This document shows, piece by piece, positions 1 through 64,000 of a stretch of 64,000 nt of DNA; positions within the stretch are counted from its first letter, which is position 1, and each line of letters begins with the position of its first letter. The notes under the pieces were generated by a model that had not been told where the DNA came from, ran no database searches, and worked only from the letters and a program-made list of their open reading frames with translations. The translations under genes were made by a program, and so were the position numbers. This stretch comes from Patescibacteria group bacterium (GTDB lineage: Bacteria; Patescibacteriota; Microgenomatia; UBA1406; GWC2-37-13). Where the stretch lies: positions 1 to 64,000 of the forward strand of contig JAOAFZ010000004.1 of assembly GCA_026415975.1 (NCBI GenBank). The letters run 5' to 3'.

Positions 1-2
1 GA

Positions 3-110
3 AACGCTACTACCGGTAACGTTATGAATACCGCAACAATAGATATCGCTATCATTACCTCCATTAATGAAAAAGCAGAGTTACCGGAACGTTGCATAAA
101 ACAACTTTAG
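3..110 (+). CDS. C-terminal end of an upstream gene (partial, unidentified)
   Basis: A frame open from the left edge of the window reads 35 codons to a TAG at 108-110 and ends in RCIKQL. It precedes the zwf-gnd gene by 32 bases on the same strand. The fragment is too short to identify. It is reported only because the frame is uninterrupted and fits the tight spacing of the region; it could be a chance opening. Confidence 0.3.
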   Translation, partial: NATTGNVMNTATIDIAIITSINEKAELPERCIKQL

Positions 111-142
111 TTTAGCACAATTGTTCCTGGTATCATAATCCC

Positions 143-2515
143 ATGTCGTCTCCGAAGTTTTCCATACCAACCATCTTTGTCATATTTGGTGCTACCGGCG
201 ATCTGGCGCAGAAAAAAATCATCCCAGCACTCTATAATCTCTATCGCACCGGACAACTACCGAAACAGTTCAAAATTATAGGTGTTGCCCGCCGTCCCGT
301 TTCTCCTGATGAGTTCCGAAAGTACGTTACCGAAGTCCTGGAGAAGTTCTGCGGACAGCCCCCCGCCGACCACACACTTGCGGCGTTTCTGAACACATGC
401 TCCTATCACCAGGCACAGTTCGGCAATACAGCAGATTACGCAAAAATAGCCGCAGAACTGGGTGTGACAGACATTGGCTGGAGCGTCTGTTCCAATAAAT
501 TGTTTTATCTTGCCGTGCCTCCGGAGCAGTACGAAATGCTGCTGCAGCACCTTTCTGAATCCGGACTTACAAACCCGTGCAGTCCGGAAGAAGGCTGGAC
601 CCGTATCCTGATCGAGAAGCCGTTCGGAAAGGATTCCAACACCGCCACGAAGATCGAGGACATGCTAGGAAAGCTTTTCCGCGAAGAGCAGGTGTACCGC
701 ATAGACCACTACCTGGCAAAGGAGATGACGCAGAATATCCTGACGTTCCGCTTTGCAAATACCCTACTGGAAGAAAGCTGGAACAACAAGTTTATCGAGA
801 GTATCAAGATCCGCAATCTGGAATCTAGCGGCGTGGAGCAGCGCGGTTCATTCTACGACGGCCTGGGCGCCTTGCGCGACGTGGGGCAGAATCATCTCCT
901 GCAGATGCTTGCCCTGGTTACTATGAATCGCCCGGCGAGTTTCAGCGGCGACTCGATCCGTCAGCGGCGCCAGGAGATTCTGGAAACGCTCCGCATTCCG
1001 GACGAAGCTTTTGTGAAACACCATACGTTCCGTGCGCAGTATCAGGGCTACCGCAAAATCACGGGAGTCCGCACGGATAGCACCACGGAAACGTACTTCA
1101 AGGTAAAAGCATTCCTGGATACCCCGCGATGGCAGGGTGTTCCGATTACTCTGGAAAGCGGCAAACGTCTTGGAGTGAACAAAACATATGTGACAGTATA
1201 TTTCAAGGAAACCTTCCCCCGTCTGCCTGGTTTACGGATTGACGAAAAGCTCCAAAATAAAGTCTTCTTCTGTATCGATCCGAAAGAGGAAATTCATATT
1301 TCGTTCATGGCCAAGAAGCCTGGATTGACGATGGAAGTTGAGGAGCGGGATTTTGAATTCACCTACAGGGATGTAAAATCGCCGGATAAACGCGCCGAGG
1401 ACTACGAACGGATTTTGATGGACTGTATCCGTGGCGACCAGATTCTCTTTGTAACGACCGGAGAAGTGAATGCGATGTGGCGCTACATCGATCCGATCGT
1501 CTGTGCCTGGGAAGCGGGTGCCGTTCCCCTGAACACGTATGTCCCGGATAACGAGGACATTCGCGTCAAGTCGCGTATCATCGATGATACGCCTGCGGTC
1601 TCCGCCATGCCACAGGAAGTCGGAGTAATCGGCCTAGGGAAGATGGGTAAGGGAATTGCACTCCAATTGATTGAGAAGGGCTGGCGTGTGCACGGCTACA
1701 ACCGTACGTTCAGCGTGACGCAGGAATTGGAAAAGGACGGTCTGTACGCTACACAGTCGCTCCGGCAGCTCGTGGACGCACTTCCAAAGCCGCGCGTGCT
1801 CTGGATCATGGTTCCTGCCGGCAAGCCCGTGGACGAGGTGCTGTTCGGCCCCGATGGCGTGTCGCAGTATCTGGAAGAAGGCGATATCGTGATCGATGCC
1901 GGCAACTCGCTCTACAAGGATGCCCCGGTCAGGGCGGCCAAACTCAAAGAGCGCGGTATCCGCTTTATGGATGTGGGCACCTCCGGCGGTCCTGCCGGCG
2001 CGCGGTACGGAGCCTGTCTCATGATCGGCGGCGAACGCGATACCTTCCAATACCTCCAGCCACTCTTTACCGCGGTGGCCCTCCCGGGCGGGTATGAATT
2101 TTTCGAGGGTTATGGCGCGGGCCACTTTGTAAAAATGGTTCACAACGGAATCGAGTACGGCATGATGCAGGCTCTTGCGGAAGGCTTTGCCCTGATGAAG
2201 CAGTCCGATTATAATCTTGATCTCGAAAAGGTGGCGGCCCTGTACAACAGAGGCTCGGTTATCGAATCCCGCCTCGTCGGCTGGCTCCGCGAGGGCTTCC
2301 AGACCTACGGCCCCGAACTAAAGGGAATCGGCACAACCATCAACCACTCCGGCGAAGGTCAATGGACAGTAGACACCGCACGGGAGCTTGCGATTCCCGT
2401 ACCGATTATCGAAAAATCACTCGACTTCCGCAAAGAGTCCAAATCGAAACCGGCATTTACGAACAAAGTCGTGAATGTGCTGCGCAACATGTTCGGCGGA
2501 CATACGGTGAAGTGA
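143..2515 (+). CDS. Fused glucose-6-phosphate dehydrogenase / 6-phosphogluconate dehydrogenase
   Basis: One 790-residue protein carries both NADP-linked steps of the oxidative pentose phosphate pathway. Residues 1 to about 480 are G6PD: the nucleotide motif IFGATGDLAQKK near residue 14, IEKPFGKD near 158 and the substrate/catalytic motif YRIDHYLAKE near 185. From about residue 490 a second Rossmann fold begins (GVIGLGKMGKG) and continues as a short, YqeC-type 6-phosphogluconate dehydrogenase of about 300 residues, with GTSGGPAGARYG and the catalytic GHFVKMVHNGIEYG. No stop or frame change lies between the halves. No 6-phosphogluconolactonase domain is present, so the lactone would need another enzyme or spontaneous hydrolysis. 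A TATCAT box ends 6 bases before the ATG, suggesting a leaderless mRNA. The role is cytosolic NADPH and ribulose-5-phosphate supply. Both domain assignments are firm; activity of the fusion is inferred. Confidence 0.93.
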   Translation: MSSPKFSIPTIFVIFGATGDLAQKKIIPALYNLYRTGQLPKQFKIIGVARRPVSPDEFRKYVTEVLEKFCGQPPADHTLAAFLNTCSYHQAQFGNTADYAKIAAELGVTDIGWSVCSNKLFYLAVPPEQYEMLLQHLSESGLTNPCSPEEGWTRILIEKPFGKDSNTATKIEDMLGKLFREEQVYRIDHYLAKEMTQNILTFRFANTLLEESWNNKFIESIKIRNLESSGVEQRGSFYDGLGALRDVGQNHLLQMLALVTMNRPASFSGDSIRQRRQEILETLRIPDEAFVKHHTFRAQYQGYRKITGVRTDSTTETYFKVKAFLDTPRWQGVPITLESGKRLGVNKTYVTVYFKETFPRLPGLRIDEKLQNKVFFCIDPKEEIHISFMAKKPGLTMEVEERDFEFTYRDVKSPDKRAEDYERILMDCIRGDQILFVTTGEVNAMWRYIDPIVCAWEAGAVPLNTYVPDNEDIRVKSRIIDDTPAVSAMPQEVGVIGLGKMGKGIALQLIEKGWRVHGYNRTFSVTQELEKDGLYATQSLRQLVDALPKPRVLWIMVPAGKPVDEVLFGPDGVSQYLEEGDIVIDAGNSLYKDAPVRAAKLKERGIRFMDVGTSGGPAGARYGACLMIGGERDTFQYLQPLFTAVALPGGYEFFEGYGAGHFVKMVHNGIEYGMMQALAEGFALMKQSDYNLDLEKVAALYNRGSVIESRLVGWLREGFQTYGPELKGIGTTINHSGEGQWTVDTARELAIPVPIIEKSLDFRKESKSKPAFTNKVVNVLRNMFGGHTVK

Positions 2516-2794
2516 AGCACCAAGCCCGCAGTGTTGTTCCTGTATCTCTTTTTTCGTGATGAATTTTCCCGGGTTAATCCGCCGGTACCGGTGGACGCAG
2601 GTACTTCACGAAAAGCAATCGCTACAGCAAAAAAAGAAGAAGCTCACACTCGGTACGATGCTTTGCTGCCGTTCCTTCTGGCGGCAATGTTCGTGGTGCA
2701 TTTTGTTCAGGTTGAAACTGTGGCATATATTGGCATATATTTCTGCAATACCATGAGCTGCCCTTTTTCTTTTTTGGCATGCTCACGCTAGCAC
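2516..2794 (+). other. Gap without a supported gene; hydrophobic open frame at 2531-2791
   Basis: No convincing gene is seen. An open frame at 2531-2791 contains one strongly hydrophobic stretch (LLPFLLAAMFVVHF) and lies in the same frame as the next gene, separated from it by a TAG at 2789-2791. It might be the broken or mis-sequenced signal region of the downstream surface protein, or chance. Confidence 0.3.
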
Positions 2795-3580
2795 GTGCAT
2801 GGTGGTTTTGCCGCAAGTGCCAATTCTTTGCCTCAGAGTGGCAGGAATACCGTTTTTTCTCCGGGTATGCCTGCCCATAATTCAGGCCACCTTCTTCGAG
2901 CGTATTCCGCTTCCGGCCCCCGGGAGGGCTGGGGTAGCGGAGCAGGTGCGGTGACGGGAACGAGAGCGGGCACTGTCTCGCAAGACGGCGCCACGATACT
3001 CGACCAGCTCTCCGTGCTAGGCAAGCTTTCTGTAGACGAGATCTTCACAACAGGTGGTATCCAGACAGGACAACTCCGGATGGAGGGGTTCAACACCTGC
3101 CCCACAGACGCAAGCGGAACAGGAGTAAGCGGAACTGCAGACAGCAACGAGGGTGCCGTGGAAGGCATCTCATCAATAGACACCCTTGCGGGTGCGCTCC
3201 TCCTGCAGTCGCATGCACAGGGCAGTATCGAGATCATGGGAGGACGCACGGTGATCGACAAACTCGGTAACCTGGTTATGAAAGAAGGATCTCTGAAACT
3301 TCAAAAGGGCGACATTGAACTTGAAAAAGGTGCGCTTAATCTCAAGAAAGGTGTACTCTCCGGCAACGACAGCTTTACCGGCTCTGTGGTCTTGTCGGCA
3401 GAAAAGCAAGAGATACGGATTCCCCACAGCTGGGAGAACAAACCGAAAGCCGTCTTCATTACTCCCAAAAACGCGGACATTCGCTGGAGTATTGCCGACC
3501 TTTCTTCAGAGGGATTCGTTATCAAAATTGTCCCGTCGCAGGCGACGGACACCCGCCTTTACTGGATGGCCGTTTTTTAG
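2795..3580 (+). CDS. Repetitive surface-type protein with C-terminal beta domain
   Basis: This 261-residue protein has a low-complexity Gly/Ser/Thr-rich first half, then short repeated strand-forming units (LSVLGKLSVDEIFTTGG, KEGSLKLQKGDIELEKGALN) and a C-terminal segment (VFITPKNADIRWSIADL). That end resembles the terminal beta domain of large cell-surface proteins in candidate-phyla genomes, with intermolecular or wall contact as the presumed role. The start is a GTG and no signal peptide is visible, although surface location is expected. The hydrophobic frame just upstream is in phase but separated by a stop, so the N terminus may be missing or damaged. It converges with the RskA-like gene on the other strand. 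Function is inferred from composition and fold resemblance only. Confidence 0.55.
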   Translation: MHGGFAASANSLPQSGRNTVFSPGMPAHNSGHLLRAYSASGPREGWGSGAGAVTGTRAGTVSQDGATILDQLSVLGKLSVDEIFTTGGIQTGQLRMEGFNTCPTDASGTGVSGTADSNEGAVEGISSIDTLAGALLLQSHAQGSIEIMGGRTVIDKLGNLVMKEGSLKLQKGDIELEKGALNLKKGVLSGNDSFTGSVVLSAEKQEIRIPHSWENKPKAVFITPKNADIRWSIADLSSEGFVIKIVPSQATDTRLYWMAVF

Positions 3581-3610
3581 GGGCAGGTCTGTTTCCCGGC
3601 ACTGCGAGTA

Positions 3611-4249
3611 TCACTCTGGAATTGGGCCTTCGAGTACATGACGTTCCGGGAGGCGATCTCCCGTAGATTCGATGGTGATTACCAGATGCTTAAAATCGGG
3701 GTACGTTGGTGTAATAGTCTTTGTCAAGAGAAATGTACCATCTTTTTGCAGTTCAAATACTCCCAGCGGCACGTACATTTTTCGGGGATATTTCTTCATG
3801 ATCCACCCCTGATAAAAAGACCCTTCCGGCGGCAAGGGGACAAAGGCGCGGACACCGGCATACAACTGCCCGTCGTGGCGGCTCACCAGAGCATACGCGC
3901 GGGTATTGCTGCCGATAACGTCGGTCATGGTAACGGATACGGTTCCCGGCCGAGATTTGAGTTTCTCCATAAACTTCGGGTCGGCCTTGCCGGGCTTGAC
4001 GGGTGATGCTTTTCGGGGTCGTGCAATCGTCGGGCTGGCGTTTGGAGTATCGCTGGAATCAGACTCGCCAAGTATCGCGGGACCGTCAACCGGGAACAAC
4101 CCGGAAGAAATTGGCGGAATATTTACTGCCAGAGATCCGTTTTTTGACTCGAATACCCGGTAAGCCACATACCCGGCTCCGGTAACTACAGCCAGTATGC
4201 ATACAGCCAAGGCAAGATCAAGCGCCGACACTTTCCGGTAGAACGCCAT
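3611..4249 (-). CDS. Membrane-anchored RskA-like (anti-sigma-K factor C-terminal domain) protein
   Basis: About 212 residues: a short basic N terminus, one membrane segment (LDLALAVCILAVVTGAGYVAYRV), a Pro/Ser-rich linker, and a C-terminal extracytoplasmic beta domain. GSFYQGWIMKKYPRKMYVPLGVFELQKDG and HLVITIEST match the usual pattern of the RskA C-terminal domain (YQxWL, GVF, ITxE). The cytoplasmic zinc-binding part of true anti-sigma factors is absent and no sigma factor gene is adjacent, so a regulatory role is not shown. The ATG at 4249 is chosen over 4273 because TATAAT ends exactly 6 bases upstream of it, the pattern used throughout this window. Confidence 0.65.
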   Translation of the reverse strand: MAFYRKVSALDLALAVCILAVVTGAGYVAYRVFESKNGSLAVNIPPISSGLFPVDGPAILGESDSSDTPNASPTIARPRKASPVKPGKADPKFMEKLKSRPGTVSVTMTDVIGSNTRAYALVSRHDGQLYAGVRAFVPLPPEGSFYQGWIMKKYPRKMYVPLGVFELQKDGTFLLTKTITPTYPDFKHLVITIESTGDRLPERHVLEGPIPE

Positions 4250-4321
4250 TCGTTCATTATACACCGCTTGCATCCCGTCGCTTTTATGTTATTATGGTAT
4301 TATGTTACGTACCCGGACAGC

Positions 4322-4397
4322 TGTACATCATCCCCTCGCGTAAGCGGGGTGTACGTTGTCCGGCTGAAAAACCGACCCCGCTCCGGCGGGGTTTTTT
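4322..4397 (+). promoter_or_regulatory. Two-hairpin leader ending in an intrinsic terminator before the PRTase-kinase gene
   Basis: A first hairpin at 4322-4354 pairs GTACA with TGTAC and CCCCTCGC with GCGGGG around a GTAA loop. A second at 4376-4391 pairs CCCCGC with GCGGGG around TCCG and is followed by six T. A TATTAT box near 4290-4300 could start a leader of about 110 bases. The terminator lies 21 bases before the ATG of a nucleotide-metabolism gene, so attenuation is plausible. No known riboswitch class was recognised, and a short stand-alone RNA is an alternative. Confidence 0.6.
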
Positions 4398-4417
4398 ATT
4401 TGTTTCATTGTACCCAT

Positions 4418-6190
4418 ATGCTTCCCGAACAAACCGGATCTCGAAATCCGGATAGACTATGCGGTGCTCCCGACTCTGCGTGGAACGTCTCGCTTGGCGA
4501 GCGTATGGAATCGCTCCGCTCGCAACCGTCGTATTTGCTCACATTCGAAACCCAGGCTATGCTCGCCCGGCTTGCTCCGGGAAGACGTATTCCTGGCGAA
4601 ATGGTACATCGATACGAGAGGGCGCTGTTAGCCGCGTTTCAGCTGGGTGTGGATGTGCCGGTGATTCCGCTTGCTTACCAGGAGTTATATGCCCCACTGG
4701 AAAAACTCCTGGATGACGAGCTTGCCCAAGCCAAGGAGACGGGGAGGATAGTTGTCAACTTTGACCGCTTTATAGGTATCGGCCGCCGCGATGAGGGTGC
4801 GCTGGTTACGATGAGCTTTGGACGAATGCGCTACCCCGGCGAAACCAGGGACCGCATGTGCCAGCGCCAGGGCGATGCTCCAATAGAGGAGCAGTTTGCC
4901 TATCTGGAGCACCGTGCAGCGAAGCTGGGTACGCGCAATCTGGTGCTCGTAGATGACGGGGTATCGACCATCGAAACCACCGAGAGCTATCTGGAGGAAT
5001 TCGAAAGGCATGGTTTTCGGGTTGTGCGGATTGTTGCCGGCGTTGTGCCGGAAGCTGCCGAAGGCGACTGGGCAACACGGCAGTACCTGGAAGACCGCGG
5101 GATCGAGGTAGTACCGGTAATTACCATCGCGAAGCCACTAGACTGGGTCTGTGCCCGTGACGGGAATATCTTCGGCGGGAAGAATATGCCGATAAGAGAG
5201 ACACTTTCCACAGACCAGGGCGAAGTGCCATTGATCCGTACCGCTGCCTATTTCCTCCCCTTTTCGGACGGAGCCAGTGCCAGCTTCGACCCCACCCGCC
5301 TTGCGCAGGTAAGCCGGGCGCTGCTGGAGGCAAATGATACCCTCTTTACCGAACTGAAGCAGCTGCTGGGCACCAACAGGATTACGCTGCGGTACTTTGC
5401 GGAGCATGGTTTCTCGCTCCCCACGAGTGCATTGGGCATCCTCCCCGATCCCACACCAGAGATGGATGTGCAGGAGTATAACAACTGGTGCCGCCGCGCC
5501 GCTCAAGCCTACACACCCGACCTGGCGGTATCGTTTACCCCGGCATTCCAGGAAGACCGCGGAAACGAACCGTACCTTGATGATTTGTATCCGGAACTGC
5601 AAAACCGAGTTACGATCATCTGCGCTCCCTCAGGCTGCGGGCGTACGACCGTGATGCGGAAGATCATGAAAGAACGCCCGAGTGCCGCCTGGGTACGCCG
5701 CACGACTTCCCGGAGAATGCGGGAAGGTGAAACACCGACCGAGATCGAGTGCACGACCCGGGAAATAATGCAGAGAGCCGTTGCGGAAGGTGATATGCTG
5801 TCAGTGTGTAAGTACATGGATCAACTCTATGGCGTCCGCCTCTCCGAACTGCGCAAGCAGGTGGCAAACGGGGCTTCCGAGCTTTATGTTGAGGGTACGA
5901 TTGAGGTTATGGGGCTTGCGAAGCGGTTGCGAACGGCCCTGGTGGTCGTCATGCTACCAGACTCTCAGGAGGCTTTCGCCCAGCGAATAGCCGCCCGGGA
6001 CGGGAACGACGACGAAACAAACCGCCGTGCGACTACCAGTATAGGACACCTCGAGGTGTATACCCAAAATCTGCAAGCCATGCTACTAGCCAACAAGATA
6101 CACGCGGTGGTAATCAACTATACCGGAAATCCCGATGGTGCGGTTGTCGACATTATGAATCAGCTCGGCCGATGGAAACGATACTCATAG
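4418..6190 (+). CDS. Phosphoribosyltransferase-like / guanylate kinase-like fusion protein
   Basis: About 590 residues. The N-terminal half has the PRPP-binding loop of class I phosphoribosyltransferases, VLVDDGVSTIET at about residues 173-184. The C-terminal half starts with a P-loop (ICAPSGCGRTTVMRKI, about residue 400) followed by WVRRTTSRRMREGE, the TTR-x-R-x-GE region of guanylate kinase that binds GMP. The combination suggests making a nucleoside monophosphate from base plus PRPP and phosphorylating it. A nucleoside hydrolase gene overlaps its 3' end by 19 bases, which supports a role in purine salvage. The ATG at 4418 is preferred to the more upstream 4268, because the latter would translate through both leader hairpins. 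The N-terminal 150 residues and a stretch around 300-390 match nothing I recognise, and substrate specificity cannot be read from sequence. Confidence 0.72.
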   Translation: MLPEQTGSRNPDRLCGAPDSAWNVSLGERMESLRSQPSYLLTFETQAMLARLAPGRRIPGEMVHRYERALLAAFQLGVDVPVIPLAYQELYAPLEKLLDDELAQAKETGRIVVNFDRFIGIGRRDEGALVTMSFGRMRYPGETRDRMCQRQGDAPIEEQFAYLEHRAAKLGTRNLVLVDDGVSTIETTESYLEEFERHGFRVVRIVAGVVPEAAEGDWATRQYLEDRGIEVVPVITIAKPLDWVCARDGNIFGGKNMPIRETLSTDQGEVPLIRTAAYFLPFSDGASASFDPTRLAQVSRALLEANDTLFTELKQLLGTNRITLRYFAEHGFSLPTSALGILPDPTPEMDVQEYNNWCRRAAQAYTPDLAVSFTPAFQEDRGNEPYLDDLYPELQNRVTIICAPSGCGRTTVMRKIMKERPSAAWVRRTTSRRMREGETPTEIECTTREIMQRAVAEGDMLSVCKYMDQLYGVRLSELRKQVANGASELYVEGTIEVMGLAKRLRTALVVVMLPDSQEAFAQRIAARDGNDDETNRRATTSIGHLEVYTQNLQAMLLANKIHAVVINYTGNPDGAVVDIMNQLGRWKRYS

Positions 6191-7083
6191 ATACGGACCC
6201 CGGCGTGGACGACTCCATCGCCCTTGCCACCGCCTGTGCGGCGGGTATGCCGGTAACCGGCATTGCCACGGTGTTCGGGAATGCAGGCATAGACGATACG
6301 ACCCGGAATGCCTGTACGATTCTGGAGGTAATGAAGAGCGACATTCCGGTCTATCGCGGTGCCGCGCGACCCCTAGCCGGCGAACCGGTGCTTCCGGTAT
6401 CGCACGGAGAGAACGGTATGGGCGGGTTTCGATTGGCGAAACTGCGAAAAAAACCCGAAGTGGAGTCCGCGATAGCCTGGTACCTTCGCACCCTCGAGTC
6501 CGCCACGGTACCGGTTACCGTTGTCTGTCTGGGCCCGGTGACCAATATCGCGCTGGTTTCGATACTCCGGCCCGATCTGGCAGACCGTATCGGCGAGCTC
6601 GTAATTCTTGGCGGGGTATTCCGCGGCGGCGGGAATATGACCCCGGTAGCCGAGTTCAACACCCTCAACGATCCTCTGGCGCTAGCACATGCGGTTAGCC
6701 TGCGGTGTCCGCGGACGATTATCCCGCTCGAGGTGTGCCGGAAGGTACTCTTTACGAAACAGGACTTCGACGTCGTGATGAACCGCCGCCTCCGGGAGAC
6801 GTTTACCCGGATCACCGGTGTGTTTATCCGGTACTACACATCAGACGACGAGTACGCGGGCTTTGCCGGTGCCGTAATGTACGATCTACTCGCTATGGCG
6901 TATTTGCTGGAATCGGAGCTTTTCCGGTTCGATGACGCCGATGTGGCTGTAGAGACCACCTCTCCGCTTACCCGGGGACAGACGATCCGGCTGCCGACAC
7001 GGGAAAATCCCTGCCGGATCGCGACATTCGTGGATGCAGACGGAGTAAAGCAGGTGTTTCGCGACGCGGTAAACCGGGTATAA
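6172..7083 (+). CDS. Nucleoside hydrolase (IunH/RihA family)
   Basis: A 303-residue protein with the diagnostic N-terminal calcium and ribose-binding motif DTDPGVDDSIAL (residues 7-18), followed by GNAG, LGPVTNIAL, LGG and the conserved PVAEFNTLNDPLAL region. Length is typical of the family. These enzymes cleave ribonucleosides to ribose and free base in the cytosol. Here the freed base could feed the phosphoribosyltransferase encoded immediately upstream, with which it overlaps by 19 bases. The HisA-like gene follows after 7 bases. Purine or pyrimidine preference is not determinable. Confidence 0.9.
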   Translation: METILIDTDPGVDDSIALATACAAGMPVTGIATVFGNAGIDDTTRNACTILEVMKSDIPVYRGAARPLAGEPVLPVSHGENGMGGFRLAKLRKKPEVESAIAWYLRTLESATVPVTVVCLGPVTNIALVSILRPDLADRIGELVILGGVFRGGGNMTPVAEFNTLNDPLALAHAVSLRCPRTIIPLEVCRKVLFTKQDFDVVMNRRLRETFTRITGVFIRYYTSDDEYAGFAGAVMYDLLAMAYLLESELFRFDDADVAVETTSPLTRGQTIRLPTRENPCRIATFVDADGVKQVFRDAVNRV

Positions 7084-7090
7084 TCAGGGC

Positions 7091-7792
7091 ATGATTCTCC
7101 TCCCCGCCGTAGATATCGCCGCCGGAACGGTTGCCAGGGCACAGAAACCGACGAGTCCGGAAACCCTGGCACGCTCGTTTGTGGAAGCAGGAGCGACGCA
7201 TCTACATGTGGTTGATCTGGACGCGGCGTTGCGCGGGGAACATGCGAATACGACAATTATTGCAGAACTGGTACGCAGCATACCGGCAAAAATAGAAATC
7301 AGCGCGGGTATCCGTGATCTGGATACGCTGCACCGCTATGCCGCGCTAAAACCTTGGCAACTGATCCTGGCAAGCGCAACTATCTTCGATCCGGGCTTTG
7401 CCCAGGCTTCCGTGCGGGAACTTCCCCCAGAACAGCTTACTCTTGCACTTGACGTGAACGCCGGTATGGCGGCTGCACGGGGAGTAACCGAGACAAGCAA
7501 GCTATCGGCACTCGAAGTAGCTCGTGAGTTTGCCCACTTTGGTATCCGGCGCTTTATCGTCACCGATATCTCTCGGGATGGTACGCTGGTTGGTTTGAAC
7601 ACCCAGCTGGTGCGTGAAATCCGCACCGCTGTCCCGGGTTGTTCCGTGGTAGCTTCGGGAGGGGTACGCTCGCTTGCCGATCTTATCGCAGCCCGGGATG
7701 CCGGCGCATCCGGGGTAGTCCTCGGAAGAGCGCTGCTGGATGGGCTGATCAGCCTGCGGGATGCGCTCGCCCTCCCGGAACCCGGATCGTGA
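7091..7792 (+). CDS. HisA/TrpF-type phosphoribosyl isomerase, isolated from other his genes
   Basis: A 233-residue TIM barrel of normal HisA length. It keeps the first catalytic aspartate (LLPAVDI, residue 8), an aspartate on the central strand (LALDVNAG), RGVTETSKLSALE, and the signature TDISRDGTLVGLN with the second phosphate site VASGGVRS. HisA isomerises ProFAR to PRFAR in histidine synthesis. No other histidine gene is visible in the window, and the neighbours are nucleoside-salvage genes, so a different sugar-phosphate isomerisation is possible. The usual GGGIR phosphate motif is replaced by SAGIR. TATAAT overlaps the end of the preceding gene and stops 6 bases before the ATG, so it may have its own leaderless transcript. 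Confidence 0.8.
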   Translation: MILLPAVDIAAGTVARAQKPTSPETLARSFVEAGATHLHVVDLDAALRGEHANTTIIAELVRSIPAKIEISAGIRDLDTLHRYAALKPWQLILASATIFDPGFAQASVRELPPEQLTLALDVNAGMAAARGVTETSKLSALEVAREFAHFGIRRFIVTDISRDGTLVGLNTQLVREIRTAVPGCSVVASGGVRSLADLIAARDAGASGVVLGRALLDGLISLRDALALPEPGS

Positions 7793-7849
7793 ACAGAATG
7801 AATCTTACCTCACACGACAGCCTCTAGATATGCTAGTATGGTATCTACC

Positions 7850-8881
7850 ATGGATCAGGCACCTCCCGGACCTCCCCCGTCCGGTTTACCGCCACCGCCT
7901 CCGCCAGCCCAGCAGTCGCAGGTATCTGCGCCAGTGACCGCGGTACCGGCTACTCCAACTGCAGCTTCGCCAGCCGCACCGTTATATCCACCTGAAACTC
8001 CGGTCGAGCCGAAAGTACTATATGTAGAATCACTGCCGGGGGGTGAGGCCGTATCTCAGACGCTGGTAGTAATTAGTGTGGTGGTTCTTCTTTTCGGTAT
8101 TATCGGTGGTATTGCATACTTCTCATTTACCAGAACTTTGGAGGAAAAGCTTGCAGAGCGAGAGGAAAATGATCTTCTGTACCAGGAACCTGGAGAAACT
8201 AATATTCTCGGATTTAAAGATACTCTTCCGGAGATCGAGATCGGGAAAACTGCGAACTCCGCGTCGGCACAGCAGCAGGGTCTTGGGCTTGCCCAGCAAC
8301 AAGCCATGCAAAAGCTGGCGGCACAAGGGAACGCAGCTTCAGCAAAAGCAACAGTTGCAACAAAACCATCAAAAGCTGATCCTACTGCGAAAAATACCGA
8401 CACGCCCACACCGTCACCCAGCCCGACGGACGTTCCTGACAACGTATATGTCTCCAAAGACGAATCGTTTTCCCTTGAACACGAAAACTGGACAAAAAGC
8501 GAAACACGTACCGAGGGAGATACGGAAATCGAGACGCTCAAGAGCCCAGATGGAAAATATTCCCTCCATATTGGCGTTACCAGCAAAAAATACAGTACGG
8601 TTCAGGAATATTTAGATACCGATCCACGAGGCAGAAAACCACAGAATGGCACCACCGATATAACAATCGGCGGCGAAAGCGGGAAAAAAGCAAACACGTT
8701 CGAGCTTACAACAAACGGCACAACGGTGAGAACAATTGCCGGCTATGTACTTTCAAAAGACAAAGAAAAGGTAATCAGTATTGAACTTGATACTACAGAG
8801 CTAGATGTAAACAACAATAAAAACGAAGACATTTTCGACAAAATCAAGAGCTCGTTCAAGTTCCTGGAAAAGAAAGATTAA
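7850..8881 (+). CDS. Membrane-anchored extracytoplasmic protein with Pro-rich cytoplasmic head
   Basis: About 343 residues in three parts: a proline/alanine-rich N terminus (residues 1-60, runs of PPPP), one membrane helix (TLVVISVVVLLFGIIGGIAYF, about 68-90), then a long Gln/Ala and Thr/Pro linker leading to a C-terminal domain beginning VYVSKDESFSLEHENW. That domain resembles the short PsbP-like beta domain of the protein at 11366-12136, which has the same head-helix-domain order. The ATG at 7850 (MDQAPPG) is preferred to 7838 because the TAGTAT box lies only in front of it. It starts a run of co-oriented membrane-protein genes. Function unknown. Confidence 0.6.
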   Translation: MDQAPPGPPPSGLPPPPPPAQQSQVSAPVTAVPATPTAASPAAPLYPPETPVEPKVLYVESLPGGEAVSQTLVVISVVVLLFGIIGGIAYFSFTRTLEEKLAEREENDLLYQEPGETNILGFKDTLPEIEIGKTANSASAQQQGLGLAQQQAMQKLAAQGNAASAKATVATKPSKADPTAKNTDTPTPSPSPTDVPDNVYVSKDESFSLEHENWTKSETRTEGDTEIETLKSPDGKYSLHIGVTSKKYSTVQEYLDTDPRGRKPQNGTTDITIGGESGKKANTFELTTNGTTVRTIAGYVLSKDKEKVISIELDTTELDVNNNKNEDIFDKIKSSFKFLEKKD

Positions 8882-8916
8882 CGTTTCACCCGTCGTGTTG
8901 TGTATACTGATGATGC

Positions 8917-9123
8917 ATGCCACGCAAAAAGAAAACTGTACGATCAAGTAAGCTTACTACAACACACCCGGCAATAAATCCGCGGACAATTTTCTTCCTT
9001 TTCCTTCTTGTTGGAACAACCTTTTTTATCTGGGTGTATTTAAGCCGGAATGCCCGTGAAACAAGTGCCGCTCAGGACAAGCTACGTCCGGTAATTACCC
9101 GGCCTGCCGGAAACGTGCGCTAA
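8917..9123 (+). CDS. Small single-span membrane protein
   Basis: A 68-residue protein with a very basic N terminus (MPRKKKTVRSSK), one membrane segment (TIFFLFLLVGTTFFIWVYL) and a short polar tail. TATACT ends 8 bases before the ATG. The FecR-domain gene begins one base after its stop codon, so the two are almost certainly co-transcribed. No family recognised. Confidence 0.6.
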   Translation: MPRKKKTVRSSKLTTTHPAINPRTIFFLFLLVGTTFFIWVYLSRNARETSAAQDKLRPVITRPAGNVR

Positions 9124-9124
9124 C

Positions 9125-10474
9125 ATGATTCACTTTGAATACGTAATTGCAAAAGCCAGACCACGACAACTCGCCATAACCCTGGCGGTAGTAACCGGCG
9201 TGTTTCTGAGTGTTCTCTGGGCAGCAGCATTGCTTCGTACTGATAACCCGCAAACTCTTGGGGCGAGCAATACTGCCGCCAAAGCGACTCCCGCCGCCCG
9301 GCTTCGGGTATATACTGATCCCGTAAGTGTCCGGATGCCGGGCAACACCGCATTTATGAAAGGGTACACCGGAATGCGGGTTCCGGCAGGTGCAATGGTG
9401 CGAACCGGCAGAGAGGGGCGGGCCGGACTTGTTTTTGAACATGGTACCGTAACCCGCTTGGATGCAGATTCCCAGATTGAGTTGCGTGCCTATAATCCGG
9501 GGCCACAAACCATCACTATAGGACTAACTAAGGGACGTATCTGGTCTCGGGTAAAGAAACTCCTTAGCACCGAGTCTTACCGGTCAGAGACAGATAGTCT
9601 GGTAGCAGTAGTCCGAGGCACCTCGTACGGGCACGACATCCTGAAAGATGGAGCAAACCGGGCAACAGTACTTGAGGGTATTGTCGAGATGCAGTGTACC
9701 AGGCAGAATGGCGGACTTCGTCTGGGACTGGAAGAAACAGCAATAGTTGATTGTGCTCGCGGAACAGGATTTTCTGCAATTCCTATGAATCGACTTGATC
9801 TGGAAGATGAGTGGGTTTCATTTAATCGCACAGAAGATAAATTGCTCGAGCTCCGGCTGGATACAGGCGCTGATGTTCTGGGAGTTGCCGTTACCCGGAC
9901 CCCGACCCAGACGAGAAACGCAGTCTCGGGGTCAGTTTCGGATACCAATCCGGCTGCCTCGATTACACCACGCAACACTCCCCGCCCCAGCAGCACCCCA
10001 CGCCCTACCCTGACTACCCAAACCTCTGATAGTGCGCAACCGGCAACCGGAACCCAGACATCCACGCAAAAAGTGGCGGAAAGTCCATGGCCCACAGGTA
10101 CTCCAACGCAGACTCCCGTTCCCACCCGGCCTTCCATCCAGCCTGAGTTGGTTCGTGCTTCAGAAGCAGTAGTAATGGAAAGTCCGGCGAGGCTCTCGGA
10201 TATTACTGTTTATGGTTCCGGAATTACCGGAACAACATATTTCCGGATACTTGATCCGCAGGGAAGAGCATATTCCGGTAAACTGATCTCACGAAATCCC
10301 CCGGAAAGCATGACTATACAGTTTTCCAACCTGCCATTGTGCGGAGCTTATTCAATCGAAGTTTCGTCACAGGCCGCACCCCAGGAATTCCCGACATTTG
10401 TGAAAACCGGCATGCTGACAATAGGCAACTGTACACAGCAACCCGCACCGCGTGTTGACCCAGAGCAACAGTAA
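9125..10474 (+). CDS. FecR-domain extracytoplasmic protein
   Basis: 449 residues: an N-terminal signal anchor (LAITLAVVTGVFLSVLWAAAL, about 17-37), then a FecR-type beta domain in which TGREGRAGLVFEHGTVTRLDADSQIELR and GRIWSRVKKL, VAVVRGTSYGHDI, VLEGIVEM are the recognisable strands. A long Thr/Pro/Ser-rich linker (about 285-340) connects to a C-terminal beta-sandwich-like domain with SDITVYGSGITGTTYFRI. FecR domains sense signals outside the cell in iron regulation, but in small-genome bacteria they often occur without a sigma factor, as here, and probably act structurally or in polymer binding. The domain is clear; the role is not. Confidence 0.72.
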   Translation: MIHFEYVIAKARPRQLAITLAVVTGVFLSVLWAAALLRTDNPQTLGASNTAAKATPAARLRVYTDPVSVRMPGNTAFMKGYTGMRVPAGAMVRTGREGRAGLVFEHGTVTRLDADSQIELRAYNPGPQTITIGLTKGRIWSRVKKLLSTESYRSETDSLVAVVRGTSYGHDILKDGANRATVLEGIVEMQCTRQNGGLRLGLEETAIVDCARGTGFSAIPMNRLDLEDEWVSFNRTEDKLLELRLDTGADVLGVAVTRTPTQTRNAVSGSVSDTNPAASITPRNTPRPSSTPRPTLTTQTSDSAQPATGTQTSTQKVAESPWPTGTPTQTPVPTRPSIQPELVRASEAVVMESPARLSDITVYGSGITGTTYFRILDPQGRAYSGKLISRNPPESMTIQFSNLPLCGAYSIEVSSQAAPQEFPTFVKTGMLTIGNCTQQPAPRVDPEQQ

Positions 10475-10510
10475 TCGTTATGTCTTTTATCAGCAGAAAT
10501 CCGCTCCGGC

Positions 10511-11341
10511 TCACTCCGGATAAACACCTTTACACTCTACAAGAAATCGGTCGTAATCCCTGATTATTCGGTAAATCGTTTCGGAGAGCGGGAGTGTGGT
10601 TCCGTTTATCGCACGAATTGGGAGAATTTTCGTGCTGGTGCTTGTAAGAAATGCCCCATCATAGCTTTCTATTTCCGAGAGCTTTATCGCCTGCTCGGCA
10701 TACCGGAACCCGTTCTTTTTAAGAACCGAGATAACAGTTTTCCTGGTAACTCCTTCAAGAATCTGATCCGCCGGAGGAGAATAAACTGTTGTGCCACGGA
10801 GAGTAAAAAAATTTGTACGAGTACCTTCACGAATGCACCCGTTGTTATCAACGAGAAGCGTATCGTAGCATCCAGCACGCTGCGCATCCCGATAATACAG
10901 ATAGCTGGGAAGCATATTTAATGATTTAGCATTTGGAAGCCAGCGTTCGTAAACTGAGGTAATCGTTTTCACACCATCGCGGTAAAATTTCCGATCAGGA
11001 TACAACGGCGCAGTCGCAAACACAAAAAGTAAAGCATCATTTGGACTCCTCGCGCCGATCAGCATCACTTTGATATTACAGGACTTTATTTCAAGATAGG
11101 TGACCAGTTCCGTGATGGCAGCCAGAATCGAATCTTCGCTTTGAGTATGTTCAAGTCGTATCAGTGCAGCTGAATGTAGCAGTCGCTGTACATGTTGCCT
11201 GGCAAAGTATACTATCCCGGCCCGAACTTTCAAAGTTTCGTAAACTCCAAATCCATACGCATACTCCAGATTATCAATTGGAACGACTGCCTCCGAAACC
11301 GGTAAGATAACCCGGTTGCGGGAAAAATGGGAAAACGACAT
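10511..11341 (-). CDS. PLP-dependent class IV aminotransferase (BCAT / aminodeoxychorismate lyase family)
   Basis: 276 residues, the usual length. Visible family marks are YGFGVYETLKV near the N terminus, the lysine of NAKSLNMLPSYLYYRDAQRAG that would hold pyridoxal phosphate, NNGCIREGTRTNFF, LEGVTRKTV and the phosphate-contact stretch TSTSTKILPI. The family includes branched-chain amino acid aminotransferase, D-amino acid aminotransferase and 4-amino-4-deoxychorismate lyase, and no residue seen here decides among them. It is a cytosolic enzyme. Its start codon is 24 bases from the divergent gene at 11366, and the two -10 boxes overlap. Confidence 0.85.
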   Translation of the reverse strand: MSFSHFSRNRVILPVSEAVVPIDNLEYAYGFGVYETLKVRAGIVYFARQHVQRLLHSAALIRLEHTQSEDSILAAITELVTYLEIKSCNIKVMLIGARSPNDALLFVFATAPLYPDRKFYRDGVKTITSVYERWLPNAKSLNMLPSYLYYRDAQRAGCYDTLLVDNNGCIREGTRTNFFTLRGTTVYSPPADQILEGVTRKTVISVLKKNGFRYAEQAIKLSEIESYDGAFLTSTSTKILPIRAINGTTLPLSETIYRIIRDYDRFLVECKGVYPE

Positions 11342-11365
11342 AGAAATCTGCTAGTATTATATCGT

Positions 11366-12136
11366 ATGCAGAATACAAAGCCCGCTCTGGAGCCTTTTTC
11401 GGCTGACCCTACTGCTCCGCCGCCCTATACAAGCACTTCTCCACCGGCTCCTCTGCAAAAACCGGGCCTGCCGGGAAGCGCTCCCGGGAAACCAAAGCGG
11501 AGGTTTCCGATGTGGCTGCTACTACTGGGATTTGTGTGTTTCTGGCTCTCCGGACTTGCTACAATTGGTGTGTTTTTTTTAACAGGACGCGAGGAAGAAA
11601 AACAGAAGGAAATTATCAGAGGTGTACAGGGGGAACTATGGCAAGAAGGAACGGCGTCTGTAGGTATGGGCGGTCTACAAAATCCCACGCCACTTCCAAA
11701 TATCTATTCCAACGGACAAATCGGTTATGAAATAGGTTACCCGGCCGGATGGAAACGGACCGAACTGAACGAAACAGTTTACCTCTTTGATGGTATTGCC
11801 CAGCAGCATGATCTTCCACGTCCTTACCGGTTTGGGCGAATCATTGTGAAGAATGAAGAGACAACCAACCTTGACGTTGCTGCCTGGTTTGAAGAAAAAT
11901 TCGCCGGCCAGGAGAATGCGCCGGAAAAGCGGAAGCTGTTGACTAACAAGAACGGGGTAGTTCTACTTGAGACAGTTGCTCCGGACCGGGAAGGAAGGCT
12001 GCGGTATTATTTTGTCGCAAACGGCATGGTAGTTTCACTTTCGATGAATGTTACACAGCTGGAAGCCACAAACTCTACCCTGCAGAAAGTGTATGGCGCT
12101 GCAGTGGACAGTGTTAAAATCGGCCGGCCTTCGTGA
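11366..12136 (+). CDS. Membrane-anchored protein with PsbP-like extracytoplasmic domain
   Basis: About 256 residues: Pro-rich cytoplasmic head (APPPYTSTSPPAPLQKPG), one membrane helix (MWLLLLGFVCFWLSGLATIGVFF), then a domain opening with IGYEIGYPAGWKRTEL, the GYxIxYPxxW signature of PsbP-like or DUF1795-type folds. The same architecture occurs at 7850-8881, so the two are probably paralogues. The ATG at 11366 (MQNTKPALEP) is used because TATTAT ends 5 bases upstream; the longer reading from 11327 overlaps the divergent aminotransferase. Its end overlaps the converging methyltransferase gene by 23 bases. Function unknown. Confidence 0.65.
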   Translation: MQNTKPALEPFSADPTAPPPYTSTSPPAPLQKPGLPGSAPGKPKRRFPMWLLLLGFVCFWLSGLATIGVFFLTGREEEKQKEIIRGVQGELWQEGTASVGMGGLQNPTPLPNIYSNGQIGYEIGYPAGWKRTELNETVYLFDGIAQQHDLPRPYRFGRIIVKNEETTNLDVAAWFEEKFAGQENAPEKRKLLTNKNGVVLLETVAPDREGRLRYYFVANGMVVSLSMNVTQLEATNSTLQKVYGAAVDSVKIGRPS

Positions 12137-13145
12137 GGGTAAACACGGTCGCCTTCTTCCCGGAAACAAGTGTGGTAAATGACGATTCAATTACAAATAC
12201 ACGACTTCGGAGGATTGCATATTCCATCTCGTCCGGATTCCCTGCAAGTATCACCGCGATTCCATCCCGGGAAAGCACCCGGGCAAACTCGTGGAGCATA
12301 TCTTCATAAAATTTGCGGTAGTTCAGATCCTGACCGGTAAAAACCCCCCAATGGGGATCGGTAACGATGCGGGAAACACTTCCATCGGGTAATTGCCGCA
12401 TACGGAGTGCATCAAGCTGACCCGTAATCACCCTGGGCGCACTTCCCAGCTGCTTTCGCAGGCTACGTACCAGATCCGCATCTTTATCGTAGGCCCTAAT
12501 CTCTGCATAATCTCCGATGCGAATACGTGCCTTTGCTAGTGATCCGTACCCTGCAAAAGGGTCCAGAAAGCGGTCATCCGGAAGGGGACGGGATGCCAGG
12601 ATAAGCAACTCTGCAAGCTTCGGCTTAAGTTCGCCGGCTACTGTTGGAACCGGCACGTGTGCTTCTTCAATCTTTAACGTAGCCATAGTCAAACCGCTTT
12701 CCCGGGCAAGAATCCAGATTTCTGAATCGGCACGTAATGGACTATATTCCCAGCCTGTCTCGTTTATTACGTGTTCCTGAATTCGCTTCGCAAGAGATTT
12801 CGGGATATGAACGAGGCGACTTCCCTGAAGTACCATCATGCGGAAGCTTTGTGCATCACGGAAAGGCCATAGACCGGACACAGTATCAAGAGGAAGATCA
12901 TGGCTGATCTGTTTTACCCGTTTTTCAAGACTGACTTCGGGCGAAAAAAGACTCAGTTGAAGGCAGAAGTAAATGTTATTGACATACGATACCATCCGTA
13001 ACCTGGAAGGAACGGCTTTGGTATCTATCACAAACAATCCATCTTCCTCTTCTATAAGTTCCCCATCGGGAATATCTCTCTGAAGCGCCCGGCGAACAAC
13101 ATCGGTAAAACCCGGTATAAAGGTGATTGCGTAGCGGTATTTCAC
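12114..13145 (-). CDS. SAM-dependent nucleic-acid methyltransferase (UPF0020/Trm11-like)
   Basis: About 343 residues from a GTG start. The C-terminal half is a Rossmann methyltransferase with motif I FLDPFAGYGSLAKAR and the catalytic-loop sequence IVTDPHWG, a variant of the N/DPP[YW]G motif of amino-N methylases. The arrangement, an N-terminal RNA-recognition-like part followed by this domain, resembles Trm11/RlmL-type tRNA or rRNA guanosine-N2 methylases. The GTG at 13145 (VKYRYAITFIPGF) is chosen because TATACT ends exactly 7 bases upstream and homology-like sequence starts here; the long extension to 13349 runs antisense through the SRAP remnant. The substrate is not known. Confidence 0.72.
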   Translation of the reverse strand: MKYRYAITFIPGFTDVVRRALQRDIPDGELIEEEDGLFVIDTKAVPSRLRMVSYVNNIYFCLQLSLFSPEVSLEKRVKQISHDLPLDTVSGLWPFRDAQSFRMMVLQGSRLVHIPKSLAKRIQEHVINETGWEYSPLRADSEIWILARESGLTMATLKIEEAHVPVPTVAGELKPKLAELLILASRPLPDDRFLDPFAGYGSLAKARIRIGDYAEIRAYDKDADLVRSLRKQLGSAPRVITGQLDALRMRQLPDGSVSRIVTDPHWGVFTGQDLNYRKFYEDMLHEFARVLSRDGIAVILAGNPDEMEYAILRSRVFVIESSFTTLVSGKKATVFTLTKAGRF

Positions 13146-13150
13146 GAAGT

Positions 13151-13413
13151 TCAGTATACCACGAGATTTCTGTAAGAAGCCGTAGGGCTTTTTGCCTCCC
13201 CTTCCTGTTTTCTTTCGTGGAAACTCCACTTTATAAGAGTAAGTCCGTCCGACCTTTCTTCGGTAATGACGGGGTTGCATTGTTCGGACGCGATGTTGTA
13301 GCGACTCATCAGTGCCGGCTCGTCCCATAAGCTGCGGAAGTGGAGACATGCCCTTTCAGGCCGAAACGATCCGTGAAACTGGTGCTGATCTGGAGCTGGT
13401 AGCGGTCGTACAT
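13151..13413 (-). pseudogene. Remnant of an SRAP (YedK/HMCES-type) gene
   Basis: On the minus strand an ATG at 13413 with a TATGCT box just upstream opens a frame reading MYDRYQLQISTSFTDRFGL, which matches the MCGRY...RFGL start of SRAP proteins. After a frameshift near 13325 it continues as SRYNIASEQCNPVITEE and LTLIKWSF, matching the PRYNIAPTQ and L-x-W-G-L blocks. It then runs off the family alignment and stops at 13151, after about 85 of some 220 residues. The catalytic Cys2 is replaced by Tyr. SRAP proteins crosslink to abasic sites in single-stranded DNA and are classically SOS-associated; this copy faces away from the LexA-like boxes at 13468-13505. Identification is by eye. Confidence 0.55.
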
Positions 13414-13467
13414 GGAGGTAGCATAGCGGATACTTCTTTCTGTTCACATTTTTCCCCCTTGCATGGT

Positions 13468-13505
13468 GAACAAACGTTTACTATACTCAAGGTGAACGAT
13501 TGTTT
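13468..13505 (+). promoter_or_regulatory. Tandem LexA-like (SOS) boxes before the Y-family polymerase operon
   Basis: Two sites, GAACAAACGTTT (13468-13479) and GAACGATTGTTT (13494-13505), match the GAAC-N4-GTTC-type LexA operator of Gram-positive bacteria and sit 26 bases apart within a direct repeat (GGTGAAC ... GTTTACTA). A TATACT box lies between them, so a bound repressor would block it. Further GTTCAC half-sites flank the pair. Genes on both sides are DNA-damage types (Y-family polymerase, SRAP remnant). No lexA gene is in the window. Confidence 0.65.
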
Positions 13506-13523
13506 ACTAATTACCAGTTCACC

Positions 13524-13778
13524 ATGAGCGAAGTTATTAACGAAAAGGTCAGTGTCGTTCTGGTCTATAACCGGGAAAAGGGCACAGTAATGCCCTATAA
13601 GATGCGCTGGCAGGGCCGCGACTACCGGATAACACAGCTCGCGTACCACCACAAGGCTCGACTGGGACGGACGATCATGCACATCTTCCACGTCTCGGAC
13701 GGCACGAACGACTACCGCCTGCGCCTGGATACGGAAACGCTCGGATGGACTCTGGAGGAGGTACTCTATGGATCTTAA
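13524..13778 (+). CDS. Small protein co-transcribed with the Y-family polymerase
   Basis: 84 residues from the ATG at 13524 (MSEVINEKVSVVLVYNREKG), immediately after the LexA-like boxes. The sequence alternates strands and ends in a basic/aromatic stretch (HIFHVSDGTNDYRLRLDTETLGWTLEEV), suggesting a compact beta-rich domain. No family was recognised. It overlaps the polymerase gene by 11 bases, so the products are translationally coupled; an accessory role in translesion synthesis, such as partner or clamp contact, is an inference from position only. Confidence 0.7.
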   Translation: MSEVINEKVSVVLVYNREKGTVMPYKMRWQGRDYRITQLAYHHKARLGRTIMHIFHVSDGTNDYRLRLDTETLGWTLEEVLYGS

Positions 13779-15024
13779 ACCGAACAAAAACAAACCGTAC
13801 GTCATGCACATCGACCTCAACTCGTGCTTTGCCAGCGTAACCCAGCAGGGCTTTCCGCACCTGCGCGGCAAACCGGTTGTGATCGCCGCTTACACCACCG
13901 GCAACGGCTGCGTGCTCTCGCCGTCCGTGGAAGCAAAGCGTTTCGGTATTAAGACTGGCAGCACGGTCCGCGAGGCAAAACTGCTGTGTCCGGATGTCGT
14001 GGTGCGCATGGCAGACACCGCGATGGTACGTGACGTGCACATCAAATTCAGGAATATCTTCCGCGATTATACCCCCAATGTTTTTCCCAAGTCCATCGAC
14101 GAGGCCGTACTGGACTTTACCGGTATGGAGCACATTGTAGACGGCAAACTGGAGCAGATCGCCCGAGACATCAAGCACCGCCTGCGCACGGAGGTCGGCG
14201 AATGGATCCGCTGCAGCGTCGGGATCTCCACCAACCGCTTTCTAGCCAAGGTGGGCGCGGGCCTCCAGAAGCCAGACGGGCTCAATACCATCACCCACGA
14301 AAACCTGTACGCCGTGTACAAACAGCTTATCCTGATCGATTTACCGGGAATTAACACACGCAATGAGGTGCGCCTCAACATGCACGGGATCTATACTCCC
14401 CTGCAATTTCTGCATGCCCCTTTGCTCCTGCTCAAGCAACAAGTATTCCAGAGCATAAACGGGTACTACTGGTACCTCCGGCTGCGTGGTTTCGAGATTG
14501 ACGCGGTCGACTTCACACGGAAGAGCTTCGGCCAGGACTACTCCCTGAAGCACTATACCAACGATCCCCATGAGCTAGCGCGCCTCCTTATGAAGCTCTG
14601 CGAGAAGATGGGGCGCCGGCTGCGGCGACATGCCATGGCCGCAGCCGGTATCCACGTCTCCGTGCTTAACAACGATGGTACCCACTGGCACCGGGGCAGT
14701 ATGACGGGCCGTGACATGTATACCACACCGGAACTGTTCAAAGAAGCGTTATATGTACTCAACAACCGTCCGGAAAAAAAGCCCGTAGCCAAGCTGAGCG
14801 TTAGCTGCTACGGCCTCAAACCCTGTTCCGACTCGCAGGCTGCTCTCTTCGACGAGGGTCCGGAGAAGGGCCGCCGCCTCTCGGAGGCCGTGGACCGGAT
14901 CAACGACCGCTATGGTGAGTTCGTGATCACCCCAGTTCTGATGATGGGCATGAAAGACTTGGTACTGGACCGGATTGCTTTTGGAGCTGTTAAAGAGTTA
15001 GAAGACCTATATGCACGCGATTAG
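13768..15024 (+). CDS. Y-family translesion DNA polymerase (DinB/UmuC-like)
   Basis: 418 residues. The palm motifs are complete: MHIDLNSCFASV (first metal-binding aspartate, with the aromatic steric gate position), SVEAKRFGIKTG, and KSIDEAVLDFTGM carrying the second Asp-Glu pair. A helix-hairpin-helix region follows (GINTRNEVRLNMHGI), then a little-finger domain with SFGQDYSL. Such polymerases copy past lesions with low fidelity. The tandem LexA-like boxes upstream point to induction by DNA damage. The C terminus shows no obvious QLxLF clamp-binding peptide. Whether it is closer to DinB or UmuC/ImuB cannot be settled by eye. Confidence 0.9.
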   Translation: MDLKPNKNKPYVMHIDLNSCFASVTQQGFPHLRGKPVVIAAYTTGNGCVLSPSVEAKRFGIKTGSTVREAKLLCPDVVVRMADTAMVRDVHIKFRNIFRDYTPNVFPKSIDEAVLDFTGMEHIVDGKLEQIARDIKHRLRTEVGEWIRCSVGISTNRFLAKVGAGLQKPDGLNTITHENLYAVYKQLILIDLPGINTRNEVRLNMHGIYTPLQFLHAPLLLLKQQVFQSINGYYWYLRLRGFEIDAVDFTRKSFGQDYSLKHYTNDPHELARLLMKLCEKMGRRLRRHAMAAAGIHVSVLNNDGTHWHRGSMTGRDMYTTPELFKEALYVLNNRPEKKPVAKLSVSCYGLKPCSDSQAALFDEGPEKGRRLSEAVDRINDRYGEFVITPVLMMGMKDLVLDRIAFGAVKELEDLYARD

Positions 15025-15095
15025 CACCGGAACCGGTTTATGGGCAAGTACGGGTGTCACGGCCAGCCGGAGGTAGAGCGGTCCTCTGCGGGAAG

Positions 15096-16157
15096 CTACC
15101 CTTGCTGCGCCTCTCCGGTTGCTTTAGAGGGCGTATCGTCTGCCCCGGTTTCCAGATCCGGTTCCGCAAACTGCGAGTAGCCGGCAGTGGGGTCATCGGA
15201 GACTTTCCAGAAACGGTCCGAGCCGATGAGAATGGAACGGTAAGGATTTGTTTGCGGATCAACAGGGTGCGCGTACAAGGGGTACAGCATGAACGTAATT
15301 GACTTGGGCTCGGGAATGGTAACGATCTCGGTTTGATTGCTACAGGTAACCTGGCCGGGAGCACCGGTAAAAATTACCCGAAGCTCTTCGCGCAACACCT
15401 TGAGATCTATAGTATTTCCGGTTACACTCCAGACGCCCCACTGCTCGGCAACGGGACCGGCACACTCAGCAACCGGAGCCGTATAACGAAACCGTCCGGA
15501 GGGGTAAAAGTGAAACTTATGCGACCAGCCGGCAGCAGTTTCTGGACGGATATGCCAGGTTCCGGTAAGAAAGGCAACGTCCATAACGTAGGGTAGATTG
15601 GGGACAACCGTCGTCGCGGCCCGATAGAGTACCGCTTCGCGGGGGATCACCTCGGATCCTCCCTGGATATCCCCCCGCATCCAAATTATCGTGTCATCTG
15701 ACGAATCGTAGGCGATCCGGGCAAAGCGCATTGCCTGCGATTCGGGATCACGATACTCGACATTGGCAATACTGGCGCTCCCCGATGCCTGGAGTGTGAT
15801 CTCATTTTCTTCATCAGCGGGACAGTACTGGCCGGTGGGAGTTACGACACAGAGATTTCCAAACGCCATCCGCTCCTCCGGAAGCACCCTAAGGTTAAGC
15901 ATGAAGTTACGGGAAGTACCCCCTCGCATTTCCCAACTTCCCTGAAACTCTTTCATAAGTGGCTCCAATTTGTCCGGAAGAGCCGTTGGTGCAGCAAGCG
16001 GAACAGGAGCCGGGGAGGGGGCAAGCCTTACAGTAGCGTTATTGTTTCCCGGCTTCTGCAATAAAATAATTGCCAATGCCAGCGGCACCATAACAATACC
16101 ACCGATCAGAGATATAAGAACCGGAAGTCGGGTCATCGGGGGGACAGGGCCTTGCAT
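15096..16157 (-). CDS. Membrane-anchored extracytoplasmic protein, two lipocalin-like halves
   Basis: 353 residues with an N-terminal anchor (LPVLISLIGGIVMVPLALAIILL, about 11-33), a Pro/Ala-rich spacer, and a beta-rich remainder. Two segments, MKEFQGSWEMRGG and FLTGTWHIRPE, each open a similar GxW-start beta barrel-like unit, which suggests a duplicated domain. Pairs of cysteines are placed for disulphides outside the membrane, consistent with the DsbA-like protein elsewhere in the window. TATAGT ends 6 bases before the ATG. No family recognised; a role at the cell surface is inferred from topology. Confidence 0.6.
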   Translation of the reverse strand: MQGPVPPMTRLPVLISLIGGIVMVPLALAIILLQKPGNNNATVRLAPSPAPVPLAAPTALPDKLEPLMKEFQGSWEMRGGTSRNFMLNLRVLPEERMAFGNLCVVTPTGQYCPADEENEITLQASGSASIANVEYRDPESQAMRFARIAYDSSDDTIIWMRGDIQGGSEVIPREAVLYRAATTVVPNLPYVMDVAFLTGTWHIRPETAAGWSHKFHFYPSGRFRYTAPVAECAGPVAEQWGVWSVTGNTIDLKVLREELRVIFTGAPGQVTCSNQTEIVTIPEPKSITFMLYPLYAHPVDPQTNPYRSILIGSDRFWKVSDDPTAGYSQFAEPDLETGADDTPSKATGEAQQG

Positions 16158-16208
16158 ACTTTCACTATAGCATACTGCCGAGAAGATATACTCCTTAGGA
16201 ACGCGATA

Positions 16209-16787
16209 TTACAGGAGAACATCTTTATCCCCTAGACGGGGTGCACCATAATACTTGCGCTCAGTAGTTGCATAGGGAATCAGCGACTTTAATAAGTGAA
16301 AATACCGTATCGGATTATGAATCTGACGAAGGTATATATCCTTCATATTGTTCACATCATATAAATGTATAGTCCCGAAATTAAAAAGCTGACCAAGTAT
16401 TCCCTGTTCGACATCACATGCCGTTATGTCTCTGAGTGGATAGCGCACATACGTATGTTTAAAAATACCTTTACGATGCACAAGATGATCCGGGAAGATT
16501 TCATAATATTCGCAAATCCATTGCAGGACCACCGTTATAGTAGATCCGATTAAAAGTACGGCACTGATAGAAAAACTGATAAACCGAAGAGTCTGTATCA
16601 GCGGTATATCGGGAAGAAGCCGTGTAAGAACAGGAAATCCGGTAACTCCCAAAAGCAATACACCAATAATTTCCAGCGTCACAAGCCGCGCTACCAGGAT
16701 AGTAATACTCTGCCTGATATTGAGGTGGGACACCTGTATCGCTTGAGCACGGGTTTCACCAGATCGGACACCAGCACCGCCATTCAT
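16209..16787 (-). CDS. Membrane protein with bacterial PH domain (YdbS/bPH2 type)
   Basis: 192 residues: two membrane helices (about 28-55 and 65-90) followed by a bacterial pleckstrin-homology-like domain, recognisable in CEYYEIFPDHLVHRKGIFKHTYVRYPLRDITACDVEQGILGQLFNFGTIHLYDV. The order I-x-x-x-x-L/I-x-x-x-x-G and FGTI is typical. These are cytoplasmic-side membrane proteins with no established enzymatic role. It is the last host gene before the foreign island. Confidence 0.75.
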   Translation of the reverse strand: MNGGAGVRSGETRAQAIQVSHLNIRQSITILVARLVTLEIIGVLLLGVTGFPVLTRLLPDIPLIQTLRFISFSISAVLLIGSTITVVLQWICEYYEIFPDHLVHRKGIFKHTYVRYPLRDITACDVEQGILGQLFNFGTIHLYDVNNMKDIYLRQIHNPIRYFHLLKSLIPYATTERKYYGAPRLGDKDVLL

Positions 16788-16924
16788 GTGTCGTCATGGT
16801 ATCAAATCTTTTTTAGATTGTCTGTGACGTCCGATACAAACCAGAAATTTCTTGACGTATAGTAAGGCACGGTTTTTCACCGATCCGGAAATCAACGTAC
16901 TCATGTGATATAAGGGTCAAACTA
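16788..16924. other. Gap between host gene and island, no gene seen
   Basis: The stretch between the PH-domain gene start and the left inverted repeat contains no convincing open frame. A TTGACG sequence at 16851-16856 resembles a -35 box, but no matching -10 follows at normal distance. Confidence 0.4.
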
Positions 16925-17112
16925 TGGTGTATTTATACAACCACGCTCGAACCTATTTTAGCAAAAATCTCTGACTGAAACCAATCGCTCCGCCTCGCCG
17001 CCAGCGCATAATCGCTCGGACGGCTACGCTTCCAACGATCTGGTGTGACGGAATCGCCCTTCTGCCACGTCCTTACTTTTGTTAGGTTGTTTGTTACTTG
17101 TGGGGAATTTTA
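16925..17112 (+). repeat. Left arm of 188-bp inverted repeat (IR-A)
   Basis: The sequence starting TGGTGTATTTATACAACCAC recurs in reverse complement at 20373-20561. The outer 130 or so bases appear identical; the inner 55 bases differ at roughly ten positions. The repeat contains no gene. It ends at GGGGAATTTTA, a few bases before the promoter of the riboswitch. Confidence 0.9.
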
Positions 17113-17121
17113 CTTATGTGA

Positions 17122-17127
17122 TATACT
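17122..17127 (+). promoter_or_regulatory. -10 box of the nrd operon
   Basis: TATACT within GTGATATACTGT, just inside the left repeat and immediately upstream of the riboswitch aptamer. Initiation about 7 bases downstream would place the whole aptamer in the transcript. No clear -35 box was seen at the usual distance. Confidence 0.5.
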
Positions 17128-17129
17128 GT

Positions 17130-17300
17130 ATTCAAGCAGTTTGTATGGTGAAGTGAGGTGTAAATCCTCCACTGTCGCGCAACGGTAAAGTCCGATCCCA
17201 TGCAATTTGACTTCTTGTTGGAGTCCTGCTCAGGCTCGCGCCAAGCCGTCTGCGTATGTTTTCCGCAACACTTGGTGTCCCAGCCAAGTTTTTTTTATTT
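17130..17300 (+). promoter_or_regulatory. Cobalamin riboswitch with terminator, controlling nrdBA
   Basis: The core GGTGTAAATCCTCCACTG followed by TCGCGCAACGGTAA is the conserved heart of cobalamin aptamers, as in the variants upstream of actinobacterial genes. AGTCCGATCCCA and a GGAGTCCTGCTCAGGC hairpin follow. At the 3' end CTTGG (17271-17275) pairs with CCAAG (17284-17288), then eight T form an intrinsic terminator 17 bases before the nrdB ATG. A second CCAAG near 17241-17245 can pair with the same CTTGG, giving an evident antiterminator. Cobalamin repression of a B12-independent class I reductase through such a switch is known from Streptomyces nrdABS. The exact 5' boundary is uncertain. 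Confidence 0.78.
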
Positions 17301-17316
17301 ATATAAGCAAAGTAAT

Positions 17317-18619
17317 ATGCAAATAACTACCTTAATAAAAAGAAACAATACACTCGAGGATTTCGATGTAAAAAAAATAATCTTTACGATACACAAAGCG
17401 ATGATTGCTAAGGGAATTGGCAACACAAAAGACGCGGAAAAGGTATCGAATATTGTTCTTGCAAAACTGAACCGCAATTTTTCTGAAAAATGGCATAAGA
17501 ATACCGCGAGTAACGAACAAATTTACCCAAATGTGGAGGAGATTCAGGATATAGTCGAAGAGTCGCTGATGGAAAGCGGATATCACGATGTCGCTAAGGC
17601 ATACATCATATACAGACAAAAACACGACGTTGCTTCGAAAAAGAGACTTGTTTAAAAAAAGAACAGAGTTAAAACCTTATGAATATCCGGAGCTCTACGA
17701 ATATGTAAGTGCGATACGGCACTCTTATTGGATCCACACGGAATTCAATTTCACAAGTGACGTCCAGGATTTCAAAGTAAATGTTAACGAATCAGAAAAA
17801 ACTGCAATTCAAAACGCAATGCTTGCTATCGCTCAAGTGGAAGTCGCGGTCAAGACATTTTGGGGAGACATGTATAAAAAAATACCCAAGCCGGAAGTTG
17901 GCGCTGTTGGCGCAACCTTTGCCGAGAGTGAAGTGCGCCATATACAGATGCCTATTCCCATCTGCTTGAAATTCTGGGAATAAACGATGAATTCAAAAAT
18001 ATCAAAAACATTCTTGCTCTTATCCGACGGCTGAATTACCTTGAGAAATCAATAAAAAACGCTCGAAGCGAAGACAATAGAGAATACAGCCAATCAATTC
18101 TACTCTTTTCTCTGTTCATTGAACATGTATCTTTGTTTTCACAGTTTTTGATTATTATGTCGTTCAACAAACATAAAAATCTTTTTAAGGGTATTTCAAA
18201 TGCAGTAGAAGCAACCTCAAAAGAAGAGCAAATTCACGGATTGTTCGGCATTGATCTTATCAACATAATAAAAAAAGAACATCCTGAATGGTTTGATAGT
18301 GAGTTTGAAGAAACAGTTATTAACCTTTGCAATGAAGCATTTGAAACAGAAAAGGCAGTTATTGATTGGATTTTTGAAAAAGGAGAGTTGGATTTTATGT
18401 CAAAAAAAGTGATAATCGAGTTTATTAAACAAAGATTCAATAATTCTCTTGAGAGCATAGGCATAAACAAAGTTTTTGCTACAAGAGAGAGTCTTCTTAG
18501 GCAATCGGATTAGTTTTATGACGAAATCATTACCACTAAACATGGAGATTTTTTTTAATAAGAAGTCGATAAATTACAACAAAAAGAGTAAGAGCATTAC
18601 AAGCGATGATTTATTTTAA
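17317..18619 (+). pseudogene. nrdB: Class I ribonucleotide reductase small subunit with N-terminal ATP-cone, interrupted
   Basis: The reading begins with an ATP-cone (QITTLIKRNNTLEDFDVKKI ... YHDVAKAYIIYRQKHD, about residues 1-100) and passes straight into an R2 protein: YEYPELYEYVSAIRHSYW, VQDF, FAESEVRH, EHVSLFSQF, SKEEQIHG hold the acidic and histidine metal ligands, and DAYSHLLE the expected radical tyrosine. The C-terminal tail INYNKKSKSITSDDLF is recognisable. Four lesions break it: one extra A in a run at 17638-17642, a two-base gain near 17942, TAG for Trp at 18511-18513, and one extra T in the run at 18549-18556. R2 forms the radical for the large subunit. In this subclass the ATP-cone gives allosteric on/off control through the small subunit. 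As written the gene cannot be translated whole. Confidence 0.85.
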
Positions 18620-18641
18620 TAGTTAACTTTAATTAAAAATT

Positions 18642-20374
18642 ATGTATTGGTTAAACGAAAACAGCAGAAAATTTTTAGCAAAAGGATATCTTATGCAGGG
18701 TGTTGCCGCCGAAGATAGAATTCGTGAAATCGCCACGCTAGCCGAAAAGTATTTGGATAAACCTGGTTTCGCGGATAAATTTTACGACTACATGTCTCGT
18801 GGATTTTATTCTCTTGCGTCGCCAGTATGGTCAAATTACGGACTCTCAAGGGGCTTGCCTATTAGTTGCTTTTCAAGCTATATAGCCGATGATATGGCAC
18901 GCATTCTCTACACTCATGCCGAAGTTGGAATGATGACGAAATACGGCGGTGGCACAGCTGGTCATTTTGCCGACGTAAGACCTCGCGGATCAACCATCAA
19001 AGACAATGGTTATTCTTCGGGGGGCCGTTCACTTCATGGTGCTTTTTGACAATTTGATAAATATTGTCAGTCAGGGTTCTGTCCGTCGCGGCCATTTCGC
19101 GCCATATCTACCCGTCGAACATCCGGATATAGAAGAATTTTTGAACATCGGCAAAGAAGGGCACCACATTCAAGAATCCACATATGCCATAACTGTTACC
19201 GACAAATGGCTATAAGATATGAAAAATGGCGATCAAGACAAAAGATGAATTTGGGCAAAGATAATCCAGCGTAGAACGGAAATCGGATATCCATATATCT
19301 TTTTTACTGACACTGTAAACAACGACACTGTTGACGTATACAAGGACAAAAACATGAGAATCTACGGGAGCAATCTTTGCTCGGAGATATGCCTGCCGAC
19401 GAGCGACGAAATATCGTTTGTTTGTTGCTTATCGTCAATGAATTTACGTCATTATAATGAGTGGAAGGATACCGATGCGGTTGAAACAATAACGATGTTT
19501 TTGGACACCGTTATTTCGGATTTTCTGGTACGACTAGAAAGTATGCGTGACAGCTCTGACCCGCACAAAAAAACCGCTTTCTACTTTATGCAAAGAGCAT
19601 ACAAATTTGCCAAAGAACATCGTGCACTCGGCTTGGGTGTTTTGGGTTGGCATACTTTTCTTCAGGAAAACAACATCGCTTTTGAAAGTGAGGAAGCTAC
19701 AAAATTGAACAAGGAAATATTCAGACTGATTCACGAAAAAACTTATAGCGCATCAAAAGCGATGGCCAAAGAATATGGCGAGCCCGAACTGCTCAAAGGT
19801 TATAGCCGTCGTAATTCTACCCTCATCGCTATTGCCCCTACTACTTCATCGGCATTTATCTTGGGCCAGGTTTCTCAAAGTATAGAGCCGATTATGTCGA
19901 ACGTCTTTGTCAAAGACGTGGATAAGATGAAGGTAACAATAAAAAATCCAACCCTAGAGAGATTGCTTGAAAAAAAAAAGGAATAAATAATTCCGAAGTT
20001 TGGAATAAGATAAGAGAAAACGATGGTTCGGTTCAAAATCTTGACGAGCTGACGGATCACGAGAAAAAAGTATTTAGAACCTTTAGCGAAATAGATCAAA
20101 AAGTAATTATTGACCAAGCGGCGGATAGGCAAAAATATATTGACCAATCTCAATCTCTTAATCTTATGATTGATCCCACCATGCCAGCCAAAGAATTAAA
20201 TGCGCTCTATTTGTATGCCTGGGAAAAAGGTGTTAAGACTCTATATTATCAACATAGCATGAATGCTGCACAACAATTTGGAAGGAAAAAATTGATGGAG
20301 TTAGAAGAAAAGAAAAATTCGCCCAGGACACGCAGTATTGCTTCTGGTGGCTTATGTTTATCATGTGAAGCATA
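18642..20374 (+). pseudogene. nrdA: Class I ribonucleotide reductase large subunit without ATP-cone, interrupted
   Basis: The product starts directly at the catalytic barrel (MYWLNENSRKFLAKGYL), with no ATP-cone, complementing the cone on NrdB. Conserved blocks are LPISCFSSYI (active-site Cys), MMTKYGGGTAG, GSVRRGHFAPYLPVEHPDIEEF, SNLCSEICLP (radical Cys), LGLGVLGWH and IAPTTSSAFILGQVSQSIEP, and the redox pair CLSCEA at the end. Lesions: one extra G in the run 19019-19024, TAA at 19213-19215, TGA at 19246-19248, and an indel in the ten-A run 19970-19979. The frame between 19025 and 19970 is otherwise constant. The reaction is reduction of ribonucleotides to deoxyribonucleotides. The small number of other substitutions argues for recent loss or for consensus errors. 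Confidence 0.85.
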
Positions 20375-20561
20375 AAATTCCCCTATAAGCAATAAATAAC
20401 CTTGCAAAAGTAAGGGCGCGGCGGAAGGGGGATTCCGTCACACCAGATCGTTGGAAGCGTAGCCGTCCGAGCGATTATGCGCTGGCGGCGAGGCGGAGCG
20501 ATTGGTTTCAGTCAGAGATTTTTGCTAAAATAGGTTCGAGCGTGGTTGTATAAATACACCA
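20373..20561 (-). repeat. Right arm of 188-bp inverted repeat (IR-A)
   Basis: Reverse complement of 16925-17112, near identical over the outer 130 bases. Its inner edge overlaps the last codon of nrdA (TAA at 20372-20374), and its outer edge abuts the recombinase 3' end, so the last codons of the recombinase frame (VFIQPRSNLF) are read from the repeat. Confidence 0.9.
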
Positions 20562-22106
20562 AAACAGAACTTTTTCGGCTTTTTGAGAGCCAGATCGTGG
20601 GCGACGCACAGCGCCGCCCATTGATTTTGCCCCGATGAATCCTTGCCGCTCGGCGCGCGCAGGCGAGCCTCGCGGTTGGCCAAAACTAGGTTCGAGCCGA
20701 ACAAAGTTCGGCAAGCAACCTTTTTCGCAAAAAGGTTGCTCTCTTGTGCGATTTTAGGCAGAGATTCTGCCTCTTTTATCCAATCAGCCATCGGTTCGAG
20801 CCAGCCAGTCCGCTTTTGTTCAAGATTGAAAGATTGTTCTTCCAGCAACTTTTTCTCGCTCAACAATTTTGCTTTTTCTGCACGATAGGTTTCTTGCTCG
20901 ATAATCTGCTCTGAGTAGCCATCAAGAAGTCGCTGGAGTTTAAGCGAGATAGTTTTGATTTTCTTTCGTGCCTCTTGAACAAAAGCGGTTGAGGATTGGG
21001 CGGCTTCCGTTTTGTCTTTTTCTAACATTTTTCGTAGTTCTGCCGCCCAATCCGGTTTCAAAGAAAATTTTTGAAGCAATGATGATAACTGTTCGTCCAA
21101 TTTCTCTTGGCGAATACAAGGTTAGGGACATTTGAAGTCCTTTCATTTTTTGGTGCAACGATAACAAGTATAGTAGTGGACATTGCCGTTTTTCCGCTTT
21201 TTAACCTTGTATTCGCCAGTTATCATCATGTTGCAGGAAGCGCAGGAAAGTAAGCCGCAAAATGGCTGTGGTTCATTCTTGGATTTTTGCGGCTTGCCCC
21301 GCAATTTCAAAACTTCCTGCACCTTGTCAAAAATTTTCTTTGAAACTACTGGCTGGTGCTTGCCTTCGTGAATTTCGCCAGCATAGCGAAAATGGCCGTA
21401 ATAAAATGGATTGGAAAGGATAAAAGAAATTCTGTCTCTGTGGAGTCGCTTGCCACCACTCGACAATATGCCGTTTTGCGCCAAAAAGTTTGAGATGTCT
21501 TCAAGTCGGCTTTCGTTTTTGGCGTACAACTCAAAGGCGCGGCGAATAACGGGAGCTCTCTTTTTGTCCACGACGATAGATTTTGTCTGCACATCGTTGA
21601 TATATCCAATCGGAGCTAAACTCGGATACTCGCCGCGCCTCATTTTTTGGCGCAATCCGCGCTTCGTATTTTCGACAAGCGAATCCACATAGTATTTGCT
21701 TTGCCCAAAGGCGATACTCAACATAAATTTTCCTTGCGAAGTATTTTCTGCCCAAAAGGTGGGAAATTTAAGTATCGCCAAATGCCCGCAATCCAAAAGA
21801 TAGATTACTCATCCGCCATCAACAGAATTGCGCGCCAGTCGGTCGGGATGCCACGCCAAAATTCCATTCGCTTCACCACTTTCTATCCGATTGAGCATGT
21901 CATTGAAAATCGGTCGGCCCGGAATTTTGGCCGATTGTTTTTCTACAAATTCCTCAACAATAAGTTAAGCCTTCATTTTTCGCAAAGGCGCGCAATTTTG
22001 TAATTTGAGCTTCAATACTCAAAACTTGCTTGTCTTCCACATCAGTGGACTTGCGGGCATACAAAAAGAATTTTTGCGGTGATAAATTATTTTGCATAGT
22101 GTTCAT
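20525..22106 (-). pseudogene. Serine site-specific recombinase, interrupted
   Basis: Reading from ATG 22106, the catalytic domain begins KFFLYARKSTDVEDKQVLSIEAQI, with the nucleophile serine in ARKS, then GRPIFNDMLNRIESGEANGILAWHPDRLARN. The recombinase domain (GLRQKMRRGEYPSLAPIGYIND, DRISFILSNPFYYGHFRY) and zinc ribbon (CGLLSCASCNMMITG ... YYTCYRCTKK) follow, then a coiled coil (KTEAAQSSTAFVQEARKKIK ... LLEEQSFNLEQKR). This is the large serine recombinase layout, about 520 residues. Lesions: one-base gain near 21957-21966, TGA at 21809-21811, TGA at 21143-21145, TAA at 21122-21124. Such enzymes integrate, excise or invert DNA at short att sites. The gene reads away from ssrA, opposite to the copied 3' end beside it. 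Confidence 0.85.
20562..20755 (-). repeat. Inverted repeat IR-B, copy inside the recombinase 3' end
   Basis: The last roughly 190 bases of the recombinase coding region recur in reverse orientation at 22259-22404. About 135 bases match with only two or three differences; a further block (AAAATCGCACAAG) matches after a 47-base gap present only in the other copy. Confidence 0.85.
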
Positions 22107-22133
22107 ATTGAAAACTTAAATGGCCGCCATTGG

Positions 22134-22203
22134 TGCGCCCACAATGATTGCTCATCATGGTCCAAAGACGGTCATTAAAATAAGCAATCACTATGTGGGC
22201 GCA
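22134..22203. repeat. Dyad upstream of the recombinase gene
   Basis: TGCGCCCACAATGATTGCT (22134-22152) faces AGCAATCACTATGTGGGCGC (22183-22202) across a 30-base centre; outer TGCGCCCACA and inner ATTGCT arms pair exactly. It lies 28 bases upstream of the recombinase start and could be an operator, a recombination site, or a hairpin. Confidence 0.6.
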
Positions 22204-22258
22204 GGGTCGTTATAGCAAAAATTTTTTTGTTTGGCAAAGAAATAAAAGAAAGAATTTC

Positions 22259-22404
22259 AAAATCGCACAAGACGAACCTAGTTTTGGCCAACCGCGAGGC
22301 GCGCCTGCGCGCGCCGAGCGGCAAGGATTCATCGGGGCAAAATCAATGGGCGGCGCTGTGCGCCGCCCACGATCTGGCTCTCAAAAAGCCGAAAAAGTTC
22401 TGTT
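22259..22404 (+). repeat. Inverted repeat IR-B, truncated copy touching ssrA
   Basis: A partial copy of the recombinase 3' end in opposite orientation, with an internal 47-base deletion. It ends at TTCTGTTT, directly followed by the 3' end of the tmRNA gene. The open frame through it continues into the tmRNA and is not a gene in its own right. Confidence 0.8.
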
Positions 22405-22406
22405 TG

Positions 22407-22804
22407 TGTGGAGATGCCCGGAGTCGAACCGGGATCCAGCACGGCCGGTTTATACAAGTTTAGCGAGAGATAGACCGCTTTTTTTAAGCAGCCCAACAGT
22501 CGGTTAAAAGATTGTCGGGAAGTGGAACGAACCGCGGCGTCCCGCGACCGTATCCCGGTTGGTTATATCCGTGTTGTTGAACCGGGAGGAAACTTCACGG
22601 ATTGAAACCTCTTTGCTTATGCAAAGACTGCGGGACGATACGCGACCTGTGCAGGCGCCTTGAGGGCGTCTACGAGATCAGCGAAGACCGCACGTACGGT
22701 TTCTTTGGTTCTATCTGCTTTAGCAGGTATTTTTTTGGATTTGACGGATACCTCCGCCCTCGCCTCGTATAAAAGTGCACGTACTGTCGATGCCTGTCAT
22801 CCCC
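22407..22804 (-). ncRNA. ssrA: tmRNA
   Basis: On the minus strand the RNA begins GGGGATGACAGGCATCGACAG, the conserved tmRNA 5' end, and closes with GGTTCGACTCCGGGCATCTCC. GGGGATG and CATCTCC pair over seven positions (one G-U) to form the tRNA-like acceptor, with a normal T arm. Length is about 398 nt. The tag frame ends RPAVFA-TAA, the TAA (22617-22619) lying in the loop of a CTTTGC/GCAAAG hairpin as expected for helix 5. CCA is not encoded: the next bases are ACACA. Stalled ribosomes are rescued together with SmpB, encoded 3 kb away. An integrated element abuts the 3' end. The 5' boundary is set by the acceptor stem. Confidence 0.92.
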
Positions 22805-22817
22805 TGTTTAGGTCCAT

Positions 22818-22823
22818 AGTATA
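22818..22823 (-). promoter_or_regulatory. -10 box of ssrA
   Basis: Minus-strand TATACT in the extended form TGGTATACTATGG, 14 bases before the mature 5' end of tmRNA, so a short 5' leader would be trimmed by processing. It sits in the 27-base gap behind the upstream gene. Confidence 0.6.
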
Positions 22824-22830
22824 CCATTTG

Positions 22831-23553
22831 TTAGTTTCCTTTACCAGGATAGGATGAATTAGACGCAAAACCTCTTTTTTTCTTCCGGATGTCCTTCCGC
22901 TCTTTCCGCTTTGCCTGCGTTACTTCTCCATCTCCAGCGGCGGCCGTCTCATCGAACGGCATAGGTATTGTACCGGAGGTACCAGTACGTCCGGCAGTAA
23001 CAGCGGCATCGAACTTGACCTGATCGGCGCCATCCTGCTCCGCGATTGCAACCATAAATGCCTGAAGTTGCTCCAAAGACATATCCACGCGTCGCGATGC
23101 CTCGATTATGTGCATAAGCGGCAGGATGTCTTCTTTTGTAGCTACCGGAGAACCGGACAACGATGGTTCACCGCTGGCAAGTTCCCGCTTCGGGTAGAGG
23201 AAGGTTACGGTGTCGGCAAATTCGTAGAAGGGCTCTTCGACACCGGCGGGTGCCGCGTCGGCATTGCGCAGTTCGAGTTTGCAGACGATAAGGTTTTCGT
23301 CGTCCTGGCTTACAAGATAATCGGTGTCGTAAAGTGATGCACGCCAAGCGGGAGCTTCGGCATAGCCCCCGCTGATTGGTACCACGTTGGCGGCGACATC
23401 GTCGCCGTAGCGTTGCTCGGGGGTTCGCTGTACCTGTTCACGGAGCGCCCGGAGCGCCTCAAGAACCGAGGTGAGCAAAGCAATAAGTGTTTCGTTGCGG
23501 CGGTGTTCGCGCTCTGCTCGATTATGCAAGAACCGGGGGGCCTCCACTGACAT
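22831..23553 (-). CDS. Uncharacterised cytosolic protein
   Basis: 240 residues from the ATG at 23553 (MSVEAPRFLHNRAEREHRRNE), selected because TATACT ends 5 bases before it. The N terminus is helical and charged (ETLIALLTSVLEALRALREQVQR), the middle is beta-rich with EEPFYEFADTVTFLYPKREL, and the end is a basic tail (TQAKRKERKDIRKKKRGF). No signal peptide or membrane segment. I recognise no family. It lies between the GH19 gene and ssrA and ends 26 bases before the tmRNA 5' end. Confidence 0.6.
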   Translation of the reverse strand: MSVEAPRFLHNRAEREHRRNETLIALLTSVLEALRALREQVQRTPEQRYGDDVAANVVPISGGYAEAPAWRASLYDTDYLVSQDDENLIVCKLELRNADAAPAGVEEPFYEFADTVTFLYPKRELASGEPSLSGSPVATKEDILPLMHIIEASRRVDMSLEQLQAFMVAIAEQDGADQVKFDAAVTAGRTGTSGTIPMPFDETAAAGDGEVTQAKRKERKDIRKKKRGFASNSSYPGKGN

Positions 23554-23656
23554 ACACAAGTATATCATGAGCCGGGTTATATTTATTAGAGCCTTGTGAG
23601 AGTGTGTTCACATGTAATTCCGTTGCATTCTGCCGCCGTTTGGTATAGTTATACGT

Positions 23657-24976
23657 ATGATACCAAAATACCTTGCAGGGATCGTGGCGGGCGTTATTGC
23701 CAGTGTGTTCCTTGCACCAGTCACTAGGGTAACTGCACAAGATACAAACAGTGATTCGCTTACTATCTCGGTAGAAACACAAACAACAGAGGCAAAGCGC
23801 GGTGATGTGTTCGAGAGTCGTCTCACTGCCCGGGCAAAGAGTGAAGATCTTGGGGTAAATCTTGTCATAAACGGCGTAGAATATCTCGGGGATCTGGGTG
23901 GCGGCGCCTGCCGGTCCGATAACGGATCATTCCTCGGGTGGAATGAGTCCGGAGAAAACCCGGTGGCACGGGTGCTGTGCACCATCCCGATGGACACTCC
24001 CAAAGACGCAACTGTAGAGCTTATCGGCTTTCAGTTTCGCAACTGCGACGGGCCAGTTGCTACCGACGGCGGCAAACGGTGCTCGGTAGTACGCGCTTCC
24101 CGGTCGATCCGGGTTACCGATGGCATCGATTCCGATGATAAAGATGCTACCGGTTCCGCAGAGGTTAAGGACTCCAGTGAAAGTGTTTTCCAACGGATTC
24201 TGAACGAACTGTTTCGCCGCGGCGGGACAAGTAGAGGAAACAATTCGGGAGGGAGGGAGCAAAGCGGGAATGATTCCGGTGGCGGTACAAGCACTCCTCC
24301 AACAGACTCGACGGTAAATTCTGTTGCTTCCTGTGTTGCAGATAGGGTAGGTGGAGATGCTGGAAACCGGTATCGTACTCACGCACCATATATCATAGAT
24401 GTTTTGAAGAAAAATGCCATGCCACTGGAACATGCCGCCTATGTATTTGCAACGGTACGTCATGAGACGGGAGACGTGGCGACCATGGTTGAGTGGTCCG
24501 ATGCCCGTGGCGAAGCATATTTTGATCGATACCAGGGCCGCTCTGATCTTTGCAACATGTACCCTGGTGACGGAAGAAAGTTCAAAGGCCGCGGATACGT
24601 ACAGCTTACTGGGAGAGGAAATTACACGAAGTATACCCCGCGTCAAGTACGGAACGAAGACCCAGGCCATCTATCGGTAAGCGCACAATATAGTAACTGT
24701 ACAGGAAAGTATGATTTTTCTGATACACTCGACCGAAAACCGAACCTGCTAACCACACCAAATGCAATTGTTGATGACTATGCCAACGCCGCATCGATAC
24801 TGGTGAATGGCATGCGAACCGGAACATTTACCGGCAAGAAGCTGTCAGATTACATTGGAAACGGCAGAAAAGACTATGTAAACGCCCGAAGAATCGTAAA
24901 CGGCACCGATAAAGCGGAAAAGTTCGCGGCCTCAGCCCGTGAGTTCGAAAGTCATTTACGCGCATGTAATTACTGA
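23657..24976 (+). CDS. Secreted GH19-type (chitinase/endolysin) muralytic protein
   Basis: 439 residues. A signal peptide (YLAGIVAGVIASVFLAPVTRVTAQD) leads into a beta domain with paired cysteines (CRSDNG, CTIPMD, FRNCDGP), then a Gly/Ser-rich linker (about 190-215). The C-terminal domain is GH19-like: VFATVRHETGDVATMVEWSD contains the probable catalytic glutamate (about residue 270), and FKGRGYVQLTGRGNYTKY is the diagnostic substrate-groove block. Such domains cut peptidoglycan or chitin; in bacteria without chitin, wall remodelling or attack on a host or rival wall is likely. TATAGT ends 7 bases before the ATG. The next gene starts 5 bases after its stop. Confidence 0.82.
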   Translation: MIPKYLAGIVAGVIASVFLAPVTRVTAQDTNSDSLTISVETQTTEAKRGDVFESRLTARAKSEDLGVNLVINGVEYLGDLGGGACRSDNGSFLGWNESGENPVARVLCTIPMDTPKDATVELIGFQFRNCDGPVATDGGKRCSVVRASRSIRVTDGIDSDDKDATGSAEVKDSSESVFQRILNELFRRGGTSRGNNSGGREQSGNDSGGGTSTPPTDSTVNSVASCVADRVGGDAGNRYRTHAPYIIDVLKKNAMPLEHAAYVFATVRHETGDVATMVEWSDARGEAYFDRYQGRSDLCNMYPGDGRKFKGRGYVQLTGRGNYTKYTPRQVRNEDPGHLSVSAQYSNCTGKYDFSDTLDRKPNLLTTPNAIVDDYANAASILVNGMRTGTFTGKKLSDYIGNGRKDYVNARRIVNGTDKAEKFAASAREFESHLRACNY

Positions 24977-24981
24977 TCACT

Positions 24982-25773
24982 ATGGAAGAACATCCAAATG
25001 CAAAACTATTGATTGGCCTGATAGCGGTATCCGCTGTCGTTTTATTGCTATTGATCATAGCGGTTATGCTGCTTAGGAAACCGGCTGAAACCATCTCCAC
25101 TGCAGTAGTTTCCCCATCGCCGGCATCTTCAGTTCCTACTGTCATTATTTCCTCCCCCAGTGTGGTTTCTGAACGGATCGCTCTACCGGAAGATCCTGTT
25201 TCTCGACTGAAGGGATTGCCCTTTACCCTTCCTGCTACCCTTCCGGACGATCTCTGGGTCACTGCCCATCCGAATATTGATACAGAACTGGAAAACTACA
25301 CCGTGACAATGGACACAGCCGCCCGGGACTTTAGGATTACATTTTCCGCCAGTCGTGCTCCGGGTGAGACGACACTTGAGCGCGAAAACGCTGCCCACCC
25401 GCTGCCTCCGGTGTACCGTTATCGCACTACCGATTTTGAACGAATCGCAACGATCAACGGGGTTGAGCTTCTGATAAGTAAAACCGGAGGCGTCACCCTG
25501 GAAACCGGATCTGACTCGGCACAGCTTGTCGCAACAACCCCTAAAGTTATGACGTCGGAAGGTTCCCTTGAGGGGCAGTACTATGTATATCAAAAATACA
25601 AGTATGGTCTTTCGGAGTATACAAATGTATTTAGTTCGCTGAAAGGAGAAGAACCGAGCTACAACGACACCGTGCTTATCGACTATGCCTTTTTAACCGA
25701 TGCAGCTACCGCGGAGTGGCCGGAGCGGAAGGCACTTCTGCAAGAAGTGCTCACAGAAATAAAGCCACGATAA
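24982..25773 (+). CDS. Membrane-anchored extracytoplasmic protein of unknown function
   Basis: 263 residues with an N-terminal anchor (LIGLIAVSAVVLLLLIIAVMLL, about 10-31), a Ser/Pro/Val-rich spacer and a beta-rich outer domain (ENYTVTMDTAARDFRITFSA, VYRYRTTDFERIATINGVELLIS). No cytoplasmic head, unlike the proteins at 7850 and 11366. It probably forms an operon with the GH19 gene (5-base gap), so it may help localise or regulate the muralytic enzyme. No family recognised. Confidence 0.6.
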   Translation: MEEHPNAKLLIGLIAVSAVVLLLLIIAVMLLRKPAETISTAVVSPSPASSVPTVIISSPSVVSERIALPEDPVSRLKGLPFTLPATLPDDLWVTAHPNIDTELENYTVTMDTAARDFRITFSASRAPGETTLERENAAHPLPPVYRYRTTDFERIATINGVELLISKTGGVTLETGSDSAQLVATTPKVMTSEGSLEGQYYVYQKYKYGLSEYTNVFSSLKGEEPSYNDTVLIDYAFLTDAATAEWPERKALLQEVLTEIKPR

Positions 25774-25868
25774 ATCTCTCCGCAGTCGACATCGATTCAC
25801 GGTAAACAATAGGTACCCGCGACTTGCTTTGCAGTCCGGAACAGGACATACCAGAGAGCAGGTTTTGC

Positions 25869-26315
25869 TTAGCGATACAGTTCTTTTATCTCTTTCTGCT
25901 GTTTTCGCTTTATCTCCTTCGCTTTTTCCAGTCGTCGCTTTTCGGTGTCGATACGGCCTTTCACCAGTGCAATCGACAGCTTGATTTTGCGCCCCTTCGG
26001 ATAGCAGGTAATAGGAACGATGGTGAGTCCGGGCGTAGAGGCCATCTTCGATTTAAGACGCAGGATCTCTTTCTTATTGAGCAGGAGTTTCCGCCGACGA
26101 AGCGGGTTATACTCTCGGTCACCATTGTACTGGTAGCGGTATACTTCGGCATTCACGAGAACAGGGCCATCATCGGTTAGCTTGACGTATGCCCCTTCCA
26201 GTTTCATTCTTCCCTGCATGATTGATTTTGCCTCCGCACCGGTAAGCACGATTCCGGCTTCGATATCCTCTATTAACGAGAAATTACGTTGCCAGGTCTT
26301 GTTGACTATCCTCAT
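25869..26315 (-). CDS. smpB: SmpB, tmRNA-binding protein
   Basis: 148 residues, standard length. The OB-fold core shows NRNFSLIEDIEAGIVLTGAEAKSI-type sequence: the conserved E-x-G-I-x-L-x-G-x-E-x-K-S block and the EYNPLRRRKLLLNKKEI block, then LVKGRIDTEKRRLEKAKEIKRKQQKEI, the basic C-terminal tail that enters the mRNA channel. SmpB binds the tRNA-like part of tmRNA and delivers it to stalled ribosomes. The ATG at 26315 is preceded by TATACT ending 6 bases away. ssrA lies 3 kb away on the same strand. Confidence 0.95.
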   Translation of the reverse strand: MRIVNKTWQRNFSLIEDIEAGIVLTGAEAKSIMQGRMKLEGAYVKLTDDGPVLVNAEVYRYQYNGDREYNPLRRRKLLLNKKEILRLKSKMASTPGLTIVPITCYPKGRKIKLSIALVKGRIDTEKRRLEKAKEIKRKQQKEIKELYR

Positions 26316-26434
26316 ACGGATAGTATAGCGTATAGGAAAGCGTTCTTCCGGATCGGGGGCTTATTTCGGGCAAGCGAAACAGGTCGTCGTTCTATACAAC
26401 TACCACGGTGTATCGAAAGGAAACTATCCTCACC

Positions 26435-27298
26435 CTATTTTTTGATCGGGGTAAATCCGCCATCGCCTTCGAGGTTCAGAACATTCACCACCTCGGATGA
26501 TGTCGGGATCACGTACTTGGTAGCACTGGCAAGCACTTTTTCGGATACCTGCATCTGCTGCCATTTCTGAGCTTTATCGTCAAAGTATTTGTTAGCAGCT
26601 TCCGCGATCTTTTGGATCGCGGCTGCTTCCGCCTCCGCCTGAAGAATTTGGGCCTGAGCGGCGCCCTCCGCACGCAAGATTTCGGCATTGCGCGCTCCTT
26701 CGGCCTCCAGTATCTGACTCTGCTTAACACCCTCCGCCTGTAATACCGCCGCACGTTTTTCGCGTTCTGCCTTCATCTGGAGTGACATTGCCTCCGAGAT
26801 CTCCGGCGGCGGATCGATCTTTTGCACCTCGACACGGGTTACCTTGACTCCCCAACCATTCGTTGCTTCGTCGAGAACCTCGCGCAAGCTGGCATTGATG
26901 GTATCACGGGCAACAAACGTTTCATCAAGCGTCTTATCGCCGATCAGATTTCGGAGATTTGTCTGCGCAAGAGTAGTTACCGCCGTGTCAAAATCCTCGA
27001 CTTCAAATTCCGCCTTTACCGGGTCGATCACCTTGTAGTACACAACCGCATCCACGGTAACGGTGACGTTATCTTTGGTAATTACTTTCTGCGGGTCTAC
27101 GTTAATAACTTTCTCGCGGATATCAACGGTGATAAGCTGTTCCAGGTAAGGAATGACGAAGTTAAGTCCCGGATTAATAACTTCCTTGAATTTACCCAGG
27201 CGCAAGACAATACCTTTCTCGTTCTGCCGAACTATTTTTACAGAAGCAAACAGGGTTATGATCGCAAAAATTACGAGCGGGATTCCGAAGAATGACAT
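26435..27298 (-). CDS. SPFH-domain membrane protein (stomatin/HflK-like)
   Basis: 287 residues: N-terminal membrane helix (SFFGIPLVIFAIITLFASVKIV), then the band-7/SPFH domain (VRQNEKGIVLRLGKFKEVINPGLNFVIPYLEQLITVDIREKVINVDPQ), DNVTVTVDAVVYYKVIDP, and a heptad-like Ala/Glu-rich helix (EGVKQSQILEAEGARNAEIL). Such proteins form ring-shaped membrane scaffolds. The NfeD partner gene lies 23 bases upstream on the same strand, the usual pairing. The ATG at 27298 is preferred to 27325 because TATAAT ends 7 bases before it. Confidence 0.9.
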   Translation of the reverse strand: MSFFGIPLVIFAIITLFASVKIVRQNEKGIVLRLGKFKEVINPGLNFVIPYLEQLITVDIREKVINVDPQKVITKDNVTVTVDAVVYYKVIDPVKAEFEVEDFDTAVTTLAQTNLRNLIGDKTLDETFVARDTINASLREVLDEATNGWGVKVTRVEVQKIDPPPEISEAMSLQMKAEREKRAAVLQAEGVKQSQILEAEGARNAEILRAEGAAQAQILQAEAEAAAIQKIAEAANKYFDDKAQKWQQMQVSEKVLASATKYVIPTSSEVVNVLNLEGDGGFTPIKK

Positions 27299-27321
27299 GG
27301 GGTTTATTATATCAAATACTA

Positions 27322-27762
27322 TCAACTGATCTTTGCTACTGTAAGAGTGACTCCGCTAACCGAATGCACTTTCACCATCTCTCCTTTTGCAATGTCTTCC
27401 GAAGCGACTGCGCGCCAGATTTCACCGTCGACCTTTACCTGACCGGGGGTATGCGGCGTAATACTTTTTATTACCTGTGCTTTGGCACCAATCACTGCAT
27501 CAATATTCGTGGCTTTCGTTGCAATATCAAAGCGGTTCCGGATTGTCCGGCGGCCAAAGAAAACATAGAGGAGGGTGAGAACGATTACAGAAACCAGTGC
27601 TACCGGAAAAGATCCGGAGAGAATCCCTAGCACACCGGAGATCACAAAGATCACTCCGAGAACTAGCAGTTCAAAGCCCGCAATGGCACCAAGAGCTAAC
27701 TCTGTAATGATTGCAATGATACCGGCAACAACGAGATAGTGATTAACCGTGAGTTGTTCCAT
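27322..27762 (-). CDS. NfeD-family membrane protein
   Basis: 146 residues of the short NfeD type: closely spaced hydrophobic helices (YLVVAGIIAIITELALGAIAGFELLVLGVIFVISGVLG and ALVSVIVLTLLYVFFG regions) followed by a C-terminal OB-fold (IGAKAQVIKSITPHTPGQVKVDGEIWRAVA). The OB-fold motif G-x-V-x-V-D-G-E-x-W-x-A is typical. NfeD proteins are obligate partners of SPFH scaffolds, and the SPFH gene follows directly. TATAAT ends 7 bases before the ATG. Confidence 0.9.
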   Translation of the reverse strand: MEQLTVNHYLVVAGIIAIITELALGAIAGFELLVLGVIFVISGVLGILSGSFPVALVSVIVLTLLYVFFGRRTIRNRFDIATKATNIDAVIGAKAQVIKSITPHTPGQVKVDGEIWRAVASEDIAKGEMVKVHSVSGVTLTVAKIS

Positions 27763-27890
27763 ACACAGTATTATACCAGGCTAAAACGGGTTTTTATCGC
27801 TCCTTGCGATGCGTGGTGAGCTGTTTTTGGAGTATGCCGGATCGAAAGCGATGCGCGTGGGAGTAATTAGGGTATACTAGATCGGGAACC

Positions 27891-29183
27891 ATGAAGCGTG
27901 CCAGTGAATTACTGTTCTTCTTGTTTGTTATTCTTCTTCCCACACAGCTGGGGATATTCTTTTTCTTCGAGTTTTCGCTGATCCATGCCGTACGAACCGA
28001 TTATCTTGCCCCGGCGATCTACCTGACAGATCTTGTTGCTCTGGCGCTGATTCTTATCAACCTGCCGGTCGTGGTTGCCTTCTTTCACAAGCGGATGATT
28101 CTTATCGTACTCGGCCTCCTGGGCATTAGCGCGGCATTCGCGTACGAGCCATGGGTTTCCGTTTACCGAATAGCCAAAGTAGTCGAATGGCTAGCGGTAT
28201 TTGCGATTGCCCGGGATCTCGCCCGGCAACATCTGACATCATCGAAATCAGCAGAGCCACCCTCTCCATTCTGGCGGAATATATTAATCTCTCTCTGTAT
28301 CGGAACTGTATTCGAGCTAGGCCTGGCGCTTGCACAACTTCAGATGAAGCAATCGCTTCAGGGAGTCTTTTACTGGTTCGGCGAACGCCAGCTGGGACTT
28401 ACCACCCCGGATGTAGCATTGGGCAGCATAGACGGCTCACTCTTTCTCCGGCCCTACGCTACATTTTCGCATCCGAACTCGATGGCGGGGTTCTATCTGC
28501 TTCAGTTCTTTTTTGTGCCGGTGTTCCCGGCATTCCGGCACTGGTTCCGGCTACGGGCGCTTACCTTGGCCGCCAGCGCAGTTTTGGTGTTTCTGGGTTT
28601 TTCCAAAGTAGCAATCGGAACCTTCGTATTGCTCACATTGGGGATGCTGGTCGTAAAAACACGGAGGAGTTCCTGCGTGATGTGTAGCTGGTCCCGGATC
28701 GTGATTCTCGTTGTAGTGGCGTTTGTGTTTATGCTGCCGCAGGGTGATCCTGACACAGTGAATAAGCGTATTGTTCTGGCGGAGAATGCGATGCAGATCA
28801 TTATGGCGCATCCCCTGACCGGAACCGGACCCGGGAACTACCTGTACGCACAGGCAGAGTTTTTGAACCGCTTTGATTCGTATTTTCTCCAACCGGTGCA
28901 CAATATACCCCTCCTCTTCCTGGCAGAGACAGGGCTACTGGGTGCCGGAATAGTTGCACTCACATGGAAACGGGTAATCCGGTTGTTTCGAAATCGGGTG
29001 ATTGCGCTCTGTACCGCGGCTGTATTCCTGACGGGACTACTGGACCACTACTGGTACACTCTCCAGCAAAATTTCCTCCTGACGGCAGTGGTTTTTGGTA
29101 TACTCGTAGCGTTACAGATTAAACAGCACAACCTTCATTCTTCCGGACTACGTACAGCCGGTAAACGGCCTGCACGCATATAA
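27891..29183 (+). CDS. O-antigen ligase/polymerase-like polytopic membrane protein (Wzy_C family)
   Basis: 430 residues with about ten to twelve hydrophobic segments and a large outer loop. The family block FSHPNSMAGFYLL and the periplasmic-loop motif MAHPLTGTGPGNYLYAQAEF ... VHNIPLLFLAETGLLGAG are clear Wzy_C features. These enzymes transfer or polymerise lipid-linked glycans on the outer side of the membrane; in a single-membrane cell the product would be a surface glycan or glycoprotein. TATACT ends 12 bases before the ATG. The frame of the next gene extends back into this gene's 3' end. Confidence 0.82.
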   Translation: MKRASELLFFLFVILLPTQLGIFFFFEFSLIHAVRTDYLAPAIYLTDLVALALILINLPVVVAFFHKRMILIVLGLLGISAAFAYEPWVSVYRIAKVVEWLAVFAIARDLARQHLTSSKSAEPPSPFWRNILISLCIGTVFELGLALAQLQMKQSLQGVFYWFGERQLGLTTPDVALGSIDGSLFLRPYATFSHPNSMAGFYLLQFFFVPVFPAFRHWFRLRALTLAASAVLVFLGFSKVAIGTFVLLTLGMLVVKTRRSSCVMCSWSRIVILVVVAFVFMLPQGDPDTVNKRIVLAENAMQIIMAHPLTGTGPGNYLYAQAEFLNRFDSYFLQPVHNIPLLFLAETGLLGAGIVALTWKRVIRLFRNRVIALCTAAVFLTGLLDHYWYTLQQNFLLTAVVFGILVALQIKQHNLHSSGLRTAGKRPARI

Positions 29184-29340
29184 ATATCAGGAATACCCGT
29201 TTATCGCGGGAAACCCAAAAAGCACCCGTGCGCTCTGTGTTGTCTGGCAGGACACTGGCCTTGTAGTAAAGCACCGCCCTGAACTGCTAGAACAATATGC
29301 CATCATCGGCAACCTGCGCTCAACCTTTGGGGTAAATGTC

Positions 29341-30879
29341 ATGCTCTACAACCTCGCTCTGAACCCGCACATCACGGATCTGGTTGTCTGGGGACCCGAT
29401 AAACTCAGCAACACTCCGATCGGACTGGCGGGAAAACAGGCCCTCCTGGCACTCTGGAAAGAGGGCATCGGGAAAGACAGTCTGGTGACAGAAATCGATA
29501 GCGCTGTCCTGGAACGCATTTTGGGCAACGTCTCGCTCACGGATATTTCCGATACCCCCAAGCTGGAGCAGGCGCAGAGGAAGTCTACAGCAAAAGGGCC
29601 CTACATGGAGCCATTCGTTTTTCCGGAGTTTATAGTAGAAGCACCGGACACGATGCCATCGGAGCGTTACACCTATCCGATCCGGGAGATGAAGGGCGCG
29701 GATGCGTACCTGACGCTTCTGCACACTGTTTGGAAGTATGGTGTGAAAACCAAGATCGATGCTGAGAGCGAAGACGTAAAAGAGATCCGCGGCGCCACGG
29801 TGGTAGTGGAACAGGAAAACCCCGATGAGTTTTATCTCCCGGACTGGCTAATCAGTGCGAAGAGCTTTGGTATTACGCAGGAGAGCTTGCATGAATACTA
29901 CCAAACCCAGTTTTCCGCCGATCTATACCGGAAAGAGCTTTTTCCCGGTGTGTTTACCTTCGAACGGCCACGGGACTACGCGTACCTGTACGCAGAGCTG
30001 ATGTACGCGTTCCCACGACTTGAGATTATCGATAAAACGGTGCAGGAGATATACGAAAACCAGGGGTACGTCGCGGTGCGGACGTTTCTGATGAATCACG
30101 CCTCAATTCCGCGGGAGGCGGCGAAAAAACTGGTCGCCCGTATCGAAAAGACTATTGCCAATCCAGAAAAACGCGTCCCTGTTTTGCTGGAGGCGCTCAT
30201 ACCGCGGCTTGATCAGATAGCCTATGTGATCGACCGGATTAAGCGTAAGCCGATGGATATGGATAAAGAAGTGGTGCTCTGGGACCAGCGCTATCATACC
30301 GGACTGGAAAGCGGGCGACCGTGTCTCTTTAAGTTTTCTTTCAGCGTGCGAAACGAGCAGATAGATATGCATGTTTTTGTGCGGTCGCACGACGTGGGGC
30401 GGGCGTGGTTCTTTAACTTCTACGGAGTCTGTATGCTCCTTGGACGAATCGCGAAAGAAACGGGGTATATGCCGGGAATGATCACGATGGAATCTGAGTC
30501 CGCGCATATATATCAACGCGACTGGACCAACGTTGAAACGTTCCTGCGGGACAACGTAATAGATAAGGTGCCACGCATGTTCTTTGACCCAGACCGTGAC
30601 TCGGACCCCCGGGGCGTTGTGCAGGTAAGTGTGGTAGACGGAAAGATTAAGACAAAACTACTGGATACGAAAACCGGTAAACAGCTTTTCGAGATCGACG
30701 GTAAGACCGCTAGGGAGCTCTTGTACAAGCTTCGGCACTATAACCTCATCTCGCGGGTTGACCATGCAGCATTCATCGGTAGCGAGCTTGCAAAGGCGGA
30801 AGTCTGCATTAAGCTGGGGATCGAGTACAAGTACGACAATCCGATTACGCTGCCCAACAGCGAGAAGATTTATAGCTGA
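29341..30879 (+). CDS. MtrA-like domain fused to archaeal-type thymidylate synthase
   Basis: The C-terminal part is thymidylate synthase: SGRPCLFKFSFSVRNEQIDMHVFVRSHDVGRAWFFNFYG and SESAHIYQRDW hold the catalytic cysteine (about residue 327), the dUMP-contacting arginine and the SAHIYxRD block. The N-terminal part resembles the MtrA/DUF4346-type domain seen beside archaeal-like synthases (NPHITDLVVWGPDKLSNTPIGLAGKQALLALWKEG). That domain clearly begins upstream of the first ATG: the frame is open from 29110 and codes YQEYPFIAGNPKSTRALCVV, but no ATG, GTG or TTG occurs there. A non-standard start such as the ATT at 29137, overlapping the upstream gene, or a sequence error may be involved. Role: dTMP synthesis from dUMP. 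Confidence 0.8.
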   Translation: MLYNLALNPHITDLVVWGPDKLSNTPIGLAGKQALLALWKEGIGKDSLVTEIDSAVLERILGNVSLTDISDTPKLEQAQRKSTAKGPYMEPFVFPEFIVEAPDTMPSERYTYPIREMKGADAYLTLLHTVWKYGVKTKIDAESEDVKEIRGATVVVEQENPDEFYLPDWLISAKSFGITQESLHEYYQTQFSADLYRKELFPGVFTFERPRDYAYLYAELMYAFPRLEIIDKTVQEIYENQGYVAVRTFLMNHASIPREAAKKLVARIEKTIANPEKRVPVLLEALIPRLDQIAYVIDRIKRKPMDMDKEVVLWDQRYHTGLESGRPCLFKFSFSVRNEQIDMHVFVRSHDVGRAWFFNFYGVCMLLGRIAKETGYMPGMITMESESAHIYQRDWTNVETFLRDNVIDKVPRMFFDPDRDSDPRGVVQVSVVDGKIKTKLLDTKTGKQLFEIDGKTARELLYKLRHYNLISRVDHAAFIGSELAKAEVCIKLGIEYKYDNPITLPNSEKIYS

Positions 30880-31002
30880 CAACCCGTCCTTATTTTCTTA
30901 GTGTTCGAGCCTGCACCATCAGATGCAAATTTTCCTATACCCGGAAGACTTTGCAGTGCTGCATTCCTGAACTATGCCGTCCGTCTAGAGTAAAAACACG
31001 CA
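30880..31002. other. Intergenic stretch before tRNA-Gln
   Basis: No gene is seen between the end of the thymidylate synthase gene and the promoter of the tRNA. No intrinsic terminator hairpin was found. Confidence 0.4.
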
Positions 31003-31031
31003 TTGCACAAGTCCGGAGCGTTGAGTATACT
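31003..31031 (+). promoter_or_regulatory. Promoter of tRNA-Gln
   Basis: TTGCAC (31003-31008), 17-base spacer, TATACT (31026-31031). This is the best-formed -35/-10 pair in the window and places initiation about ten bases before the tRNA. Confidence 0.7.
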
Positions 31032-31048
31032 ATACTCTCCACTCACTA

Positions 31049-31119
31049 TGCCCGGTCGTCTAATGGTAGGACAGATGGCTCTGAACCATCTAATCGGGGT
31101 TCGAATCCCTGCTGGGCAG
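31049..31119 (+). tRNA. tRNA-Gln (CTG)
   Basis: Full cloverleaf: acceptor TGCCCGG with CTGGGCA (one G-U), D arm around TCTAATGGTAGGA, anticodon stem AGATGG/CCATCT around CTCTGAA giving anticodon CTG, T arm CGGGG-TTCGAAT-CCCTG. CCA is not encoded. The Mur ligase gene follows after 32 bases with its own -10. Confidence 0.95.
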
Positions 31120-31151
31120 CAGATTCTGCCGGGGAGAAAGTATAATGAAGC

Positions 31152-32444
31152 ATGGCATATCACCCGCGCGGACTAAAGAAGCTCTTTCATGACTCACGAC
31201 GGTTTCTGGCACGAAAGAATTTGTCAGGGAAGCCTGCACTGCAGATCGGAATCACCGGTAGTCAGGGAAAGACAAACACAACACATATCCTAACCGGAAT
31301 TCTGCGGCGATTCGGAAGGGTGGTGGTCACCGATACCAATCTGGATACAACCTTCAATGTCCCGATTACCGCGCTAAAGGTCCGGAATACCACCGATTAT
31401 GTGATCTGGGAACTAGGAATAGACCACCCCGGTGAAATGGAACGACATCTGGAGATCGCCAGACCTCAGATTGGAATCATCACCGGGATTTCCGCAGTAC
31501 ATACAGACAAGGAACACATGGGCTCCCTGGAAACCCTTATCGCCGAAAAGCGGAAACTGATCGAGGCGCTCCCGCCGGATGGTTACGCTCTTTTAAATGG
31601 TGACGATCCGCATACCCGGGCGATGGCACCATTTACCCGGGCAAAGGTACTTCTTTTCGGGACAACCCGCGATTGTGCGGTGTGGGTAGATCCGCGGAAG
31701 GTTACTTTATCGCTTGAGGGTACCCGACTGACCATTATCGAGGGAAAACGACAGATACCGCTTTTCACCGGGCTGGTGGGGGTACACCACATTTATAACC
31801 TTCTGGCAGCGTACCTGGTTGTTTGTCTGGCAATCGGCCGTGAGGGTCTGCTTTCGGACGAGCAGCTTGGCACCTTTCGGGAGGCAGTTGCTGCGCTCCG
31901 TCCACTTCCCGGTCGCATGAGTGTGGAAATCGGGCCGCGTGGCACAGTCCTCCTGAACGACTCGCTCCGCGCAAACCCCGCTTCTACCCGTTCCGGGCTC
32001 CGCACCCTCGCAGAGTTGCATGAACCGGAACGAAAAAAGATCGCTATTCTTGCCGAGATGGGAGAACTGGAAAAAGCCGAGTTGGAACATGCAGAACTGG
32101 GAACATTTCTTGCCGAATTACTCCTTGATTTTGTTGTCTGTATAGGTCCTCTGCAAAAACATACGTACCGTGCTGCACTCCAAAGAGGTCTGGACAAAGA
32201 GCGAATCGCATGGGTTCCGGATGTATTTGAAGCTGCCCACGTACTTGACCCGATGATAGATCCCGGGGATATAATCTACCTCAAGGGCTCATTACTCCGG
32301 CATGTGGAACGGGTGCTTCTGTTATTGCAGGGAAGAGAGATCGGCTGTACGGTGATCTCATGTCCGTTTTATCGCCCTTGTACTGATTGTAAGCATCTAC
32401 AGCGCGGGTATCAGCATGTCCTAATGAAAAACCGAAGCATCTAG
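31152..32444 (+). CDS. Mur ligase family protein (MurF-like)
   Basis: 430 residues with the ATP loop ITGSQGKTNTTHIL, a conserved central block VHTDKEHMGSLETLIAEKRKL, NGDDPH, and GVHHIYNLLAAYLV leading to the C-terminal ligase domain (LPGRMSVEIG ... LLNDSLRANPAS). These match the MurF/MurE group, which adds an amino acid or dipeptide to UDP-MurNAc-peptides in the cytosol. GSQGKTNTT departs slightly from the usual GSxGKTTT. The C terminus bears an additional cysteine cluster (CPFYRPCTDCKH), unusual for this family and possibly metal-binding. TATAAT ends 5 bases before the ATG. The exact substrate is uncertain. Confidence 0.82.
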   Translation: MAYHPRGLKKLFHDSRRFLARKNLSGKPALQIGITGSQGKTNTTHILTGILRRFGRVVVTDTNLDTTFNVPITALKVRNTTDYVIWELGIDHPGEMERHLEIARPQIGIITGISAVHTDKEHMGSLETLIAEKRKLIEALPPDGYALLNGDDPHTRAMAPFTRAKVLLFGTTRDCAVWVDPRKVTLSLEGTRLTIIEGKRQIPLFTGLVGVHHIYNLLAAYLVVCLAIGREGLLSDEQLGTFREAVAALRPLPGRMSVEIGPRGTVLLNDSLRANPASTRSGLRTLAELHEPERKKIAILAEMGELEKAELEHAELGTFLAELLLDFVVCIGPLQKHTYRAALQRGLDKERIAWVPDVFEAAHVLDPMIDPGDIIYLKGSLLRHVERVLLLLQGREIGCTVISCPFYRPCTDCKHLQRGYQHVLMKNRSI

Positions 32445-32459
32445 ACCTTGTGAGTTTCA

Positions 32460-33401
32460 TTATTTTCTCTTCTTCGGTTTTTTTTGCTCAAACCTTCGTG
32501 CAAACCAGATACAGCCGTTTACAATGATAATTGCAATAAAACCTGCAATCCCGGTAATCCCGACAGTTAATTCGTTCCCTCCGGTAAGTAGCATCGTTCC
32601 GAGCCCTGCGGATGCATTCAGAGTTCCGTGCAACACCGCCGCCGCGAGCACTGATTTCGCTTTGTCCCGTACATAGGCAATAACCGGCGAAAGCAATATC
32701 GTCCAGATAACTATCATGAGAATACCAGAGAAGGGGTAAGACGGAAAATGACGTCCCAGCAATACGAGTGGCACATGCCACAAACCCCACACTAGACCCA
32801 CAACTCCAGCAGATTTCCAGAATCCCAGTTTCCGGAATTCATGATGTAGTAGCCCCCTCCAGCCAAGCTCTTCTCCGAATGCGGCAAACGCATTGAAGGT
32901 CACTCCGGCAAAAAGCGCAGAAAGCGTACTTAGAAAATACCTATACAAAGACATCAAAGCGGTTTGTTCCCGCAGAAGAATTATTTCTCCGGGGCTGAGA
33001 GTTGTTTCCGAGCGGGCAAACATTCCTTCCATACCGGATGAGAATGAAACTCCCGGAAACAGTAGTCCTATCCCCATCGTCAGTATTGCAATAAAAACCG
33101 GCCCTAACCACGCCAGAAAAAACCACCCGTTCGTTCGAAAGTCAATCTGATATGTGGCAAACAGAGAACGCGGTTTCAGGAGTTTATCTACCGTGAGAAC
33201 CGCCAGTGCCGGACTAACCATGGAGAACGCCACTAAAGCAAGCCCAGGAGGTTCGCTAGCTTTGATATTGAAGAACCAGAAAATGCCAACTGGAATCCAG
33301 GAATACAAAAAGGCACAGGCTACAAAAATCTTCCAGCGAGGGTACATAGCTATCCTGTTTCGTAGGGCAATCAAGCCTGACACATTCAACCGGAATTGCA
33401 T
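32460..33401 (-). CDS. CPBP-family intramembrane metalloprotease (CAAX protease-like)
   Basis: 313 residues, about eight membrane helices. The catalytic motifs are intact: FGEELGWRGLLHHEF (Glu-Glu and Arg), VWGLWHVPLVLLG (first His) and AVLHGTLNAS (second His). The family cleaves within the membrane; members include Rce1-type proteases and bacterial proteins for peptide maturation or self-immunity. No bacteriocin-like gene is adjacent. TATACT ends 6 bases before the ATG. Confidence 0.9.
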   Translation of the reverse strand: MQFRLNVSGLIALRNRIAMYPRWKIFVACAFLYSWIPVGIFWFFNIKASEPPGLALVAFSMVSPALAVLTVDKLLKPRSLFATYQIDFRTNGWFFLAWLGPVFIAILTMGIGLLFPGVSFSSGMEGMFARSETTLSPGEIILLREQTALMSLYRYFLSTLSALFAGVTFNAFAAFGEELGWRGLLHHEFRKLGFWKSAGVVGLVWGLWHVPLVLLGRHFPSYPFSGILMIVIWTILLSPVIAYVRDKAKSVLAAAVLHGTLNASAGLGTMLLTGGNELTVGITGIAGFIAIIIVNGCIWFARRFEQKKPKKRK

Positions 33402-33424
33402 AGGTATAGTATACCTTCGGGAAG

Positions 33425-33607
33425 GTGAACCCCAAACGTAAGGCCTTTGTTTTCTTTAGAATCGAACTAGACGGTACCACTCGTTGCTATAACCAACTCG
33501 ATCCGGGAGATGTTAGAGAGGACTCTCTCCAGCTCAATCGACGACAGGAGCTGGTTGCGATTCCTGTTCTTTTTACATTCTTGGATATAAATGTTGCTGG
33601 AATGTGA
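33425..33607 (+). CDS. Possible small protein, GTG start
   Basis: A 60-codon frame starting GTG (NPKRKAFVFFRIELDGTTRC), divergent from the CPBP gene. The palindromic GGTATAGTATACC at 33403-33415 could supply a -10 to both strands. No family, no other support; it may be chance. Confidence 0.25.
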   Translation: MNPKRKAFVFFRIELDGTTRCYNQLDPGDVREDSLQLNRRQELVAIPVLFTFLDINVAGM

Positions 33608-33682
33608 TATGTGACCTTAAACCGATACTACACTTTAGGAAAGAATGCGGGACAACGGTTGCCAAATTACCGGAAGTTGATT

Positions 33683-33898
33683 CTAGTAGCTGCCGGCGCA
33701 GAAAGAACCGTTTTTATTCGAGGAATCTGACTTGCTGGATATGGGCACCTTGATCCTGTTGCGCGTGAACCTCCACGACCAGACCATCGCATGTGGGGCC
33801 GGTACGATGTATTCCCCAATCTGAAGCTTCTTGCCGGAATTCCCTGATGGCTTGAGCTTACTCGTACTTGTTATTCTGTACCTGTTGTAAATTGACAT
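33683..33898 (-). CDS. Possible small basic protein
   Basis: A 71-codon minus-strand frame (MSIYNRYRITSTSKLKPSG) with TATAAT-like sequence upstream of its ATG. The middle (LQIGEYIVPAPHAMVWSWRF) looks protein-like, but no family is recognised. It would be divergent from the DEAD-box helicase gene. Confidence 0.3.
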   Translation of the reverse strand: MSIYNRYRITSTSKLKPSGNSGKKLQIGEYIVPAPHAMVWSWRFTRNRIKVPISSKSDSSNKNGSFCAGSY

Positions 33899-34020
33899 AG
33901 TATGTGCTATAATTATTATAGGTTATGCATCATGTACCTTCTATTTATTTAATCCCTCGCATCAAAGCAAGAAGCGTATGAAGGCCGGCGAGGACCGTTG
34001 CCCGACCTGAAACACTTAGT
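33892..34020 (+). promoter_or_regulatory. Promoter and long leader of the DEAD-box helicase gene
   Basis: TTGACA (33892-33897) and TATTAT (33914-33919) are 16 bases apart, giving a leader of about 95 bases, one of the few long ones in this window. The leader contains a short frame, ATG at 33978 to TGA near 34010 (MKAGEDRCPT). A TATAAT at 33908 is too close to the -35. Confidence 0.5.
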
Positions 34021-35307
34021 ATGCAAAACAATCGCAACCGGCGCCCGCCGCGCCATCATTCAGGAAGTTTTCGACGGCGACCTGCGGTGTCGTTCGCGTC
34101 GAATATCGACCGGGCAAAATACACGCAAGCCGCCCAGTTTACTGAATCGGAAGAATACGTAAACCGCCATCAGTCATTTTCTGAGTTCGGCCTTGTATCG
34201 CAACTCGTGGAAAACGTAACCCGCAAGGGCTTTACAAAACCCACCCCGATCCAGGATCAGGCTATCCCGTTGATTATGCAGGGTCGCGACGTGCTAGGTA
34301 TCGCCAATACCGGAACCGGTAAGACCGCTGCATTCTCGCTGCCGATACTCGATATGATCGCTCGCTCCAACCGCACCAAGAAAGCCCTTATTCTGGCCCC
34401 GACCCGGGAACTGGCAATGCAGATTGATGTGGAGATGCGGTCTTTTGCCCAAAACATGGGTATCTACACCGCACTCTGTATCGGCGGTGTGCCGGAAGGC
34501 CCGCAGATTCAGCAGCTCCGCTGCAACCCGAATGTGGTAATCGGCACACCCGGGCGCGTGAAAGACTTTATCGAGCAACGGCACCTCCGTCTGGAGACCA
34601 CCTCGATCGTAGTACTCGATGAAGTAGACCGCATGCTCGATATGGGATTCATCCATGATGTCCGCCACATCCTTGGTAGGACCGCACAGGAGCGTATTAC
34701 GCTGTTTTTTTCGGCCACTATGACCCCGGACATCAATAATCTGGTAAACACGTTCCTAAAGAATCATGAAGTCATTTCGCTTCGCAAGCGAGAAACCTCC
34801 CATAATGTGGATCAGGAAATGATCAAGGTAAAAAACCGCGAAGAAAAGATGGCCAAGCTGATCGAACTGGTAACCTCCGGAACGATTTACAAGGCTATCA
34901 TCTTTGTACGTACCAAACGTGGTGCCGATCGCGTGGCACATAAGCTGCACCAGGCCGGCGTGAAGGTGGATTCGATCCACGGCGACAAGCCACAGCGCAA
35001 GCGCGACCGGGTAATTCGGATGTTCCGTGACAACCAGATAGCAGTCATGGTGGCAACCGATGTCGCCGCCCGGGGACTCGATATTCAGGATGTTACTCAC
35101 GTAATAAACTATGACGAGCCCGCCACCTACGAGGACTACATTCACCGCATCGGCCGTACCGGCCGTGCAGAGGCAACCGGAAAGGCGATCACGTTCGTCG
35201 AAGAACCCGATTACACACCCATCAAACCGGTTACACCGGTGAACCGACCGCAACAGCCTCTCAGCTACGGCCGCTCCGGTCGGATTGTGCGACGATTTGG
35301 ACGGTAG
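34021..35307 (+). CDS. DEAD-box ATP-dependent RNA helicase
   Basis: 428 residues with the full helicase core: Q motif KPTPIQDQAIPLIMQGRD, motif I ANTGTGKTAAF, Ia PTRELAMQI, GTPGR, motif II DEVD (Val in place of Ala), motif III SAT, motif IV/V ATDVAARGLDIQDV, motif VI HRIGRTGRA. The N terminus is Arg-rich (RNRRPPRHHSGSFRRRP) and the C terminus ends GRSGRIVRRFGR, both probable RNA contacts. Related proteins unwind structured mRNA or assist ribosome assembly, often in the cold, and the long leader would fit such control. Confidence 0.93.
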   Translation: MQNNRNRRPPRHHSGSFRRRPAVSFASNIDRAKYTQAAQFTESEEYVNRHQSFSEFGLVSQLVENVTRKGFTKPTPIQDQAIPLIMQGRDVLGIANTGTGKTAAFSLPILDMIARSNRTKKALILAPTRELAMQIDVEMRSFAQNMGIYTALCIGGVPEGPQIQQLRCNPNVVIGTPGRVKDFIEQRHLRLETTSIVVLDEVDRMLDMGFIHDVRHILGRTAQERITLFFSATMTPDINNLVNTFLKNHEVISLRKRETSHNVDQEMIKVKNREEKMAKLIELVTSGTIYKAIIFVRTKRGADRVAHKLHQAGVKVDSIHGDKPQRKRDRVIRMFRDNQIAVMVATDVAARGLDIQDVTHVINYDEPATYEDYIHRIGRTGRAEATGKAITFVEEPDYTPIKPVTPVNRPQQPLSYGRSGRIVRRFGR

Positions 35308-35355
35308 TCAATGATCCGGGATTTCTGTCGTGCATCTGTGTGCTAGTATTGATAT

Positions 35356-36297
35356 ATGAAGGCGGTTCAGTTTACCAGATACGGCTCTTCCGATGTGTTG
35401 CACATGGCTGAACTGCCGATTCCAAAGCCCGGACCACACGAGGTGCTCATAAAGGTTCACGCGGTGGGAATGAATCCCCTAGACTGGAAGGTGCGAAGCG
35501 GCTCGCTGAAGTACGTGTATCCTGTCAAGATGCCCTATGTGCCCGGATACGATATCGCGGGAACTGTGGAGGATACCGGGTATAAGGTAACGCGTTTCAA
35601 ACCGGGGGATGAGGTGTTTGCTATGCTCTCTATGAGGGGGGGTGGCTACGCGGAGTACACAGTGGCCGATGAAACGTTTACTTTTAAAAAACCCCGCTGT
35701 TTCACCCTAGAAGACGCTGCCGCAATTCCCGGATCCGGCCTGACTGCTTACCAGGGGCTTGTGCACATCGGCAATATACGGCCGACGCAGAACGTCCTGA
35801 TCTATGGCGCTTCCGGAGGGGTTGGTTCCTATGCAATCCAGTTCGCCAAGGCATACCACACGCTGGTAACAGCAGTCTGCTCGTCAGAGAATGCCGCTTT
35901 TGTAACGCAGCTTGGCGCCGACTTTACCATAGACTATACCAAAGAAAGCGTATACGACCAGAAAAAGCAGTATGATATCATCTTCGATACCGTTGCCGTT
36001 ATGAACTTCTGGAAGGCGCTTCCCATTCTTAAGAAAGGCGGGCGGCTTGTTTCTACGATCCCCAATCCGAGCTACATGTACCAGTCCTGGATAACCTCAC
36101 TCTTTTTGGGGAAGAAATATACACCGGTTGTTTCCTACCCGGATCAAAAAGACATGTACGCCATTATCAAACTGATCGAAGAGAATAAAATCACCTCTCC
36201 GGTAACCACTGTCCTTGCCTTCGAGGACTTTTGCAAAGCAAACCATATGCTAGAGGGAAACCATGTAAAAGGAAAGATCGTTCTAAAGCTCCGATAA
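35356..36297 (+). CDS. NAD(P)-dependent zinc-free medium-chain oxidoreductase (quinone reductase-like)
   Basis: 313 residues. MKAVQFTRYGSSDVLHMAELPIPKPGPHEVLIKVHAVGMNPLDWKVRSG is the typical GroES-like start, PGYDIAGTVEDTG and GDEVFAM follow, and VLIYGASGGVGSYAIQFAKA is the nucleotide-binding motif. The catalytic zinc ligands of alcohol dehydrogenases are absent, placing it with quinone or enone reductases. A cytosolic detoxification role is likely but the substrate is unknown. TAGTAT ends 6 bases before the ATG. Confidence 0.9.
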   Translation: MKAVQFTRYGSSDVLHMAELPIPKPGPHEVLIKVHAVGMNPLDWKVRSGSLKYVYPVKMPYVPGYDIAGTVEDTGYKVTRFKPGDEVFAMLSMRGGGYAEYTVADETFTFKKPRCFTLEDAAAIPGSGLTAYQGLVHIGNIRPTQNVLIYGASGGVGSYAIQFAKAYHTLVTAVCSSENAAFVTQLGADFTIDYTKESVYDQKKQYDIIFDTVAVMNFWKALPILKKGGRLVSTIPNPSYMYQSWITSLFLGKKYTPVVSYPDQKDMYAIIKLIEENKITSPVTTVLAFEDFCKANHMLEGNHVKGKIVLKLR

Positions 36298-36379
36298 AAC
36301 ACTACATCGGGGGGTGGACAATGCGGTCGTAAGGGTGGGACACTGCTGTTGCTTGGTGCCTTGTACCGTATTGCAATTG

Positions 36380-36631
36380 TCAATCCAATTTTGTAGCCTT
36401 GGGATGATCTTTTTTGTTCTTCCCACCCAGGATTTTAAAGACCCCAATCGCGGTTGCCGCAACCAGAAGCCCGCCGGCAATAATAGCCCCGGGCACCAGT
36501 ACACTACCCTCCAGGATACCGGGAAGCGGTTTCTTTTCTTTGGGTTTTGGCACTCGGGAGGGAGACCCGTGCACGGAGGAGCTTCCGGTCGGCAGTGGCA
36601 TAGATGTGTTATTTTTTTTGTCTCCGGTCAT
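36380..36631 (-). CDS. Small membrane protein following the 838-residue protein
   Basis: 83 residues: a polar Pro/Ser-rich N terminus, one helix (SVLVPGAIIAGGLLVAATAIGVFKIL) and a basic tail (GGKNKKDHPKATK). Its ATG overlaps the stop codon of the upstream gene by four bases (ATGA), so translation is coupled and the two products probably work together. No family recognised. Confidence 0.6.
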   Translation of the reverse strand: MTGDKKNNTSMPLPTGSSSVHGSPSRVPKPKEKKPLPGILEGSVLVPGAIIAGGLLVAATAIGVFKILGGKNKKDHPKATKLD

Positions 36632-39144
36632 ATGATTTCGTCTTTCTTTTCCCGCTGGAAACTGATAAAGGAACGCAGTACCGAAATAACAGCACGATAC
36701 AGCGGCTCAACGCCTGTCTTAACCAGCCAGGGAATAAAATTGATTGATTTTACCTGTCCGCTTAAAAAGCGTCCCATCTCGATGATCGGGATAAAGATAA
36801 CATCACGGATGGTATCCGAGATTGCCTCGCTCTGGCCCAGGGTTACTTCATCCTTGAGCTTGTTTCCCATATACGTCGAGAGACAGATGGTACTCAAGAG
36901 GAAGAAGAACAATGCAAGCTGGGTTGGTTCGAATCCGGCAAGGTACAACGCTCTAATTATGGAGTATACCATATAGATCATAATTGTTGCCTTAAACAAC
37001 TCAAAGAAGATGCTTGCGGCCTTGCGCCGGCCCAGAGTTACCTGAATCGAATGCCCGGTCAGCCATCGCTTGGTAGTCGCGGCCAGGTGGCGGAAGCTTT
37101 TTTTGCGGTTTTCGCTGCGACGGAGCTTAAAGAAGACGTAGTTGTACCCGGTAATCAGAAACATCAGCGCGATTGGAATAATCAGCGAAAGTGCGGTCTT
37201 TCCCCAGTCCATGGCGGCCCAGCCGATACCGAAGGCATCGGGAGTAAAGTTAAAGGGAGCATCGAAAGCAGTATACAGCTTTGCCAGTGCTTCCGGAGCA
37301 GGACCGATAAAGGCATTCCAGAATACCCCGATGCTGCCCTCGATTGTGTGGTTCAGCAGATGCTCTAGTCCGGTTCCGACCAGCAAGGCCTCGATAAGAA
37401 CAATAAAGCCTTTGGTTCCGAAAAGATTAGCAAGACCACCGGCATTGGTCGCCATTATCCGGTTAAAGGTATAGGCATCGAAGCGAGTAAACAAAAGCTG
37501 CTGATACTGTTCGCGAGTACTGTCTACGGCAAGATAATCGGCAAGATCATTGGTGCCGGAGACAGACATGCCGTGAGCAAGGAACGCATAAAGAGCGCTG
37601 TCTGATTGTTCCTCGGTAAGCAACTTCGGCTGCTTCAACGCAACTTTCTCGATTTCTTTCAGCTTTTCTGCAATCTCCGGCTCCGCGCCATCGGAAGGCT
37701 TTCGGCGTACCAGCCGAGAGTAAAGCTCATCAACCCGTTCATTAAGAGATGTGGTTTCCTGTAATTCCTGAAAGTAAACTTCTATCAGCTTCTTGATTGT
37801 ATAAAACGAAGTAAAGCCCTTCATCAAGCTTGCGTAACTGTTTTTCGGAAGCACAGACAGTGTGCGAAATGCAATTGCAGTAGTTTCCACCGCTCCCTGA
37901 ACTGTTGATGCAAGTGATTCTGCGCCTCGAACATCCAGCGGATCTTTCCACTGGGGTACCAGGCGTAAAAACAGGCAGTACGCAGCGAATTTATCGCTGA
38001 ACTTAAGAGCGCGGGCCGATATAATAGCAAGAATTGCCTCGTCAACTGTACGTTTGCGGTTGGCAGCGTGAACCAGATGTTCATCAATTTTTTGCGCGGT
38101 AAAGATCCGGAGTAGGTCGTGAGCGATAACAGGCAATTCAAAAGCTTTTCCGGCCGGATCATACATCCGCAACCAGCGTTTAAGCTTTTCGGTAAAATAC
38201 ATACCTATTGATTCTTCATCGAATGCATTTGAGGGAAACTCCGGAAGTGCCTGAAGTCGTTTTACCAGCTCCCTGGCAACCGGTAAGGGATCTGAAGCAT
38301 ACGCGAGAAGATCGGTGGATATAAGGTATGAATGTACCGCATCATATCCGGGCTTATAGCTGCGATACGCCTCCAACTCGGAAGTATATTGTTTACGGAT
38401 CTGTGCTACCTGCTGCTGAAGTGCTTTCTCGTCCTGATAAGCTGGAGTGCGTGATTTTCGTATCGTCTCCGCAATTTCACGAAACCGCGGACGGGCGGCA
38501 TCATAAGCAGCCGGATCAGGGTTGGCATCCCATCCGGAAGGAAACGAGCAACGAAACAGTAAATACATCGCAAAATCCGCGGGAAGGCCTAGCTTGTGGG
38601 TAACACTAACAAGGTATGAATACCGGTCTCCCGACAGGGAAAATTGAGACTCATAGGCTTTCAGTAACACCATGTCCAGATGCCCCGGCAGAAATGCAGT
38701 AGTAACGTCGTAAACGATAATATCGAAGATCAGTTCTTTATGCTTCCGGAAGAACTGCTCGTCGAGCCGATCGAGTAGGTAGTACCAGCGCCGCAGAGTA
38801 GTCAATATAATTCCCGCCACCCGATCAGTGTCGAGCTGTTGCACCGGAGAATTTCCGGTAAGCACCATCTCTTCCGCAAGATCAAGTGCAACGCGTTCAA
38901 ACTCGGATTCCGTGAGAGCAAACAGGTGATTCCGTTCCAAAAACCGGGCAACATATTCTTCCGGAGTATGATACTGAGCCACAGCATTTAGTCCGGTAGA
39001 GATTTTCTCAAAAAAACGGACATAAAATGCAATGGTACCATTCGGCTCGCTTGTGGATGAGGCATCGGCAATGCTCTGCCAGTATTCAAAGTCAGCTTGC
39101 GCCGCCTGCACCAGTAAACGCAACATTGCTGGAGTATGGCTCAT
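36628..39144 (-). CDS. Large membrane protein of unknown function
   Basis: 838 residues. The first 550 or so are mainly helical and soluble in character (ADFEYWQSIADASS, FYVRFFEKISTGLNAVAQYHTPEEY, repeated helical pairs). Membrane segments cluster near the C terminus: FGTKGFIVLIEALLVGTGL, ALSLIIPIALMFLITGYNYVFF, ATIMIYMVYSIIRALYL and LALFFFLLSTICLSTYMG, followed by an amphipathic tail. The soluble part would face the cytosol if the tail does. No enzymatic motif was found. It is followed by a translationally coupled one-helix protein. TATAAT lies about 18 bases before the ATG. Confidence 0.6.
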   Translation of the reverse strand: MSHTPAMLRLLVQAAQADFEYWQSIADASSTSEPNGTIAFYVRFFEKISTGLNAVAQYHTPEEYVARFLERNHLFALTESEFERVALDLAEEMVLTGNSPVQQLDTDRVAGIILTTLRRWYYLLDRLDEQFFRKHKELIFDIIVYDVTTAFLPGHLDMVLLKAYESQFSLSGDRYSYLVSVTHKLGLPADFAMYLLFRCSFPSGWDANPDPAAYDAARPRFREIAETIRKSRTPAYQDEKALQQQVAQIRKQYTSELEAYRSYKPGYDAVHSYLISTDLLAYASDPLPVARELVKRLQALPEFPSNAFDEESIGMYFTEKLKRWLRMYDPAGKAFELPVIAHDLLRIFTAQKIDEHLVHAANRKRTVDEAILAIISARALKFSDKFAAYCLFLRLVPQWKDPLDVRGAESLASTVQGAVETTAIAFRTLSVLPKNSYASLMKGFTSFYTIKKLIEVYFQELQETTSLNERVDELYSRLVRRKPSDGAEPEIAEKLKEIEKVALKQPKLLTEEQSDSALYAFLAHGMSVSGTNDLADYLAVDSTREQYQQLLFTRFDAYTFNRIMATNAGGLANLFGTKGFIVLIEALLVGTGLEHLLNHTIEGSIGVFWNAFIGPAPEALAKLYTAFDAPFNFTPDAFGIGWAAMDWGKTALSLIIPIALMFLITGYNYVFFKLRRSENRKKSFRHLAATTKRWLTGHSIQVTLGRRKAASIFFELFKATIMIYMVYSIIRALYLAGFEPTQLALFFFLLSTICLSTYMGNKLKDEVTLGQSEAISDTIRDVIFIPIIEMGRFLSGQVKSINFIPWLVKTGVEPLYRAVISVLRSFISFQREKKDEII

Positions 39145-39267
39145 ACGATGAAAAGCAAAAGGTAATTATACCCATTACTACTTAAAAAAGCGGTGCGTAT
39201 CGCCACCAAAGCTCTATTTGCGCCTGGCCGGACCGGTATATCCCCGTCGGATACAGTACCGGATATA

Positions 39268-39300
39268 ACAAGCAACCCCGGAAAAACCGGGGTCGCTTTT
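39268..39300 (-). terminator. Hairpin terminator after the DsbA-like gene
   Basis: A long perfect stem, ACCCCGG/CCGGGGT extended by AAGC/GCTT with a five-base loop, lies between the DsbA-like gene and the 838-residue protein gene. On the minus strand the stem is followed only by a short T-rich stretch (GCTTGTTAT); the T run is better on the plus strand. Confidence 0.6.
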
Positions 39301-39320
39301 GTAAAACGGTGAATTGTCTA

Positions 39321-40055
39321 TTATTTTAACAGGGTATCAATCTTGGCCTTTACATCCTCAATGGGATATGCCCCACCAAGAAAGTCCTTCCGACCATCCC
39401 GGGCAACAAGGATCGTACCGGGAGTTCCAGACACCCCGGCCGCGGAACCGCCATCCATATCATCCTTGACCTTCTGCGCGAACTTGCCTGAATCCAGACA
39501 CTCCTGAAACGCAGCTGTGTCAACACCTGCCGTTGTAGCAGCCTCACCAAACTGGCTTACCTCGATATCGGGCATGCGCTCAAAGATCGTATCGATATAG
39601 GCCCAGTATGCCTGATCACCACCCAATTCGCCCGCGCACTCCGCGCCTTCCGCTGCTTTTTGGGCCTTTGGATGAAAGCTTAGCGGATAATGGCGGTACA
39701 CCAAGCCAACCCGGTCACCATATTCCTCCATAACCTGATTCAGGGTGGCATGAAACGACTTGCAGAACGGACACTCAAGATCGGAGTATGTAACCAGAAT
39801 TACCCCAGCATTTTTATTTCCCCGGACTCTATCGGTCTTGCCAATCGGAGGCATTGCATCCAGGTTTTGAGCCTGCTCGCCAGATGGTACAAGTGTGTTC
39901 GGATTATTGGCTGCAGCCTGCGGAGTACCGGTGCCTGTTTGAGCTTTTGCAAGGCTGTTTATTTTCATAAAGAGATATGCGCTGAAGAAGAATTGCAGGA
40001 TAATGAGCACTAGAATAAGGTTCTGGTTCAAGCCCGGAGATTGTTGTTTTTCCAT
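39321..40055 (-). CDS. DsbA-like thiol-disulphide oxidoreductase, membrane-anchored
   Basis: 244 residues: N-terminal anchor (LILVLIILQFFFSAYLFMKI, about 13-32), Pro/Asn-rich spacer, then a thioredoxin fold with the active site LECPFC (Cys95, Cys98) and the cis-proline loop VSGTPGTILV. KAAEGAECAGELGG and AFQECLDSG give a second cysteine pair, typical of the Gram-positive BdbD/DSBA group. It would introduce disulphides into secreted proteins. Cysteine pairs in several extracytoplasmic proteins of this window are candidate substrates. No DsbB or VKOR partner is nearby. Confidence 0.9.
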   Translation of the reverse strand: MEKQQSPGLNQNLILVLIILQFFFSAYLFMKINSLAKAQTGTGTPQAAANNPNTLVPSGEQAQNLDAMPPIGKTDRVRGNKNAGVILVTYSDLECPFCKSFHATLNQVMEEYGDRVGLVYRHYPLSFHPKAQKAAEGAECAGELGGDQAYWAYIDTIFERMPDIEVSQFGEAATTAGVDTAAFQECLDSGKFAQKVKDDMDGGSAAGVSGTPGTILVARDGRKDFLGGAYPIEDVKAKIDTLLK

Positions 40056-40104
40056 GTGTCAATAAATATATAATGCGAGTATTAGTATACACTACAATGT
40101 GTAA

Positions 40105-41223
40105 TTAGGGGAGGTCGCGCAGTATGCCCTCTGCAACACGTACTGCAGCGTCGGGATTTCCAATCCGTAGAGCTGCTGACCTCATTGCATTTAGCCGTTC
40201 AGGATCGTTCAGTATCCGGTTAACTGCATACGGAAGCATCTCACTTACATGTAGCTGAATACCTGCTCCTGACGCACAGACAAAATCAGCATTCCACTCT
40301 TCCTGGCCGCGTATGCCGTTCACAACTATCAGGGGAACTCCCCGTGCCAGCACCTCACTTACGGTTAAACCTCCGGCCTTTGAGACAACAATATCACTTG
40401 CTACCATAACATCGTCTATATAATCAATATGACCATACGTGAAAATATCCAGGTTTGCCGCACCGGAAACATCCTTTATAGAGTCCGTCAGGTCTTCATT
40501 TCGTCCGCACACAATAAGTATTGTTCCGGAAAAGCCGTTTCGTATCATTTGCTGAAGCATTACACGCACTTTACTATCGCGGAGTCCGGCCCCGAGAATT
40601 GTGATAACCGGGAGTTTCGATATGCCCAGTCTGGTACGGACTGTTTCAGGCTGTTTTCCGGTCCGTACAACAGAACGAAGGGGAATGCCGGAGACCTCGA
40701 TTTTCTCGGGCGAAATGCCACGCTGTACCAGCATTGTTTTTACCAGTTCACCGGCAACAAAATAGCGCGATATTTCTTTATGCGCCCAGAGTGAATTTGC
40801 CGCAAAATCGGTAACAACACAATAGTTGCGTATTGGCGGATCAATCTTTGTTACGGTATTCTTAAGCAGATCCATTCCCAGATGATGTGTATGAACAATT
40901 GCATCCGGATACATACCTTCACCAAATCCGCGAAACTTGGGAACACCGATCCGGCTGATTATCGAGATGAGTTCTTTTCGGAAACCAGAGTCGGCCCTAT
41001 CGGTGAGTTTATACAACATCGCCATAAAATCAGGTGCTCTTTCGGCAAGTTCAAGATATGAATCCGCGTAGATTGATTTGAAAACGGGAAGCGCATAGTC
41101 CAGTAGGTCTTCTACCACCACCGTAACTCCCCGATCGCGCAATACCTCCTCCAGGGCAAGTGCGGCTGTTTTGTGTCCTTGACCTACTGAGGCATGGAGT
41201 ATCAAAATGCTTCGCTTTGACAT
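40105..41223 (-). CDS. Glycolipid glycosyltransferase (MGDG synthase / processive diacylglycerol glucosyltransferase family)
   Basis: 372 residues, GT-B fold. The N terminus ILILHASVGQGHKTAALALEEVL carries the conserved glycine-rich lipid-acceptor loop with the catalytic-site histidine region, DAIVHTHHLGMDLL and CVVTDF follow, and the C-terminal donor-binding part has YIDDVMVASDIVVSKAGGLTVSEVLARGVPLIV with the SKxGG-x-T-x-x-E motif. Relatives transfer glucose or galactose from the UDP sugar to diacylglycerol, or GlcNAc to lipid II (MurG). Membrane glycolipid synthesis is most likely. It shares a 25-base divergent promoter region with the AI-2E-family gene. Confidence 0.85.
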   Translation of the reverse strand: MSKRSILILHASVGQGHKTAALALEEVLRDRGVTVVVEDLLDYALPVFKSIYADSYLELAERAPDFMAMLYKLTDRADSGFRKELISIISRIGVPKFRGFGEGMYPDAIVHTHHLGMDLLKNTVTKIDPPIRNYCVVTDFAANSLWAHKEISRYFVAGELVKTMLVQRGISPEKIEVSGIPLRSVVRTGKQPETVRTRLGISKLPVITILGAGLRDSKVRVMLQQMIRNGFSGTILIVCGRNEDLTDSIKDVSGAANLDIFTYGHIDYIDDVMVASDIVVSKAGGLTVSEVLARGVPLIVVNGIRGQEEWNADFVCASGAGIQLHVSEMLPYAVNRILNDPERLNAMRSAALRIGNPDAAVRVAEGILRDLP

Positions 41224-41248
41224 GATATAATTATACTAGGTACGAATA
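41224..41248. promoter_or_regulatory. Overlapping divergent -10 boxes
   Basis: The core GATATAATTATACTAGG gives TATAAT on the minus strand (41235-41230, 6 bases before the glycosyltransferase ATG) and TATACT on the plus strand (41232-41237, 11 bases before the permease ATG). RNA polymerase cannot occupy both at once, so the two genes should compete. Confidence 0.65.
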
Positions 41249-42328
41249 ATGGATAAAAAGCTTGTCAAATCAACGAGTATTTTCTTTTATTTCCTCCTTC
41301 TTTTGGTGGGGGCAGCTGCATTTGTAGTCGTTCAACCGTATCTGACAACGATTGTCCTGGCGATTCTTACCGTACTTATCTTCCGGAAGCCCTATGAGCG
41401 CATTCTCTCGATCCTGCATGGGCGGAAAGGCCCCGCAACAGTGATTACGATTTTACTGGTATTTATCTCACTCATCGTACCGATGGCGCTTCTGTTTTCG
41501 ATGATTGCTGGACAGTCGGTTACGTTTGTCACAGAGCTGCAAGGCCTGATCAAAAATGAGCCGCAGTTTATTCGTGTGCTGATCCAGGATCTGAACCGGA
41601 ACCTCCAGTTGCTTCCGGTTCCGGTAGCGGGTATAGATCAGGCGGCCGTTATGGATGGATTACGCAATATCATTCAGCCAGTCGGGTCCTTCGCGTTACG
41701 GAACCTTGCTGCCATAGGCGGACAAACCTTGCAGTTTCTAACGGCAACCATCGTTTATATTATGCTCCTTGCCTCCCTCTTCCCTAACCAGAGAGAGCTG
41801 AAGGATTTTTTTCTGCGAATCAGTCCTTTCGACCGTGAAACCAATTTGCTTTACTTCCGCCGGATTATCGCGATGTGCGAGTCGATGATAATCGGAACTG
41901 TAGTGATCGCCTTGATCCAGGGACTCATCGCGGCAGTGACGCTCGCCATTGCAGGCGTTCCCTATGTGCTTTTCTGGTTTATGCTCTACGTGTTCCTCTC
42001 CATTGTGCCGCTGGGCGGCGGACTGATTCTTTTCCCGATTGGTATATTTCTTATTCTGACTGGAAACGTGTGGCAGGGGATTCTGGTACTGGTTTCCCAG
42101 CTTCTTGTAATAAGCAATATTGACAACATTCTCCGTCCCCGGATCGTTTCAAAGGAAATCAACCTTGATCCGGCAATTCTGCTGATTGGGGTGCTGGGCG
42201 GTATCAGCGTTTTCGGGTTTTTCGGGATAATCTATGGCCCCGTTATCCTCATCTTTCTGCAGACGACAATAGAGATTTACATGAAGTACTATCAACTCCA
42301 GTCCCGCAACAAGCTAAAATCTCCCTGA
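41249..42328 (+). CDS. AI-2E/PerM-family membrane permease
   Basis: 359 residues with about eight membrane helices: two pairs at the N terminus (FYFLLLLVGAAAFVVVQPYL, ATVITILLVFISLIVPMALLFSM), a soluble stretch, and a C-terminal group. The family signature is clear in VPYVLFWFMLYVFLSIVPLGGGLILFPIGIFLILTG and VISNIDNILRPRIVSKEINLDPAILLIGVLGGISVFGFFGIIYGPVIL. The family is named for autoinducer export but members also act in sodium-proton exchange or peptide export; the substrate here is unknown. Confidence 0.9.
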   Translation: MDKKLVKSTSIFFYFLLLLVGAAAFVVVQPYLTTIVLAILTVLIFRKPYERILSILHGRKGPATVITILLVFISLIVPMALLFSMIAGQSVTFVTELQGLIKNEPQFIRVLIQDLNRNLQLLPVPVAGIDQAAVMDGLRNIIQPVGSFALRNLAAIGGQTLQFLTATIVYIMLLASLFPNQRELKDFFLRISPFDRETNLLYFRRIIAMCESMIIGTVVIALIQGLIAAVTLAIAGVPYVLFWFMLYVFLSIVPLGGGLILFPIGIFLILTGNVWQGILVLVSQLLVISNIDNILRPRIVSKEINLDPAILLIGVLGGISVFGFFGIIYGPVILIFLQTTIEIYMKYYQLQSRNKLKSP

Positions 42329-42343
42329 CATACTGATACTTTC

Positions 42344-42523
42344 ATGGGAGTTGCAGACGTTCAGTTATTGCCCAAAACGTACGATTCGTTTGTTGCCGTT
42401 GATGATATCTCGTTTTCCCTTAGAGAGAGTTTTGGCAAGCCGTTTGCGAAACATCGTGGCGAAATATGGCTGCGCGCTAGCTTTGGTCATACATTGCGTA
42501 AGGGACTGGTGAAGGCGTATTGA
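42344..42523 (+). pseudogene. Truncated ABC transporter ATPase remnant
   Basis: A 59-residue frame starts VADVQLLPKTYDSFVAVDDISFSLRES, which is the first two strands of an ABC-2 type ATPase (consensus xKxYgxxxAvddisFxv). The Walker A loop that should follow is missing, and the remainder (FAKHRGEIWLRASFGH) matches nothing. TGATACT upstream of the ATG keeps the promoter pattern. It is a deleted remnant rather than a working gene. Confidence 0.5.
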
Positions 42524-42528
42524 TCTGC

Positions 42529-43092
42529 TTATGCTTTATTCCGTTTTTTCATGTCGTTCTCGATCAGCTTCCGGAGGTAGACAGATTTTGGAAGCTTATC
42601 ATCACGTGCTACCCCGTCAAGGAAGCTGGCAATACGCGGCGTAATGAAGAAGGTAAAACGCATGTCACTCTTTTCGTGTACAAAATGGAGGAATGAATCA
42701 AGCACCTCGCTTATATTATCCATTGAATACTTTTCACACATGAGTTTTTCATCATTGTGATAGGCTAAAAGTGAGGGAGGATCGCCCTTGGAGAACATTA
42801 CCAGTACCGGCTTTCCCAGTTTCAGTGCCAGGGAAATCTCGTATCCTACACTGATCGAGGGAAACGAAGTTTCCGCAATCATACAATCGCTGGTATGGAT
42901 CCAATGCTCAAGCTGTTTATGAAACTTAAGACGCTGTTCGCGTGATTCCTTATTTACTGTTTGCTCGTTTCCTTTGAGTATATGGTCTGCAATCACATCA
43001 ATGTTTTTTGAGCGGAGATATCCGGATATTGAACAGTAATTTTCTATGTATTGATCCTTTCCGGCAATTGACGCAGTAAAATACACTTTCAT
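42529..43092 (-). CDS. Nucleoside 2-deoxyribosyltransferase-like protein with C-terminal RHH-like tail
   Basis: 187 residues. The start MKVYFTASIAGKDQYIENYCSI and the block AETSFPSISVGYEISLALKLGKPVLVMFSKG match the deoxyribosyltransferase/DNPH1 fold, with Glu of GYE as probable nucleophile. Such enzymes swap or hydrolyse bases on deoxynucleosides or deoxynucleotides. The last 50 residues (MRFTFFITPRIASFLDGVARDDKLPKSVYLRKLIENDMKK) look like a ribbon-helix-helix DNA-binding unit, an odd addition. A base-scavenging role is consistent with the salvage genes near 5-8 kb. Confidence 0.72.
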   Translation of the reverse strand: MKVYFTASIAGKDQYIENYCSISGYLRSKNIDVIADHILKGNEQTVNKESREQRLKFHKQLEHWIHTSDCMIAETSFPSISVGYEISLALKLGKPVLVMFSKGDPPSLLAYHNDEKLMCEKYSMDNISEVLDSFLHFVHEKSDMRFTFFITPRIASFLDGVARDDKLPKSVYLRKLIENDMKKRNKA

Positions 43093-43133
43093 AGAGAAGT
43101 GTACATTATATATGAATATACTCTCGTAATCAA

Positions 43134-44108
43134 CTACCCCGTTTTCCTGATCCGGGCAAGAAAAAATCCTTCACGGTGGAGATCGGGGAGAATGCGTGAT
43201 GACAATGTGACGGTTTGATCATACGATTTCCCCCGCCAGCTTACAATTGCCGCATCTGTTTGCAGATGGGGGAGGGAACTGTCGATAATCTCACATAATC
43301 CGGGATACCTGCGAAGTAACCAGTCCAGAACGCCTTCATTTTCCTCTGGAGACAGGGTGCAGGTAGAGTAGACCACAATACCACCCGGACGGGTAGCGCT
43401 CAGCGCAGAACGCAAAAGCCAGCCCTGCTGCTTTGCCAATGTTTTTATCTTCCGTTCACTCCAGCCACTGGTGCTATCGGAATCGTGAGTGCTAAAAGTA
43501 CCTTCCAGTGAGCACGGGGCATCAAGAAGCACTTTGTCAAAATACCCCTTATATCGCTCCCAGATACGTTGTCCGGGGAGATTCTCTGTCCTGGCAATAC
43601 GAACACCCTGCCAGGAAAGAATCTCTTTTAGTTTATACAGACGGGAACGGCTAACATCATTTGCAACCAGCTCACCGGTATTTTGCATGAGTGCGGCAAT
43701 CTGTGTTGTTTTACTTCCCGGGGCGGCAGTCATGTCAAGGACCTTCTCTCCCGGGCGCGGATCGAGTACAAGTGCGGGGATCATACTGGAAAGCCCTTGC
43801 AGATAGATTGCGCCAGAGTTGTACAACGTTGTTGCGGTAAGGATACGTGATGAAGTATCCGTAATAAATGCATCCCGGTACCAGGGAACGGCCTGTAAAG
43901 AAATTCCCTGTTTGGACAGGCTCTCGAGCACCTGTTCCCGACTGGATCGAAGTGTATTTACCCTGATTGATACCGGACGGGGAACTGTATAACTTTTCAG
44001 TATTGCAGGAGCCCGATTCGGACCGGCAATTTCGAATACACGCTCACAAAAGAGCGAAGGGAGCCCCGGAAAATTACCGGTTTCAGTGTTTTTTGAATGT
44101 GAGACCAT
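43134..44108 (-). CDS. RNA cytosine-C5 methyltransferase (RsmB/NSUN family)
   Basis: 324 residues. VLDMTAAPGSKTTQIAALMQN is motif I, LLDAPCSLEGTFS carries the release cysteine, and VYSTCTLSPEENEGVLDWLL the catalytic cysteine. The N-terminal PUA-like or RNA-binding region is short (about 90 residues), so it is closer to small RsmF/RsmB-like proteins. It acts on tRNA or 16S rRNA. The usual PCSGxG is PCSLEG. It reads in the same direction as the DHFR-like gene 11 bases upstream. Confidence 0.9.
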   Translation of the reverse strand: MVSHSKNTETGNFPGLPSLFCERVFEIAGPNRAPAILKSYTVPRPVSIRVNTLRSSREQVLESLSKQGISLQAVPWYRDAFITDTSSRILTATTLYNSGAIYLQGLSSMIPALVLDPRPGEKVLDMTAAPGSKTTQIAALMQNTGELVANDVSRSRLYKLKEILSWQGVRIARTENLPGQRIWERYKGYFDKVLLDAPCSLEGTFSTHDSDSTSGWSERKIKTLAKQQGWLLRSALSATRPGGIVVYSTCTLSPEENEGVLDWLLRRYPGLCEIIDSSLPHLQTDAAIVSWRGKSYDQTVTLSSRILPDLHREGFFLARIRKTG

Positions 44109-44118
44109 ATATTCGAGT

Positions 44119-44580
44119 CTATTCTTCTCCCGGGGCCGTCTTACAGAGCTGTGCGAACCGGAGAACGCGGTAATGAAGCAAAAGTGTTCCCCGAGTATTT
44201 AGCCGGGTCGATGAAACCAACTCCAGCCTGACAGATGACTTCATGCCGGTTACCAGGAGCAATGTGCCATAGTTACCATTAAACTCCTGAACAATCCCGC
44301 GTGGGGTGTCCTTCCGGAACTCAAGCTTGCCGGGGATTGTGTATCGGGCATATTTTTCTGGAGAAGAAGTGAGCACGATACGTAGTTTTCCTGAGCGGTG
44401 CTTCATGGTCCCCGCAGCATCATTGTACGTTTTTCTGCCCATAACGATTAACGGAGATGTCTCTATCATAGTAGCCAAATGTCGTTGAGCCTCGGGCGAA
44501 ATCCAGCTTTGAGCACCCGGTTCATCATTGTGGGCTATTCTGCCGTTTACACTCTGGACCATAATGCAAGTAATCTTCAT
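44119..44580 (-). CDS. RibD C-terminal/DHFR-like reductase with internal deletion
   Basis: 153 residues. [34 protein letters not shown] and [12 protein letters not shown] are the usual start of RibD_C/DHFR-like proteins, and [23 protein letters not shown] is the usual end. Between them LLLVTGM joins directly to KSSVRLEL: the middle part (GGG-x-ϕ NADPH loop and the DELxLTI strand) is missing, roughly 40 residues, without changing frame. It is therefore probably inactive. Its ATG overlaps the stop of the methyltransferase gene by four bases. Compare the in-frame deletion at 46839. Confidence 0.65.
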
Positions 44581-45275
44581 AGCGGTTTACGAAAGACAGC
44601 TACCCACATGGTATTTTCAACATCTTTCCCGTTCATACGGTCACTGGCACGGATCGTACCCATGGAGGCAATCTGAAACATGTCATAGGCGCTCTTCAGC
44701 TCGTCTTCGGTATAGTGTTTTTCAGGAACCATATCGGCAGGGACTGTTACGGAAGAAATTACGGGTTCCCTCGTGGAAGCTGCCGAGGTGACACCTGGAG
44801 TAACAGTCTGCGATGCGGCTATACCGTAAAAAAGATAGCAACCACCCTGCTTGAGCACCCGGAACGCCTCTGCAATAGTAAATTGACGTTGTATATCAGG
44901 GATAAATATCGAAACATTTGAATCAATGAGGGCATCAAAGTGGTTGTTCGGATAGGGCCATTCTTTGGTAAGATCAACGAACTCAAATTCCAGCAACTGT
45001 GAAACCGCAGCTCCACGCACCCGAGCGTCGGCAAGAGCCCGTTCGGAAAAATCCGTACCGGTAACTCTGAAGCCGCGTTCTGCCAGGTAAATGCTGTTTC
45101 TTCCTTTACCGCACCCGATATCGATAATACGGGTCTCTGCCGGAGTATATCCGGATTGCACCAGAAAATCCGCAAACGCTGGCACCACCTGCGACGGTTT
45201 TGTGGTGTGCATTGTGGTAAATCCCGTTTGGGAGCTGTGCTCCCGTTCCCAGAGGTCTTGTAAATTTGCCGTCAT
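44577..45275 (-). CDS. Class I SAM-dependent methyltransferase
   Basis: About 232 residues from the ATG at 45275 ([19 protein letters not shown]). [32 protein letters not shown] is motif I and post-[26 protein letters not shown] motif [21 protein letters not shown] the following strand. The substrate is unknown; the SAM part resembles small-molecule methylases such as tellurite-resistance or ubiquinone-type proteins. The start at 45275 rather than 45296 fits the minus-strand TATTGT box. Coupled to the DHFR-like gene. Confidence 0.85.
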
Positions 45276-45297
45276 ATCATGATGGTACAATATCACG
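45276..45297. promoter_or_regulatory. Second overlapping divergent -10 pair
   Basis: TACAAT on the plus strand (45286-45291, 6 bases before the ATG of the HAD remnant) and TATTGT on the minus strand (45292-45287, 11 bases before the methyltransferase ATG) share five bases, the same arrangement as at 41224-41248. Confidence 0.5.
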
Positions 45298-45655
45298 ATG
45301 AAATATCAACTGAAAGCGCTGATCGGCGGCTTTGCCAATGCCCTTGCCAATCCTACCGTCAACCCGGAGATTGTTGGTGAAGGGTAGCGGGGTGGAGCTC
45401 GTTGATCTGGACAGTGGAAAGCCAGTCTTAAGGAGAATACATCCCTTATGCCGAAGCGGAGCGGTTAATCAGGCGTTTTATAAAAAGTGGGCAATGCTTT
45501 ATATCGGACTGGCCTGACTCCGGAAGAAGTCGTCGGTGTAGGAGACAGCTATAACGACTTTTTCCTGTTAACTGCATGCGAAACCAGAGTCGCTATGGGT
45601 GATGGTACTTAAGCCCTAAAAGTCTTCGTTTTCCTGCGGCGGGCCAGCAAAATGG
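45298..45655 (+). pseudogene. HAD-superfamily phosphatase remnant
   Basis: The stretch starts at a leaderless-type ATG ([11 protein letters not shown]) but is soon broken by several stops. Near 45515-45600 one frame reads LTPEEVVGVGDSYNDFFLL then TACETRVAMGDGT, the unmistakable C-terminal motif of Cof-type HAD phosphatases (GDsxNDxxml ... gvaMgna). The central part, with the phosphate-binding loop and cap, is gone or unreadable. A TAA interrupts the conserved end. Gene death is clear. Confidence 0.65.
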
Positions 45656-45691
45656 TACTATAATGGAGGCATTACCCGTTTCCCCACTCTT

Positions 45692-46027
45692 ATGGCTGAA
45701 TATAATGCTCCCCCGATGGAAGAATATGAATTGAGCAACATAGAAGCAGTCCCTGGAATGGATGGATCCGGAACGGGCGTGCTTTCCGATCCGGCGGTGT
45801 ATGCTTTAGACTTTATGCAGATTATTAACCGTCCGGTCTGGTGGATACTCCTGTTTTTTATACCATTCGTTAATCTTGTGATTTCGGTAATCACGATGCT
45901 GGACCTGGGTAAGTCATTCGGAAAAGACTCGACATTCTCAGTTCTCGGACTGGTATTGTTTAACCCTGTCGGAATAGGCATTCTTGCCTTTGGCAAAGAC
46001 AAGTACATCGGCGCGAAAGCTTCATGA
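45692..46027 (+). CDS. DUF5684-type small membrane protein
   Basis: 111 residues with an acidic N terminus (MAEYNAPPMEEYELSNIEAV) and three hydrophobic helices; WWILLFFIPFVNLVISVITMLDLGKSFGKDSTFSVLGLVLFNPVGIGILAFGKDKYIG is the characteristic block of this family, also found fused to signal peptidases. TATAAT lies 26 bases upstream and GGAGG follows it, one of few genes with a possible ribosome-binding site. Its stop overlaps the ATG of the kinase gene (ATGA). Function unknown. Confidence 0.75.
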   Translation: MAEYNAPPMEEYELSNIEAVPGMDGSGTGVLSDPAVYALDFMQIINRPVWWILLFFIPFVNLVISVITMLDLGKSFGKDSTFSVLGLVLFNPVGIGILAFGKDKYIGAKAS

Positions 46028-46842
46028 AACCGCCAGAAATCGTCGTCGTCGGTTTTGTGCAGCACCAAGAGGTGCACACACCGGTGGCTAAGTTTTGTTA
46101 TACCGGTGGCGCCGCATATGCTGCCGCATGTGCGTTGCGAACATACGGAGTGTCGGTAGGGCTTGTAACCCGAATCGGTGATGATCTTACCGAGAAAGTT
46201 CTGGATGAATTTCCGGAAGAAGGTATTTCCCGTATTGCCGGCGGGAAGACAGCACGAATGGTTTTGTGCTATGCCGATACCCGGTTCCGCACTCACCCGA
46301 CAGGGTCACTGGTGCCTGGCGTAGCATCGCAACTACACCCCGGAGATATTCCGGAGGCGTGGGTAAAACATGCCACTGCTTTTCATATTGCGACAATGCC
46401 GCCGGTCATGCAGGAAGACTGGGTGAGTACAATCAGAAAATACCGCCCTGACGCTCTGATTTCTGTGGATACCGGGCTGTCTTTTCTCCGCCATGCTTCA
46501 GGAATGCATACCTTTTTGAATTTGGCTGCCCGCTGTTCTCTGGTGTTTCTCAACCGTTACGAATATGCCATGCTCGCAGAGTATGAATCCAACCTTCCTG
46601 AGCTGATAGTGAAACTTGACCGGGATGGCGCTGAGCTCCACCGGCAGGGACGAATACTTTGCAAGGTGCCTGCTCCGGAGATCACCCCGGTAGATGTTAC
46701 CAATGCCGGAGATGTTCTGGCCGGCGCGTATCTTGCAGGCATACTGCAGGGAACTCCAGCGCCCGAAGCGCTAAGAGCGGCCTGCATTACCGCAACCCGT
46801 TTTACCGGAAAATCTGCTCCGGAACGTTTTGATCTGCTATGA
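46024..46842 (+). CDS. PfkB-family sugar/nucleoside kinase
   Basis: 272 residues. The N-terminal glycine pair (CYTGGAAYAAACALRTYGVSVGLVTRIGDD) and the C-terminal signature VDVTNAGDVLAGAYLAGIL identify the family; the second motif is usually DTTGAGD, so TNAGD is a variant in the anion hole just before the catalytic aspartate, which is kept. The lid region is short. Substrates range over ribose, fructose, adenosine and pseudouridine, and cannot be told here. Coupled to the genes on both sides by four-base overlaps. Confidence 0.85.
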   Translation: MKPPEIVVVGFVQHQEVHTPVAKFCYTGGAAYAAACALRTYGVSVGLVTRIGDDLTEKVLDEFPEEGISRIAGGKTARMVLCYADTRFRTHPTGSLVPGVASQLHPGDIPEAWVKHATAFHIATMPPVMQEDWVSTIRKYRPDALISVDTGLSFLRHASGMHTFLNLAARCSLVFLNRYEYAMLAEYESNLPELIVKLDRDGAELHRQGRILCKVPAPEITPVDVTNAGDVLAGAYLAGILQGTPAPEALRAACITATRFTGKSAPERFDLL

Positions 46843-47180
46843 TGCAACCATGCGTAGTACTGGGAATAGGCAGTGGCATCGCTGCCTTCCGCGTACTTGA
46901 CCTAGCAAAGCTGTTGGTAATAGCGCCTGCGACTGCTCATCTGATTGCCCGTATGGCTCATAGATATGCAGATGACTACCTGACAACTGTTGCACTGGCA
47001 GTCACATGTCCTGTTCTGGTGTGTTCCTCAATGAATGTCCATATGTGGAATCATCCTGCCGTGCAGGAAAACGTACGGACCCTGCTCTTGCGGGGCATTA
47101 TGATAGCAAAGCCGGCGACCGAGCCGCTGGCATGCGGTTACAGCTTACCCTCAAGCCGCAAAAAACACTTCATCGACTGA
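46839..47180 (+). pseudogene. Phosphopantothenoylcysteine decarboxylase (CoaC/Dfp) remnant with internal deletion
   Basis: 113 residues in frame. VLGIGSGIAAFRVLDLAK is the FMN-binding start of Dfp-type flavoproteins, and LLVIAPATAHLIARMAHRYADDYLTTVALA, PVLVCSSMNVHMWNHPAVQENV and LACGY are its second half. The 60 to 70 residues that should separate DLAK from LLVIAPA are missing without a frame change, and the C-terminal CoaB half is absent. The active histidine region is lost, so the product should be inactive for coenzyme A synthesis. Confidence 0.7.
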
Positions 47181-47389
47181 AAAAAATAAACCCGGATGCA
47201 GTTGCCATATGTGAAAAACAACGCTCCCGCACACTCTGGGTGATGCTTCGTTGTGAATGCAGAGCTTCCCGTATTTTTGGAGTCAAAAACTCATCCCCGT
47301 CATGAAACTGAAAATTGCAACAGCGGCAAGCAACCTGGCCGACAAATGTTTTTCCGGCTCCGGGTTGACCGAACAAAAAAAAGAATCAT
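47170..47389 (-). pseudogene. Truncated P-loop kinase remnant (shikimate/gluconate kinase-like)
   Basis: Minus-strand reading FGQPGAGKTFVGQVACRCCNFQFHDGDEFLTPKIREAL carries a Walker A loop and the D-x-D-x-x-x-T substrate block of small P-loop sugar or shikimate kinases. The full family has about 170 residues; here it ends after about 68. An ATG at 47389 would start MILFLFGQ if one T were removed from the eight-T run (47375-47382), so it is frameshifted at the start as well as cut at the end. Confidence 0.6.
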
Positions 47390-47442
47390 ACAGAATTGTA
47401 CCATCAGGAAGCCAAATTCAAATTTGATATAATAAACTTTCT

Positions 47443-47928
47443 ATGTTAAAGAAATTTATAGATTCCCTGGCAGCCGGGAAAAAACAAATACCCACCTATC
47501 AGTTAAGTTTATTACAGAGCAAATCAAACCGGATTATAAAACAGATTACAAATGTGGCTCTAAAAAAATACCGGCTCTCGTACGTTGACTGGGCATTTTT
47601 AGGAATTTTATTCGAGAAAAATGAACTCCGGTACGGCTCTATTGCCGAAGAACTCGGCGTCGAACCCTCTTTTGTTTCTGTCTTGGTACAGGGATTGCAG
47701 AAAAAGGGATACGTGAGGGAAAAAATAAATAGCGTAGACAGGCGGGTAAAACAGATTACTCTTACAAAAAAAGGTGCAGATCTGATTCCCGAAATCGAAG
47801 ACTCGATGCGAAATACCTTTGAAACCATTCTTCAGGAAGTCACCCTAGCGGATATGCAGCGATATGTCGCGGTCTTACAATCAATCGCCCGTGTGAATAA
47901 AGAAGTGCTCCGCAATAGTGAGCTCTGA
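47443..47928 (+). CDS. MarR-family transcriptional regulator
   Basis: 161 residues. Winged helix-turn-helix of MarR type: YRLSYVDWAFLGILFEKNELRYGSIAEELGVEPSFVSVLVQGLQKKGYVREKINSVDRRVKQITLTKKGADLIPEIE, with the recognition helix PSFVSVLVQGL and the wing DRRVKQITLTKKG, flanked by dimerisation helices. It would bind a palindromic operator as a dimer, commonly its own promoter. TATAAT ends 9 bases before the ATG. The target genes are unknown. Confidence 0.9.
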   Translation: MLKKFIDSLAAGKKQIPTYQLSLLQSKSNRIIKQITNVALKKYRLSYVDWAFLGILFEKNELRYGSIAEELGVEPSFVSVLVQGLQKKGYVREKINSVDRRVKQITLTKKGADLIPEIEDSMRNTFETILQEVTLADMQRYVAVLQSIARVNKEVLRNSEL

Positions 47929-47946
47929 GATACGAGAGATACGACC

Positions 47947-48345
47947 TTACTGGGTTGTGCTTTCGCTGATACGCCGCTGTTTCCTAGCTTCGTGAACCTG
48001 GCTGAGCTTTTTAAACTTTTCCATAAGTTCATCAAGCTGTTCATCGGTCATCTCTTCTGCATCCATAAGACTGTTTTTGGCATTCCGGGTAGAGCGGATA
48101 ATCTCGTCAAGCTTGACATGCATGGCTTTTGACTCACGATTCTGTGTGTTTTGAATTAGAAACACCATTAGAAAAGTAATGATTGTTGTGCCGGTGTTAA
48201 TAATCAGTTGCCAAGTATCGGAAAATTCGAACACGGGGCCAGTTATTGCCCACACCACAATTACGAGGACAGCTATTAAAAAAGCGTGGGCTCTCCCGAC
48301 CACATCAGCTGTCCAGCGGGCAAGTGAGCGAAAAAGATCATCCAT
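47947..48345 (-). CDS. Low-affinity iron permease-like membrane protein
   Basis: 132 residues: LARWTADVVGRAHAFLIAVLVIVVWAITGPVFEFSDTWQLIINTGTTIITFLMVFLIQNTQNRESKAMHVKLDEIIR is the compact signature of this family, with two or three membrane helices and the conserved QNTQNRESKA block. The C-terminal part is a charged coiled coil. Despite the name, iron transport is not established for bacterial members. TATAAT ends 6 bases before the ATG. Confidence 0.82.
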   Translation of the reverse strand: MDDLFRSLARWTADVVGRAHAFLIAVLVIVVWAITGPVFEFSDTWQLIINTGTTIITFLMVFLIQNTQNRESKAMHVKLDEIIRSTRNAKNSLMDAEEMTDEQLDELMEKFKKLSQVHEARKQRRISESTTQ

Positions 48346-48459
48346 GGGATCATTATACCCTTTTTATCGTAAAATGCGATATCTGTATACCCGATTGAAT
48401 GCATACCACGCAGATTGATTGTCAAACGGAATAAATGCTATAGCGTTGCTAACGCACCG

Positions 48460-49242
48460 CTATTCCGGGAGAATCTGCCAGATAAGGTTGAAAATTTCTT
48501 TCGAAGTGATGTAGTAATCTTTACAGGTAAGAATAACCCCGCCTGTTTCTTTTCGGGGATTGATTACTGCTACGTTCCCGTCAAAGATGAATATGCCACC
48601 GACAGTCAACTTCAAAGCTGCAGAGGCAAACTTATACCGGTACCGATTATTTGTGGCAAGCCGGGTTACAAGATTCCTTGCACCATCCGATCCATCGACG
48701 ATCTGTTGTATCCTCAGTTCCTTATTCCGTTCCACCCCTTGTATCAACAAATCAATACTTTCCGGAAAAATCACGCTGACGCTATCAAAGTTAAGATATG
48801 ACCGGATCATCTTTGAATTGAGTGCCTCCTCATAAACCAGCCGTATTCCGTTTGCCCCTTCAAAAAAGCGCACCTCAACTTTTTCCGCTCTTCCGGTTTT
48901 TGGAAGGATGTTTTGCATGTTCTGTACTATCTGCGGAAACTCGGAGATCACATCTTCCAGCTCAGCTTCGCGTTTTTTGATCAGTTTTTTCAGTTGATCG
49001 GGGGGTTCGGCAACAATTTTGCGACGCGCACCTTTCCGTATCTCAGTAACAAGCCCCTTCGAGATCAGACTTTCGATATTGAAATGGGCAGTAATCCGCT
49101 TTATGCCAACATAATTGGCCAGTTCCATTACAGTACTACTCCCTCTCTTAAGAAGTCCTACATAGAGTCTCCCCTCAATTTCCGAGAGTCCGAGTCTGGT
49201 CAGATACGAATATACACCTTTGATACGTATTGTTTTTACCAT
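48460..49242 (-). CDS. TrmB-like transcriptional regulator
   Basis: 260 residues. N-terminal winged helix LGLSEIEGRLYVGLLKRGSSTVMELANYVGIKRITAHFNIESLISKGLVTEIRKGARRKIVAEPP matches TrmB/Arsr-like DNA-binding domains, then a coiled linker (LKKLIKKREAELEDVI) and a C-terminal effector-like domain (VEVRFFEGANGIRLVYEEALNSK ... GGIFIFDGNVAVINPRKETGG). TrmB proteins in archaea respond to sugars; in candidate-phyla bacteria similar proteins are frequent but unassigned. Confidence 0.82.
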   Translation of the reverse strand: MVKTIRIKGVYSYLTRLGLSEIEGRLYVGLLKRGSSTVMELANYVGIKRITAHFNIESLISKGLVTEIRKGARRKIVAEPPDQLKKLIKKREAELEDVISEFPQIVQNMQNILPKTGRAEKVEVRFFEGANGIRLVYEEALNSKMIRSYLNFDSVSVIFPESIDLLIQGVERNKELRIQQIVDGSDGARNLVTRLATNNRYRYKFASAALKLTVGGIFIFDGNVAVINPRKETGGVILTCKDYYITSKEIFNLIWQILPE

Positions 49243-49462
49243 TTTTACCAGTAACTACGCACCTATCTGTTAACTGTAGGAAACTGTTGTGGAGGATTAA
49301 CAGCAAATACTTACTTTGGCACGCTACAGCATATTTTACCAGAATCATATGAGTATGTTATTGTTATGAAACAATATGAGTAATAGCTTCGGTATTTTTG
49401 ACAATGGCCTATCGCAAGAATATAATTGTTGCAAAACGTCTATTAGTTGTCTCGTATCTCCT

Positions 49463-49894
49463 ATGAATTCCGCACTTTTCTTGCTATCGCAGCCCCATGA
49501 CCGGAATACGCTTGACGAATTATGCCGGTTATTGTCACAGAGAGATTATCCCTCCGCAGAAAAAAAACTCATTGAATTCCTGGAGTCTCTCCTGGAGCGT
49601 GAATATAACATTAGTGATGATATTGAAGCTGCCATGGCAGATCTAGATATCATTTACACCCGCTTTGACCAGTACTATGCAAACTGGGGGAAAAACCACG
49701 GGATCTCGCCTGCTCGGGAGTTGGAAGAATTGGCAGATTCTTCACATGAAAATATCCTGCTTGCGCATTGCAGCGACCCGGAAAGCATGGATGATCTTGT
49801 TTATGAAGTTCGTAAATTTCTTGCCGGACAAAATATAGAGCTTTCAGGTGATGAAGCATATATACATCTGGAGGCATATAAACGGAATATGTAA
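49463..49894 (+). CDS. Uncharacterised acidic protein
   Basis: 143 residues from ATG 49463 (MNSALFLLSQPHDRNTLDELC), chosen because the upstream extension to 49376 is Cys/Asn-rich and unlike the rest. The body is helical and acidic (LCRLLSQRDYPSAEKKLIEFLESLLEREYNISDDIEAAMADLDIIYTRFDQYY), with no membrane segment or known motif. It is isolated between a regulator and the penicillin-binding protein gene. Function unknown. Confidence 0.5.
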   Translation: MNSALFLLSQPHDRNTLDELCRLLSQRDYPSAEKKLIEFLESLLEREYNISDDIEAAMADLDIIYTRFDQYYANWGKNHGISPARELEELADSSHENILLAHCSDPESMDDLVYEVRKFLAGQNIELSGDEAYIHLEAYKRNM

Positions 49895-49928
49895 ACAGCG
49901 CCTCCGATTGAGACACCCGGTGATAAAG

Positions 49929-52262
49929 TTACGGAACAGGGCTATCAGATGGCACTGGTTTTGCCAAATCCGCGGGAGTTTCCGACGAGAGCGGCCCATC
50001 TGTCGACGTCTTGATTACCGGCTCGGGGGTGATAGAAAGTTGCGGCGTCTCGGTTGGCGGAATTGTCGGAGTAGCAGTCGGCAACTTGCTTTCATCTGAC
50101 TCATCGAGCTCCTTTTCCTCGCGCTCTTTGTTTTCTTTATCTTCACGCTTTTTTCGTGCTTCCTCTTCTGATTTCTTCTTTTCTTCTGCTTCTTTCGTTG
50201 GATCGGGCGAAGGAGTTACTGGACCACACTTTTTTTCAGGCTCAGTTCCACGAATGTACTGTTCTATGGTCGCAGTGTATTCAATCTCTTTATCACCATC
50301 GCGGAACTGCACTTTTTCTCCAGGTTTTTTGTCATCAAAACCCTCCAACAACTCACCAGTCTCAGCACAGATGCGGACATCTACAACCCCGGAAGGCTTA
50401 CTAAACCATTCAACCGGCTGATTCACGAGTGCAGCTTCCATGACCCGGCGCCAGATGGGGGCAGCACCCAACGAGCCTGCCACAGAGCCCATAGCGGAGT
50501 TATCATTATTTCCCACCCAGACTCCCACCACAATCTGTGGTGTATATCCGATGGTGAGAGCGTCGCGGTAGTCGTTGGTTGTCCCGGTCTTTACCGCAGC
50601 GATGCGGGAAATATCCAGCGCAGTTCCAAAGACGGAACGGCGTGCGCCCGCATCTGAGAGGATAGATGAAATGATATATGCAGCTTCGCGTGTAAAGACA
50701 CGTCGTGGTGCCACACTTGTCCGCTCTATTACCCGGTCCCGTTTGTCCCGAATCTCAATAATTGCAGTAGGTTCGTACATCTCGCCCTCGTTGGCAAACG
50801 CGGCATAGGTATTCGTCATCTGAAGAAGCGGCACTTCTCCACTGCCGAGTACAAGGGATAAGCCATAATCACCTTTTTTCAGGGTAGTGATTCCCAGCTC
50901 TTCGGCTTTCTCCAGCATTGCTGCCACACCCAGGCGTTGTTGCACATCGACTGCGGTAGTGTTCAGGGATAGTGCGAGTGCACGTCGTAACGGGATATTT
51001 CCGCGCTCTGTCCGGTCATAATTCAGCGGCGTATACCCCCCGCCGAAATCGCGAACCTTATCTTCGAGAATAGTCCCTGCTGTAACTATTTTTTTTTCGA
51101 TAGCTGTTGCGTATACCAATGGCTTGAAAGAAGAACCTGGTTGCCGAGGACGGATTGCCATATTTATTTTCCCGTTCTTTTGGTCATTCCAATTGTGACT
51201 GCCGACCAACGCGCGTATTTCACCGGTATTGGGGTCTATAGCCACCACCGCGCCGTTTGTTGCTTTTTGAGCTGCAAGAGTCTTTATATGCGACGAAACA
51301 GCATCCTGGGCTGATTTCTGGAGTTCCAGATCTAGGGTGGTCTGAATCCGGTAGCCGGATTGACTCAGTGCTGGTTCACCATATTTACGGATAAGCTGGT
51401 CTTTTACCATCAACGCGAAATGGGGTGCTACCGCGTTAAAGCTGGTATCACCGTTTTCAAATGATATTTTCTCGCGCTCTGCAGCCTGACGCTCAGCGGC
51501 GGTTATGTACCCTTGTTCCTCCATAAGCGCAAGTACGGTCTTTTGTCGTTTGAACGCCTTTTCTCGATCTCCGCTTATCGGTGAAAACGCTGATGGAGCC
51601 GGAAGCACACCCGCCAGCAGCGCGGACTCGGCAACTGTGAGCTCGGCGGCATCTTTTCCGAAAAAAGTTTTGGCTGCCTGCTGTGCTCCAAATGCCCCCT
51701 CACCAAAATATACCGCGTTTAGGTACATTTCGAGAATATCATCTTTTGTGTATCGTCGATCTACTTCTATTGCCAGCACGACTTCCTGAAATTTGCGAAG
51801 GAAGCTGCGTTCCTGTGTCAAAAGAACGTTTTTTACTAGTTGCTGTGTAATTGTAGAAGCACCCTGAGATATTCCCCCACTCGATACATTTGCCGTAAAT
51901 GCACGGATTATGCCACGCGGCGAGAAACCCGGGTGATTATAAAAATTGCGATCTTCTGATGCAATTACCGCTTCCTGCAGGTTCTTCGAGATCTGGGAAA
52001 TAGGAACATACTCGCGTTGCTTGGCATCGTAGAGGGTATAAAAAGGCTTGTTCCTGCGATCCAGAAGAATAACACCGGCTTCATTCCGGGTAATCATGGT
52101 CTCTTTACTCCCCAGATCTTTTGCAAAGTAAAGATACGTAAAGGAAGGAATACCCACAAAAACCACCAGTGCCGCTATCAGGGCGAGGAAGAAGAACTGC
52201 TGCCGGTTATTTTTTGCCCAGACGACGCAGATGCGGACAAACCGTCGAAGTTTCCTACGCAT
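49929..52262 (-). CDS. Class A penicillin-binding protein (bifunctional transglycosylase-transpeptidase)
   Basis: 777 residues. One N-terminal membrane helix (QFFFLALIAALVVFVGIPSFTYLYFA). The glycosyltransferase GT51 domain shows VIASEDRNFYNHPGF and GASTITQQLVKN; the transpeptidase domain has the active serine in GSSFKP (about residue 375), and KTGTTNDYRDA (about 557). The tail after residue 680 is a long Glu/Lys and Pro/Thr-rich low-complexity region reaching into the wall. It polymerises and crosslinks peptidoglycan. The gene follows the HtrA-like protease on the same strand. Confidence 0.93.
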   Translation of the reverse strand: MRRKLRRFVRICVVWAKNNRQQFFFLALIAALVVFVGIPSFTYLYFAKDLGSKETMITRNEAGVILLDRRNKPFYTLYDAKQREYVPISQISKNLQEAVIASEDRNFYNHPGFSPRGIIRAFTANVSSGGISQGASTITQQLVKNVLLTQERSFLRKFQEVVLAIEVDRRYTKDDILEMYLNAVYFGEGAFGAQQAAKTFFGKDAAELTVAESALLAGVLPAPSAFSPISGDREKAFKRQKTVLALMEEQGYITAAERQAAEREKISFENGDTSFNAVAPHFALMVKDQLIRKYGEPALSQSGYRIQTTLDLELQKSAQDAVSSHIKTLAAQKATNGAVVAIDPNTGEIRALVGSHNWNDQKNGKINMAIRPRQPGSSFKPLVYATAIEKKIVTAGTILEDKVRDFGGGYTPLNYDRTERGNIPLRRALALSLNTTAVDVQQRLGVAAMLEKAEELGITTLKKGDYGLSLVLGSGEVPLLQMTNTYAAFANEGEMYEPTAIIEIRDKRDRVIERTSVAPRRVFTREAAYIISSILSDAGARRSVFGTALDISRIAAVKTGTTNDYRDALTIGYTPQIVVGVWVGNNDNSAMGSVAGSLGAAPIWRRVMEAALVNQPVEWFSKPSGVVDVRICAETGELLEGFDDKKPGEKVQFRDGDKEIEYTATIEQYIRGTEPEKKCGPVTPSPDPTKEAEEKKKSEEEARKKREDKENKEREEKELDESDESKLPTATPTIPPTETPQLSITPEPVIKTSTDGPLSSETPADLAKPVPSDSPVP

Positions 52263-52330
52263 AGCCGGTTAATAATACACTATTCTTGACCTGAAGGCAA
52301 ATTTCGGGCCTCCAGGTCGAGCAAAGTATG

Positions 52331-52374
52331 CTTAAGCGCCGTGCTTGCCGGACCGCTTAAGGAAACGTTTGTTC
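52331..52374. promoter_or_regulatory. Dyad and LexA-like box upstream of the penicillin-binding protein gene
   Basis: CTTAAGCG (52331-52338) and CGCTTAAG (52354-52361) form an 8-base inverted repeat with a 15-base centre. Directly beside it AAACGTTTGTTC (52363-52374) is the reverse complement of the GAACAAACGTTT box at 13468; the match extends to 15 bases (GGTGAACAAACGTTT). Confidence 0.45.
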
Positions 52375-52414
52375 ACCTTTTTCGGATTAGCCAGAATCCG
52401 GCTTCGTGTTTAAA

Positions 52415-54532
52415 TCACTGAATAATCGTAAGTGAATCTGGTGAACCTGGCGGATTTTCCCGTTCGTGCATACTTATGGCGGCGCTACTTTGTTGCATTG
52501 TAAAAGAGCGGTTTACCATAGCACGAAGTCTGGCAATTTGTACCGCTTGAATACCAATCAACAGCAGGAAAAACGCAGTGATAGCTCCCATCGTTATAAG
52601 GATTGCCGTCTGCGATATACCCGAAGAAGGTTGCATCACGGCGAGTGCAGATGTGGTAGCCGCAGGTTCTTCATCCTGGAAGTCTTCCTCAGGAAGTCCC
52701 GAGAGTTGAAGGGTATAGATTCTCAACGTCGGGTGAAGCGGGTAGGCATCGGCAACCTTTGCCAGTTGTTCGGCTGCAGTAGCGTTTTTACCTTCCCAGA
52801 ATGCCTCCAGACCGGTTTTCCATGCACGGTATACTTCGTTCTCTCCCTGTGACACCTCATGTTTTCGCATCAGACGTTTCAAGTCTTCCACACCGCGGAG
52901 AAAGTTATAGTTGCCGCTCTGGCTGAGAAATGCATAAGTAGCTACCCCTGCCACCGTTCCATTCAGGAACAGAGCGGGACCACCGCTGTTTCCTCTCTCT
53001 ATTGATGCATCCGTCTGGATCAGGCGCCGACCGGATACGTCTTGTTTTATCGCGCTGATAACACCCCGTGTTACTGTTTGTGCCCCGGACGAGGTGTAAT
53101 AATTAAGCAGTGCAAAGCCGCTTTCAGTGTTGCGTTTTCCCTCTGCCAGAGCCGGATAGCCGATAACCAGGAGCGGCTGACCTTCGGTTCCCGCTTCTTC
53201 GGATAAAGGAAGAGCCGGGAACCGCATTCCCTTTGTATCACGCAGCTTCAGAATCGCCACATCGGAGCCATCAACCTTCTTCTTCTCGATTACATTCGTC
53301 AAAGAAAAATAATCTGCGTAATCCATACCAACCAGGTCTGCCTCACGTACCCCGTCGGTTGCGACGACAAACTGTGCTGAGTTTGAACTGGTATACCGTT
53401 CACCGCGAAATACAAAGGGCTCGTCGGTCATCTTTACGTAGTACGTTGGTTTTCCCTCGCGGATTGTCATAACACCATTTTTTATAGACTGGTAAAAAGA
53501 GACATACAGTGAGTCAAGTGCGTTCGGCGCCTGAACCAGATCAGCAAGAGTCTGTCTCAACCGGGCAGGTGTAGACTCCTGGCTGGTTTTCTGAAAAGTC
53601 AACTCAGCGAGGTAATCAGCCACAAAAGGCTCAAGTTCCGGAACAACCAGTAGACTATCCGTCAGAGATTGCTCCGGGTATATTTTGACAACATGACCAT
53701 TTGTGGCAATATGACCTTCCGGACTGAGTATGAAACCGGTGCCCTTGCCGCCAAAACAATAGGGATATTCTTTCTTAAGATATCTGAGTTTCGCCTCTGT
53801 AGTTGCAAACTCTACAACATTGCACTGCAAATAGAGAATATTTACGACTGAGGGTCGTGAAAGGGCAACAGTTCGGACTTCGTCCGACTCTGGTTTAGTA
53901 ACCTTGGCACCCTGTACTTGTGCACCAAATGTTATCCCGTCCAGCAATCTCTCGGCATACAGGCGTGAACGATCTAATTGTGGTGCCCTTACCAGAACAC
54001 TATAAAAACGTTGTCCGGCATTGACCAGATATGCCGTATACGGAGCCCGTTCGAATAACACCGGTTCGGTCAGCGAAAAAACACGTACTTGGCGATCCCA
54101 TTTTTGTATGGTCGCTTCACTTGCAATACGGGTGTCAGAAGAAAGCGATTCAATAAACAAACGACGGGCAAGCACTGTATCGGTGGCTGTAATGGGGGAA
54201 ATATCGATTGTAGCGGTTCCCAGTTCATTGTTCATCAGGAACCGGTGAGAACTGCCCGCAGCCGATGTTGCTTCGGAATAGTCCCACTGAGCAGCATCAT
54301 ATTCCACTCGAAGCCCTCCCTGAGAGTCCGAGATTTCTCGTATCGTAACCGCACGGTCATTTACTGCCACTGATGCCTCGACGCTCCGGAAGGTGCGGGT
54401 GGCAGATCCAGCAGAATAGCTCAGATACGCAATACCCAGGATTCCGTTGGCAATTACCATCAGTGCCACAAGCAACCATGTCACCCTTATTTTGCTGTGG
54501 ATTTTGCTGTAAAGATTTTCTTGATGCGTCAC
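52415..54532 (-). CDS. HtrA-like serine protease, membrane-anchored at both ends
   Basis: 705 residues from a GTG start with TAAAAT ending 6 bases upstream. An N-terminal helix (VTWLLVALMVIANGILGIAYLSY) leads to a beta-rich region, then a chymotrypsin-fold protease: GKGTGFILSPEGHIATNGHVV (His), VDGSDVAILKL (Asp) and IERGNSGGPALF (Ser, about residue 514). A helical stretch follows (YRAWKTGLEAFWEGKNATAAEQLAKVADAYP), then a second membrane helix (AILITMGAITAFFLLLIGIQAVQ, about 650-675). No PDZ domain is seen. Secreted protein quality control is the probable role. The next gene on this strand is the penicillin-binding protein. Confidence 0.88.
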   Translation of the reverse strand: MTHQENLYSKIHSKIRVTWLLVALMVIANGILGIAYLSYSAGSATRTFRSVEASVAVNDRAVTIREISDSQGGLRVEYDAAQWDYSEATSAAGSSHRFLMNNELGTATIDISPITATDTVLARRLFIESLSSDTRIASEATIQKWDRQVRVFSLTEPVLFERAPYTAYLVNAGQRFYSVLVRAPQLDRSRLYAERLLDGITFGAQVQGAKVTKPESDEVRTVALSRPSVVNILYLQCNVVEFATTEAKLRYLKKEYPYCFGGKGTGFILSPEGHIATNGHVVKIYPEQSLTDSLLVVPELEPFVADYLAELTFQKTSQESTPARLRQTLADLVQAPNALDSLYVSFYQSIKNGVMTIREGKPTYYVKMTDEPFVFRGERYTSSNSAQFVVATDGVREADLVGMDYADYFSLTNVIEKKKVDGSDVAILKLRDTKGMRFPALPLSEEAGTEGQPLLVIGYPALAEGKRNTESGFALLNYYTSSGAQTVTRGVISAIKQDVSGRRLIQTDASIERGNSGGPALFLNGTVAGVATYAFLSQSGNYNFLRGVEDLKRLMRKHEVSQGENEVYRAWKTGLEAFWEGKNATAAEQLAKVADAYPLHPTLRIYTLQLSGLPEEDFQDEEPAATTSALAVMQPSSGISQTAILITMGAITAFFLLLIGIQAVQIARLRAMVNRSFTMQQSSAAISMHERENPPGSPDSLTIIQ

Positions 54533-54576
54533 GGGATCATTTTACATCAAACAGCTATGCTTCGCATGTGGCAGGA

Positions 54577-56250
54577 TCACCGGCGACGAAATATCTTCCC
54601 CAGTTCAGCTATCGAAAGGACGGCCTTAATGGGCCGACCATGAGGGCAGGTGTACTCAGTTTTACACTCAAGAAGTCGCTCGATAAGTTTTTTTGCCTGT
54701 TCCTTAGTGAGTTTTTCTCCCGCTTTTATAGCACTACGGCAAGCGAGATAGGAGAGCATACGATCGGAACGGGAGTCCACCTGGCGGGGGGTAAGCCCGG
54801 CACTTAAATCAGAAAGCAGTTCACGGATAAGTACTGCAGCATCACGGTCACGGAGAAGGGCGGGAAGAGAGTTGACTTTAACGACGTTATACCCAAACAG
54901 TTCTACATCGAAGCCAAATCCCTCGAACACCTCTGCATACTCCTCTATCGCAACCGCTTCCGCTACGGAAACCTCAATGGTGACCGCAGGGGATATCTGG
55001 ACTGACTCAAGGTTCTCCCGGTGATCCAGGAACGCGTCTCTGTATTGTTCATAGAGAATCCGTTCATGAGCCGCATGCTGATCAACCAGCATTATTCCCT
55101 CGGCGGTTTCAACAGCAAGGTAGAGGTTGTGAATTTGAAGTACATCGCCGGATTTTTTCCATGTGGTGGGCTCGGTCCCCCACGCCTCAACTTCCCGGCG
55201 TATTACCGCTGCAGCGTACGTTTTCGTACCTCCGTCTTGTACACGGTCGGGAAAATAGGTGAGGTTATTGATGGCAAGCCCGTCGGAAATTGCCCGATAC
55301 ACATCCTCTGCGATTACCCTTTCGTTTAAAAGTGCAACCTGTTCTTTCCTCGGATGCACATTCACATCCACGTGATGGGGAGGGACAGTTATATGCAATA
55401 CTACAAACGGTTGATGCCGGGCTTCCAACAACGAGCCGTATGCGGAGCGCACTGCAGAAGACACAGCTGGAAGTTCTACTCTGCGGCGATTCAAAATAAT
55501 TACCGGACGCTGCGGAGCCCCATCGTTGAGCGGCTTTGCAGCAAGCCCGGTAACCACTGTGTCGTTTCTATTCGCCGATACTTCAAAGAGCAACGATGCT
55601 GTTGCCGGGCCAAATAGTACGGCAATCCGGTCAAGAAGCTTTCGGGCTATCGGAACGGCAAGGAGCAACCTACCATTGTGCTCAACACTGAAACCGGTTT
55701 CCGGCCATGCAAGAGCCACATCAAGCACCACGTCAAGTATGTGCCTGAGCTCGGTTTGTGGTGATTTAAGGAACTTTTTCCGTGCCGGGAGACCGGAAAA
55801 GAGATCATCCACAATAATGCTGCTCCCTTCAGGCATACCGACTGTCCGCGTTTCAAGGTGTTTGCCACGATCCACTATTATTTCACTTCCGCTCGAGCTC
55901 CCGCGTCTTCGGGAACGAATACGTACCCGGGATACCGTTGCAATGCTGTGTAACGCTTCACCCCGGAAACCGAGCGTTTGAATGGAGGAAAAATCACTCT
56001 CGGAAGAGATTTTACTGGTGGTATGGGCCATCCAGCAGAGTGAAAGATCTTCCTTGGTCATTCCGATTCCATTATCATGAACAGCAATCCGCCGTATACC
56101 ACCATGCTCAAGCAGGATATCGATCTGGGTTGATTTTGCATCCAGTGCATTTTCCAGAAGCTCTTTTACCGCGTACGCAGGTCGTTCGATCACCTCTCCC
56201 GCGGCAATTTTGTGTATTACTTCGGGTGAAAGGGGCGCTATCTTGTTCAT
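54577..56250 (-). CDS. mutL: DNA mismatch repair protein MutL (endonuclease type)
   Basis: 557 residues. GHKL ATPase motifs ELLENALDAKSTQIDI, DNGIGM and GFRGEALHSI, then a shorter linker, and a C-terminal dimerisation domain. DQHAAHERILYE (about residues 387-398) fits the DQHA-x2-E-x4-E nicking motif, and ACRSAIKAG and CPHGRP complete the metal site. So this MutL can nick DNA, as expected where MutH is absent. It works with MutS, encoded upstream on the same strand with one glycosyltransferase gene between. Confidence 0.95.
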   Translation of the reverse strand: MNKIAPLSPEVIHKIAAGEVIERPAYAVKELLENALDAKSTQIDILLEHGGIRRIAVHDNGIGMTKEDLSLCWMAHTTSKISSESDFSSIQTLGFRGEALHSIATVSRVRIRSRRRGSSSGSEIIVDRGKHLETRTVGMPEGSSIIVDDLFSGLPARKKFLKSPQTELRHILDVVLDVALAWPETGFSVEHNGRLLLAVPIARKLLDRIAVLFGPATASLLFEVSANRNDTVVTGLAAKPLNDGAPQRPVIILNRRRVELPAVSSAVRSAYGSLLEARHQPFVVLHITVPPHHVDVNVHPRKEQVALLNERVIAEDVYRAISDGLAINNLTYFPDRVQDGGTKTYAAAVIRREVEAWGTEPTTWKKSGDVLQIHNLYLAVETAEGIMLVDQHAAHERILYEQYRDAFLDHRENLESVQISPAVTIEVSVAEAVAIEEYAEVFEGFGFDVELFGYNVVKVNSLPALLRDRDAAVLIRELLSDLSAGLTPRQVDSRSDRMLSYLACRSAIKAGEKLTKEQAKKLIERLLECKTEYTCPHGRPIKAVLSIAELGKIFRRR

Positions 56251-56274
56251 GTGAGGCCTGATAAAACAGTCATT

Positions 56275-56946
56275 CTACGAAATAAGGTAGCTGAGGAGTA
56301 TTTTCGACGGGTATTCAATGTAAAACGACAGAGGATTTCTGCTTCTCCGGCGTCCAGATGTAATTGCCTGCATAGAATGGTCACGTAGTATTGTCCCCCC
56401 CCTTTTCCGTATGGCAATTGAAAGATGAATGTCTTCCATAACCAGTTCAGCAAAACTCATATCAAGGGTTTTCCGGATGGAGTTCCAGGTGGACTTTCGC
56501 AATGCAAAGTTTGAACCGGACATTACTGGTGTGTTGTTGTTGATATACTTGGCAACTCGGTGATATGTAGTGTACAGTGAATCAAAGTCTTTTGAGAAAG
56601 TATCGTAATTGTTTTTCCCGGCAATCGCATCTACAGAGCTTTTTGTAAAGTGTGTTTCCGCTTTCTGGATCCAGTCAGGAAATAAGCGGGTGTCAGCATC
56701 TACCCGTACAATAATATCTCCTGTTGCGGAATTGAATCCCGTGTTCCGCGTCCAGGCAATGCCTTTATTTTTTTCTTTGATTACCCTGGCGCCATATTTA
56801 CGAGCGATCGCCGGCGTGGCATCAGTAGAGTTGTTGTCAACAACGATTACTTCATCGGGTTGCCTGATCTGATTCCGTATACCAGCAAGACACTCAGGCA
56901 AGTATGCCTCTTCGTTGTACGCGGGAATAACTACTGAAATTTTCAC
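56275..56946 (-). CDS. Family 2 glycosyltransferase
   Basis: 223 residues, GT-A fold: ISVVIPAYNEEAYLPECLAGI, VVDNNSTDATPAIARKYGA, NTGFNSATGDIIVRVDADTRLFPDW with the DAD nucleotide-sugar motif, and MEDIHLSIAIRKRGG supplying the acceptor-side ED. A hydrophobic C terminus (PSKILLSYLIS) may touch the membrane. It transfers a sugar to a surface glycan or lipid carrier. Its location between mutS and mutL looks like co-transcription by chance. Confidence 0.9.
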   Translation of the reverse strand: MKISVVIPAYNEEAYLPECLAGIRNQIRQPDEVIVVDNNSTDATPAIARKYGARVIKEKNKGIAWTRNTGFNSATGDIIVRVDADTRLFPDWIQKAETHFTKSSVDAIAGKNNYDTFSKDFDSLYTTYHRVAKYINNNTPVMSGSNFALRKSTWNSIRKTLDMSFAELVMEDIHLSIAIRKRGGTILRDHSMQAITSGRRRSRNPLSFYIEYPSKILLSYLIS

Positions 56947-56954
56947 ACCCTATT

Positions 56955-59594
56955 TTACCGGATCAGCTCGATAATTTTTGTAAGGAGGTGAAAAGACTCG
57001 AGGGGAGTGAGCGTATTTATATCGACGTCTTTGAGGAGAGAGTGGATTGTTTTGGTTTTCTGATCATTCTTTTCATTCCCCACTTTATTACATTTAACGA
57101 CGTCTTGCTCGCTCCTCTTCTCTAATCTTGAAACAAGCTTCGCTGCACGCTGTGTTACGGCAGCCGGTACACCAGCCATCTCGGCAACCGCAATCCCAAA
57201 ACTATGTGACGCACCGCCAGGTGTAAGCGTGTGCAGAAAGACCGGTTTACCGCCTTCACGCCGGATCGCCATGTGCATATTCCTGATCCGGCCGGGGAAG
57301 TGACGCTCCAAATCCTGAAGCTCATGGTAGTGGGTGGCGAAGAGAGTCATCGCCGCAACAGCAGGATTTGTAACAAGGTGTTCAGCCACTGCCCAGGCGA
57401 TACCGATACCATCGAAGGTGCTGGTGCCACGACCTATTTCGTCCATTACAATCAAACTACGGGCAGTAGCAGTATTCAGGATAAACGATGTCTCGGTCAT
57501 CTCGACCATAAAAGTGGAGAGACCGCGACTGATTACATCCGAGGCACCGGAACGGACAAAGATCCGGTCGACCAAACCGAGTTTGGCTTTCTCGGCTGGC
57601 ACAAACGAGCCGATCTGGTTCATGAGCACAATCAGCGCAACTTGCCGGACATAGACCGACTTCCCGGCCATGTTGGGTCCCGTAAGCAACACCATCTGTG
57701 GAGCTCCGTTTTTTGCTGCCTCGAGACCGGAGGAGAGGAGTGCCGGATTAGGCACAAACCGGTCATCTGTAAGCAGGCGTTCTACGACTGGATGACGTCC
57801 ATTCTCGATGGCTATGGATTGATATTTAACGACGTCTGGCCGAGTGTAGCGATGGCGTTCGGCAATCTCGGCAAATGTCAGTAAACAATCGATTTCCGCG
57901 ATACAATCTGCCGTACGCTGAAGTTCAGCGGTATATCTGAGTACCTCGGCAACAGTGTCCTGGAATATCCGGTACTCAAGATCGTTCATGCTCTGTTCGG
58001 CTGTTAGTATGGTTTCTTCTTTGCGTTTCAACTCGGGCGTGGTAAATCGTTCTCCATTGACGAGTGTCTGTTTGCGGATATACTCAGCAGGTACATTTGC
58101 TGCCTGCGTCCGGCTTACCTCGATATAGAAACCAAAGACCTTGTTAAACCGGACCTTCAGAGTAGATATCCCGGTCCGCTCACGTTCCCGCTGTTCAAAG
58201 TCAATAATCCAGTCATGTCCGCCTTTTACCGTTGCACGAAATGCATCAAGTTCAGAGTTGACCCCTTTTGCAATAATATTTCCGTTTTTCGGGTCAAACG
58301 CCGGATCCGGCAGGATCCAGCGGTCGATGAAATCATGCAACTTCCCTACTATTGCCGAAATCCCTGCTGCCAGCTCCCCCGCCAGGGGAGAGGGGAGAGG
58401 TGCTACCCTATCCCGGATCTCCCCTGCTTGCTTCAAAGAATGTTTTAAAGCTATCAGGTCTTTTGGATTTCCGATTTTTGTAGAAAGACGTGCTACAATG
58501 CGCTCAATATCATTTACCTCCCCCATCCCCTGCCGGAGCTGTTCACGCAGTGCACGATTATCAAGAAACGACTGTACCAGCTGGTGGCGTGCTAGAATCT
58601 TCTCGCGATCTATTAATGGTTTCATCAGCCAGCGACGAAGCATCCGTCCTCCCATTGGGGTAATGGTGTCATCAAGTACAGAAAGCAGCGACCCCCGTCG
58701 CTCCCCTTCCCTGACGGTTGTAAACAGCTCCAGATTTGCAATAGTAGAACGGTCGAGCTGCATGGTATCATCGGTACAGTATCGAGTTATCTTCCGTAAA
58801 TGGCCCACATTCCCCTTCTGGGTATCGTTCAGGTATCCTGCAAGCGCTGCACAGGCTCGCTGAGCAGATTCCATACCATCGATATCGAATGCTGAGAGCG
58901 ATGCGACGCGAAAAAAATTCCTTAAATATGAATCGGGACGCGCTGTGTACCGTTCCCAGTTTGGAGCGGGAAACACATTCATATCTGCGGCCCGGGAAAG
59001 AATCTTAAGTATGTCCGCATTATTATAATCTGCATCCGATACCACACACTCAGCAGGGCTTAGCCGGGCAAGCTCATCCTCAAGGGTGGAAAGTGCCCGT
59101 ATGCCGATCCATTCCGCCGCCTGAAACAGTCCCGTCGAGATGTCCGCGATCGCCAGCCCGATTTTTCGAAAACCACCCTCTCGCGGGCCTTCAAAGGACA
59201 CAGCTACGATATAGTTGTTCTTGTTTCGATCAAGGGCATGTTCGTCCAGGAGCGTCCCGGGTGTAACGACGCGAATCACGTCGCGTTCTACCAGTCCCCT
59301 GTCGTCTGGTTCGGAGACCTGTTCGCAGATGGCAACCTTGTATCCGGCTTTCACGAAACGCATTAGGTAGGTATCCACTGCATGATAGGGTACTCCGGCC
59401 ATAGGCACCTTGCCATCACGACCACGAGAGCGGGACGTAAGGGTAATGTCAAGCACTTTTGCACCCAATACCGCATCTTCCATGAACATCTCGTAAAAAT
59501 CGCCCATACGGAAGAACAGGATACAATCAGCATATTGACGCTTAATATCAATATACTGCTTCATCATAGGAGTGGTAAATTCAGACAATGACAT
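56955..59594 (-). CDS. mutS: DNA mismatch recognition protein MutS
   Basis: About 879 residues from ATG 59594 (MSLSEFTTPMMKQYIDIKRQY). The mismatch-contacting FRMGDFYEMF (Phe-x-Glu) lies at about residue 27-36, and the ATPase has the P-loop GPNMAGKSVYVRQV (about 640), VIVMDEIGRGTSTFDG and FATHYHEL. The longer reading to 59660 is rejected since the -10 (TAGTAT) sits before 59594. Together with MutL it performs post-replicative repair. Complete MutS/MutL is a sign that this small genome keeps mismatch repair. Confidence 0.95.
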   Translation of the reverse strand: MSLSEFTTPMMKQYIDIKRQYADCILFFRMGDFYEMFMEDAVLGAKVLDITLTSRSRGRDGKVPMAGVPYHAVDTYLMRFVKAGYKVAICEQVSEPDDRGLVERDVIRVVTPGTLLDEHALDRNKNNYIVAVSFEGPREGGFRKIGLAIADISTGLFQAAEWIGIRALSTLEDELARLSPAECVVSDADYNNADILKILSRAADMNVFPAPNWERYTARPDSYLRNFFRVASLSAFDIDGMESAQRACAALAGYLNDTQKGNVGHLRKITRYCTDDTMQLDRSTIANLELFTTVREGERRGSLLSVLDDTITPMGGRMLRRWLMKPLIDREKILARHQLVQSFLDNRALREQLRQGMGEVNDIERIVARLSTKIGNPKDLIALKHSLKQAGEIRDRVAPLPSPLAGELAAGISAIVGKLHDFIDRWILPDPAFDPKNGNIIAKGVNSELDAFRATVKGGHDWIIDFEQRERERTGISTLKVRFNKVFGFYIEVSRTQAANVPAEYIRKQTLVNGERFTTPELKRKEETILTAEQSMNDLEYRIFQDTVAEVLRYTAELQRTADCIAEIDCLLTFAEIAERHRYTRPDVVKYQSIAIENGRHPVVERLLTDDRFVPNPALLSSGLEAAKNGAPQMVLLTGPNMAGKSVYVRQVALIVLMNQIGSFVPAEKAKLGLVDRIFVRSGASDVISRGLSTFMVEMTETSFILNTATARSLIVMDEIGRGTSTFDGIGIAWAVAEHLVTNPAVAAMTLFATHYHELQDLERHFPGRIRNMHMAIRREGGKPVFLHTLTPGGASHSFGIAVAEMAGVPAAVTQRAAKLVSRLEKRSEQDVVKCNKVGNEKNDQKTKTIHSLLKDVDINTLTPLESFHLLTKIIELIR

Positions 59595-59724
59595 GGAGTA
59601 TATACTAGCAGGTTTGAAGACATTTGCGGTACAGCCAGGCATCGTGAAGTGAAGCTCCATTCGAGAGTGATTTCCAAAGTGATTCTGCTTCCAGGAGTGA
59701 AGTTATCCGGCGATAGGTGTACAT

Positions 59725-60691
59725 GTTAATGACTTGCTCGGTAAAATTCGATCAGCTTCTCGAGTGGAATTGTACCACGATAATCTCTGGTAGACCGCAG
59801 CCCATCAAGTGATATTTTGCCCGTGAATGACGTCCAGCGTTGATGTTCTGTAAGTTGCCGGATTCGTTGCTCCTGATAAAAGTACATCGCCGGCTTGAAA
59901 ATATCACCAAGCAGTCCTGTGTCACAAAATCAGAACATATGTCGGGCCGCACGCTGCCCCATGCAAGTTTTCGGCTGAATCCTATGGAACGGAAGAAATC
60001 AAAGATATCCCGCAGTGACTCCACCATACCGATACTGCTTGTCACGTACTTTGCAGCATGTTGAAAAAGGGATTTTTCCCCTTCGAGTCCGTGATAATCC
60101 TGCATGTAGCTTGCAAACCCCTCTTCTGTAGATGGGTAACCGGATGACGGCTCAATATCATTGAACGCGGAATTTACAGACCGAACGCGACATGGGTAAC
60201 CTCATGTTTGAGTGCTCCATCAAGGGAAAAAACGATAATTCCACGTGTTCACTAATAACAAATTCCTTCCTCCGATGGTTGGGGCGGAAGAAAAAACCAT
60301 CCATATGTGAAATTGTAACGTCGTATCCCAGACCAAGATCTTCAAATGCCTTTACAAATGCAGCTGCAATCTCTGCTACCTGTGGTTTTTACCTTTTTTC
60401 AGGTATTATAGAGACAATACCTTTCGCAAGCTCAAGCACCTCGGGTAAAACTTTGACATGAAAATACCGCTCTGCCTCGGCGTGAATCAGGAATCAGGTC
60501 GGGCTCCTGGTTAAGGATCGCCTCTACGAATGATTTCGGGAGTTTGTGCTGCTGTTTTTTAAGCTTAAGCAGGTGCTCTTGCCCATTCCACCGGTAGCGG
60601 AACTGCGGCTGGTACTCTGTGAGGATGCCAAAAAATGCTCGCGCTCTTCGTGAAGATTGACGGGTGTGATAATGGAGAGAAGAGTTGGCAT
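59725..60691 (-). pseudogene. DUF1704-type metallocarboxypeptidase remnant, frameshifted
   Basis: Across three frames the minus strand reads ITPVNLHEEREHF, EYQPQFRYRWNGQEHLLKLK, AERYFHVKVLPEVLELAKGIV, YDVTISHMDGFFFRPNHRRKEF, LDGALKHEVTHVAFG and SGYPSTEEGFASYMQDYHG, ending IPLEKLIEFYRASH. This is the DUF1704/QEGLA family, with the zinc motif HExxH seen as HEVTH and the STEEG block. The family includes enzymes related to tubulin tyrosine carboxypeptidases. At least four indels or stops break it. Its ATG is 6 bases after the ATP-grasp gene, with which it forms a functional cluster in other bacteria. Confidence 0.7.
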
Positions 60692-60696
60692 AGATA

Positions 60697-62016
60697 TTAC
60701 GACGTATAGCCCGACAGCTCCTCCTGGTCGTTGTCGGAGTAATTGTTCCAGAGGACGGGTTTTATAAGAAATCCCCCAAGGTCTTTGCGGCCGATAATAA
60801 CGGGAAACTTCATTTTCCTCCGGTCAGTTACGGAAGCAAGTGAGTTTATCTTCCTCCCGGAGAGAAGAATGTTTGCTCTGACAAGCGGTCGTTCCCCTTG
60901 ACCACTTGCGGATGTTACGTGGACGGTCTCACCGGTATACGGGAGTCCCAGCTCGTTGACAAGCCTGCGATCAATCGAGGTACGATATGCCCCGGTATCG
61001 AGCTTAGCCTCGACCTGGATAGAACGGTTTCCCCAGGAAACGGTGACCGGCTGGATCACGGTAAGAATCTTTGTTTCAGGCTGCACTTTTTCGGAAAACG
61101 CCTGGGCAAAGAGGGATTTGGCGACTTCAACTCCCCGCTCTGGTGAGGGAATCGGAATATTTTCAATTCGTTCAAGCCGGGTACGAAGTGAGTCTAAGTT
61201 GGCATTCTGTATCGCCAAACCCGGACGCGCATTCACTTCCAGAATGTTCGGGTTTCCCTCACGATCCAGTACAACATCTATCCCTGCGTATCCCAATCCG
61301 CTCGCCTGCTGAGTACGGGCAGCAAGAAGCAGTATCTGATCCCAGTTCGGAATTTTTATTCCACGGGTTTTCACTTTTGTACTGGGTATTACTTTGACCA
61401 TGCCTTTCTTACTGTATGCAGCTGTGGTGATTCCGGTACGCATGTCGATTCCAAATGCGATTGCACCTAGCGAAAGATTTGCTTTTCCCCCCGATTCCTC
61501 GGTGGGAAACCGGAGCATTGCCATAACCGGAATGTGATGGAAGACGATGACCCGGATATCCGGAACACCAATTGCTCCCAGTTTGCGAAACATCGGGTAG
61601 GGCACCAGCCGTTCCTCAATAAAACATTTATCCGGCAAATACTGGAGTGAAAAACCACCGTCGAGCACATCAAATGCGTGAGACTGTATCTGATCAATAG
61701 TATACTGTTCGCCTACAACTGACGTGGCAATACCGTTTTTAAATTTCCGGAAGGCGATTATTCCCCCGCCTGCATACCCCCTCGCCGGTTTAATAACAAA
61801 CCCCCTTTCCGGCAGGCTTGACCAGTCGAATTCCTGAATTTGCTTACGATTTTCGAACTGGGCATACATTGCCGGGGTGGCAATGCCGTTTTTGAGAAGC
61901 ATTGATTTTGTCGCAAGTTTATCATCCGCACGCCGCTTTGCCTCCCCAGTATTATATGGGTAAATATATAAATAGTTCCGAGCGTTCATGCCCAGTGGGG
62001 CTTTATTTACCGGCAT
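60697..62016 (-). CDS. RimK-like ATP-grasp ligase fused to a retropepsin/RimB-like protease domain
   Basis: 439 residues. The N-terminal 300 are ATP-grasp: KSMLLKNGIATPAMY, GFVIKPARGYAGGGI (ATP-binding Lys and Gly loop), PDIRVIVFHHIPVMAMLRFP, and LGYAGIDVVLDREGNPNILEVNARPGLAIQNAN, the metal-binding E-x-N-x-R-P-G end. The C-terminal 120 residues form a retropepsin-like fold: VEAKLDTGAYRTSIDRRLVNELGL and KFPVIIGRKDLGGFLI, as in RimB-type proteases. Thus one polypeptide could both add and remove an amino acid such as glutamate on a protein or peptide. It overlaps the 7TM gene by 14 bases and precedes the DUF1704 remnant. Confidence 0.85.
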   Translation of the reverse strand: MPVNKAPLGMNARNYLYIYPYNTGEAKRRADDKLATKSMLLKNGIATPAMYAQFENRKQIQEFDWSSLPERGFVIKPARGYAGGGIIAFRKFKNGIATSVVGEQYTIDQIQSHAFDVLDGGFSLQYLPDKCFIEERLVPYPMFRKLGAIGVPDIRVIVFHHIPVMAMLRFPTEESGGKANLSLGAIAFGIDMRTGITTAAYSKKGMVKVIPSTKVKTRGIKIPNWDQILLLAARTQQASGLGYAGIDVVLDREGNPNILEVNARPGLAIQNANLDSLRTRLERIENIPIPSPERGVEVAKSLFAQAFSEKVQPETKILTVIQPVTVSWGNRSIQVEAKLDTGAYRTSIDRRLVNELGLPYTGETVHVTSASGQGERPLVRANILLSGRKINSLASVTDRRKMKFPVIIGRKDLGGFLIKPVLWNNYSDNDQEELSGYTS

Positions 62017-62959
62017 TCCGGAGCGGAGTAAATCGGTAATATTCTGTCAGGCGCAAACCAAAATAGCGCCCGATGAGGATATTCGCCGGTATCAGCAGGA
62101 ACACCAGCTCGGGGTAGAGCAATACAGTACGCTGGAAAACCTCATTTGTCAGGATTAGATAACCGATAGTTCCTAATGCCACGGTGATTCCCGTAATTAT
62201 AAATGTTTCCTTGAGCGTTCGCTCCAGTTGCAACTCAACCACGCGCTCGCTTAATAGAATCAGGAGGAGTATCGGAAAGATAGAAAGCTGTTTAACGACC
62301 AGTATTCCTGCCTGGGCGCTCATCATCAAGGTAAGAAAAATGACAAGTGAAACCATAAACATCGAAAGGGCAACTTTGGGAAGTTGCATAATTCGTACCC
62401 GCTTAAGTATTAGTTTCGCTATAGTTGCCGCAATGATAATCGCGGAAAGTAAAATCAACCCGGCCGTAACTCCGGTGGAAACCAGCGTGATCGACAAAGC
62501 AATAGGCACATAGAGCCCCAGTGTGGGGAGCCCGACCACATGCCTGACAAAGGCCACGAGGGTAGCAAGGAGCGGTAACAGCAGAACCAGGTAGATGGTA
62601 TTTGCCGGTACTCCTACCTTAAACGCATGCTGAACACCATAGGCAAAAAAGTTGCTGAGATTGACATTCTTCACTGGACGTTGTTCAAAGAGCAGGGTGA
62701 TCTCGTCGCGGGCTGCCGGAGGTTCCGGACGGGTAACATCTCCTTTCTGGATTTTTTCGATTTCCTCCTGTATTCGCGCGGCCGCAGATGCCTCTGCTTC
62801 CCTGGTTGCAAGTTCTGGGGTATCAGTAGCCTCCTTCACAATTTGTTCTTCGATTGTCGTCTGCGATTCCAACTCAGGAATAAACTCCTGAGCGAAAATA
62901 CCATGGGGAATCATCGCGACCAGAGCAGCACAAACGAACGATAGGAATACCTTTTTCAT
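62003..62959 (-). CDS. 7TM protein of the inactive-transglutaminase/UUP1 class
   Basis: 318 residues: signal peptide (KKVFLSFVCAALVAMIPHGIFA), an acidic coiled-coil outer stretch (about 25-90), then seven hydrophobic helices beginning TIYLVLLLPLLATLVAFVRHVVGLPTLGLYVPIALSITLVSTGVTAGLILLSAI. The GLPTLGLYVPIALS and ILIGRYFGLRL blocks match the 7TM module that accompanies RimK-like ligases in other bacteria. The usual N-terminal transglutaminase-like domain is absent. TATAAT ends 6 bases before the ATG. Role: probable membrane anchor or sensor for peptide modification by the overlapping ligase. Confidence 0.78.
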   Translation of the reverse strand: MKKVFLSFVCAALVAMIPHGIFAQEFIPELESQTTIEEQIVKEATDTPELATREAEASAAARIQEEIEKIQKGDVTRPEPPAARDEITLLFEQRPVKNVNLSNFFAYGVQHAFKVGVPANTIYLVLLLPLLATLVAFVRHVVGLPTLGLYVPIALSITLVSTGVTAGLILLSAIIIAATIAKLILKRVRIMQLPKVALSMFMVSLVIFLTLMMSAQAGILVVKQLSIFPILLLILLSERVVELQLERTLKETFIITGITVALGTIGYLILTNEVFQRTVLLYPELVFLLIPANILIGRYFGLRLTEYYRFTPLRNAGK

Positions 62960-62996
62960 GTGTATATTATATCAAACGATATTACAGTAATTCAGC

Positions 62997-63791
62997 TCAT
63001 TCAGAATATCCATATTGCACAAGAGACTTCCGGAAGACAAGCCGGCCCTCCGTTTCTTCCACAAGACGGTACCCGTCGCGATCGTATGCGCGGACTACCG
63101 CCAGATCCATACCCTGTGTTTCAGCAAGATACTGGATCATGCTGCCGCGTCCCCGTTTGGCAAAGAGGCCGTAATTGAAGATCTTCCCCTCTTTTTCTTG
63201 GGTAAAAACCACCTCGGTTACCGGGATAGTAAGAAGTTTCCGGTCTATGGCATTGGCGCACTCATCTGAAGCGAGGTTCAGAAGTATTGTATGGCCATTC
63301 TGCTTAGCTGTCTCGTTTAGTGCCTTCGTAATGTCGTGACGCCAAAACGCATACAGATTTGCGGCTGTACCGATTGTCAACGGTGTTTTCATTTCCAGGC
63401 GATACGGCTGTATCAGATCGTACGGGCGGAGCAGGCCGTAGAGGCCAGAAAGTATACGGAGTGAGTTCTGGAGGTATTTCTGTTGTGGCTCCGTATAGTG
63501 GTGAGCCCTCAATTGCCGGTAGATATCACCACTATAGGCAAGTATGGCTGGACGGGAGTTGGCCGGAGTGTGTCTGGGGATGAAAGTTGCGTACTGCGCT
63601 GCGTTCACGGCGGCAAGCTTGTCGCTGAGGTGCATAAGGGCTCCGAGTTTTTCCGGACTGTAAGAGCGCAGTATCGCAGCTATCTCGCAGGCTTTCCGGA
63701 TGAAAGCCGGTTCGGTAACCGGTATATTGACCGCTGCCCTCCAGTCAGAGCTGAAATCAAGCGTTTTGGCAGGTGAAGTTACGATCAGCAT
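62997..63791 (-). CDS. yaaA: YaaA (DUF328) peroxide-stress protein
   Basis: 264 residues from ATG 63791. MLIVTSPAKTLDF is the near-invariant family start, and AILAYSGDIYRQLRA, LRILSGLYGLLRPYDLIQPYRLEM, LNLASDEC and GLFAKRGRGSMIQYL complete it. YaaA limits free iron under peroxide stress in E. coli and has a DNA-binding fold. The shorter start is preferred to 63800 since TATAAT ends 7 bases upstream and homologues start here. Confidence 0.93.
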   Translation of the reverse strand: MLIVTSPAKTLDFSSDWRAAVNIPVTEPAFIRKACEIAAILRSYSPEKLGALMHLSDKLAAVNAAQYATFIPRHTPANSRPAILAYSGDIYRQLRAHHYTEPQQKYLQNSLRILSGLYGLLRPYDLIQPYRLEMKTPLTIGTAANLYAFWRHDITKALNETAKQNGHTILLNLASDECANAIDRKLLTIPVTEVVFTQEKEGKIFNYGLFAKRGRGSMIQYLAETQGMDLAVVRAYDRDGYRLVEETEGRLVFRKSLVQYGYSE

Positions 63792-63830
63792 ATAGGCCAT
63801 TATACTATCCTGTTCTGGTACTATATCCCC

Positions 63831-64000
63831 ATGACAATTCCATCAACGCCGGTGCGCCACGCGTTTATCGATATTCTGCGTGGTATCAGTATGATTGCCG
63901 TCCTGAGCATTCATGCAATGGCAAATTACCTGGGAGATCCGTTTGTGCTACGAATATGGGATTTACAGCAGTTTGCAGTTCAGATCTTTGTATTTTGTTC
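63831..64000 (+). CDS. Acyltransferase-3 family membrane protein (N-terminal part)
   Basis: The gene runs off the window. Visible are 56 residues: FIDILRGISMIAVLSIHAMANYL and WDLQQFAVQIFVFC. The R-G-ϕ-ϕ-ϕ-ϕ-x-V-ϕ-x-x-H pattern is the start of OafA/YrhL-type acyltransferases that acetylate surface glycans or peptidoglycan, with the histidine kept. TACTAT ends 6 bases before the ATG. Divergent from yaaA with 39 bases between start codons. Confidence 0.72.
   Translation, partial: MTIPSTPVRHAFIDILRGISMIAVLSIHAMANYLGDPFVLRIWDLQQFAVQIFVFC

Follow-up and report, generated by a model that had tools for sequence, protein, structure and literature searches.

A cobalamin riboswitch was identified directly upstream of class I ribonucleotide reductase genes in the analysed window, a 64,000-nt stretch of DNA from a Patescibacteria group bacterium (contig JAOAFZ010000004.1). 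The element is very probably a terminating AdoCbl riboswitch of a horizontally acquired class I nrdB-nrdA operon, with the ATP-cone on NrdB, that was recently pseudogenized, leaving the switch as a well-preserved relic. Since nrdB and nrdA are both pseudogenes, the switch in this genome no longer controls a working reductase.

The presence of a cobalamin riboswitch at 17122–17316, as put forward in the original prediction, could be confirmed by cmscan of the 64-kb window, which revealed a match to the AdoCbl-II family (Rfam RF01689) at 17138–17208 on the forward strand with 41.9 bits (E 1.2e-6), above the gathering score of 36.5 bits. The prediction had named RF00174 as the family to be searched; the cobalamin assignment stood, with RF01689 as the best clan model here, but RF00174 itself was not found at the site, and its whole-genome search reported only a second riboswitch. 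The aptamer was 97% identical over 17136–17204 to that of locus L109 (JAJOLD010000004.1, a Paceibacterota MAG), where the matching leader precedes intact nrdB and nrdA genes. By analogy with known cobalamin riboswitches, the window aptamer would bind AdoCbl. Its L5 loop (CGCGC, 17176–17180) is complementary to the loop L13 (CGCGCCA), and from this complementarity the two are predicted to be kissing-loop partners; both are unchanged in L109, so the pair displays no covariation. The AdoCbl-II riboswitches of the window genome's own family differ in L5, most of them carrying UGCC in this loop together with a hairpin such as CCCCGAGCAGGGA directly 5' of the start codon. The forward strand upstream of the riboswitch showed no sigma-70-like promoter.

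Downstream of the aptamer, three helices could be assigned. P13 (17233–17247; strands 17233–17236/17244–17247) consists of a GGCU/AGCC stem closed by L13, and its closed form holds one strand of the antiterminator. The antiterminator (17238–17278), obtained as the free-folding MFE, pairs 17238–17245 with 17271–17278 over 8 bp, and the intrinsic terminator (17270–17296) comprises a hairpin at 17270–17289 (strands 17270–17276/17283–17289) and a T8 tract at 17289–17296. These helices share strands and are mutually exclusive, and the motif positions agreed exactly with those predicted beforehand (CCAAG at 17241–17245, CTTGG at 17271–17275, CCAAG at 17284–17288, T8 at 17289–17296); the proposed terminator/antiterminator logic therefore lay where it had been placed, and it was also kept in L109. 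The platform at 17228–17300 folded with -21.5 kcal/mol (z -3.2) and the terminator alone with -8.7 kcal/mol (z -2.8). Free folding gave -28.3 kcal/mol for the antiterminator form, -25.3 for the terminator form and -23.1 for P13 with the terminator, placing the antiterminator ahead by 3–5 kcal/mol without ligand.

Conservation of the platform was assessed helix by helix over four sequences (window, L109, L140 and L157) because the linkers in a six-sequence alignment do not align. Identity of the L109 leader to the window was 97% in the aptamer, 93% in P13, 78% in the terminator and 41–60% in flanks and linkers. L109 keeps 19 of 19 helix pairs, and two of its substitutions each preserve two alternative helices simultaneously. 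Every helix pair is also kept in L140, while L157 loses a single antiterminator pair (7/8) and has a poor T tract; the four P13 pairs and the terminator stem are kept in all three.

Cobalamin riboswitches in general use an L5-L13 kissing loop (PMC9600662), and both the ligand and the switching direction proposed here follow from that general behaviour. With AdoCbl bound, L5 would kiss L13, whereupon P13 would close and capture the CCAAG strand. As P13 takes one strand of the antiterminator, the latter could not form, the hairpin at 17270–17289 would be permitted and transcription would stop, giving an OFF switch upon ligand binding. The class I enzyme would then be off in the presence of AdoCbl, with the B12-dependent NrdJ working; in its absence the 8-bp antiterminator would win and nrdBA would be transcribed.

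The class I nrdB expected downstream of the switch was present (PF03477, PF00268), but working class I reductase genes were not. The nrdB pseudogene (17317–18619, forward strand) encodes an N-terminal ATP-cone and a class I small subunit, and alignment to the intact nrdB of L109 revealed three frameshifts (insertions of 1, 2 and 1 nt) and one nonsense codon. The nrdA pseudogene (18642–20375, forward strand; PF00317, PF02867) is of the NrdE-prime type, with TIGR02510 as its best model, and carries two frameshifts (insertions of 1 and 2 nt against L109) and two nonsense codons when compared with L109 and L108. The reading frames of the two genes are thus interrupted by five frameshifts and by three premature stops, located at 18511, 19213 and 19246. 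In L109 the ATP-cone is found on NrdB and is missing from NrdA, and with PF03477 in its nrdB piece the window unit is, judged by domain content, NrdAi/NrdBi-like, its N-terminal ATP-cone being confined to the small subunit. Divergence of nrdA by codon position between the window and L109 was 0.149, 0.071 and 0.543, with 54% of third positions differing, and between the two intact genes of L109 and L108 it was 0.151, 0.083 and 0.592. Since the pattern of the window resembles that of an intact gene pair, the loss of nrdBA looks recent. Long silencing by B12 may have been the cause of this decay.

The unit lies in a foreign, decaying island beside the tmRNA gene, not in a core regulon. It is bounded by a 187-nt inverted repeat, whose left arm (16925–17111, forward strand) is 93% complementary to the right arm (20375–20561, reverse strand) and which has no further copy anywhere in the genome. 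Adjacent to it is a broken large serine recombinase (20537–22103, reverse strand; PF07508) with at least one frameshift near 21965, as determined by tblastn with intact relatives (frames of 508–666 aa). The recombinase unit is bounded by a 138-nt inverted repeat, with a left arm at 20557–20694 (forward strand) 97% complementary to the right arm at 22273–22410 (reverse strand), which abuts the 3' end of the tmRNA gene (22406–22804, reverse strand; RF00023, 81.2 bits). The arms of the repeats differ from each other, so a simple duplication in the assembly can be dismissed. At the opposite end of the island, no copy of the tmRNA 3' end was found that could represent an attachment-site repeat. The inverted repeat at the tmRNA (20557–20694, 22245–22410) also contains, in inverted orientation, a copy of the recombinase CDS 3' end.

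Intact counterparts were searched for in 98 loci surrounding nrdA relatives, using a covariance model derived from 16 aptamers (including those of the window and L109). The aptamer was found directly upstream of nrdB in seven genomes (L109, L140, L145, L157, L169, L136 and L149), all with open genes, among them Patescibacteria lineages (including a Kerfeldbacteria genome, L157), the spirochaete Alkalispirochaeta alkalica (L145) and the flavobacterium Formosa algae (L169). Rfam confirmed the aptamers of L109, L140, L145 and L169, that of L169 being a full RF00174-type aptamer, while those of L136, L149 and L157 were identified only by the 16-aptamer model. A match in L137 sits downstream of nrdA and was left out of the count. 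The full terminator platform is present in L109 and L140, and the nrdB match of L145 covers residues 109–433 only. The L109 unit lies between 90-nt direct repeats (L109:2560–2649 and 6154–6243; 97%); their sequence repeats the 3' end of a sensor-like gene lying upstream and hints at insertion or duplication. The same genome (G754) also encodes a truncated reductase large subunit of 367 aa (L200:4557–5660) with two ATP-cones that ends before the barrel domain.

The state of the genes could be read differently, as a working riboswitch over a working class I reductase whose disruptions are assembly or sequencing errors. All five indels are insertions, several of them within homopolymers, and some may accordingly reflect sequencing error; the codon-position divergence is still like that of intact genes. 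However, each of the three nonsense codons results from a base substitution when compared with either relative, the neighbouring recombinase is also broken, and open reading frames elsewhere in the contig are long, with a coverage of 89%; this explanation is therefore considered unlikely. A leader that persisted beyond its operon, serving today as an independent small RNA terminated by B12 or acting on another target, would fit an aptamer 97% identical to that of L109 in front of broken genes, but recent loss of nrdBA accounts for this conservation without a new role, and we regard such a function as very improbable. Least credible of all is a chance combination of a terminator and an aptamer-like sequence without riboswitch function: consensus scans of shuffled sequence do yield 0.4 terminator-like sites per 600 nt, but the Rfam score is above threshold, the alternative helices are conserved and the element recurs before nrdB elsewhere. 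A relic riboswitch before a recently inactivated operon thus remains the preferred reading.

The original prediction had also implied a B12-dependent class II reductase elsewhere in the genome, and the search for nrdJ bore this out. An intact NrdJ was located on the same contig (TIGR02504, 559.9 bits; cut-off 399.95), along with an intact PduO adenosyltransferase (155.8 bits; cut-off 108.45) and an intact NrdR, read from its sequence. The contig with NrdJ and PduO further carries an intact DUF4430 protein, followed by the second cobalamin riboswitch (RF00174, 39 bits; C5:75826–75892, reverse strand). A 388-aa protein (G000 contig C5:74623–75789, reverse strand; L013:10623–11789) starts 37 nt past this second riboswitch and had no Pfam or NCBIfam match. 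Its homologues (L016–L044, 10–31% identity) occur behind AdoCbl-II matches in some 20 further genomes of the family; they share zinc-ribbon-like C-terminal Cys pairs, and a PDB profile search gave no significant match. Together they form a candidate B12-regulated Patescibacteria family.

A class II reductase was also found in six of the seven genomes with a riboswitch-led nrdB. The L157, L169 and L149 genomes encode an NrdJ scoring above its cut-off, and those of L109, L140 and L136 encode RTPR-type proteins whose PF21995 insertion domain exceeds the Pfam cut-off but which stay below the TIGR02505 cut-off; none was detected in the L145 genome at the NrdJ and RTPR thresholds applied. The class II reductase of the L136 genome (L204:1450–4821) contains an insert resembling an intein, in which a LAGLIDADG domain was recognized (PF14528 over cut-off, PF14890 below). 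Among 43 sampled genomes that lack a riboswitch at nrdB, 6 had a class II reductase; the association gave a one-sided Fisher p of 3.6e-4, and counting only NrdJ over cut-off (3/7 vs 4/43) p was 0.048, both figures resting on thresholds set post hoc and 43 hand-chosen genomes, and being uncorrected for relatedness and MAG gaps. On the NrdA tree, the riboswitch label needed six changes, four of them forced by starred branches.

With regard to the origin of the unit, no close NrdB homologue was found among 372 other sampled genomes of the window's class, and vertical inheritance within that class was rejected on this basis. In a 380-genome sample of the phylum, only six other genomes, scattered over families, had a close NrdB (59–68%), and these six had no Rfam riboswitch. 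An 81-row quick tree placed the window NrdA nested in a Nomurabacteria/Paceibacterota clade (SH-aLRT 99). Given this placement, and a riboswitch unlike most of those of its own family, the leader and genes most likely arrived together; they may also have been exchanged separately, since the closest NrdA relative, L108, is without the leader. No sequence was common to the flanks of the L109 unit and the window contig. A viral origin was also rejected, as viral contigs hold NrdA relatives (39–67% identity) but none with a riboswitch above the Rfam threshold; the exact aptamer pattern had no match in viral contigs.

The switching principle itself is already known, and no new mechanism is involved. 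In Streptomyces coelicolor, as described in PMC4991794 (after Borovok et al. 2006), a B12 riboswitch lets AdoCbl repress the class I operon nrdABS, and the genome encodes a class II NrdJ. The window agrees with this description in its cobalamin riboswitch before class I genes and in the presence of NrdJ, but differs in its Patescibacteria host, the nrdB-nrdA order, the ATP-cone on NrdB, the short AdoCbl-II aptamer with a terminator platform, and the pseudogenes. NrdAi/NrdBi of Leeuwenhoekiella blandensis (PMC5794259) likewise has an N-terminal ATP-cone on NrdB, none on NrdA, and a coexisting class II reductase; unlike it, the window genes are broken and riboswitch-led, the sections of that source drawn on here mentioning no riboswitch. 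The seven units described above share with the window a cobalamin riboswitch directly 5' of an ATP-cone nrdB, but their genes are open. Among the papers covered by the literature search, none combined Patescibacteria, riboswitch and cobalamin. The lineage, the NrdB type, the relic state and the recurrence in Patescibacteria are the new details.

These results indicate a reduced-genome Patescibacterium that uses and senses B12, and the phylum joins those with class I reductase genes behind a B12 switch. It is possible, although we propose this tentatively, that riboswitch-nrdBA serves as a B12-gated backup reductase in portable form, passing from one Patescibacteria lineage to another and being gained or lost according to the presence of a class II enzyme, the window copy, with its bounding inverted repeats and adjacent recombinase, having been caught just after inactivation. 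The co-occurrence of riboswitch-led nrdBA and class II reductases in distant lineages constitutes a testable regulatory rule, and the window adds a new example of a backup enzyme that was silenced and is decaying, with its regulator still legible.
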